The translations under genes were made by a program, and so were the position numbers. Source: an uncultured Pelagibacteraceae bacterium (GTDB lineage: Bacteria > Pseudomonadota > Alphaproteobacteria > Pelagibacterales > Pelagibacteraceae). Taken from it: a stretch of DNA of 35,606 bases. The notes beneath the pieces are model-generated. The model saw only the letters and a list, made by a program, of their open reading frames with translations. It had not been told where the DNA came from and made no database searches. Positions within the stretch are counted from its first letter, which is position 1. Each line of letters begins with the position of its first letter. The stretch is from NCBI GenBank assembly GCA_902511185.1, contig CABXEK010000008.1, positions 1 through 35,606 of the forward strand, read 5' to 3'. This document shows positions 1-35,606 of the stretch, one piece after another.

Positions 1-78
1 TGTTTTATTATCAAAGTCTCCTTTAACTAATCTTACACATTTTTTATCTTTAATATCTATTGCTGGAAATATTTTCAT
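1..78 (-). CDS. hisA: HisA, phosphoribosylformimino-5-aminoimidazole carboxamide ribotide isomerase (N-terminal fragment)
   Basis: Only the first 26 codons lie in the window; the gene runs off the left edge. The visible N-terminus reads MKIFPAIDIKDKKCVRLVKG, the standard opening of HisA, with the catalytic Asp at position 8 in the AIDI motif and the KCVRL strand of the first (beta-alpha) half-barrel. HisA isomerises ProFAR to PRFAR in histidine synthesis and supplies the substrate of the HisH-HisF synthase. The start codon is one base downstream of the hisH stop, so it is the third gene of a hisB-hisH-hisA unit. Because the fragment is short, identity rests on the N-terminal motif plus operon position. 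Confidence 0.9.
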   Translation of the reverse strand, partial: MKIFPAIDIKDKKCVRLVKGDFDNKT

Positions 79-79
79 T

Positions 80-706
80 TTATAGATTTATAAAGTTACT
101 AATTATTTTGAGGCCTAATTTATCACTCTTTTCAGGGTGAAATTGAGTTCCAAAGATGTTTTCCTTTTCAACAGAACAAACGATATTTGATGAATAATCT
201 GTTGTAGCAGAAATTACTTTTTTATCTTCTGGAATAAATTCGTAACTATGTACAAAATACATGTGTGATTTATTTTTTATATCCTTAAAAATCTTGCTTT
301 CTTGAATAATACTAATTTCGTTCCAACCAATATGTGGAAGTTTATATTTATTATTTTGATTATTTATCTTTGATACTTTTCCAGAAATCCAGCCTAAACC
401 TTTTGTTTCAGTTTCTTCATAGCCAATATCAGCAAACATTTGTAAACCAACACAAATTCCAAGGAGTGGTTTTTTATCATTAATTGCAAATTCATTTAAA
501 GTATCAATTAGGCCATTTATTCCATTTAAAGCATTAACACAACTCTTGAACGATCCTTGGCCTGGTAAGACAACCTTATCACACGATTTAATCTTATTTA
601 GATTTGAAGTTACTTCAATATTAACTTTGTCTTTAGCGACTTCCTTAAAAGAATTTATTACGGAGCTTATATTTCCAGAGTTATAGTCAACAATTGTGAC
701 GTTCAT
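80..706 (-). CDS. hisH: HisH, glutaminase subunit of imidazole glycerol phosphate synthase
   Basis: HisH hydrolyses glutamine and passes ammonia to HisF, which makes imidazole glycerol phosphate and AICAR. The 208-residue protein is a class I glutamine amidotransferase of normal length. The nucleophile is Cys85 in LLGICVGLQMF, and the His/Glu of the triad are His190 and Glu192 in QFHPEKS. The oxyanion-strand motif VVLPGQGSF is near residue 45. The start follows the hisB stop by five bases, and hisA follows with a one-base gap, so it should be translated from a common his mRNA. HisF is not in the window and presumably lies further left. Confidence 0.96.
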   Translation of the reverse strand: MNVTIVDYNSGNISSVINSFKEVAKDKVNIEVTSNLNKIKSCDKVVLPGQGSFKSCVNALNGINGLIDTLNEFAINDKKPLLGICVGLQMFADIGYEETETKGLGWISGKVSKINNQNNKYKLPHIGWNEISIIQESKIFKDIKNKSHMYFVHSYEFIPEDKKVISATTDYSSNIVCSVEKENIFGTQFHPEKSDKLGLKIISNFINL

Positions 707-711
707 TAAAT

Positions 712-1302
712 TTATAAAGAGCCCTTAGTTGATGGAATACTCTTCTTATTTCTAGGATCTATTTCTAGAGCAGTTCTTAATGATCTTGCCAGAGCTTTAA
801 AGCATGACTCGATTATATGATGGCTATTGTCACCATAAATATTTTCCATATGCAGTGTTATTCCTGCTGATTGAGAAAATGCTTGGAACCATTCTTTAAA
901 AAGTTCTGTATCCATTTCTCCAAGTCTTTCTACTTTTAATTTTACTTTCCAAATTAGATAGGGTCTATTTGAAACATCAATTGCAACTCTTGTTAATGTT
1001 TCGTCCATTGGAATCATTGCGTGTGCATATCTTCTAATTCCTTGATAATTTTTTAATGATTTTTTTAAAGCCTCACCTATAGCAATTCCAGTATCTTCAG
1101 TTGTGTGGTGAAGATCAATATGAGTGTCACCTTTAGCTTTAACTTTTAAATCAATAAGAGAATGCTTTGATAATTGTTCAAGCATATGATCTAAGAAACC
1201 AATTCCAGTATCAATTTTATACTGACCTTTACCATCAATATTAACCTCTACACTAATACTAGTTTCTTTAGTTTTTCGAGATACTTTTCCTTTTCTAGCC
1301 AT
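712..1302 (-). CDS. hisB: HisB, imidazoleglycerol-phosphate dehydratase
   Basis: HisB dehydrates imidazole glycerol phosphate to imidazole acetol phosphate. At 196 residues it is the monofunctional dehydratase, without the histidinol-phosphatase domain fused to it in enterobacteria. Metal-binding repeats are visible: GFLDHML near residue 35, [10 protein letters not shown] near residue 63, and the matching second-half motifs around RPYL and [17 protein letters not shown]. The C-terminus ends in STKGSL, as is usual. It is the first gene of the minus-strand his unit and is divergent from hslV across 89 bases. A sigma-70-like promoter can be placed close ahead of its ATG (separate entry). Confidence 0.97.
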
Positions 1303-1312
1303 ATATTTTAGA

Positions 1313-1341
1313 GGTATACATGCATAATCTTGCTATATCAA
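1313..1341 (-). promoter_or_regulatory. Candidate sigma-70 promoter for hisBHA
   Basis: On the minus strand, TTGATA (1341-1336) is followed after 17 bases by TATACC (1318-1313). The -35 matches five of six consensus positions and the -10 four of six. The predicted transcript would begin about four bases before the hisB ATG. This comes from reading motifs in AT-rich DNA, so it is tentative. Confidence 0.35.
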
Positions 1342-1356
1342 TATCAGCAATCAACA

Positions 1357-1384
1357 CTTGAAGAATTAAAATTAGTTACCATTT
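1357..1384 (+). promoter_or_regulatory. Heat-shock (sigma-32/RpoH-like) promoter of hslVU
   Basis: CTTGAAG (1357-1363), 13 bases, then TACCATTT (1377-1384) fits the RpoH pattern CTTGAAA-N11-16-CCCCATNT, with a nearly perfect -35 and the CCAT core of the -10. It lies directly ahead of hslV, a classic RpoH target. The -10 box ends only seven bases before the hslV ATG, so initiation would fall at or next to the start codon. Confidence 0.62.
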
Positions 1385-1391
1385 ATCAGTT

Positions 1392-1907
1392 ATGACAACA
1401 ATTGTATTAGTTAGAAAAAATAATGAAGTAGTTGTAGCTGGGGATGGCCAAGTAAGTATGGGAAATACTGTGGTTAAAAGTACTGCTTCTAAAATTAGAA
1501 AAATTGAAAAAAGAGATGTGGTGGCAGGCTTTGCAGGATCAACAGCTGATGCACTTACTTTGTTTGAAAGATTAGAGGCTAAAATTGAAAAACATGCAGG
1601 AAATTTATCAAGAGCTGCTGTTGAATTAGCAAAAGATTGGCGAACAGATAAATACCTTCGAAGATTAGAGGCTCTGATGGCAATTGGTGACAAAGATAAT
1701 AGTTATATAATTTCAGGAACTGGAGATGTTCTGGAGCCCGAGGGTGACGTAATAGGAATTGGTTCTGGTGGAAATTATGCTTTAGCTGCTGGCAAAGTTC
1801 TTATGGAAACTGATAAGAGTGCTGAAGAAATTGCAAAAAAATCTATTAAAGTTGCTTCTGAAATTTGTGTTTTTACAAATGATAATATTAAAGTTCTTAA
1901 AATATAA
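1392..1907 (+). CDS. hslV: HslV (ClpQ), proteolytic subunit of the HslUV ATP-dependent protease
   Basis: HslV forms a double hexameric ring whose N-terminal threonine cuts peptides fed in by the HslU ATPase. The protein is 171 residues, close to the family length. It begins [27 protein letters not shown]; after removal of Met1, Thr2 becomes the catalytic nucleophile, which fixes the start codon. The GDGQVS segment and the later [12 protein letters not shown] segment are family hallmarks. No Shine-Dalgarno sequence is seen ahead of the ATG, and the heat-shock promoter sits immediately upstream. The stop overlaps the hslU start by one base (TAATG), so the two are translationally coupled. Confidence 0.97.
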
Positions 1908-3280
1908 TGGAAAATTCAAACGTAACTCCCCTTGTTCCTAAAGATAAAAACACCAAGGAAGAAAGTTCTTTGGTAAGTTCATTATCTCCAAGGGAAATTG
2001 TTTCTGAATTAGATAGATTTGTAGTTGGACAAAATAAAGCTAAAAAAGCTGTTGCAGTCGCTCTAAGAAATAGATGGAGAAGACAGGCACTTAAGGGTGA
2101 AATGAAAAATGAAGTTTTGCCTAAAAATATTCTAATGATTGGCCCAACTGGGGTTGGGAAAACTGAAATTTCAAGAAGACTTTCTAAACTTGCTGAGGCT
2201 CCTTTTGTAAAAGTTGAGGCTACAAGGTTTACTGAAGTTGGTTATGTCGGAAGAGATGTAGAACAAATAGTTAGAGATTTAATTGAAATTGCAATTGCAA
2301 TGGAAAAAGTGAAAATGAGAAAAGAAGTTCATGCTCAAGCTCAAAAATTAGCAGAAGAAAAAGTATTGGATGCATTGGTTGGTAAAAAAGCAAGCCTTGC
2401 AACAAGAGAAAGCTTTAGGAAAAGACTTCGAAATGGTGACCTTGATGATAATGAAATAGAAATAGCCGTCAATGATTCAGGATCAAATAATACTTCATTT
2501 GAAATACCTGGAATGCCTGGAGCAAATGTTGGTATGATTAACATTGGTGAAATGCTTGGAAAATCTATGGGAAATAAAGAAGTAAAGAAAAAAATGTCAG
2601 TAAAAGAATCTCATGAAATTTTGATTAATGACGAGTCTGATAAGTTAATTGAGCAAGATAAAATCATCAAAGCTGCAAAAATGTCTACTGAGAATAATGG
2701 AATAGTATTTTTAGATGAAATAGATAAAATTTCTGCGAGAACTGATAGAGTTGGGGGAGATGTTTCTCGCGAAGGTGTTCAAAGGGACTTATTACCTTTA
2801 ATTGAGGGTACAACAGTCAACACAAAGCATGGTCCTATTAAAACAGATCATATTTTATTTATTGCATCTGGAGCTTTTCAACTTGCTAAACCATCCGATT
2901 TACTACCAGAGCTTCAGGGAAGACTGCCTATTAGAGTTGAGCTAGAAGCGTTGACTAGTGATGATTTTAAGAGAATTTTAAGAGAACCAGACTTTAGTTT
3001 GATTAAACAATACGTGGCTCTTTTAAAAACAGAAAATGTAGAACTTGAATTTTCAGATGATGGTATAGATACAATAGCAAATATTGCCTCTGAAGTGAAT
3101 ACAACAGTCGAAAATATTGGTGCTAGAAGATTGCATACAATTATTGAGAAAATCTTAGATGAGATTAGCTTTACCGCAAGTGATAGATCTGGCGAAAAAA
3201 TAATAATTAATAAAGAATATATTAATAAAAATTTAGATAATTTAGTAAAAGATACAGATCTTTCAAAATTTATTCTTTAA
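1907..3280 (+). CDS. hslU: HslU (ClpY), AAA+ unfoldase of the HslUV protease
   Basis: This 457-residue AAA+ ATPase unfolds substrates and gates the HslV chamber. Walker A is GPTGVGKT (residues 79-86), the pore loop GYVGRDVE is at 112-119, and Walker B is FLDEID (268-273). The segment between about 130 and 250 is the helical I-domain that recognises substrates. Sensor and arginine-finger motifs ([24 protein letters not shown]) follow. The first 25 residues are longer and more polar than in E. coli HslU but lead into the normal [15 protein letters not shown]. The C-terminal tail that inserts into HslV is present. The gene ends five bases from the stop of the convergent sulfotransferase gene. 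Confidence 0.97.
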
Positions 3281-3285
3281 TAAAA

Positions 3286-4146
3286 TTACAAATACCCAAG
3301 TTCGATCATTTCTTTTTGAAATGCTTTTTCTATTTTTGCTCGTATATTATCTTCTAAATTTGTTTTCCAATCGTTTTTTGGACCAAGATTAAAAAAAGAA
3401 CTTTTTTTTCCTGTTTTGTGGTTAATTCTAGCCTCAACAAAACCTTTTTTTTTCTCAAGTTTTTTCATATTTTCAAAATTAGTGGTTTCAATAACATTTT
3501 TAAATTTATTTTGATCTATTTTAAATTTTGTTCCATTAATTTTGTAAATAAATTTTAAAACATCTCTAAAAATATAATCACTATGTTCAATCAAATTTTC
3601 ATATTTTATTAAAAGATATTTTCCTTGAGTATTAAAAGATTTCCAGCTGATATAATTTGACCCCCAGGATCCTGTATAAGTAATTACTATTCTTTCCAAT
3701 TTTTTATCTTGATTCAATTTTTCTCCTCCTAAAGCGTGAGCATTAATCAATTTGTCTGCAGCTTCATCATTTGAAATTCCTAAAAAATTTGCCCAGGAAG
3801 TTACTACATTTCTTGGGTCCCTAACTATATATATGGCTCCAAGAGAGTTATCTAAATTAGTAAATGCATTATTGTTAATATTAAACAGATGGCTATGAGT
3901 TTTTAAAAATTGTATTGAGTTTTTATTGTTAAAGTTTTCTTGTACTTTAATATAATTTTTTATTACCTCTTGTTCATTTTCAATATTTATTCCTAAGTTT
4001 TTAAATAAACCAGTCTCAGGAAATTGTTTTATATTTGTGATTAAATCAAAATTGTAAATTCCTGTATTTGAAAAAAAGTAAGCTGCCAACATAGATCTGA
4101 GCCATGTATTCCCACTTTTTGGATAAGACGCCAGCCAAACAAACAT
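3286..4146 (-). CDS. PAPS-dependent sulfotransferase family protein
   Basis: A 286-residue cytosolic-type sulfotransferase, which would move a sulfuryl group from PAPS to an unidentified acceptor. The 5'-phosphosulfate loop is YPKSGNTWLR (residues 8-17), KTHSH (82-86) holds the likely catalytic His, and the 3'-phosphate motif is IYIVRDPRNVVTSW (105-118). Near the C-terminus FFNLGPKNDWKTNL matches the usual G-x(3)-DWK nucleotide-binding segment, so the fold looks complete and active. There is no signal peptide. It stands between hslU and the smr gene, a place where I know no conserved sulfotransferase in other alphaproteobacteria, so it may be a lineage-specific insertion. The acceptor cannot be inferred. 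Confidence 0.85.
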   Translation of the reverse strand: MFVWLASYPKSGNTWLRSMLAAYFFSNTGIYNFDLITNIKQFPETGLFKNLGINIENEQEVIKNYIKVQENFNNKNSIQFLKTHSHLFNINNNAFTNLDNSLGAIYIVRDPRNVVTSWANFLGISNDEAADKLINAHALGGEKLNQDKKLERIVITYTGSWGSNYISWKSFNTQGKYLLIKYENLIEHSDYIFRDVLKFIYKINGTKFKIDQNKFKNVIETTNFENMKKLEKKKGFVEARINHKTGKKSSFFNLGPKNDWKTNLEDNIRAKIEKAFQKEMIELGYL

Positions 4147-4161
4147 TGTAAAATTTTTAAT

Positions 4162-4575
4162 TCATTTTAATTTTTTTAAATATATATAAAATGCGCCACT
4201 TCCACCATCTTTAATATCTGCATCTTTAATTTCAATAATCTTTGACATTAAATCTTTGTTTCCTTCGATAAATTCAGGCACTGAATATTTCAAAATACTT
4301 AGGTCTTTTGAAACAAAAGGATCTTTTTCATTTTTTGAGTGCAGGCCTTTACCAGTTACTATTATTAATTTATCTATTTTTTCTAAGTAAGATTTTCGAA
4401 TAAAATCATCAATTGTTTTATTAGCATGATCTAGTGAATATCCATGTAAATCGATTGATTTTATTTTGAAAGATGATTTCTTTTGATATTTTTGATCTTT
4501 ATTAGGCAACTTTTCTTTGCTCGATATAAAATCTTGCCAATCTTTTTTGTCTTTATCTTGAATATCGTTACTCAA
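4162..4575 (-). CDS. Smr-domain protein (MutS2 C-terminal-like nuclease family)
   Basis: A 137-residue stand-alone Smr protein. The N-terminal 40 residues are charged and probably disordered. The domain follows with IDLHGYSLDHANKTIDDFI (the LDLHG signature) and IIVTGKGLHSKN (the TGKG-H loop). Smr domains are nucleic-acid nicking or RNA-cleaving modules, but the role of this short alphaproteobacterial type is not established. Its start abuts the stop of the Tim44-like gene with no gap, so the two are probably co-transcribed. From memory, other alphaproteobacteria keep Smr, MltA and Tim44-like genes together here; mltA is missing in this window. Confidence 0.88.
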   Translation of the reverse strand: MSNDIQDKDKKDWQDFISSKEKLPNKDQKYQKKSSFKIKSIDLHGYSLDHANKTIDDFIRKSYLEKIDKLIIVTGKGLHSKNEKDPFVSKDLSILKYSVPEFIEGNKDLMSKIIEIKDADIKDGGSGAFYIYLKKLK

Positions 4576-5172
4576 TTAAGTTAAAATATTTACCAGTTGC
4601 CAATTTGGATTGACCGAAGTAACATCTCTTGCAAAAACCCATGTGTCATAAATCTTTTTAATTTTTTCAGGATCGCCAGAAACAATTTTCTTATCTTTAT
4701 CCTTTATACAAGTAATTACCTCTGCAACAAAATCTACAGTCACACTTAAAATTTTATTAATTTTTTTATGTTCCTTTATATCTGCAGAATTTATACCTAT
4801 AAAAGTAATATCTGCATAATGACCTCTTTTACTTCTCTCTTTTAGTGCATCATTAAATTGATTATAAATTTCTTTGTTAAGAAGTGGTTTACTAGCAATT
4901 ATTTTATTATCATTATCACTAAAATCAGTAATGATAGTTTCGTAAGCAATCTTCGCGCCTTTTAAAAATTCTTTTTTTGCATCTTCATCAAAATTTTCAT
5001 TAATTTTAATTACCTTGTCTATTTTCGTTTTATTTAAAACCTCTTCAAATTGTGGGGGTGCTTTCCCGTCAAAACCAGTTCTTTTTCCTAAAATTCCTCT
5101 TAATCTTAAAAAAATGAACCCAGCAATCATGGCTAGTAAAATTATATCAATATACTCAAAGCTGTAACTCAT
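4576..5172 (-). CDS. Tim44-like (TimA) inner-membrane protein
   Basis: A bacterial homologue of the mitochondrial import factor Tim44. I place the start at MSYSFEYIDIILLAMIAGF, the 15th codon of the ORF-track entry, because that gives the usual short N-terminal membrane helix (residues about 6-21) followed by the RLRGILGKRTGFDG linker seen in this family; the 14 codons upstream (MRVEINQHSNYYNI) look like leader. The C-terminal 120 residues form the Tim44 domain, with FLKGAKIAYETI and the terminal DTWVFARDVTSVNPNWQLV motif. It is expected to act at the inner membrane, possibly in protein export or quality control, though its bacterial function is not firmly known. It is divergent from fxsA. 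Confidence 0.85.
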   Translation of the reverse strand: MSYSFEYIDIILLAMIAGFIFLRLRGILGKRTGFDGKAPPQFEEVLNKTKIDKVIKINENFDEDAKKEFLKGAKIAYETIITDFSDNDNKIIASKPLLNKEIYNQFNDALKERSKRGHYADITFIGINSADIKEHKKINKILSVTVDFVAEVITCIKDKDKKIVSGDPEKIKKIYDTWVFARDVTSVNPNWQLVNILT

Positions 5173-5230
5173 AATATTATAATAATTACTATGTTGATTA
5201 ATTTCAACTCTCAATTTAAATTAAGGACAA

Positions 5231-5656
5231 ATGAACTCAATACTATTATTAATTATTTTAGTACCTGCTATAGAAATTTATTTATTAATCAAAATTGGTT
5301 CTCAAATTGGGGCTATTTCAACAATTTTACTTATATTTACTACAGCATTTGTTGGCATTTATTATGCTAAATATGAAGGTTTAAATACTCTCAAATCTGG
5401 ATTTGTCCAATTAAGCAAAAATGAAGCTCCTACATATCAAGTGATATCTGGAGCAGCAATTGCTTTTGCTGCACTGCTCTTAATTATACCTGGATTTGTA
5501 ACTGATATTTTAGGTTTTCTTATTATTTTTCCAATAAGTAGAAAGTTTATTTTTAATAATTTTTCCAAAAAATTTAAATATAAAAATAATGAAAGAAATA
5601 ATTTTATAGATGGGGACTTTGAAGATATAGAAGATGACGATGACAAAAAAATATAA
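5231..5656 (+). CDS. fxsA: FxsA family membrane protein
   Basis: A 141-residue membrane protein opening with ILLLIILVPAIEIYLLIKIG, the hallmark of FxsA, whose overproduction in E. coli relieves F-plasmid exclusion of phage T7. Three or four hydrophobic segments are visible (about 3-20, 25-46, 71-100). A polar acidic tail ends in EDIEDDDDKKI. The cellular function is unknown. An AAGGA element three bases ahead of the ATG is a plausible ribosome binding site. The end overlaps secB by 23 bases, so the two are co-transcribed. Confidence 0.9.
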   Translation: MNSILLLIILVPAIEIYLLIKIGSQIGAISTILLIFTTAFVGIYYAKYEGLNTLKSGFVQLSKNEAPTYQVISGAAIAFAALLLIIPGFVTDILGFLIIFPISRKFIFNNFSKKFKYKNNERNNFIDGDFEDIEDDDDKKI

Positions 5657-6062
5657 AATTCTAGGTAAATACATTAAAGATATGTCAAGTGAAACACCTA
5701 ATTCAGAAACCTACATTTTTGTTAAAGATAATATTTCTAAATACCAACTTGGTATAGATATCAATTCAAAACCAATAAAAAATAAAATGATAGAGATAAG
5801 TACTTTATTAAAATTTGAAGATAAAGGAGAGAGTGTAAAAAAATCTTATTTTGAAATAAACTATTGTACAATTGTTAAAATTGATGACGAAGTTAAAGAA
5901 AAAAAAGACTTAGAAAAAATAATATTGTGTGATGTTCAAATTGAAATTTATCCCAACTTAGAAAAGAGTCTTTTAGATCTTTTGCATAACTCTGGATACC
6001 AGGAGATAAAATTTGAAAAAAAAGTAGATTTTGAAAAACTTTATAATCAGAAGTTTAATTAA
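5634..6062 (+). CDS. secB: SecB, protein-export chaperone (divergent)
   Basis: SecB holds preproteins unfolded and hands them to SecA. The 142-residue protein aligns by eye with SecB: YIKDMSSETPNSE matches the IYTKDISFEAPNAP-type start, two central strand segments follow, and YPNLEKSLLDLLHNSGYQEIKFEKKVDFEKLY matches the CPNILFPYARE...FPQLNLAPVNFDALF end. The loop usually reading FPPL is degenerate here (YQEI). Position after fxsA and opposite dnaQ is the normal alphaproteobacterial context, which supports the call. A second in-frame ATG two codons downstream (5640) is an equally good start. The stop is shared with the convergent dnaQ stop in the palindrome TTAA. Confidence 0.85.
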   Translation: MTMTKKYKILGKYIKDMSSETPNSETYIFVKDNISKYQLGIDINSKPIKNKMIEISTLLKFEDKGESVKKSYFEINYCTIVKIDDEVKEKKDLEKIILCDVQIEIYPNLEKSLLDLLHNSGYQEIKFEKKVDFEKLYNQKFN

Positions 6063-6724
6063 AAAAAATTTTTTTTTAAATTATTTTTTAAATAACTTTC
6101 ATGTTTTTTTATTTCATCAGCAGTTGGAATAACAACTTTTTTAAAATAAGATATCTCTAAATCATTTATTTTTTTAACTTCGTCATCATCCTTGTTTTGA
6201 AAATTTAATGTTGGTTCTTTTTGATCTATCAAGTTTATATAAACTTTTGCCAACAAATCACAATCTATCAATGCCGTATGTTGGGTTCTTTTCGAATTAT
6301 CAATCCTATATCTTTTACAAAGCGCGTCCAAACTAACTGGTGAACCAGGAAATTTATCTCTAGCTAAAATTAATGTATCAACAACTTCGTTAATTATTTT
6401 TTTTTTACCCAGCAAAGCAAGCTCATTGTTAAGATGAGCAAGATCAAATTCAGCGTTATGTATTATAAGCCTTTTGTCTTTGATAAAATCTAGGAAATCT
6501 TCACCAACATCTTTAAATTTTTTTTGTTTTGACAAAAAAACATCTGAATATCCGTGAACTTCGAAAGCTTTCTCAGAAACTTTTCGCTCCGGATTCAAAT
6601 AACAGTGAAATTTATTTTGAGTGGGTATTAAATTTTCTAATTCGATACAACCAATTTCAACTATTCTGTGACCTTCTTTTGTAGATATTCCAGTTGTTTC
6701 TGTATCTAGTACTATTTCTTTCAT
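6059..6724 (-). CDS. dnaQ: DnaQ, DNA polymerase III epsilon proofreading subunit
   Basis: A 3'-5' exonuclease of the DEDD family that proofreads for DNA polymerase III. Exo I is DTETTG (Asp7, Glu9), Exo II is IIHNAEFDLAHLN near residue 90, and the Exo III region is HTALIDCDLLAKVY, whose His makes it the DEDDh type expected for DnaQ. The protein has 221 residues; the C-terminal 50 residues are shortened relative to E. coli and probably carry a reduced polymerase-binding tail. It directly follows coaE with no spacer and is last in the ppsR-maf-aroE-coaE-dnaQ run. Confidence 0.95.
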   Translation of the reverse strand: MKEIVLDTETTGISTKEGHRIVEIGCIELENLIPTQNKFHCYLNPERKVSEKAFEVHGYSDVFLSKQKKFKDVGEDFLDFIKDKRLIIHNAEFDLAHLNNELALLGKKKIINEVVDTLILARDKFPGSPVSLDALCKRYRIDNSKRTQHTALIDCDLLAKVYINLIDQKEPTLNFQNKDDDEVKKINDLEISYFKKVVIPTADEIKKHESYLKNNLKKNFF

Positions 6725-7294
6725 TTACATAATTTTATTTAAAATATTTCGTACATTCATCATAACATGTTTTTTGGTAAAATTATTTCTAATAATAAAT
6801 TGAGACTTTTTTCTTTTATAATCTAGTGGTAGTTGAATATTTTTAAATTTGTTAAAAAGTTTTTGATTAAAATTATTTCTTTTTTTTAATCTCTTTGAAA
6901 TTTCAATTTTTTTAGACTGAACGAATATAAGTATATCTTCTTTATTATTGAGCTTATTTTCCAGTAAAAGAGGAATGTCCAAAATAACAAATTTTTTATG
7001 TTGATTTTTTTTTAAAAAATTATTCAATTTTTTTCTTATTTCTAAATGAATAATTTTTACAATTTTACTTAAATTAGATTTGTTGGCTAATATTGCATTG
7101 GAAACTTCTGCTTTGTCTATTGGAAATGATTGAAAATGTTTAGGTAAAATTTTTTTTAATTTATTGTAAGTTCTTTTATCTTTTTTGTATAATTTACTTA
7201 CTTCATAGTCTGCGTTAAAAACCGGATATCCAAAACATTTTGCTACATAACTTTTTCCTGATCCTATGTCTCCTAAAATTCCAATTTTTATCAT
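6725..7294 (-). CDS. coaE: CoaE, dephospho-CoA kinase
   Basis: CoaE phosphorylates dephospho-CoA at the 3'-hydroxyl, the last step of coenzyme A synthesis. The 189-residue P-loop kinase has GDIGSGKS at residues 8-15 and a NADYEVSKLY segment that corresponds to the usual DADxxxxxL substrate motif, with Asn in place of the first Asp. The lid region KRLKKRNNF is also present. The start overlaps the aroE stop in an ATGA. The end of the protein is very Lys/Asn/Phe-rich and diverged. Confidence 0.93.
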   Translation of the reverse strand: MIKIGILGDIGSGKSYVAKCFGYPVFNADYEVSKLYKKDKRTYNKLKKILPKHFQSFPIDKAEVSNAILANKSNLSKIVKIIHLEIRKKLNNFLKKNQHKKFVILDIPLLLENKLNNKEDILIFVQSKKIEISKRLKKRNNFNQKLFNKFKNIQLPLDYKRKKSQFIIRNNFTKKHVMMNVRNILNKIM

Positions 7295-8085
7295 AAGTCT
7301 AAAAGCTTAAGAGTTTCATCGTTAATTTCTGGTTGAATTCCATGCCAAACTCTAAAAGCAGCAAGTGCCTGATAAACAAACATTAATTTTCCATTTTCAG
7401 AGGTGTTTCCTTGATTTTTCGCATTTTTTAAAAAGTTTGTTTCGCTTGGGCTGTATATAACATCATAAAAGAATTTTTTATTTCCAACTTTTTTAAGATC
7501 TAAATTTAATTCATCGTCTTTATTTAAACCAATGCTAGTAGCGTTAATAATCATGTCAAAATCAGGTATTTCTCCCCAATTAACAACTTTAATGTTTTTA
7601 AATAAAACCTTTAAGTGTTCAGCTTTAGCCTTCGTTCTATTAGCTACTACAATTTCTAAAGCTTTCATATTTTTTAAAGCAAAAATTAATGAGGGCACAA
7701 CACCACCTGCACCCAGTATAAAAACTTTTTTACCAGATACATCAAACCTAAAATTTTTAATAGCAGACTCAAATCCATAAATATCGGTATTGTGTCCAAT
7801 AACTTTATTATTTTTTAAATAGATAGTATTCACTGATTGCGTATCATTAGCTTCAGGGCTTAAAATGTCTAGGTGGGGTATTATTTTTTTTTTAAATGGT
7901 ACAGTTACATTGGCCCCATCTATTCTTTTTTTTTTTATTTCGAAAATTAAGTTTTTAAGATCAGCCTCATCTATTTTTTGCCTTTCATAAATTGCATCAA
8001 TATTATTATTTTTAATCCAATAATTGTGGAGTTTTGGTGATAAAGAGTGGTTAATGGGGCTCCCAACTACTAAATACTTTTTCAT
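7291..8085 (-). CDS. aroE: AroE, shikimate dehydrogenase
   Basis: Reduces 3-dehydroshikimate to shikimate with NADPH in the aromatic amino-acid pathway. The 264-residue protein shows the substrate motif GSPINHSLSPKLHN (8-21), the catalytic lysine of GANVTVPFKK (Lys65), the partner Asp in HNTDIYGF (Asp101), the glycine-rich NADP loop GAGGV (126-130), and VANRT, which usually marks NADPH preference. Length and motif order are ordinary. It overlaps both maf upstream and coaE downstream by four bases, so the run is one transcription unit. Confidence 0.96.
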   Translation of the reverse strand: MKKYLVVGSPINHSLSPKLHNYWIKNNNIDAIYERQKIDEADLKNLIFEIKKKRIDGANVTVPFKKKIIPHLDILSPEANDTQSVNTIYLKNNKVIGHNTDIYGFESAIKNFRFDVSGKKVFILGAGGVVPSLIFALKNMKALEIVVANRTKAKAEHLKVLFKNIKVVNWGEIPDFDMIINATSIGLNKDDELNLDLKKVGNKKFFYDVIYSPSETNFLKNAKNQGNTSENGKLMFVYQALAAFRVWHGIQPEINDETLKLLDL

Positions 8086-8669
8086 TTTATAGTTTCCAAA
8101 TATTCTTTGATTTTTTTTACTGGCAATCCCATTATTGTTTCTTCGTCTCCATTAATTTCTGAAAATAAATTTCTTCCCTCACCTTCAATTTGATAAACAT
8201 TATAAGCATATAAATTTTCGTCCGATATTTTGGATAAATAGATCTTAAGATCTTCTATAAAAAAATTTTTCATTATTAAAGATGCTTTATCTGTAAAATT
8301 CCAAATCATAGAACCATTCCTTGATATACAAGCTGAGCTAATTAAATAATGTTTTTTACCATTAAGTCTTTTCAATATATCTAAAGCTTCATCTCTGCTT
8401 TCTGGTTTGGATATTAGCTGACCCTCTAAATCAATTACACTATCTGCACCCAAAACAATACTATCTTGAAATTTTAAGCTTACTTTATTAGCCTTAAGTT
8501 CAGCTAAATTCTTAGAAATAATTTCTGGGGTTACTTTTTCTTTCAATAAACTGTTTTTGACAACCTCCTCATCAACATTTGATGGAATTACTTCGTTGGG
8601 TATTTTATTCTTATCTAATATTTCTTTTCTAACCTTGCTCTTAGATGCAAGAATAATTTTATTTAACAT
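8082..8669 (-). CDS. maf: Maf family nucleoside triphosphate pyrophosphatase
   Basis: Maf proteins hydrolyse non-canonical or modified NTPs to the monophosphate, and overproduction blocks septation in some bacteria. The 195-residue protein has the phosphate-binding opening LASKSKVRKEIL (7-18), the GADSVI motif with catalytic Asp76, and the LNGKKHYLIS segment. Which Maf subfamily (TTP/UTP or 7-methyl-GTP) it belongs to is not clear by eye. It overlaps the ppsR stop by 11 bases. Confidence 0.93.
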   Translation of the reverse strand: MLNKIILASKSKVRKEILDKNKIPNEVIPSNVDEEVVKNSLLKEKVTPEIISKNLAELKANKVSLKFQDSIVLGADSVIDLEGQLISKPESRDEALDILKRLNGKKHYLISSACISRNGSMIWNFTDKASLIMKNFFIEDLKIYLSKISDENLYAYNVYQIEGEGRNLFSEINGDEETIMGLPVKKIKEYLETIK

Positions 8670-9486
8670 TATTTAAATATATTTCATGAATTTTTATTAT
8701 CGATGCTGCAGTTTCTTCAACTGATTTTCTTGTAACATCTATAGAAGGCCACTTATATTTCTGAAAGGTTTTTTTTGCTTCATATATTTCTTTTTTTATG
8801 TTTTCAATACTTGTGTAGTTTTTGTTTTCTGTTTCTTTTAAAGAGTTCATTCTATTTCTTCTTAAATCTACCAAACGCTCAGGTTCTGTGTTTAAACCAA
8901 TTACACAGGTTAATTGTGGACTATCCTTTAACTTTTGTGGTAAAGAATTTTCGTTAACAAGTGGTATGTTCGATGTTTTAAAACCTTTGTTTGCTAAATA
9001 AATAGATGTGGGGGTTTTGCTCGTTCTGCTAACTCCAACCAATACTATGTCTGATTTTTCTATTTCATTACTTAGATTGCCATCGTCATGATTCATTGTG
9101 AATTGAATTGCTTCTATTCTATCATAATATTCATCGTTAAGAACATGTTGTCCGCTAGGTTCGTGTGAGGCTTTTTGATTAAGAATTTTAGAGAAATTTA
9201 AAATTAAATTTCCCAGAACACCAAAACAAGGAATTTTTTTTTCATTGCTTACATTTGATAAATATTTAGCCAACGCGTTGTCTACAATTGTATATAATAT
9301 TACAGAATTCTGATTTTTTTTAGCATCTTCTAGAATTTTGAGAATTTGATTTTCTGTTCTAGTAAATGAATAGGAGTGTATTTTATATTCTATATTTTTA
9401 AATTGTGCTTTTAATGCTAAAAAAATTCTATCTAAAGTTTCTCCAGTAGAATCTGAAATTAAATATATTTGATATGTATTATTCAT
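8659..9486 (-). CDS. ppsR: PpsR/PDRP-type bifunctional kinase-pyrophosphorylase (DUF299)
   Basis: This family reversibly phosphorylates a threonine of pyruvate phosphate dikinase or PEP synthase and so switches the enzyme off or on. The 275-residue protein begins with ISDSTGETLDRI (10-21), carries the family motifs TIVDNALA and SGQHVLNDEYYDRIEAI, and has the P-loop GVSRTSKTPTS at 151-161. It is the first gene left of the candidate origin and heads the minus-strand run. In Caulobacter and Rickettsia the origin is also bounded by hemE and, to my recollection, a gene of this family. Which of the two dikinase targets it controls is not shown here. Confidence 0.92.
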   Translation of the reverse strand: MNNTYQIYLISDSTGETLDRIFLALKAQFKNIEYKIHSYSFTRTENQILKILEDAKKNQNSVILYTIVDNALAKYLSNVSNEKKIPCFGVLGNLILNFSKILNQKASHEPSGQHVLNDEYYDRIEAIQFTMNHDDGNLSNEIEKSDIVLVGVSRTSKTPTSIYLANKGFKTSNIPLVNENSLPQKLKDSPQLTCVIGLNTEPERLVDLRRNRMNSLKETENKNYTSIENIKKEIYEAKKTFQKYKWPSIDVTRKSVEETAASIIKIHEIYLNNVK

Positions 9487-9663
9487 GAATAATTTGTTAA
9501 TAAATATGTATTATTTTAATATTATTAAACAATTTAAATATTATTGAATAATTGTTGTAAAATAAGGGTTTTATTAACATTAATAAACAGAATTAGAGAA
9601 TAATACATTAAATTTAATAAAATTATAAAAAGCTTCATTTTAAACAATTTTATTACCTCATAG

Positions 9664-9702
9664 ATGTTATTAAAATGTTAATATAATGTTAATAATTAGT
9701 TA
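9664..9702 (+). repeat. 11-bp phased ATGTTA direct repeat in the candidate origin
   Basis: ATGTTA begins at 9664, 9675 and 9686, exactly 11 bases apart, and a degenerate fourth unit (TAGTTA) keeps the phase at 9697. The run ends six bases before the consensus DnaA box. One helical turn spacing suggests protein binding on one face of the DNA, or an unwinding element. Confidence 0.55.
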
Positions 9703-9708
9703 TCTTCA

Positions 9709-9717
9709 TTATTCACA
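9709..9717 (+). promoter_or_regulatory. DnaA box
   Basis: TTATTCACA matches the bacterial DnaA-box consensus TTATNCACA at every position. It lies 41 bases ahead of the hemE start at the edge of the AT-rich phased repeat. Confidence 0.6.
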
Positions 9718-9758
9718 TTACATAATACTAATACAATAATTATATATATTATTTTAAT

Positions 9759-10760
9759 ATGACACCAATTCAGGAAGTAATAATTAATAAAAAAACTAAT
9801 ATAAATCCGATATGGATAATGAGACAGGCTGGTAGATATTTACCAGAATTTAGAGAAATAAGAAAATTAAATCCAGATTTTATAAAACTTTGTTTAAATA
9901 AAGACCTTTCCACAGAAATAACATTGCAGCCAATTAAAAGATTTAATTTAGATGCCGCTATAATTTTTTCAGATATTTTAATGTTACCCTATGGTTTAAA
10001 TCAAAAAGTAGAATTCAAAAAAAATGTTGGGCCAATTTTAGGTGAATTAGATATTAAAAAAATGTCACAATTAGATGAAATAGATTTTGTTGAAAAGATC
10101 TTTCCAGTTTATAAAGCAATTGAAAAAGTAAGTAAAAATAATCTTACTAAAAATATAAACACAATAGGTTTCGTTGGTGCGCCTTGGACCTTATTAGTTT
10201 ACATGATTAATCTTCAATCACCAAAAAAAGATTTAAAAAAAGACTTTTTTGAAGATAATTTTTTAATAAATAGAATTTTATTAATTTTGGAAAAATTTTT
10301 AAAGATTCATATTAAAAACCAAATTGAAAATGGTGCAAATATAATTCAAATATTTGATAGTTGGGCAGGTCTTTTAGGTGAAAAAGATTTGCCAAATTAC
10401 ATTTATACACCAACATTAAATTTAGTTAATTATACAAGAAGTTTAGGAGTGCCCGTTATCTGTTTTCCGAGGGAAATAAAAAATTATAAAGAATTTTGTG
10501 AAATTGTAAAACCTGACGCTGTTAGTATTGATTATAATATTGATCCAAAAAAAATATGTAATGATATTAAAATACCAATTCAGGGAGGACTTGACCCAAA
10601 AATTTTACTTGGTGATAAGGAAACAATAAAAAAAGAAGCAACAAAATATTTGGATATTTTTAAAAATCATCCATATATTTTTAATCTTGGACACGGTGTT
10701 TTGCCAGAAACAAAACCAGAGATGGTTGAGTATTTAGTAAATATTGTAAAAAATTATTAA
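9759..10760 (+). CDS. hemE: HemE, uroporphyrinogen decarboxylase
   Basis: Decarboxylates the four acetate side chains of uroporphyrinogen III to give coproporphyrinogen III. The 333-residue barrel protein has the signature WIMRQAGRYLPEFREIR (19-35) with the substrate-binding arginines, the FVGAPWTLLVYMI segment, FDSWAG, and the C-terminal NLGHGVLPETKPE with its conserved His. It is the first gene right of the candidate origin. No Shine-Dalgarno sequence is seen before the ATG. Its stop overlaps the hemH start by one base (TAATG). Confidence 0.97.
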   Translation: MTPIQEVIINKKTNINPIWIMRQAGRYLPEFREIRKLNPDFIKLCLNKDLSTEITLQPIKRFNLDAAIIFSDILMLPYGLNQKVEFKKNVGPILGELDIKKMSQLDEIDFVEKIFPVYKAIEKVSKNNLTKNINTIGFVGAPWTLLVYMINLQSPKKDLKKDFFEDNFLINRILLILEKFLKIHIKNQIENGANIIQIFDSWAGLLGEKDLPNYIYTPTLNLVNYTRSLGVPVICFPREIKNYKEFCEIVKPDAVSIDYNIDPKKICNDIKIPIQGGLDPKILLGDKETIKKEATKYLDIFKNHPYIFNLGHGVLPETKPEMVEYLVNIVKNY

Positions 10761-11794
10761 TGAGGAAAGCAGTAATTTTATTTAACTTAGGTGGACCTGA
10801 TAAATTAGAAAGCGTAGAGCCTTTTTTGTTTAACTTATTTAACGATCCAGCAATCCTTAATTTACCAACTATTTTAAGGTATCCACTTGCTAAATTAATA
10901 TCTAACAGAAGGGCGCCAATAGCTAAGAAAATTTATAAAGAAATAGGTGGTTCTTCACCAATATTAAAACTAACACAAGAACAATCACTTGCTTTAGAAG
11001 ATAAGCTTAACAGCACCGATGATGCTTCTGAGTACAAATGTTTTGTTGTTATGAGATGTTGGCACCCGAGAGCAGAAGATGTAATAAAAAAAGTAATAAA
11101 ATATGAGCCAGACGAGATTATTTTAATGCCACTATATCCACAATATTCAGCAGCAACATCTGGATCCTCAATTAAGGAGTGGAAAGACGTTTGTAAGAAA
11201 AATAACTTTAATATAAAAACCAACACAATATGTTGTTATCCAACTGATGATAATTTTATCTTGGCTCACAAAAATATAATATTAAATAAAATTAAAAGTT
11301 TAGATAATTTTAAGTTAATTTTTTCTGCTCATGGGTTGCCCGAAAAAAATATTAAAAAAGGGGACCCCTATCAATGGCAGGTAGAACAGTCTGTTAACAA
11401 AATAATCAAAACTTTAAAAATAAAGGATCTAGATTGGGTCCTTAGTTATCAAAGTCGCGTAGGACCATTAAAGTGGATTGGTCCATCAACCGAAGATATA
11501 ATTATTGAAAATTCTAAATTAGGCAAACATATTATTTTAGTTCCTATAGCTTTTGTTTCCGAACATTCCGAAACTTTGGTTGAGCTAGATATTGAATATA
11601 AAGAATTGGCTGATAAAAATGGTTGTAAAAATTATACAAGGGTTCCAGCATTAGGAACCAATGAAAATTTTATAAAAGCCATGTCAGAATTAATTATTAA
11701 AAAGGAAGAATATAATTTTGATAACAAACTTTACCCTCCTAAAATTCATTGTCCAAATAATTTTAAAAAATGTCCGTGTTTAAATTATGAATAG
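10760..11794 (+). CDS. hemH: HemH, ferrochelatase
   Basis: Inserts ferrous iron into protoporphyrin IX, the last step of heme synthesis, at the inner membrane. The 344-residue protein shows NLGGPD at the start, PLYPQYSAATSGS, the catalytic His191 in FSAHGLPEKNIKKGDPY, LSYQSRVGPLKWIGP, and the conserved Glu in FVSEHSETLVELDIEY. The C-terminus carries three cysteines (331, 338, 340), unlike E. coli HemH but reminiscent of the [2Fe-2S]-binding tail of some alphaproteobacterial and animal ferrochelatases. It overlaps hemJ by eight bases. Confidence 0.96.
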   Translation: MRKAVILFNLGGPDKLESVEPFLFNLFNDPAILNLPTILRYPLAKLISNRRAPIAKKIYKEIGGSSPILKLTQEQSLALEDKLNSTDDASEYKCFVVMRCWHPRAEDVIKKVIKYEPDEIILMPLYPQYSAATSGSSIKEWKDVCKKNNFNIKTNTICCYPTDDNFILAHKNIILNKIKSLDNFKLIFSAHGLPEKNIKKGDPYQWQVEQSVNKIIKTLKIKDLDWVLSYQSRVGPLKWIGPSTEDIIIENSKLGKHIILVPIAFVSEHSETLVELDIEYKELADKNGCKNYTRVPALGTNENFIKAMSELIIKKEEYNFDNKLYPPKIHCPNNFKKCPCLNYE

Positions 11795-12221
11795 TTATTT
11801 ATTGTTTAAAAGCCTACACTTAATTGCCGTCATCTCGTGGATGTCAGGCCTTTTATACCTACCAAGAATTTTCGTTTACCATGTAGAAAATATTGAAAAA
11901 AAACAAGCTACAGAAATTTTTGAAGTTATGGAAAGAAGACTATATTTTTATATTATGAGACCAGCAATGATATTGACGTGGTTGTTTGGTATTACCCTAA
12001 TCTTTATAAATGGATTTGAAATTTTATCAGAACTATGGATTCAATTAAAATTATTTCTAATAATTCTGTTGTCAATATTTCATGAATATTTGGGAGGTTG
12101 TCTTAATTCTTTAAAACAAAACACCAACACAAAATCAGCCAAGTATTTTAGAACTATCAATGAAATACCAACAATATTGCTCATTTTTATTGTATTTTTG
12201 GTTATTTTTAAGCCAATCTAA
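11787..12221 (+). CDS. hemJ: HemJ, protoporphyrinogen IX oxidase
   Basis: HemJ oxidises protoporphyrinogen IX to protoporphyrin IX, the step just before ferrochelatase. The 144-residue membrane protein has four hydrophobic helices (about 5-24, 52-73, 84-100, 124-142). It carries the family motif LHLIAVISWMSGLLYLPRIFVYH with the conserved His near residue 11, and MERRLYFYIMRPAM in the second helix. Its place after hemE and hemH completes a late heme-synthesis cassette, and the oxygen-independent (HemG) and HemY types are not seen here. Confidence 0.92.
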   Translation: MNSYLLFKSLHLIAVISWMSGLLYLPRIFVYHVENIEKKQATEIFEVMERRLYFYIMRPAMILTWLFGITLIFINGFEILSELWIQLKLFLIILLSIFHEYLGGCLNSLKQNTNTKSAKYFRTINEIPTILLIFIVFLVIFKPI

Positions 12222-12287
12222 GGTTGTAATTTAATTAAGAGTATATATATTAAACGTATCTATTTAGTCCTTATCTAATTTAAAATC

Positions 12288-13556
12288 ATGAACATCCAAG
12301 AATTAAAATTAAAGTCATCAGAACAACTTATTACTCAAGCCGAGGAATTGGGCATTGAGAACGCCAGCACACTTAGAAAACAAGAAATTCTTTTTGCAAT
12401 ACTTAAAAAGGTTGCAGAAAAAGAGGAGATAACTGGAGCAGGAGTTTTGCAATTACTGCAAGACGGTTTTGGTTTTTTGAGAGCAATGGAGTCTAATTAT
12501 TTACCGGGTCCAGACGATATTTATGTAAGCCCAAGTCAAATTAGAAAGTTTGGATTAAGAACTGGTGATACAGTAGAAGGACCTGTTAGAGCACCGAAGG
12601 AAGGTGAAAGATATTTTGCTTTACTACAAGTTAGTAAAATAAATTTTGAAGAACCAGAAAAGTCTAGACATAAGATTGCATTTGAAAACCTTACTCCACT
12701 ATACCCAGACAAACAATTGGTTATGGAAGTTGAAACAACTAAAATAGAAAAAAAACCAGACTTAACTCCTAGGCTTATTGATTTAGTTAGTCCGATTGGT
12801 AAAGGACAAAGATCAATAATAATTTCACCACCCAAAGCTGGTAAAACAATGATTTTACAAAGTATTGCAAATTCAATCGCAAAAAATTATCCAGAATGTT
12901 ACTTAATAGTTTTATTAATTGATGAGCGACCAGAAGAAGTTACAGACATGCAGAGATCAGTTAAAGGAGAGGTTATTAGTTCAACATTTGATGAACCCGC
13001 TCAAAGACACGTTGCCGTTGCTGAAATGGTAATTGAAAAAGCGAAAAGATTAACAGAGAATAAAAAAGATGTGGTTATATTGTTGGACTCAATTACAAGA
13101 TTGGGGAGAGCCTACAACGCAGTTATACCAAGTTCTGGTAAAGTCTTAACGGGTGGTGTTGATGCGAATGCTCTACAAAGACCAAAGAGATTTTTTGGTG
13201 CAGCTAGAAATATTGAAGAAGGAGGATCTTTAACTATTATTTCAACTGCTTTAATTGATACTGGAAGTAGAATGGATGAGGTAATTTTTGAAGAATTTAA
13301 AGGAACAGGAAACAGCGAAACTGTTTTAGATAGAAAAATAGCAGATAAGAGAATTTATCCTGCAATAGATATTACAAAATCAGGAACAAGAAGAGAAGAA
13401 TTATTATTTGATAAAAATGATCTACAAAAAATGAATGTGCTTAGAAGAATAATTGCCCCAATGGGAACAATGGATGCTATTGAATTTATTAGCTCAAAAC
13501 TAAAAGACACAAAAAATAATGCTGAGTTTTTTAACTCAATGAATAAGCCAGCATAA
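12288..13556 (+). CDS. rho: Rho, transcription termination factor
   Basis: Rho is the hexameric RNA helicase that ends untranslated transcripts. The 422-residue protein has the N-terminal helical Rho-N domain (1-45) and the cold-shock-like RNA-binding domain with DGFGFLR and [19 protein letters not shown] (59-93). The ATPase core follows, with Walker A PPKAGKT (181-187), Walker [17 protein letters not shown], and the RRFFGAAR-like [18 protein letters not shown] motif. There is no insertion between the RNA-binding and motor domains, giving the standard length. Since only one clear intrinsic terminator is seen in the window, Rho may carry much of the termination load here. It begins after a 66-base gap and looks monocistronic or grouped with mnmE. 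Confidence 0.97.
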
Positions 13557-13579
13557 GACTTCGCTATTATAATTAAAGT

Positions 13580-13609
13580 TTTACAGAAACCTAAATTTGA
13601 AGTTATAGT
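13580..13609 (+). promoter_or_regulatory. Candidate sigma-70 promoter for mnmE
   Basis: TTTACA (13580-13585), 18 bases, TATAGT (13604-13609): five of six matches in each hexamer. The -10 ends six bases before the mnmE ATG, so the predicted transcript starts at the start codon. Confidence 0.45.
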
Positions 13610-13615
13610 CTTTAA

Positions 13616-14947
13616 ATGACAATTTATGCTTTATCAACTGGACCAGGAACTTCTGGTATTGCTGTTATAAGAATATCTGGCGAAGAAACATCAAAAGTTG
13701 TCAAATTGTTAACTGGCAAAACTATACCCAAACCAAGAGTGGCCACATTAAGAAAAATCAACAAAATCAACACTTCTGAGCTTATTGATGAGGGTATAAT
13801 ACTGTGGTTTCCTGGGCCTGAGAGCTACACAGGAGAGGATATGGCTGAAATACATGTGCATGGAAGCAAAGCTGTAATTTATGCTCTACATTCTACAATT
13901 TCACAAATCAAAAACTGTCGTATGGCTGAACCTGGTGAATTTACAAAGCTAGCTTTTCAAAATGGAAAAATAAATTTGCTTAAAGCAGAGAGTGTTGCCG
14001 ATTTAGTTTCGTCCGAAACTGAAATTCAAAGACAGCAAGCAATTAAAATTATGAATGGAAAATCATCTGACAAATTTAATTCTTTAAGAGAAAAACTTTT
14101 AAAAATATTATCTCATGTTGAAGCTAAAATAGATTTTCCAGATGAGGATTTACCAGATGATATTTTAAAAGAAATTAAAAAAAGTTCAGATGAAGTTTTA
14201 ATAAATATCGAAAAGATTTTAGATGATCAAAAAGTTGGAGAAAGAATTAGAGAAGGATTTAAGATTGCAATTCTTGGACCTACCAATGCAGGTAAGTCTA
14301 GTCTCCTTAATCATCTGTCTAATAGAGATGTCGCAATAGTTTCAGAGATTGCAGGAACAACAAGAGATGTAATTGAAACACATCTTAATATAGATGGCTA
14401 TCCTGTAATTGTTTCAGACACCGCAGGCATAAGAGAGTCAAAAAACGAAATTGAAAAGAAAGGTATTAAATTATCTTTAAATAGAGCAGAAGAAGCCGAT
14501 TTAAAATTGGTAGTTGTTGATGCAAAAAACCTTGATTTTAATAAGGTTTTGAAGGGTTTATTAGATGAAAATGCAATCTTAGTAATAAATAAATCAGATC
14601 TTTTAAAGGGAGATATTGATTCAGAGATCAAAGAATTAAATCATGTATTAATTTCAATTAAAGAGAATTTAAACATTGATGAATTAATTTTAAAAATAAA
14701 AAATAATTTAAAAAATAAATTTATATCAAGTGATGACATTTTAATTACCAGAGAACGACATAGAGAACATCTTGAAAAGTGCTTAGAGTGTATAAAAAAT
14801 TTTAATAAAAAAAAAGGAGTTGAAGATTTTGATAAAGCTGCAGAAGATTTAAGGTTAGCCACTAGACATCTTGGTATGATTGTTGGAAAAGTCGATGTTG
14901 AGGAGATATTAGGTAGTATTTTCAACGATTTTTGTATAGGTAAATAA
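13616..14947 (+). CDS. mnmE: MnmE (TrmE), GTPase of tRNA uridine-5-carboxymethylaminomethyl modification
   Basis: With MnmG it modifies the wobble uridine of several tRNAs, using methylene-tetrahydrofolate and GTP hydrolysis. The 443-residue protein has the folate-binding N-domain starting MTIYALSTGPGTSGIAVIRISG, a helical domain, and an inserted G domain. The G domain shows P-loop GPTNAGKSS (221-229), AGTTRD, DTAGIRE and NKSDLL. The C-terminal FCIGK holds the catalytic Cys of the family. All key motifs are intact. A 117-base gap separates it from its partner mnmG. Confidence 0.97.
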   Translation: MTIYALSTGPGTSGIAVIRISGEETSKVVKLLTGKTIPKPRVATLRKINKINTSELIDEGIILWFPGPESYTGEDMAEIHVHGSKAVIYALHSTISQIKNCRMAEPGEFTKLAFQNGKINLLKAESVADLVSSETEIQRQQAIKIMNGKSSDKFNSLREKLLKILSHVEAKIDFPDEDLPDDILKEIKKSSDEVLINIEKILDDQKVGERIREGFKIAILGPTNAGKSSLLNHLSNRDVAIVSEIAGTTRDVIETHLNIDGYPVIVSDTAGIRESKNEIEKKGIKLSLNRAEEADLKLVVVDAKNLDFNKVLKGLLDENAILVINKSDLLKGDIDSEIKELNHVLISIKENLNIDELILKIKNNLKNKFISSDDILITRERHREHLEKCLECIKNFNKKKGVEDFDKAAEDLRLATRHLGMIVGKVDVEEILGSIFNDFCIGK

Positions 14948-15064
14948 TACCCTATTTTCCTGGTTTTTAAGCCCCTTTTTGTAAAAAAACGTTGATAAGT
15001 AAAGCTTATTTAGGCAAAACTTTACGTACCTTGTAAATATAATAATCAGTTATAAATTTAGCTT

Positions 15065-16936
15065 ATGAAAAATGATTTATCATTTGATGTCGTGATAATA
15101 GGTGGTGGTCATGCAGGCTGTGAAGCAGCAGCAGCTTCTGCACGACTAGGAGTTAACACTGCTCTATTCACCCACAAGATAGAAACAATTGGAGAGATGT
15201 CTTGTAACCCAGCAATTGGTGGTTTGGGTAAAGGACATTTAGTACGAGAGATAGATGCCCTTGACGGTGTTATGGGCGAGGTTGCAGATAAATCGGGTAT
15301 ACAATTTAGATTATTAAACAGAAGTAGAGGCCCAGCAGTAAGAGGACCAAGAACTCAATCTGATAGATCATTATATCGCAAATATATGCAAGAAAAACTT
15401 GTAAACTACTGTAATTTAAACATTTTTTCTGATCCTGTTATAAAGTTTATTTTTGATAAAAATACAATAACTGGCTTTATAACTAAAGCAGGTAAAAAAG
15501 TTTTATGTTCTAAGCTAATACTAACAACGGGCACTTTTTTAAATGGTTTGATACATATAGGTGATGAAAGAACACCTGCTGGAAGATATGATGAGAAACC
15601 TTCAACGGGATTAAGTGAACAATTAGAAAAATATAATTTTAAAATAGGAAGATTAAAAACAGGAACCCCTCCCCGACTTGACTCAAGAACAATTAATTAT
15701 GAAAATTTAGAAGAACAGTTTGCAGATGATGATCCTTATTTTTTTTCTTTCTTAACTAAAAAAAATTTTAACAAACAAGTTTCATGTCGTATGACTTATA
15801 CCAACGATAAAGTGCATAAAATTATTGAAAAAAATTTATCTAAGAGCGCCATGTACTCTGGTAGCATACAGGGTGTTGGACCTAGATACTGCCCATCTAT
15901 TGAAGACAAGATAGTAAAATTTGCTGATAAGGGTCGGCACCAGATATTTTTAGAGCCTGAAGGGCTAAATGACCATACAATTTACCCAAATGGCATATCT
16001 ACGTCACTTCCAGCTGATATTCAGCAAGAAATATGTAATAATATCAATGGTTTAGAAAATGTATCTATTATAAGACCAGGATATGCTATAGAATATGACT
16101 ATGTAGATCCAAGAGAGCTGTTTTTAACGCTTGAGACCAAGAAGATTAGTAATCTTTACCTTGCAGGCCAGATTAATGGAACAACAGGTTACGAAGAAGC
16201 AGCAGCACAGGGGTTAATAGCTGGGATAAATGCAGCTTTATCAATTAAAAAATTAGAGCCTTTCATACTTGATAGATCAGATGCATATATAGGAGTAATG
16301 ATCGATGATTTAGTGACCAAAGGTGTGGCTGAACCATACAGAATGTTTACATCAAGAGCTGAATATAGATTAAGTCTGAGATCTGATAATGCAGATCAAA
16401 GATTAACTGCAAAAGGAATAGAAATTGGATTAATTGGCGATTTAAGAAAAGATCTTTATTTAGATAAATTCGACAAAATTAACCAAATCAATATAAAAAT
16501 GGATCAATCAACTATAACGCCTAATAAAGCTGATGAATTTGGTATAAAAATAGCAAAAGACGGTGTTGTAAGATCTTCTAATGAAATATTAACTCAAAAA
16601 GGAGTTGATATGAATAAAATTAGAGAAATATGGGCTGATATTCCTTTTTTTAGCAAAGAAATAGATGAGCAGGTTGAAATTAATGCTCATTATAGAGGTT
16701 ATTTGAAGAAGCAAAAAGCTGATATTTTAGCTTTTAAAAGAGATGAAAACCTTATAATACCAGATAAAATCAATTATGATGACCTTTCAGGACTATCAAA
16801 TGAGGTTAAGGCTAAATTTAAACAAATAAGACCCAAAACGATGGGTCAAGCACTAAGAATTGATGGAATTACACCTGCTGCAGTATATATTTTGTTGTCA
16901 CATGTTAAAAGAAAGTCTATTAAGCGTATAGCTTAA
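15065..16936 (+). CDS. mnmG: MnmG (GidA), FAD-dependent partner of MnmE
   Basis: MnmG binds FAD and tRNA and works with MnmE to install the cmnm5 group at U34. The 623-residue protein opens with the dinucleotide fold [12 protein letters not shown] (11-22) and [26 protein letters not shown], the GidA signature. [27 protein letters not shown] is the second signature, and the helical tRNA/MnmE-binding C-domain is present. Length is normal. The preceding gap holds a TATAAT at 15038-15043 without a clear -35. The stop overlaps the rsmG start by one base (TAATG). Confidence 0.97.
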
Positions 16937-17589
16937 TGGAACAAGAAATTATAAATTCATATAATAGACTCAATGGCTTAAATGTTTCACGTGAAACATA
17001 TATGGACTTTGAGTTCTTGATTTCAATGATAATTGAAAAAAACAAGAAGATTAATATAATAAGTCAAGAAACTGCGAAAAAAAAAGTTATAAGAGACCGT
17101 CATATTATAGATTCTGCACAAATAATTGATTTTATTGATTTAAATAGCAATACAACTACTGATATAGGTACTGGAGGTGGAATGCCAGGGATAATTATCG
17201 CAATCATATTAAAAAATATGAAAAAAAACATGAAAGTGCATTTATATGAGAAAAGCTATCATAAAAGTGCTTTTTTAAAAGAAGTATCCAGAAAGCTAGG
17301 ATTAAAAACGGAAATATTCCAAGAAAATATTTTTAATTTAAAAAAATTAGAAACAGGAACTATAATGTCAAGAGCATTTAAACCAATGCCAATTGTTTTA
17401 GATTTAGTTTATGAAAATTTTTCAAGTTATAAAAATTTAATTTTTTTTATGGGCAAGAATGGAAAAAAAATTTTTGAAAACTCTTTAAGAAATTGGGATT
17501 TGGAGTACACAGAAAAAAAAAGTTTAACTAATGAAGACTCTTTTTTGTTAAATATTAAAAATATAAAAAAAAAAATTAAAAAAAATTAA
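16936..17589 (+). CDS. rsmG: RsmG (GidB), 16S rRNA G527 N7-methyltransferase
   Basis: Methylates guanosine 527 (E. coli numbering) of 16S rRNA. The 217-residue protein has the SAM-binding loop DIGTGGGMPG (76-85) and the RHIIDS motif just ahead of it; SRAF near the end of the fold is also typical. The NVSRETY segment at residues 16-22 is encoded by a perfect parS site, so this stretch serves two purposes. The last ten residues are almost all lysine, encoded by long A tracts. The stop is directly followed by the parA ATG. Confidence 0.95.
   Translation: MEQEIINSYNRLNGLNVSRETYMDFEFLISMIIEKNKKINIISQETAKKKVIRDRHIIDSAQIIDFIDLNSNTTTDIGTGGGMPGIIIAIILKNMKKNMKVHLYEKSYHKSAFLKEVSRKLGLKTEIFQENIFNLKKLETGTIMSRAFKPMPIVLDLVYENFSSYKNLIFFMGKNGKKIFENSLRNWDLEYTEKKSLTNEDSFLLNIKNIKKKIKKN
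16983..16998. promoter_or_regulatory. parS centromere site (ParB binding palindrome)
   Basis: TGTTTCACGTGAAACA is a perfect 16-base palindrome identical to the canonical bacterial parS. It sits in the rsmG coding frame and encodes Val-Ser-Arg-Glu-Thr plus flanking bases. It is about 1.4 kb upstream of parB and 7.3 kb from the candidate origin. ParB would load here and spread with CTP. Confidence 0.95.
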
Positions 17590-18384
17590 ATGCAAATTAT
17601 TTCTGTCATAAATCAAAAGGGTGGGGTTGGTAAAACAACAACGGTCATTAATCTTGCTGCTGGTTTGTCTCAACAAAATAAAAAAATTTTAGTTATAGAT
17701 TTAGATCCTCAGGGTAATGCAACTACAGGTCTTGGATTGTCTAATATGGAAAATTCTACAGATACAATTTATGGAGTGTTGAACGGAACCAAAGAAATTT
17801 CTGAAGTAATTAAAAAGACCCAGTTTGAAAACCTTGATATTATCACTTCAAATGTTGATCTGTCAGGTTTAGAAGTTGAGACTGCTGAAGATGGAAATAG
17901 AGCCTTTATTTTGAAAGTCAAATTAACCGCCTATTTAAATAATTCTAGTTCATTATATGATTATATATTGATTGATTGCCCTCCTTCACTGAGCTTGCTA
18001 ACAGTTATGGCGCTAGTCTCTTCGAACTCTCTTGTGGTGCCGCTTCAGACAGAATTCTTTGCTCTCGAGGGTCTTACACAACTTATTAAAACAATTGAGA
18101 GAATAAAAGTTAGTTTAAATCCAGAATTAAAAATAAGAGGAATTCTTTTGACCATGTATGATAAGAGAAACAAACTTTCAAGCCAAGTTGAAAAAGAAGC
18201 AAGAGATTATTTTAATGAAAAAGTTTATTCAACTGTGATACCAAGAAATGTAAGATTATCAGAAGCTCCTTCTCATGGTATGCCGGTTTTGATTTATGAT
18301 AAATCATGCCCGGGTAGTAAATCATATTTCAATTTTACAGATGAATTTATAAATCAAGAAACAATTATTGGTAGTGCTGCGTAA
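17590..18384 (+). CDS. parA: ParA (Soj), chromosome partitioning ATPase
   Basis: A deviant Walker-A ATPase that binds nucleoid DNA and moves ParB-parS complexes. The 264-residue protein has KGGVGKTT (10-17), the A' motif DLDPQGNATTGLG, and Walker B-like ILIDCPPSL. It lacks an N-terminal HTH extension, so it is the chromosomal rather than the P1-plasmid type. It follows rsmG without a spacer and overlaps parB by one base (TAATG). This position supports a chromosomal segregation role near the origin. Confidence 0.97.
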   Translation: MQIISVINQKGGVGKTTTVINLAAGLSQQNKKILVIDLDPQGNATTGLGLSNMENSTDTIYGVLNGTKEISEVIKKTQFENLDIITSNVDLSGLEVETAEDGNRAFILKVKLTAYLNNSSSLYDYILIDCPPSLSLLTVMALVSSNSLVVPLQTEFFALEGLTQLIKTIERIKVSLNPELKIRGILLTMYDKRNKLSSQVEKEARDYFNEKVYSTVIPRNVRLSEAPSHGMPVLIYDKSCPGSKSYFNFTDEFINQETIIGSAA

Positions 18385-19232
18385 TGGACCCTAGCAAAAT
18401 TAAAAAAGGGTTAGGTCGTGGATTATCATCTCTAATTGGAGAAACAAAAATAGAGACTCAAAAAAACCAATTATCTATTAGCGACTTAATACCTAATAAG
18501 TTTCAACCTAGAAAAATTTTTGACGAAAATAATTTAATTGATCTCACAAACTCAATTAAAGAAAGAGGTATCTTGCAACCAATTATTGTTAGAAAATCTA
18601 AAGAGAATAAATCAAAATTTGAAATAATTGCTGGAGAGAGAAGGTGGCTGGCGGCTCAAAGAGCAGGGCTTCATAGCGTACCAGTAGTTATCACTGAAGC
18701 CAATGATTTAAAATCCCTGGAGTTTGCAATAGTTGAAAACGTACAAAGACATGATTTAAATGCGCTAGAAGAAGCACAAGGTTACAAACGTTTGATTGAT
18801 GAATTTTCTTATGACCAAGAAAAAGTTTCAAAATTTATAGGAAAAAGTAGGAGCCACATTACAAATTCTTTAAGACTTCTTACATTGCCTTCTGAAGTAG
18901 TAAATTTAATACAAGAACAAAAATTGACAGCTGGCCATGCAAAAATTTTAGTAGGGCTTGAAAATGCTAATTTTGTTGCAAATAAAATTATAGAAAAAAA
19001 ACTTTCTGTAAGACAAGCAGAAAGTTTTGTAAAAATATTTAAAAAAAAAGGCAAAAAACTTATTAACTCTAAAGATCCAAATATAAAAGATCTTGAAATA
19101 TCTGTATCAAATAAAATAGGTGTAAACGTTGTTATTCAAAACAAAAAAAATAACAAAGGTAAAGTTTCCTTTGAATACAAAAATTTAGATCAACTGAACA
19201 GTATACTGGATATAATTAAAAAATATTATTAA
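18384..19232 (+). CDS. parB: ParB (Spo0J), parS-binding CTPase
   Basis: Binds parS, hydrolyses CTP and slides along DNA as a clamp, then is moved by ParA. The 282-residue protein starts with KKGLGRGLSSLIG, the ParA-stimulating N-terminal peptide. The CTP-binding motifs GERRWLAAQRAGL (84-96) and ENVQRHDLNALEEAQGY (118-134) are clear. The helix-turn-helix near 140-170 (KFIGKSRSHITNSLRLLTLP) contacts parS. The C-terminal dimerisation region is short and Lys-rich. A perfect parS lies in rsmG upstream. Its stop shares TTAA with the stop of convergent holA. Confidence 0.97.
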   Translation: MDPSKIKKGLGRGLSSLIGETKIETQKNQLSISDLIPNKFQPRKIFDENNLIDLTNSIKERGILQPIIVRKSKENKSKFEIIAGERRWLAAQRAGLHSVPVVITEANDLKSLEFAIVENVQRHDLNALEEAQGYKRLIDEFSYDQEKVSKFIGKSRSHITNSLRLLTLPSEVVNLIQEQKLTAGHAKILVGLENANFVANKIIEKKLSVRQAESFVKIFKKKGKKLINSKDPNIKDLEISVSNKIGVNVVIQNKKNNKGKVSFEYKNLDQLNSILDIIKKYY

Positions 19233-20218
19233 TTTACAGTTGCTTTTTCTAAAATAAAATTTGAAATAATGTTAACCGAGTTATTGGCATTTTTTTTTAT
19301 TTGAAGCTCTATTTCATTTATATCAAATATTAATTTATAAATCTTATCTGGTGATAGTTTGTATATTTGTTGTTTTACAATTTCTTTATCTTTCCAAAAT
19401 ATTGGTGGTTTAGCATTAGATATTGTTTGATCTAAATTTTTGTTTATCTCATAATTCTTAGATAAGCTTAATATCTTTTTTAATTTATTTAAAAAAGTTC
19501 TTGTAATAATCATACAATCTTCATTGTTAAAATTATTTTCACTGAGGATGCTTATTGTTTTTTTTTGGTTCTTTGCCAAACAATTATCTACAAGCTCTCC
19601 GATACTAAAATTTTCAATTAAATTTATTAATCTTAAAATGTTATCAGTTGATATTTTTTTACCATTTTGTGTAAATGAACTAATTTTTTCTAACTCATTT
19701 TTTAAAATACCTCTATCACCATTACATTTGTTGACTATCAAATTTATATTTGACTGTGAGATTATAATATTTTCTTCTCTTAAAAATTGATATGCTATTT
19801 TTGAAAGTGCCACATTGTTATCATGATAAAAGGCAACACATATTAAATTTTTGTTTTTTTCAAATAATCCTCTTAATTTAGATTTTTTTTCTAGATTATG
19901 GGAATTAATAATTATTGATATATCCTCAATATTTTTTTCTAATAAATCTTCAATTATTTTTAATATTTTTTCAGTAGCTCTATTTATAATAAAAATCTTT
20001 TGAGCTTCAAATAAAGACCCAGAAAGTATCTCGTTATAAAAAACTTCAATATTTTCTAATATTTGTTGTTCTTCATATTTAACTAACGTTTTGTTCTTAT
20101 TAGATCTAATTATTTTTGATATTTCTTCTTCTTTAACACCTTGGTTTTCACCATAAAATAAAACTAAATTATTTTTATTAATATCAATTTTATTAGTTTC
20201 ATAAGCTTTTAAGATCAT
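19229..20218 (-). CDS. holA: HolA, DNA polymerase III delta subunit
   Basis: The delta subunit opens the sliding clamp within the clamp loader. The 329-residue protein shows LVLFYGENQGVKEEEISKII near the N-terminus, a phosphate-loop remnant as expected for delta. FIINRATEK and the later helical clamp-loader collar (about 215-325) follow. Sequence conservation in this family is low, so the call leans also on its position: leuS-lptE-holA is a conserved gene string. It overlaps the lptE stop by four bases. Confidence 0.9.
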   Translation of the reverse strand: MILKAYETNKIDINKNNLVLFYGENQGVKEEEISKIIRSNKNKTLVKYEEQQILENIEVFYNEILSGSLFEAQKIFIINRATEKILKIIEDLLEKNIEDISIIINSHNLEKKSKLRGLFEKNKNLICVAFYHDNNVALSKIAYQFLREENIIISQSNINLIVNKCNGDRGILKNELEKISSFTQNGKKISTDNILRLINLIENFSIGELVDNCLAKNQKKTISILSENNFNNEDCMIITRTFLNKLKKILSLSKNYEINKNLDQTISNAKPPIFWKDKEIVKQQIYKLSPDKIYKLIFDINEIELQIKKNANNSVNIISNFILEKATVN

Positions 20219-20673
20219 TTCTTATTAAGCAATTCTAGATTTAGCTTTCTTACCATTGAAATAGCAAAATTTCTTTTGATCATTTTTTCATAATTTTTTT
20301 GATCAAATGTGTTGTTGCTATTCTTTATATTTTGTTTTTCTTGAAAAACAATTTCTTCACTGGTTTCATTGTGCTGAATTATAAATTTTGCATCAAGAAC
20401 AACTTGATAGTTTGATACGATACCTTTTGTATCCTTGGATAAAATTATTTTTTTATAATTAGTTTTAATCTTAATTTTATATTTTTTAATTGAGCTTATT
20501 TTAGAGTTTCTGGCAATTTCAGATTTAATTATATTGTTTATTATTCCATCCCCTTTTGTTTCAACAATCTCTATTGCAAAATCTGATTTATTTGACTCTG
20601 AATATATCGGAGCAAATCCACAATTACTCAGTATCAAAAATATAAATATTAAAAAAATACTTTTTTTCATCAA
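20215..20673 (-). CDS. lptE: LptE, LPS-assembly lipoprotein
   Basis: LptE plugs the LptD barrel that inserts lipopolysaccharide in the outer membrane. The 152-residue protein has a lipoprotein signal peptide with lipobox ILSNC (Cys18 would be lipidated), followed immediately by GFAPIYSE, the typical GFxPLY of alphaproteobacterial LptE. The rest is beta-strand-like with low complexity in Lys and Ile. It lies between leuS and holA, overlapping each by four bases, as in many proteobacteria. Confidence 0.9.
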
Positions 20674-23204
20674 ATAATTATATTCATTAATTTATCTTTA
20701 ATAAAAATTTTTCTTTTAATATTTTTTTTATCTAAATATTTAAATAACATTTCATCTCCATTTATCTTATTTAATAAATTTTCTTCAGATATATTGGGTT
20801 GTGTTTTTATTAATCCTCTTTTTTTTCCATTAATTTGTATCACTATATTAACTATATTTTCTTTTAACAATGATTGATCATAGCTTGGCCATGCCGTTTC
20901 TTTGCTATCCATCATTACCAAACATTCATTGGAAAAATGAGGTATCACTGGTGTCATTGCAATTAAAATTTTTTGATAGTTTTCAATTAAAGTATTCTTC
21001 TTATAGTTTTTATTTATTTGTTTTGATAAAAAAGAGTACATTTCATGTAAGTTAGCTATAATTTTGTTGTAACTAAAGTTTTCAAGATTATCAGTGATTT
21101 TTTTCAAAAATTTATTTGTATATTTTTCAATTTCATTATCATTATCTTTTTCATGATTTTTTTTTATCTCTTCAAAAATTTTAGAATTTAAATTCCATAA
21201 CTTTTGAATAAATTTAAATGACGAAACAATTCCTTCTTCAGACCACTGAACATCCTTTTCTGGAGGACTATCTGATAAAATAAACAATCTAGCCGAGTCA
21301 GCACCATAATTTTTAATTATCTCTTCTGGGTCAATAGTATTTTTCTTTGACTTTGACATAGACTCTGAGGGCCCAACTTTAACTTCTTTAGATTTATTGT
21401 TTTTAAGATATTTTTTACCGTTTATTGTTTCTATTTCATCTGGACTTACCCAGTTATTTTCAAAATCTTTGTAAGTTTCGTGACAGACCATTCCCTGGGT
21501 AAAAAGACCTGTAAAAGGCTCTAATAAATCTATTTCTTCGTTTTTATAAGAAAGTGCATGCATAAAAAATCTAGAGTAGAGCAGATGTAGAATAGCATGC
21601 TCCACACCTCCGATATATTGATCAACTGGCATCCAGTATTTAACTTCATCATTATCAAAACCGTAATCTGTTTTATTTGGAGAACAAAATCTTAGAAAAT
21701 ACCAAGAAGAGTCTACAAATGTATCAAGCGTGTCGGTTTCTCTAATATAGTCTACATTATCAATTTTAATTTTTTTCCAATCATCTGCCTTATCAAGAGG
21801 GTTACCTGTTGGTTCAAGTTGATCAATTTTAGGAAGTTCAACTGGAAGCATGTTTGAAGGAATTTTTTTAGGGTTACCTTTATTGTCATAAACAATTGGT
21901 ATTGGGCATCCCCAATATCTTTGTCTTGAAATACCCCAGTCTTTTAATCTAAAATTAATTTTTTTTTCTCCTAGTTTGTTCTTTTCAAGATAATCAATTG
22001 TTTTTATGATTGACTCATCTGGACATTTAAGTCCATTTAAGAATGATGAATTAAATATATAGCCTGGTCCAGTATATGCATTTTCTTCAATATCAAAATT
22101 TAAATCATCATAGTTTGGCGTCACAACTGGTTTTACTTTTAAATTATATTTTTTTGCAAAGTCTAGATCTCTTTGATCATGAGCAGGACACCCAAAGACT
22201 GCGCCAAGACCATAATCCATCAAAACAAAATTGGCAAAATAAACTGGAACCTTAATATTTTTATCAAGGGGGTTTATTGCTACAAGGTCTGTTTTAAAAC
22301 CGATTTTTTCAGCGTTTGCTATAGATTCTTCTGTGGTGCCAGTAGATGAACACTGTTTTTTAAATTTTACGAATTCTTTGTTATTTTCATAGAATTTTGC
22401 GAGAGGATGATCAACTGATAACGCTAAAAATGATAAACCAAATAAAGTATCTGGTCTTGTGGTAAAACATCTAATCTCTGAGACGTTCTTTGAGGATTCA
22501 ATTTGAAAATTTATCTCACAGCCAAAAGATTTACCAATCCAGTTTTTTTGCATTATTTTTACTTTGTTTGGCCATTGATTAAGCATATCTAGATTTTGTA
22601 AAAGTTCTTCTGAAAATCTTTTGATGTTAAAAAACCATTGATTTAATTTTTTTCTTTCAACTACTGCCCCAGAACGCCATCCTTTTCCATCAATTACCTG
22701 TTCATTAGCAAGTACGGTTTGATCTATAGGATCCCAGTTTACATACTCTTCTTTGCGATAAACTAAACCTTTGTCATATAATTCTAAAAAAAATTGCTGT
22801 TGATGTTTGTAATAATCTGGCGAGCAAGTAGAGATTTCTCTATCCCAATCAATTGAAAGACCAAGCTTTTTTAATTGGAATTTCATTTTTGAAATATTAG
22901 ATTCTGTCCAGCTCTTAGGATCTAATTTATTTTGTCTTGCAGCATTTTCTGCAGGCATACCAAACGAATCCCAACCCATTGGGTGGAGAACATTATATCC
23001 TTGTAAAGCTTTATATCTTGCCAGCACATCACCAATTGTATAATTTCTTACATGACCCATATGAATTTTTCCAGATGGGTATGGAAACATCTCCAAACAA
23101 TAAAATTTTTTTTTATTTTTATCTATTTTGGCAGAAAAAGTTTTATCTTTATTCCAGAGACTTTGCCATTTATCTTCTATTAATTTAAAGTTATATCTTT
23201 CCAC
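20670..23204 (-). CDS. leuS: LeuS, leucyl-tRNA synthetase
   Basis: Class I synthetase charging tRNA-Leu. The 844-residue protein carries the HIGH-type motif as HMGH (48-51) in [19 protein letters not shown]. The CP1 editing domain has the threonine-rich [11 protein letters not shown]. The WGCPIPIVY segment is present, as is the KMSKS loop as SMSKSKKNT near residue 620. The anticodon-binding helical domain and the C-terminal tRNA-binding domain follow. Length is slightly short of E. coli (860). It is the promoter-proximal gene of leuS-lptE-holA. Confidence 0.97.
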
Positions 23205-23252
23205 AAAATTAAATACTTATTAATGATGATTATAGAATTTCAAAATTTTTTT

Positions 23253-23825
23253 TTATTTTTTTCTTGCCTTTTTTCTTTTGTTTGTTTTTTCTTTTTTGTA
23301 AGTAGCTGCTTTTTTTAATATTTCTTTTGTTATTTCGGTGACTAGAATTTTATCAGTTTCAGTTATATTGCAATTTATAAAATTATTATTACACTTTCTA
23401 TTGAAAATTTTAATATCTAAAGCATCCGACCTTATTTCGTTGGTAAGAAATCTTATTGAAATTTTAATACTTTCATTAGAATTTTGTCCATCAGAATACC
23501 AATCAGTAATAATTATGCCTCCACTATAATTAACTGAACTTAATGGCATAAAGTCGATTACATCAAGTGAAGCTCTCCATAATTCATTTGAATTAGCAAA
23601 ATCAAAAGTTCCTCCTTTACTGCCACCAAAAGTATCATTGAGTGTAAATCCTCGACCTTCAGCAAGGTTTTGTTCAACTCTTTTTTTTGGGTCTGCTGGA
23701 AATTTTCTTGCATCACCACCTGGTAATTTTCCGTTGCAACCATTTAAAATTAAAATGATTAAACTAGAAAAAATTAATGTAATCGTAACTTTTTTCGGTA
23801 ATATTTTGAAAATCATATTTTTCAT
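23253..23825 (-). CDS. DUF3576 family outer-membrane-type lipoprotein
   Basis: A 190-residue predicted lipoprotein of unknown function. The signal peptide ends in LILNGC (lipobox, Cys30). The mature start GKLPGGDARKFPADPKKRVEQNLAEGRG and the segment ELWRASLDVIDFMPLSSVNYSGGIIITDWY are characteristic of the alphaproteobacterial DUF3576 family. The C-terminal 20 residues are nearly all Lys/Arg, an unusual basic tail. It lies upstream of leuS with a 48-base gap; in other alphaproteobacteria it is also found beside leuS. No enzymatic motif is seen. Confidence 0.87.
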   Translation of the reverse strand: MKNMIFKILPKKVTITLIFSSLIILILNGCNGKLPGGDARKFPADPKKRVEQNLAEGRGFTLNDTFGGSKGGTFDFANSNELWRASLDVIDFMPLSSVNYSGGIIITDWYSDGQNSNESIKISIRFLTNEIRSDALDIKIFNRKCNNNFINCNITETDKILVTEITKEILKKAATYKKEKTNKRKKARKK

Positions 23826-23911
23826 TGCTTATACAACATATTTTTTAATTCTATAAAATATATGAAAAAATAGGATAAAAAGTGTGATAAAAATACAACA
23901 TTTTAAATTTT

Positions 23912-23929
23912 ATTCAATAAATTCAATAA
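23912..23929 (+). repeat. Tandem 9-mer ATTCAATAA upstream of the porin gene
   Basis: Two exact adjacent copies of ATTCAATAA (23912-23920 and 23921-23929), followed by a looser copy ending TCAATAA at 23942. They lie 80-100 bases ahead of the porin start, in the 183-base DUF3576/porin divergent gap. They could be regulator sites or chance in AT-rich DNA. Confidence 0.35.
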
Positions 23930-23996
23930 ATTTAGTCAATAATAGAAACCAAAATGATAAATAGACAGTGTTTATTATTAATAATTAACATTAATT

Positions 23997-24003
23997 AAAG
24001 GAG
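23997..24003 (+). promoter_or_regulatory. Strong Shine-Dalgarno of the porin gene
   Basis: AAAGGAG five bases before the ATG is the clearest ribosome binding site in the window and fits a highly expressed outer-membrane protein. Most neighbouring genes have none this strong. Confidence 0.8.
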
Positions 24004-24008
24004 TTTTA

Positions 24009-24968
24009 ATGAACACATTTAAAAAAATAGGTTTAACTGCATTAGCTAGTTCGCTTGTAGTTACATCTGCAGTAGCTGGCGAAATGTCAGTTGCTGGTGG
24101 AGCAAGTATTGGTCTAAAAAACACGACTAAATCTGCTTCAGGTAAATCATGGACAATGGGAAATCAGTTAACTTTCTCTGGTTCTGGTGAATTAGACAAT
24201 GGTATGAACGTATCATTATCTTTCGTAATTGACCAAGGTGATGACGCTACAACTACAAATAATACTAGAGATCCATTCGATAGTCATTCTGTAACAGTTA
24301 GCTCAGACACATTAGGTACTTTAGTATTTTCTGGTGAGGGTGGATCTTCTGCTCAATCAGCTATAGATACTACAGCAGCTGGTGACCTTTGGAATAACGG
24401 ATCAGGCTTTACAGCTCCAAGAGCTTCAGAAGCTGGTGACAATAGCATGATGTATACATTACCAACATTTGTTGAAGATGTTACTGTTAAAGCTAGTTAC
24501 TCTCCAGGATCAGCTGGTGGTTCATCTGCAACTGCATGGTCTTTAGGCTATACAGGTGTTGAAGGTTTATCTCTAGACTACGCTGTTGGTGAAACTAACA
24601 CTGTTGGTTCAGAGCAAGATCATACAACTATGAAAGCATCATACGCTATTGGTTCTTTCACTGTAGGATACTCTAACTCAGAAAGCATCTATGATAATTC
24701 AGCTTCAGTTGATGAAGAAGTAAGTTCATGGAATCTTGCTTACACTGTATCTGATGATATTTCTGTATCATACGGTACTGAAACACTTGAAACTGAAGGA
24801 TCAGCTGTTGATGAAGAAGCTTCAGCAATTAATGTATCTTACACTACAGGTGGTGTTACTTTAAGTGCAACTACTTATGAGTTCTCAGGTGCAGGAAACA
24901 GTGCTACTGAGTCTCCTACTACAGGTGATAAAGAAAGATGGGCTTTATCAGCTACATTTGCATTCTAA
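24009..24968 (+). CDS. Outer-membrane porin (Porin_4-like)
   Basis: A 319-residue trimeric-porin-type barrel protein for diffusion of small solutes across the outer membrane. Residues 1-23 form a signal peptide cleaved after VAG or near AVAG-EMS. The mature part alternates polar and hydrophobic residues in strand-length pieces, is rich in Ser, Thr, Gly and Asp, has no Cys, and ends in Phe (ALSATFAF), the signal for the outer-membrane assembly machine. Acidic loops such as DQGDDATTTNNTRDPFDSH suggest the eyelet region. Base use is clearly less AT-rich than the neighbours, with a strong ribosome binding site and its own terminator, all pointing to high expression. Substrate preference cannot be read. 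Confidence 0.88.
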   Translation: MNTFKKIGLTALASSLVVTSAVAGEMSVAGGASIGLKNTTKSASGKSWTMGNQLTFSGSGELDNGMNVSLSFVIDQGDDATTTNNTRDPFDSHSVTVSSDTLGTLVFSGEGGSSAQSAIDTTAAGDLWNNGSGFTAPRASEAGDNSMMYTLPTFVEDVTVKASYSPGSAGGSSATAWSLGYTGVEGLSLDYAVGETNTVGSEQDHTTMKASYAIGSFTVGYSNSESIYDNSASVDEEVSSWNLAYTVSDDISVSYGTETLETEGSAVDEEASAINVSYTTGGVTLSATTYEFSGAGNSATESPTTGDKERWALSATFAF

Positions 24969-24990
24969 TTTAATTTAGATTGAAAATTAT

Positions 24991-25022
24991 AAAAGGGCCC
25001 CTTTATAAGGGGCCTTTTTTTT
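24991..25022 (+). terminator. Rho-independent terminator of the porin gene
   Basis: GGCCCCTT, a three-base loop, AAGGGGCC, then eight T: an eight-base GC-rich stem with a U tract 27 bases after the porin stop. A run of A precedes the stem, so it may also act weakly on the opposite strand. The T run reaches the stop codon of the convergent ThiE-like gene. Confidence 0.93.
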
Positions 25023-25551
25023 ATTCAAAATAAGATATTCCAGCAAATTCTGGGTTTTTAATAAGCTTAAGCTTTTTCAAATTATTCTTTGAAACACCAC
25101 CAAGTACGACAACATTTTTTCTTGTAAAATTTGAGACTAATTTAAATCTATTAATACCCAAATAGTTTTTATTTTTTTTAAATAATGAGGATAGAAAAAT
25201 TTTATCAACTCTTTGAAGTTCTTTTGTTCGTATCTGTTTAAGATTGTGTGCAGATCCAATAATTTTGAATTTTTTTTTATATGAATAATTTAAATGATCA
25301 AACTTTTGATTAAATGATGGAATGTAAGCCCCATCTAAATCTAGTTTAATAGCTAACTTGCAATTGTTTGATAAAAAAAATTTAATATTCCTTTTTTTAC
25401 AATAATTTTTTAACTTTAATATGAGCGACACATCAATTTTTTTAGAAAGATAATTTCTGTAAATAATGATTGTTTTTTTATCTTGTTTTTCAATATTGTT
25501 TGTATCAAATTTATTTATAAAGTAATATTTTGTTTTAAAGTAATTATGCAT
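25021..25551 (-). CDS. Divergent ThiE/TenI (thiamine-phosphate synthase) family protein
   Basis: A 176-residue protein with the outline of the TMP synthase/TenI barrel: YYFINKF for the first strand, DGAYIPS for the HLGQ region, IGSAHNLKQI for the phosphate and thiazole-binding SxH motif, and VVVLGGVSKNNLKKL for the LGGI phosphate loop. The Gln-Asp pair expected after the HLG motif is missing and the fold is short, so it may not be a true ThiE. SAR11 cells need a pyrimidine precursor of thiamine but keep ThiE-type steps, so either ThiE or a salvage/TenI role is possible. I start it at MHNYFKT (fifth codon of the ORF-track entry), where its ATG shares ATGCAT with the yggS start. Confidence 0.55.
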   Translation of the reverse strand: MHNYFKTKYYFINKFDTNNIEKQDKKTIIIYRNYLSKKIDVSLILKLKNYCKKRNIKFFLSNNCKLAIKLDLDGAYIPSFNQKFDHLNYSYKKKFKIIGSAHNLKQIRTKELQRVDKIFLSSLFKKNKNYLGINRFKLVSNFTRKNVVVLGGVSKNNLKKLKLIKNPEFAGISYFE

Positions 25552-26205
25552 AAGTCCGTACAAAATTTAATCGAAATAGAGAAAGAAATAAAATTAAATT
25601 TAAGTAATTTAAATATTAATAATTTACCAAAAATTATCGCTGTATCCAAGACTTTTAAAATAGACAAAATTTTACCATTAATAGAATATGGACATACTGA
25701 TTTTGGTGAAAATAAAGTCCAAGAAGCAATAGACAAATGGGACAATCTTAGAGAAGCAAATTCAAATATTAAATTGCATATGATAGGCAAATTACAAACT
25801 AATAAAGTAAAATTAGCGGTAAAATTATTTGATTATATTCATTCAGTAGATAGTCAAAAACTTGCAAAAAAAATTGCAGATGAACAGGAAAAAATTAATA
25901 AAAAAGTTAAAATTTTCATTCAAGTAAATATTGGTAATGAAGATCAAAAATCTGGAATAAATAAAGTTGAACTTGGTAAATTAATAGATTATTGCAAACA
26001 AATTAACTTAAGTGTTGAAGGTTTAATGTGTATACCTCCTAATGATTTAGACACTTCTTCTTATTTTAGTGAGATGAATTCATTAAATAAAAATTTCAAT
26101 TTATCTGAACTTAGTATGGGCATGTCTTCAGATTATTTAAAAGCTTCTGAAAATTTAGCCACATATCTAAGAATTGGGTCAAAAATTTTTGGTCAGCGAT
26201 CTTAA
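25546..26205 (+). CDS. yggS: YggS/PLPBP family pyridoxal-phosphate homeostasis protein
   Basis: A 219-residue alanine-racemase-fold protein that binds PLP and maintains vitamin B6 and amino-acid balance. I start it at MHKSVQN, the 22nd codon of the ORF-track entry; the residues before it are hydrophobic and unlike the family. PLP lysine is Lys35 in IIAVSKTF; the FGENKVQEA and HMIGKLQTNK motifs follow; LSMGMSSDYLKA and RIGSKIFGQR close the protein. The gene is divergent from the ThiE-like gene, sharing the start palindrome, and its stop shares TTAA with the convergent L,D-transpeptidase gene. Confidence 0.93.
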   Translation: MHKSVQNLIEIEKEIKLNLSNLNINNLPKIIAVSKTFKIDKILPLIEYGHTDFGENKVQEAIDKWDNLREANSNIKLHMIGKLQTNKVKLAVKLFDYIHSVDSQKLAKKIADEQEKINKKVKIFIQVNIGNEDQKSGINKVELGKLIDYCKQINLSVEGLMCIPPNDLDTSSYFSEMNSLNKNFNLSELSMGMSSDYLKASENLATYLRIGSKIFGQRS

Positions 26206-26696
26206 AAAATTTTTATTTTTGAACTTTTTTTAATTATTTTAAGCATAATCAAAAAATCTTTTTCTTTTAAAGCAATACATCCGGCCGTGGGTTTGTAATC
26301 TTTAGTAAGATGAATAAAAATACAACTACCTAGCCCTGTAATAGGTTTTTTAAAGTTATACTTAATTGGAATTAAAAAATCATATTTATAATCTTTTCTA
26401 TTTAATTTTTCATGTTTAATTACTTTTTCTATTTTAAAAAGTTTGTTATATTTTTTTGGAAAACGAGCATCATCACACCAACCCATATATTTTTTTATTT
26501 TAATACATTTTAATAAAGTTAATGGTTTTTTTTTACGATCTCCCCTAAAATATAGATTCTCTATTTCAAAGGTTCCTTTTGGCGTTTTTTTATCTCCTTC
26601 TTTTTTATTCAATGTTGATCCCTTTTTCCCAATACAACACCTAAATTTAAATTCATCTATTTGAAGAGTGTGTTTATTTTTAACAAAAATTGTCAT
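26202..26696 (-). CDS. L,D-transpeptidase (YkuD-fold) protein without a visible signal peptide
   Basis: A 164-residue YkuD-domain protein. The catalytic motif is IFIHLTKDYKPTAGCIAL, with His129 and nucleophile Cys140, close to the short COG3786-type motif (HxxxxxxxPTxGCxAL). GDKKTPKGTFEI (34-45) is the conserved strand-turn near the active site. Enzymes of this fold make 3-3 peptidoglycan or protein-peptidoglycan links outside the inner membrane, but no signal peptide or N-terminal membrane helix is visible here. It is divergent, with a 15-base gap, from the OmpR-type regulator, a pairing I recall in other alphaproteobacteria. Confidence 0.85.
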   Translation of the reverse strand: MTIFVKNKHTLQIDEFKFRCCIGKKGSTLNKKEGDKKTPKGTFEIENLYFRGDRKKKPLTLLKCIKIKKYMGWCDDARFPKKYNKLFKIEKVIKHEKLNRKDYKYDFLIPIKYNFKKPITGLGSCIFIHLTKDYKPTAGCIALKEKDFLIMLKIIKKSSKIKIF

Positions 26697-26711
26697 ATTC
26701 TCCTTTTAAGT

Positions 26712-27269
26712 ATGCAGAATTTAATAATATATAAGTTTACATCATTATATCATATTCTCGAAGAACTTAGTCTAGATTTAAATTTTAATATAAGTTTTGT
26801 AGATGATGTTAATTCTTTAAATAATAAATTAAAAAATCATAATAATTATCTAATTATATCTAATAAGAAATATTTAGATATTAGTAATCAATTTGTTTTA
26901 GAAAATACTCCAATTAATATTTTTAAATTAGTAGAAAAAATAAATATTGAATTTTTAAAATTACAATTTAATAGCCAGTCACATGTGAAAGTAAAAAATT
27001 ATATTATAGATCTAAATTCAAGAGAAATGTCAGTAAATAGTACCAAGATTAAGTTGACCGAAAAAGAAATTAATACAATCATCTATTTATCTAAATCAAA
27101 CAAACCAGTTAGCATTGATAAATTACAAGAAAAGGTGTGGAGCTATCAATCTGATATTGAAACTCATACTGTTGAAACTCATATCTACCGTTTAAGAAAA
27201 AAAATTCTAAACATATTTAATGATAAAGAATTTATAATTAGTGAAAAAAATGGTTATCAAATCAAATAA
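26712..27269 (+). CDS. OmpR-type winged-helix regulator with a degenerate receiver domain
   Basis: A 185-residue protein, taken from the second Met of the ORF-track entry because the 17 codons before it lie within the opposite gene and are unlike a receiver start. The C-terminal 95 residues are a clear OmpR/PhoB winged helix: LTEKEINTIIYLSK, VSIDKLQEKVW, then the recognition helix ETHTVETHIYRLRKKI and the wing ending GYQIK. The N-terminal 75 residues look like a shortened receiver without the acidic cluster and phospho-Asp at the end of strand 3 (LIISNKKY). Phosphorylation by a usual histidine kinase is therefore unlikely. It may control the divergent L,D-transpeptidase gene (inference). Confidence 0.83.
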   Translation: MQNLIIYKFTSLYHILEELSLDLNFNISFVDDVNSLNNKLKNHNNYLIISNKKYLDISNQFVLENTPINIFKLVEKINIEFLKLQFNSQSHVKVKNYIIDLNSREMSVNSTKIKLTEKEINTIIYLSKSNKPVSIDKLQEKVWSYQSDIETHTVETHIYRLRKKILNIFNDKEFIISEKNGYQIK

Positions 27270-27375
27270 GAAAAATCCGATAGTTAAAGATTTGTTTACT
27301 AAAAAATATAAACCAAAAATAGTTAAACCTAAAAAAGGTAAAGGAAGTTTTAAAAGAAAAAAAAACCAAATTTAA
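27250..27375 (+). CDS. arfA: ArfA-like alternative ribosome-rescue factor (41 aa, not in the ORF track)
   Basis: A 41-codon gene beginning MVIKSNKKNP and carrying DLFTKKYKPKIVKPKKGKGS followed by FKRKK. This fits ArfA, whose E. coli form has [21 protein letters not shown]: the LF, the basic run and KKGKGS-aromatic-x-RK are in order. ArfA sits in the empty mRNA channel of stalled ribosomes and recruits RF2 when no stop codon is present. It overlaps the regulator gene by 20 bases in another frame and so is probably translationally coupled; a GTG three codons upstream is another start. The protein lacks the hydrophobic tail of full-length E. coli ArfA, resembling its active truncated form. Its stop shares TTAA with the adenosine-kinase gene. 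Confidence 0.7.
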   Translation: MVIKSNKKNPIVKDLFTKKYKPKIVKPKKGKGSFKRKKNQI

Positions 27376-28301
27376 AGTCTTGCCCCAATTTGCTGTATTA
27401 CCTTTGATGACATTTCAGTACCTTTTTTGAGACATTCCCTTGTAGATAATTTGTTGATGTATCCATGTAAAAATCCAGCAGCAAAGAGATCTCCTGCTCC
27501 TGTAAGGTCAACAATTTTTAGATTTTTTTGTATATCACTTTCAACAACTTCATCACCATTAATTGCAACAGCACCTTTTTCTCCTCTAGTTACAATCATT
27601 AATTTATTAAGTTTTTTTGAAAAGTTTATAACCTCATCAAAATTTTTTGCTTCAATTAATGAGGTAATTTCTTGTTCATTAGCAAAAGTTATATCAAGCT
27701 TATTTTTAACTAGGTTTAAAAAATGAGGTTTGTGTCTATCTACACAAAATAGATCAGAGAGTGACATAGCAACTTTGTTTGCATTATTTATAGCTTTATC
27801 AAAAGCTTTCTTGGGATCTCCCTCATCCCATAAGTAACCTTCCAAAAATATTATCTCACTTTTTCTAATTGCATCAGAGCTAACATCTTTTTCATTAATT
27901 TTTCCTGCCGTTCCTAAGAAAGTACACATTGTTCTTTCTGAGTCTGGGGTTACCAATATTAAACATGTTCCAGTTGGTAATTCCTCTCTCTTTTTAGAAT
28001 AAAAGTATTCTACATTTTCTTTTTTCAATCCTTCTTCGTAATTGCTACCAAATTCATCATCTGAAATTTTACCTATAAAGCCAGCTTTATTACCAAGCTG
28101 AGATATACCAACTATTGAGTTTGCAACAGAGCCTCCAGAAACTGTTTTTTCAATTTTAAGATTTTTTAATAAATTTTGAAATTCATTCTCATCAAAAAAT
28201 AATTTCATTGTGCTTTTTGTGAGATTATTTTGTACAATAAAATTGTCATCCACTTTACAAATGACATCTACTATAGCATTTCCTATTCCTAAGATTTTCA
28301 T
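27372..28301 (-). CDS. PfkB-family adenosine/sugar kinase (adenosine kinase-like)
   Basis: A 309-residue ribokinase-fold enzyme. Substrate-side motifs are GIGNAIVDVICKV (5-17) and TVSGGSVANSIVGISQLGNKAGFIGKIS, the standard first PfkB signature. The second signature DLTGAGDLFAAGFLHGY holds the catalytic Asp. Alphaproteobacterial proteins of this type are usually annotated as adenosine kinase, but PfkB members differ in substrate and the sequence alone does not decide. It is the last gene of the grpE-dnaK-dnaJ-dapB-nth run. Confidence 0.85.
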   Translation of the reverse strand: MKILGIGNAIVDVICKVDDNFIVQNNLTKSTMKLFFDENEFQNLLKNLKIEKTVSGGSVANSIVGISQLGNKAGFIGKISDDEFGSNYEEGLKKENVEYFYSKKREELPTGTCLILVTPDSERTMCTFLGTAGKINEKDVSSDAIRKSEIIFLEGYLWDEGDPKKAFDKAINNANKVAMSLSDLFCVDRHKPHFLNLVKNKLDITFANEQEITSLIEAKNFDEVINFSKKLNKLMIVTRGEKGAVAINGDEVVESDIQKNLKIVDLTGAGDLFAAGFLHGYINKLSTRECLKKGTEMSSKVIQQIGARL

Positions 28302-28302
28302 A

Positions 28303-28956
28303 TTAAGCCTTTTTGGTAATAACAGGTTTTTTTCTATTTGGGTAGCAAGTAGTGCATATTTTGCAGGTTAAACCATAACAATCTCTTGCCTTGCAATATT
28401 CTCTGCCATAAAAAATTATTTGTAAATGAAGTTTAGACCAAGTTTTTTTTGGAAATATTCTTTTTAAATCTTTCTCAGTTTGAATTACATTTTTTCCATT
28501 TGATAAACCCCAGCGTTGTGCAAGTCTATGAATATGAGTATCAACAGCGAAAGCTGGATATCCAAAACCTTGAGACATTACTACACTTGCTGTTTTATGT
28601 CCTACACCAGGTAGTTTTTCAAGTTCTTCAAAAGTTTTAGGCACTTTACCCTTGTGTTTTTCTAACACTTGCTTTGACATCAAGTAAATACTTTTTGCTT
28701 TGACTCTAAAAATACCGATTTTCTTAATTAATTTTTCAATTTTTTTTCTGCCTAATTTTACGAAATGTCCTGGCTTATAGTATTTTGGGTATATATTTTT
28801 AGTAACGTTGTTGACATTTATATCGGTGCATTGTGCAGAAAGAAGAACGGATATCAAAAGTGTGAAAGTGTTTTTACTTTTAAGAGGGACTGGTGTTTTA
28901 GGATAAATTTTATTTAATACTTTAATTATTATTTTTGCTTTTTGTTTTTCATTCAT
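28303..28956 (-). CDS. nth: Nth, endonuclease III
   Basis: A bifunctional DNA glycosylase/AP lyase that removes oxidised pyrimidines. The 217-residue protein has the helix-hairpin-helix LEKLPGVGHKTASVVM with catalytic Lys121 and the partner Asp139 in FAVDTHIHRLAQR. The C-terminal iron-sulfur region reads YCKARDCYGLTCKICTTC with five cysteines (188, 193, 198, 201, 204); the spacing is not the usual C-x6-C-x2-C-x5-C. One base overlaps the dapB stop. Confidence 0.94.
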   Translation of the reverse strand: MNEKQKAKIIIKVLNKIYPKTPVPLKSKNTFTLLISVLLSAQCTDINVNNVTKNIYPKYYKPGHFVKLGRKKIEKLIKKIGIFRVKAKSIYLMSKQVLEKHKGKVPKTFEELEKLPGVGHKTASVVMSQGFGYPAFAVDTHIHRLAQRWGLSNGKNVIQTEKDLKRIFPKKTWSKLHLQIIFYGREYCKARDCYGLTCKICTTCYPNRKKPVITKKA

Positions 28957-29732
28957 TATGAAAAGTTAAGCAAATCTCTCATAGAGTATAATCCTGGCTT
29001 TTTTTTCATTAGCCATTTAGAGGCCGTTAAAGCTCCATCAGAGTATAGAGCTCTATCAAAAGCTTCGTGATTTAGCGTAATTATTTCTTTTCCACTTGAG
29101 AATTTTACTTCATGTTCACCAATAATTTCACCTTTTCTTATAGAGTTAAAGTTAATTTTTTTTCCATAGGGAAAAGTTTTTTTATTTAAAAATTTTTTAC
29201 CTAATAAATTATACAAATCTTTATTTTTTCCGTCTGCAATTCCCTTTCCAAGCATTAAAGCTGTGCCAGATGGATAATCTTTTTTATGTTTGTGGTGTAC
29301 TTCAAATATTTTACTTAAATATTCATCGTTTAGTGATTTTGATGCAATTTCAGTTAAATACATTAACAAATTTACACCTAAACTCATGTTGCCAGCTTTT
29401 AAAATAGATATTTTTTTTGAATATTTTTTAATTTGGCTTTCTTGCATTCTATTAAAACCAGTCGTTCCAATCACGACCTTTTTTTTTAGTTTTGATGCTA
29501 TTTTTAATATTTCTAGGGTGCAATCAGGGACAGTAAAATCAATAATTATATCTGTCTTTTTAAACACTTTATCAGAATTTAATTCTGGTCTAATCCCATT
29601 AAATTTTTTATTTATTGATCTACTTTCTGTAAGTGCAACTAATTTAAAATTTTTATTTTTTTTAGATGACTTAATAAGTTGCTGGCCCATTCTGCCCATG
29701 CATCCTGAAATCGCTAAATTAATTTTTTTCAT
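28956..29732 (-). CDS. dapB: DapB, 4-hydroxy-tetrahydrodipicolinate reductase
   Basis: Reduces the dihydrodipicolinate-type intermediate with NAD(P)H on the way to diaminopimelate and lysine. The 258-residue protein has the nucleotide loop ISGCMGRMGQQL (8-19), the central VVIGTTGF, and the catalytic block EVHHKHKKDYPSGTAL with its His and Lys. C-terminal SRDLL-like SMRDLLNF is normal. It starts 37 bases after the dnaJ stop, a frequent alphaproteobacterial neighbour pair. Confidence 0.96.
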   Translation of the reverse strand: MKKINLAISGCMGRMGQQLIKSSKKNKNFKLVALTESRSINKKFNGIRPELNSDKVFKKTDIIIDFTVPDCTLEILKIASKLKKKVVIGTTGFNRMQESQIKKYSKKISILKAGNMSLGVNLLMYLTEIASKSLNDEYLSKIFEVHHKHKKDYPSGTALMLGKGIADGKNKDLYNLLGKKFLNKKTFPYGKKINFNSIRKGEIIGEHEVKFSSGKEIITLNHEAFDRALYSDGALTASKWLMKKKPGLYSMRDLLNFS

Positions 29733-29769
29733 TTTGGAAAATATTAACCTTTTTTAGTTAATTAGTCTT

Positions 29770-30900
29770 TTATTTTTTCCAGAAACTTTTTGCTTTTTGA
29801 AAGAATTTTCTAATACTTGGATTTGATTTTTCGTTTTCAATTTCTCTAAATTTTTCAAGTAATTCTTTTTGTTGTTTATTTAAAGATATTGGTACTTCCG
29901 TATTAACCTGAACATATAGATCTCCATAATCTCCTCTACGCATAAAGGGCATTCCTTTACCTTTAAGCCTAAATTGTTTACCACTTTGTGTACCATCTGG
30001 AATCTTAATTTTTGCTTTACCTCCATCAATTGTTGGTATTTCAATTGTTGTTCCCAGTGCAGCATCAGCTATTGAAATTGGAAATTCAAAAAATAAATTT
30101 TCATCCGATCTTTTAAATAAATCATGGGAATTGACGTTTATAAATAAGTATAAATCTCCTGTAGATCCGCCTCTAATTCCAGCTTCACCTTTTCCGGCCA
30201 ATCTAATTCTTGTTCCATCATCAACACCTTTTGGTATTGTTACAGATATTTTTTTTGAAGCTTGTTTCTTACCTTGACCATTACAATCAATACATGGATT
30301 GGTAATTTCTTCTCCATTACCATTACATTGAGGGCAAGTTTGCTGAACAGTAAAAAATCCTTGGTTAGATCTTATTTTTCCATTTCCACCACAATAAGTA
30401 CATCTATCAGGAGAATGACCAGGTTTAGAGCCATTTCCTTTGCATGTATTACATTTTTCTGTTGTTGAAAACTTTATATCCTGTTTTTTACCTTCATAAG
30501 CTTCCTCTAGTGAAATTGACAAATCATATCTTAAATCTGATCCTCTATTATTTGAGCTCGCTCTATTTCTTGATCTTCCACCTCCTCCAAAATCTCCAAA
30601 AAAATCTTCAAAAATGTCAGAGAAATCAGCTCCACCGAAACCACCGAAACCTCCTCCTTGTCTGCCGCCACCATTTTCAAAAGCTGCATGACCAAAATTA
30701 TCATAATTTTGTTTTTTTTCTTTATCTGAAAGGATGCCATAGGCTTCACTGGCTTCTTTAAATTTATCTTCTGCAGTTTTGTCACCTGGATTTTTGTCAG
30801 GATGGTATTTTACAGCAAGCTTTCTGTAGGCTGATTTTAATTCTTCTGGGGATGCAGTTTTTCCAACACCTAGGACGTCATAAAAATCTCTTTTAGCCAT
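29770..30900 (-). CDS. dnaJ: DnaJ, Hsp40 co-chaperone
   Basis: Delivers unfolded clients to DnaK and stimulates its ATPase. The 376-residue protein has the J domain (1-70) with HPD at 33-35. A Gly/Phe-rich linker ([14 protein letters not shown], about 76-105) follows, then the zinc-binding region with four CxxCxGxG repeats ([32 protein letters not shown]). Two C-terminal substrate-binding beta domains complete it. Everything expected of a type I DnaJ is present. It lies 32 bases downstream of dnaK. Confidence 0.98.
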
Positions 30901-30932
30901 AAGTTATTTTGAGATAATAGTTGTTGGAATTT

Positions 30933-32867
30933 TTAAGCGCTTTTTTCTTTATCTTCTTCCTTATTTTCTTCTTTTACTTCTTCAAAATCTGCATCAACTA
31001 CGTTATCGTCTTTTTTCCCTTCGTCATTATTTTTACTATCATCGGGTGAGTCTGGTTTCTTTTCTTGAGATTTGTATATAGCCTCTCCTAATTTCATTGA
31101 AGCTTGAACTAAAGTTTCTGTTTTTTTTTTAATATCTTCATTATCAGTTGCTTTTAGAGCCTCTTTTAAACTAGATGAAGCATCTTCAATTGCTTTTTTC
31201 TCAGCATCTGTAATTTTAGATCCATGTTCTTTAAGATTTTTTTCAGTTGAGTGAATTAGAGTATCAGCTTGGTTTCTTACATCTACAGACTCTCTTTTCT
31301 TTTTATCTTCTTCTTTGTTAGCTTCTGCATCTTTGACCATTTTTTCAATTTCTTCTTCGCTTAATCCTCCTGAAGCTTGAATCTGGATTTTTTGTTCTTT
31401 ACCAGTACCCTTATCTTTTGCAGAAACGCTAACTATTCCGTTTGCATCAATATCGAAAGTTACTTCAATTTGAGGAACTCCTCTTGGTGCAGGAGCAATA
31501 CCAACTAATTCAAAGTTACCTAACATTTTGTTATCAGTTGCCATTTCTCTCTCACCTTGAAGCACTCTTATTGAAACTGCAGGCTGGTTATCTTCAGCTG
31601 TAGAAAATACTTGGCTTTTCTTTGTTGGAATTGTTGTATTTTTTTCAATTAATTTAGTAGAAACCCCACCTAGAGTTTCAATACCTAATGATAAAGGTGT
31701 AACATCTAGAAGAAGCACATCTTTTACATCTCCTTGAAGCACCCCTGCCTGAATAGCTGCACCCATTGCTACTACTTCGTCAGGATTAACACTTTTATTT
31801 GGGTCTTTTCCAAAAAAGTTTTTAACTTCAGTTAAAACTTTAGGCATTCTCGTCATTCCACCTACCAAAACAATTTCATCAATTTCACTTGCAGAAATTC
31901 CAGCATCCTTCAATGCAGTTTTACATGGCGGCAATGTCTTAGCTATTAAATCTTCAACAAGAGCTTCTAATTTTGCTCTAGTCATTTTTAGATTAATATG
32001 TTTCGGTCCAGTTTTATCTGCAGTTATAAATGGCAAATTAATATCTGTTTGTTCTGCTGAAGAAAGTTCAATTTTAGCTTTCTCTGCTGCTTCTTTTAGT
32101 CTTTGAAGTGCAAGTTTATCGGATGTTAGATCAATACCATTGTCTTTTTTAAACTCAGAAATTAGATAATCTACTATTGAATTATCAAAGTCTTCACCAC
32201 CTAAAAAAGTATCTCCATTAGTTGATTTAACTTCAAATACACCATCACCTAATTCAAGAATTGAAACATCAAATGTTCCTCCACCTAAATCATACACTGC
32301 AATTTTTTTATTTTGTTTTTTATCTAAACCATATGCTAGTGATGCTGCAGTAGGCTCATTAATAATTCTTAAAACTTCTAGGCCAGCAATTTTTCCAGCA
32401 TCTTTTGTAGCCTGCCTTTGAGCATCATTAAAGTATGCAGGAACAGTTATCACTGCTTTAGTTACTTCTTGACCTAAATATTTTTCAGCTGTTTCTTTCA
32501 TTTTTTGCAGAATAAAAGCAGATATTTGAGAAGGTGAATATTTTTCTCCTTTTGCCTCAATCCAAGCATCACCTTTTTCAGAGTTAACTATTTTAAAAGG
32601 AGCTGCTGCTATATCTTTTTTTACAGTCGGGTCTTCAAAATTTCTTCCAATCAGTCTTTTAACAGCAAAAATTGTATTTTCAGGATTTGTTACAGCCTGT
32701 CTTTTGGCTGGTTGACCAACTAATTTTTCGCCATCATCTGTAAAAGCTACAACCGAAGGAGTAGTTCTTGCACCTTCAGCGTTCTCTAAAACTTTAGGTT
32801 GGGTACCTTCCATAATTGATACACATGAGTTTGTAGTACCAAGGTCTATTCCAATGATTTTGCTCAT
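30933..32867 (-). CDS. dnaK: DnaK, Hsp70 chaperone
   Basis: The main cytosolic Hsp70. The 644-residue protein begins [20 protein letters not shown] and has the ATPase signatures [16 protein letters not shown] and [12 protein letters not shown]. The substrate-binding domain starts at [16 protein letters not shown], followed by a helical lid and an acidic tail ending in [16 protein letters not shown]. Ahead of the ATG is an AGAGAG ribosome-binding-like element and a separate heat-shock promoter in the 60-base grpE-dnaK gap. Confidence 0.98.
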
Positions 32868-32887
32868 AATTTTATTCTCTCTTTCAT

Positions 32888-32913
32888 ATATGTGTTAATA
32901 TTAAATCTGCAAG
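32888..32913 (-). promoter_or_regulatory. Candidate sigma-32-like promoter of dnaK
   Basis: On the minus strand CTTGCAG (32913-32907), 11 bases, ACACATAT (32895-32888). The -35 matches the heat-shock consensus except one base, and the CAT core of the -10 is kept, at the lower end of allowed spacing. It would give dnaK expression independent of grpE. Confidence 0.42.
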
Positions 32914-32927
32914 CTCTCCAAATGCAA

Positions 32928-33563
32928 TTATTTGTCTAAATTCTCCTTGTTTTCCTCATTATTTTCATCTTTTTTTTCTACTTTTTTAGAAACACCAACT
33001 AAAGAAGGTCTTAGCAATCTATCTTTTATCATGAAACCTTTTTGAATTTCTTGAACGATTGTACCTGGTTCTTTTTGATCATCTTCTATTTCCATCATGG
33101 CTTGATGTAAGTTTGGATCTAATTTTTTATTAAGACAATCAATTGGTTTAATATTATTTTTAGTAAAAATAGAAATTAAATCTTTATTAATTATATCAAA
33201 ATGCTCTAAAGTTTTTTTTAACGCTTCAGTATTTTTAAGCGTTTCATCGCTCTCCAAAATTAATTTTGATCTTGTTAAATTATCAATTAAATTTAAAGCT
33301 TCTTTAGCAAAGGCAAAACCTCCATAATCAAATGCATCATTTTTTTCTTTTTCAAACCTTCTTCTTTGGTTTTCCATTTCAGCAAATGTTCTTGTAAGCT
33401 TATCTTCTAATTCTTTTATTTTTTCTTCGGGTGATAATTCTTTTTTTTCTTCTACGTTTGTTTGTTTTTCTTGTTCTTCACTTGATTGTTTATCAGCAAC
33501 ATCATTTTCATTTAATGGTTCTGATGAGGTATTTTCATGCACAATGTTTTCTTCTTTTTCCAT
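32928..33563 (-). CDS. grpE: GrpE, nucleotide exchange factor of DnaK
   Basis: Releases ADP from DnaK to reset the chaperone cycle. The 211-residue protein has a long acidic, Gln/Glu-rich N-terminus (1-55) followed by the coiled coil (ELEDKLTRTFAEMENQRRRFEKEK...). The C-terminal beta domain has NLHQAMMEIEDDQKEPGTIVQEIQKGFMIKDRLLRPSLVGVSK. The Lys-Glu tail is low in complexity. It is first in grpE-dnaK-dnaJ and divergent from rdgB across 42 bases that contain a heat-shock-type promoter. Confidence 0.96.
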   Translation of the reverse strand: MEKEENIVHENTSSEPLNENDVADKQSSEEQEKQTNVEEKKELSPEEKIKELEDKLTRTFAEMENQRRRFEKEKNDAFDYGGFAFAKEALNLIDNLTRSKLILESDETLKNTEALKKTLEHFDIINKDLISIFTKNNIKPIDCLNKKLDPNLHQAMMEIEDDQKEPGTIVQEIQKGFMIKDRLLRPSLVGVSKKVEKKDENNEENKENLDK

Positions 33564-33571
33564 GAAAACAT

Positions 33572-33599
33572 ATATGGTAAGAAATCTTAGAATTGCTAG
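33572..33599 (-). promoter_or_regulatory. Candidate sigma-32-like promoter of grpE
   Basis: On the minus strand CTAGCAA (33599-33593), 13 bases, TACCATAT (33579-33572). The -10 is almost identical to that of hslV (TACCATTT) and the spacing is the same, though the -35 is weaker. The -10 ends eight bases before the grpE ATG. Confidence 0.52.
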
Positions 33600-33605
33600 G
33601 TTTTA

Positions 33606-34202
33606 ATGAAAAAAATTTCAAAATTGCTTATAGGCACTAATAATAAAGGAAAATATAAGGAAATTAGAGATTTACTGCCAAAAAACATTAAAACATACTC
33701 AACATCTGAATTTAATCTTAAAAGTCCAAAGGAAGATGGGCTGAATTTCATAGAAAATTCACTCATCAAATCAAAGTATTTTTCAAAAAAAACTAAATTA
33801 ATATGTTTAGCTGATGACTCAGGACTTGAAATAGATCTATTAGACAAGAATCCAGGAATTTATTCAGCAAGATGGGGTGGAAAAGGGGGAGATTTTGATA
33901 AAGCTATCAATAGAGTTTATAGGGAACTTAAAAAAAAAGACAAAAAATGGAAACAAAAAAAAATAAAAGCAAGATTTATTTGCGCATTGTCAATTAGTTA
34001 TTTGGATAAAAAAATTTCATCTGTTTTAGGTAAAGTGGAAGGATATATTTCAAATGAACCTAGGGGAAGTAATGGATTTGGTTATGATCCAATATTTATT
34101 CCTAAAAATAAAAATAAAACATTTGGAGAGATGAGCTCTTTACAGAAATATAAGATGGATCATCGTTTTGATGCATTTAAAAAGATCAAAAAATTTCTAT
34201 AA
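33606..34202 (+). CDS. rdgB: RdgB/HAM1 family non-canonical purine NTP pyrophosphatase
   Basis: Removes dITP, ITP and XTP from the nucleotide pool. The 198-residue protein begins KLLIGTNNKGKYKEIRDLL (the T/S-N-N-x-K-xxE motif). It has CLADDSGLEIDLLDKNPGIYSARW around the catalytic Asp, and SNGFGYDPIFIPKNKNKTFGEM near the end. Fold and length are normal. It is divergent from grpE, whose heat-shock promoter overlaps its upstream sequence, and in other alphaproteobacteria rdgB is also near grpE. It overlaps the convergent LpoA-like gene by 17 bases. Confidence 0.95.
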   Translation: MKKISKLLIGTNNKGKYKEIRDLLPKNIKTYSTSEFNLKSPKEDGLNFIENSLIKSKYFSKKTKLICLADDSGLEIDLLDKNPGIYSARWGGKGGDFDKAINRVYRELKKKDKKWKQKKIKARFICALSISYLDKKISSVLGKVEGYISNEPRGSNGFGYDPIFIPKNKNKTFGEMSSLQKYKMDHRFDAFKKIKKFL

Positions 34203-35337
34203 GTTTTTTATCATCAATTTTATAAAAATTTAGTCTATGATTAATTTTATTATCCTTTATATCAAAAATTCCTATCTTACCTTTAAATGAGTTTTTTTTT
34301 TTAAAAAGTTTATCTAAATTTGTAAGATCATTTTTCAAAGAAAGATAGTAAACGAGACCCACAAGATCATAACTTAGTAAAGATAAATGGGTAGGATTTT
34401 CATTAAATTCAATAAAAAATTTATCTCTATAATTATCAAAATTACCTTTATTTATTGATGGATAATATAACGGCTGAATATCTGTTTCGTTTAATAAACT
34501 TTCATCAAACCACTGATTTAATGTAATAAAAAATTTATTTTTAGGAGATACATCTGTATACAAAAGTGATGTTGTTACACTTTTTAAGCTCTCATCAAAA
34601 TCTGAAATTACTACAGCATCAAAATTTAATCCACCCAGTGTATATCTTTTTTCTAATTTTTTTATTTTTTTTTCTTTATTAAGTTCATCAGATTTTTTTA
34701 TTCTATTGATTTCATCTTCCAAGTTCTGTTTTCTAATTTTATAATTAGTAATTTTTTCTATTTGATTTGTTAATTTTGTTGGTTCTGTATCATAAACATA
34801 ATCTTTAAAAATCTTGATTTTAGAATTTTTAATACCTTTTTTTATTTCAGGCTCATAATCTAACTTTGGAGTCAAAAAAATAACTTTTTTAATGTTAGTC
34901 ATTTTTATAAATTTTTTAATTGTGTTAAATTGTGATGTAGAATTAATCCCAGCAGAAATTATATTTTTTGGAATATCTAAATTTTTGTTAGTTAATGACA
35001 AAAAAGTTAAATCTTTTATTTCATCTAAATATATTAAACTTTCGTAAAACACAGGACCAATAACAATACTTACCCCCATCTCTTTTAATTCATAAGCTGA
35101 TTTAAGAGTTATATCTGGTTTTGTGGCTGTATCTTTTGGCACAATCTCAATTGAATCATTGTCAATATCATTGACTGCTAATCGAACCGCCTTGATTATT
35201 GATTGACCAATATCTTTATTAGGCCCTGTCATTGGCACTAAAAGACCAATTTTAATTTTCTCTTCTGAAATTGCTGAACTTAAAAATAATAAAGAAAAAC
35301 TTATAACAAAAAAAATAATTTTAATATATGTGGCCAT
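34186..35337 (-). CDS. Periplasmic binding-protein-fold lipoprotein-like activator (LpoA/LppC-like)
   Basis: A 383-residue secreted protein. I start it at MATYIKIIFF (15th codon of the ORF-track entry), which places a signal peptide at the N-terminus (hydrophobic 5-20, cleavage near AIS-EEK); the codons upstream would block that. The mature part has the type I periplasmic-binding fold: IKIGLLVPMTGPNKDIGQSIIKAVRLAVND, then IVPKDTATKP, and VIGPVFYESL. A Lys-rich coiled stretch lies at about 215-240. The Lys/Glu insert and position divergent from rsmI match the LpoA/LppC (penicillin-binding-protein activator) genes, which neighbour rsmI in many proteobacteria. There is no lipobox Cys, so it is probably soluble. 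An amino-acid-binding protein is the alternative. Confidence 0.72.
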   Translation of the reverse strand: MATYIKIIFFVISFSLLFLSSAISEEKIKIGLLVPMTGPNKDIGQSIIKAVRLAVNDIDNDSIEIVPKDTATKPDITLKSAYELKEMGVSIVIGPVFYESLIYLDEIKDLTFLSLTNKNLDIPKNIISAGINSTSQFNTIKKFIKMTNIKKVIFLTPKLDYEPEIKKGIKNSKIKIFKDYVYDTEPTKLTNQIEKITNYKIRKQNLEDEINRIKKSDELNKEKKIKKLEKRYTLGGLNFDAVVISDFDESLKSVTTSLLYTDVSPKNKFFITLNQWFDESLLNETDIQPLYYPSINKGNFDNYRDKFFIEFNENPTHLSLLSYDLVGLVYYLSLKNDLTNLDKLFKKKNSFKGKIGIFDIKDNKINHRLNFYKIDDKKLIEIF

Positions 35338-35371
35338 TTTGATGATAGTATAATATTTTTTAAGTTCAATT

Positions 35372-35606
35372 ATGACCATAAAATTGCAATCTCAAATAAA
35401 AAATGATGAAAGCGGTCTTTATTTAGTTTCAACACCAATAGGTAACTTAAAAGATATTACATTTAGAGCAATTGAAATATTAAAAAAATCTGACTTTATT
35501 TTATGTGAAGATACCAGAGTTTCAAAAAATTTATTGAATAAATATGAAATCAAATCAAAATTAATCTCAAATCATAAATTTAATGAAAAAAAAAATACAG
35601 AAAAGA
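35372..35606 (+). CDS. rsmI: RsmI, 16S rRNA C1402 2'-O-methyltransferase (N-terminal fragment)
   Basis: Only the first 78 codons are in the window; the frame stays open to the right edge. The start [55 protein letters not shown] carries STPIGNLxDIT and CEDTR, both diagnostic of RsmI (YraL), a class III SAM-dependent methyltransferase that methylates C1402 of 16S rRNA. It is divergent from the LpoA-like gene, whose upstream codons overlap its start in the other direction. Confidence 0.93.

What the first reader, a model, noticed from the sequence alone, without database searches (positions are those of the whole stretch)
9487..9758. Candidate SAR11 chromosome origin between ppsR and hemE
This is the only long gene-free gap and the point where gene direction flips: five genes leave leftward and ten leave rightward. 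The order hemE-hemH-hemJ-rho-mnmE-mnmG-rsmG-parA-parB and the hemE-adjacent origin are known from Caulobacter and Rickettsia. It carries DnaA-like boxes and a very AT-rich core. An origin in a minimal free-living genome, packed into 272 bases shared with two promoters, would be unusually compact.
Basis: partly seen in the sequence, partly recalled or inferred. Interest (0 to 1): 0.7.

Follow-up and report, generated by a model that had tools for sequence, protein, structure and literature searches.

The report
SAR11 chromosome replication origin
The 272-base gap between ppsR and hemE is very probably where this SAR11 ocean bacterium starts copying its chromosome: the standard alphaproteobacterial origin in a very short form, with conserved binding sites for the initiator protein DnaA and a triplet-repeat DNA-opening element next to hemE.

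Summary
The gap 9487-9758 (272 bp, 13% GC, longest in the window) lies between divergent ppsR (COG1806) and hemE, the flanks of the Caulobacter and Rickettsia origins. In a closed SAR11 genome (G026), strand-corrected AT skew switches at 335 kb (interval 330-355); hemE starts at 335.7 kb. The fit rejects dnaA, 64 kb away.

The gap persists at 261-294 bp in 55 family members. It holds DnaA-box 9-mers far above chance (TTATNNACA 167 against 18.8 in shuffles) and is the only place in G026 with four in 284 bp. Beside hemE, a DnaA box is followed by a 4-bp spacer and about five phased triplets (lag-3 identity 0.56 against 0.37): the DnaA-trio unwinding layout, with similar blocks across Alphaproteobacteria. 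The block survives where hemE left the locus and where genes were inserted beside ppsR, so it is not just a promoter.

Corrections: nine genes, not ten, run rightward; only one canonical box; high AT is not distinctive. An exact parS lies in rsmG, 7 kb away. Box D may double as the hemE -35 element. No binding or marker-frequency data exist for this locus.

The parts
9487..9758 (.). Proposed oriC: ppsR-hemE gap, 272 bp, 12.9% GC
   Evidence: Length 261-294 bp in 55 family members; skew switch in closed relatives
8659..9486 (-). ppsR (Kinase-PPPase, COG1806/DUF299), left flank of the origin
   Evidence: PF03618, E 8e-90
9759..10760 (+). hemE, right flank of the origin
   Evidence: PF01208, E 3e-85
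9495..9503 (-). DnaA box A, TTATTAACA (TTATACACA in five relatives)
   Evidence: alignment; TGTNNATAA within 35 bp of ppsR in 37 of 55 gaps against 0.8 in shuffles
9571..9579 (+). DnaA box B, TTATTAACA (TTATTCACA in L029)
   Evidence: alignment
9676..9684 (-). DnaA box C1, weak (ATATTAACA; ATATTCACA in many relatives)
   Evidence: alignment
9687..9695 (-). DnaA box C2, TTATTAACA
   Evidence: alignment
9700..9708 (+). Weak tandem 9-mer D' (TTATCTTCA) directly upstream of box D
   Evidence: Two mismatches to TTATCCACA; conserved AATC core in the genus
9709..9717 (+). DnaA box D, TTATTCACA, the anchor box; its last six bases also fit a -35 element
   Evidence: Only perfect TTATNCACA in the window; box-like core here in 48 of 55 gaps against 6.3 in shuffles
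9718..9721 (+). 4-bp spacer TTAC
9722..9736 (+). DnaA-trios ATA ATA CTA ATA CAA (bottom strand 3'-TAT TAT GAT TAT GTT-5')
   Evidence: Lag-3 identity 0.56, lag-6 0.58, null 0.370 +/- 0.011; [AC]TA x3 top strand 30/55, bottom 1/55
9735..9740 (+). Possible hemE -10 (AATAAT), 17 bp after TTCACA 9712-9717
   Evidence: Column frequencies over 122 gaps; not proven
16983..16998 (+). parS, exact TGTTTCACGTGAAACA, inside rsmG
17590..19232 (+). parA and parB (origin segregation)
   Evidence: AAA_31 and ParB domains

Best explanation
The ppsR-hemE gap is the SAR11 chromosomal origin, homologous to the alphaproteobacterial hemE/COG1806 origin. DnaA binds the scattered boxes A, B, C1 and C2 and the anchor box D. 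From box D it is handed across a 4-bp spacer onto triplet DnaA-trios on the bottom strand, where a DnaA filament melts the AT-rich DNA beside hemE so that the helicase can load and two forks leave. Shown here: position at the skew switch, clustering and conservation of the boxes, and the box-spacer-triplet layout with its phase. Inferred from B. subtilis and other species: DnaA binding, filament formation and unwinding. CtrA control is unlikely, because no ctrA ortholog was found in Pelagibacter (PMC2877005) and TTAA-N7-TTAA is not enriched.
For: Flanking genes ppsR and hemE as in the Caulobacter and Rickettsia origins (PMC1914354). G026 skew switch at 335 kb, interval 330-355, hemE at 335.7 kb; dnaA rejected. 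G005 switch at 1,090 kb, gap at 1,090.2 kb. Gap 261-294 bp in all 55 family members with both genes. TTATNNACA 167 against 18.8 +/- 4.5; only cluster of four in 284 bp in G026. Phased triplets after box D, with similar blocks in 15 of 21 other Alphaproteobacteria, shuffles 7.3. Element kept where hemE left the locus and where genes were inserted beside ppsR. Exact parS 7 kb away. Canonical DnaA DNA-binding motif.
Against: No marker-frequency, binding or replication data for this locus. The raw GC-skew minimum in G026 is 28 kb away in a flat valley. In sampled genomes the fit was weak (G035), 24 kb off (G009, gap outside the interval) or, for fourfold GC sites, discordant. Genus g4 has weak triplets beyond the first CTA. 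A regular expression for the module misses G026's own site and finds 9 others.
Confidence: 0.93

Rival explanations
1. The gap is only a divergent promoter region for ppsR and hemE, perhaps DnaA-regulated, and the origin lies elsewhere within some tens of kb.
For: TTCACA-17-[AT]ATAAT fits a sigma-70 promoter 38-42 nt before hemE; skew resolves the origin only to about 10-50 kb.
Against: The element persists where hemE is gone and where ppsR is separated from it. Four DnaA-box 9-mers in 284 bp occur nowhere else in G026. Length conservation at 261-294 bp in a 95% coding genome. Box D is never TTGACA in 122 gaps.
Confidence: 0.05
2. The origin is real, but the triplet block is the hemE promoter spacer and -10, not DnaA-trios; opening occurs elsewhere in the gap.
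For: The promoter fit covers the same bases; genus g4 has weak triplets but a good -10.
Against: Lag-3 and lag-6 periodicity over about 15 bp; CTACTA-type repeats where the -10 is poor (L117-L119, L134, L138); similar blocks next to boxes in other Alphaproteobacteria at other distances from hemE.
Confidence: 0.15
3. The origin lies at dnaA, as in many bacteria.
For: General precedent only (own knowledge).
Against: dnaA lies about 63 kb from the gap; the G026 fit rejects 400 kb (scaled residual +54.6 for AT and +18.3 for GC); G005 shows no skew switch at dnaA near base 1.
Confidence: 0.01

Closest known systems
Caulobacter crescentus Cori and Rickettsia prowazekii origin (hemE/COG1806 origins, PMC1914354)
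   Same: Same flanking genes in the same divergent orientation, AT-rich gap, several DnaA boxes; the downstream genes to rho-mnmE-mnmG-rsmG-parA-parB also agree (gene order from own knowledge).
   Different: Shorter (261-294 bp against 383-395 bp in Rickettsia); no enriched CtrA sites and no ctrA ortholog; mostly TTATTAACA instead of canonical boxes; no IHF consensus site in the window.
BUS, basal origin unwinding system (DnaA-box plus DnaA-trios) of Bacillus subtilis and others (PMC8287927, PMC6669920)
   Same: Box, 4-bp spacer, at least three 3'-NAN-5' triplets with GAT among them, on one strand only, next to AT-rich DNA.
   Different: The tandem partner box (D') is weak and lies upstream; the block overlaps a possible hemE promoter; unwinding not tested.
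Wolbachia, Ehrlichia and Anaplasma hemE origins (PMC1914354)
   Same: hemE-flanked AT-rich origin with few DnaA boxes in a reduced genome.
   Different: There the other flank is COG1253, not COG1806, and the origins are 385-620 bp.

Membership tests
Alphaproteobacterial hemE/COG1806 origin | Gap flanked by divergent hemE and COG1806 (ppsR) | tested here: met
   also 21 of 29 other Alphaproteobacteria
Alphaproteobacterial hemE/COG1806 origin | Location at the skew switch of the chromosome | tested here: met
   G026 and G005; weaker in G035 and G009; not testable in the window's own fragmented genome
Alphaproteobacterial hemE/COG1806 origin | Cluster of DnaA boxes | tested here: met
   TTATNNACA 167 against 18.8 in shuffles; top cluster in G026; only one canonical box in the window
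Alphaproteobacterial hemE/COG1806 origin | CtrA sites TTAA-N7-TTAA (Caulobacter type; absent in some relatives) | tested here: not met
   23 against 15.4 +/- 3.7; no ctrA ortholog in Pelagibacter (PMC2877005). Not obligatory: several Rickettsiales origins lack them (PMC1914354)
Alphaproteobacterial hemE/COG1806 origin | IHF site | tested here: inconclusive
   11 in 55 gaps against 4.2 (shuffle maximum 9), none in the window
Alphaproteobacterial hemE/COG1806 origin | Replication actually starts here (marker frequency or autonomous replication) | not testable with these tools
   Published SAR11 coverage is V-shaped (PMC9589681), but the passages read do not name the locus
BUS (DnaA-box/DnaA-trio unwinding module) | DnaA box followed within 16 bp by at least three 3'-NAN-5' triplets | tested here: met
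   TTATTCACA-TTAC-ATA-ATA-CTA-ATA in the window; phase conserved in 122 gaps
BUS (DnaA-box/DnaA-trio unwinding module) | DnaA-dependent strand opening that needs box and trios | not testable with these tools
   Needs a biochemical assay

The most novel reading that the evidence does not exclude
In SAR11, origin opening and hemE transcription share the same ~30 bases: box D serves as the -35 element and the DnaA-trios fill the promoter spacer and -10, so that DnaA occupancy, hemE expression and initiation exclude or trigger one another. This would be a minimal, CtrA-free coupling of initiation to gene expression in a streamlined genome.
Probability: 0.3. Interest if true: 0.55.

Novelty: new member of a known kind. 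Interest (0 to 1): 0.42.

Why it matters
SAR11 bacteria are among the most abundant cells in the ocean, and replication-based growth estimates for them depend on where copying starts; a precise, family-wide origin fixes that coordinate. It also offers a very small, CtrA-free natural origin in which the proposed ancestral DnaA-box/DnaA-trio module can be tested with a handful of sites.

Tried and rejected
Own-genome cumulative skew: impossible, 55 contigs. Raw GC skew alone: too flat to place the origin to better than tens of kb. Fourfold-site fits on sampled genomes: too few sites, one discordant. E. coli consensus boxes alone: never two within 300 bp in G026, so no cluster seen; the relaxed TTATNNACA, suggested by the alignment, gave the cluster, so that pattern was chosen after seeing the alignment. 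AT-richness as evidence: rejected, many loci equal it. CtrA control: not supported (PMC2877005). A regular expression for the whole module finds 9 other hits in G026 and misses the true one, so a single-sequence scan is not a detector. Paper searches found no description of a SAR11 oriC at hemE in the held library; databases such as DoriC were not searchable here, so an existing prediction cannot be excluded.

Full report
The window is contig C8 of a fragmented SAR11 metagenome-assembled genome (55 contigs, 0.97 Mb); its closest named relatives are Candidatus Pelagibacter and Pelagibacteraceae genomes. The finding concerns 9487-9758. The gap is real: ppsR (PF03618, the COG1806/DUF299 family) reads left from 9486, hemE (PF01208) reads right from 9759, and nothing of gene size lies between. 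It is the longest gap in the window (272 bp; next 183 bp). Five genes run left and nine, not ten, run right.

Position. Because the window's genome is not closed, I tiled a closed relative, G026 (1,308,759 bp; from memory the length of strain HTCC1062, an inference). The raw cumulative GC skew has a flat valley at 300-360 kb (minimum 307.6 kb) and a maximum at 996 kb, about half a genome from hemE. A two-changepoint fit at fourfold-degenerate sites with gene strand as a covariate gives the origin at 335 kb for AT skew (interval 330-355) and at 310 kb for GC skew (300-345); hemE starts at 335,737. dnaA, at 400 kb, is rejected (scaled residual +54.6 and +18.3). In a second genus, G005, 5-kb raw skew gives 1,090 kb with the gap at 1,090.2 kb. 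In G009 the best value is 165 kb with the gap at 141 kb, outside the narrow interval, and in G035 the fit is weak; both were sampled, not tiled. Fourfold-site fits in the sampled genomes were mostly uninformative and one (G009, GC) disagreed.

Conservation. In all 55 family members with both genes in place (11 genera), ppsR and hemE diverge around a gap of 261-294 bp; G026 is 95% open reading frame by a simple caller. Seventy-eight further genus loci show the same arrangement, 77 of them with a gap of 266-285 bp. Two natural rearrangements are informative. In genus g9 hemE is gone from the locus and ppsR faces rho, yet the gap retains TTATAAACA-TGAC-CTAATA. In L264 two genes are inserted beside ppsR, yet about 300 bp with boxes and triplet block remain attached to hemE. 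The element is thus separable from either neighbour's promoter.

Anatomy. The alignments show 9-mers of the form TTATNNACA: A (9495-9503, minus), B (9571-9579, plus), C1 and C2 (9676-9684 and 9687-9695, minus; C1 departs by one base) and D (9709-9717, plus), with a weak D' directly upstream. In this genome only D is canonical TTATNCACA, but A is TTATACACA in five relatives and B is TTATTCACA in one, which supports their identity as DnaA boxes. Across the 55 gaps TTATNNACA occurs 167 times (shuffles 18.8 +/- 4.5, maximum 29) and TTATNCACA 32 times (1.8, maximum 5). These totals count related sequences, so they measure enrichment, not independent events. In G026 the gap is the only place with four TTATNNACA in 284 bp. 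The DnaA proteins carry a canonical DNA-binding signature (RRSR, RPRQ, SLPEIGR, RDHTT).

Unwinding element. After box D come four spacer bases and then triplets. Over 122 distinct gaps the consensus is ATA-NTA-C(T/A)A-(A/C)TA-C(A/T)A at positions 5-19. Identity at lag 3 is 0.56 and at lag 6 is 0.58, against 0.370 +/- 0.011 for matched stretches of the same gaps (maximum 0.408 in 1000 draws). Three tandem [AC]TA occur on the top strand in 30 of 55 gaps (shuffles 7.9, maximum 15) and on the bottom in 1. This is the layout published for the DnaA-trio system: a box, a short spacer (a gap of 4 bp on average next to the trios) and 3'-NAN-5' triplets with 3'-GAT-5' favoured (PMC8287927). I did not re-derive strand polarity from the B. 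subtilis sequence; it rests on that paper's 3'-GAT-5' convention. Of 21 other Alphaproteobacteria with the same gene pair, 15 carry paired CTA-type triplets on the top strand of the gap (shuffles 7.3 +/- 2.1, maximum 14), mostly near hemE and often just after a CCACA or TCACA box. The SAR11 block is therefore probably a member of a class-wide element.

Overlap with a promoter. The same bases also fit a sigma-70 promoter: TTCACA (the end of box D), 17 bp, [AT]ATAAT, with hemE mostly 38-42 nt after the box. Box D is never spelled TTGACA, the triplet phase is not a promoter property, and several genera have good triplets with a poor -10. Genus g4 shows the reverse (weak triplets, good -10). Both constraints probably act. 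This is the most novel reading left open, and it is unproven.

Regulation. TTAA-N7-TTAA sites are not enriched (23 against 15.4 +/- 3.7). IHF-like sites are slightly enriched in the family but absent from the window, and GANTC is depleted (1 against 7.6). Pelagibacter lacks a ctrA ortholog (PMC2877005). SAR11 methylates GANTC with an ori-to-ter gradient, where ori was set by GC skew (PMC9516812). SAR11 populations show V-shaped coverage, implying a single origin (PMC9589681); the locus was not named in the passages read.

Partition site. An exact parS lies in rsmG at 16983-16998. The best match in G026 (one mismatch) is at 344,998, 9 kb from its gap. parA and parB follow rsmG in the window.

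Verdict. The feature is a known kind of origin in a compact form. What this adds is anatomy: the box family and the phased DnaA-trio layout conserved across SAR11. Function is inferred, not shown.

Noticed in passing
16983-16998: Exact 16-bp parS inside rsmG, the only exact copy in the held part of the genome; G026 has a one-mismatch copy 9 kb from its origin and no exact one.
   Followed up: partly
55 family gaps, 9487-9758 in the window: GANTC, the SAR11 methylation motif, is nearly absent from the origin gap (1 site against 7.6 expected, shuffle minimum 2).
   Followed up: no
L147, L148 (genus g9): hemE has left the origin locus: ppsR faces rho across about 354 bp, and only a weak (30%) hemE-like match lies elsewhere in G009 and G022.
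   Followed up: partly
L264 bases 436-1697: Two genes (one methyltransferase-like, one possibly LicD-like, judged by eye) are inserted between ppsR and the origin of single-cell genome AG-426-I10.
   Followed up: partly
26661-27269: Short protein with an OmpR-type DNA-binding domain (PF00486) but no receiver domain found by Pfam, 17 kb from the origin.
   Followed up: no
dnaA in 24 or so family genomes: In the contiguous genomes checked dnaA sits about 62-74 kb from the ppsR-hemE gap, a conserved distance from the origin.
   Followed up: partly
G040 (L120, L124): hemE is split into two matches on one strand in this closed genome, with 12 bases between the matched stretches: a frameshift, a sequencing error or a real gene split.
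   Followed up: no
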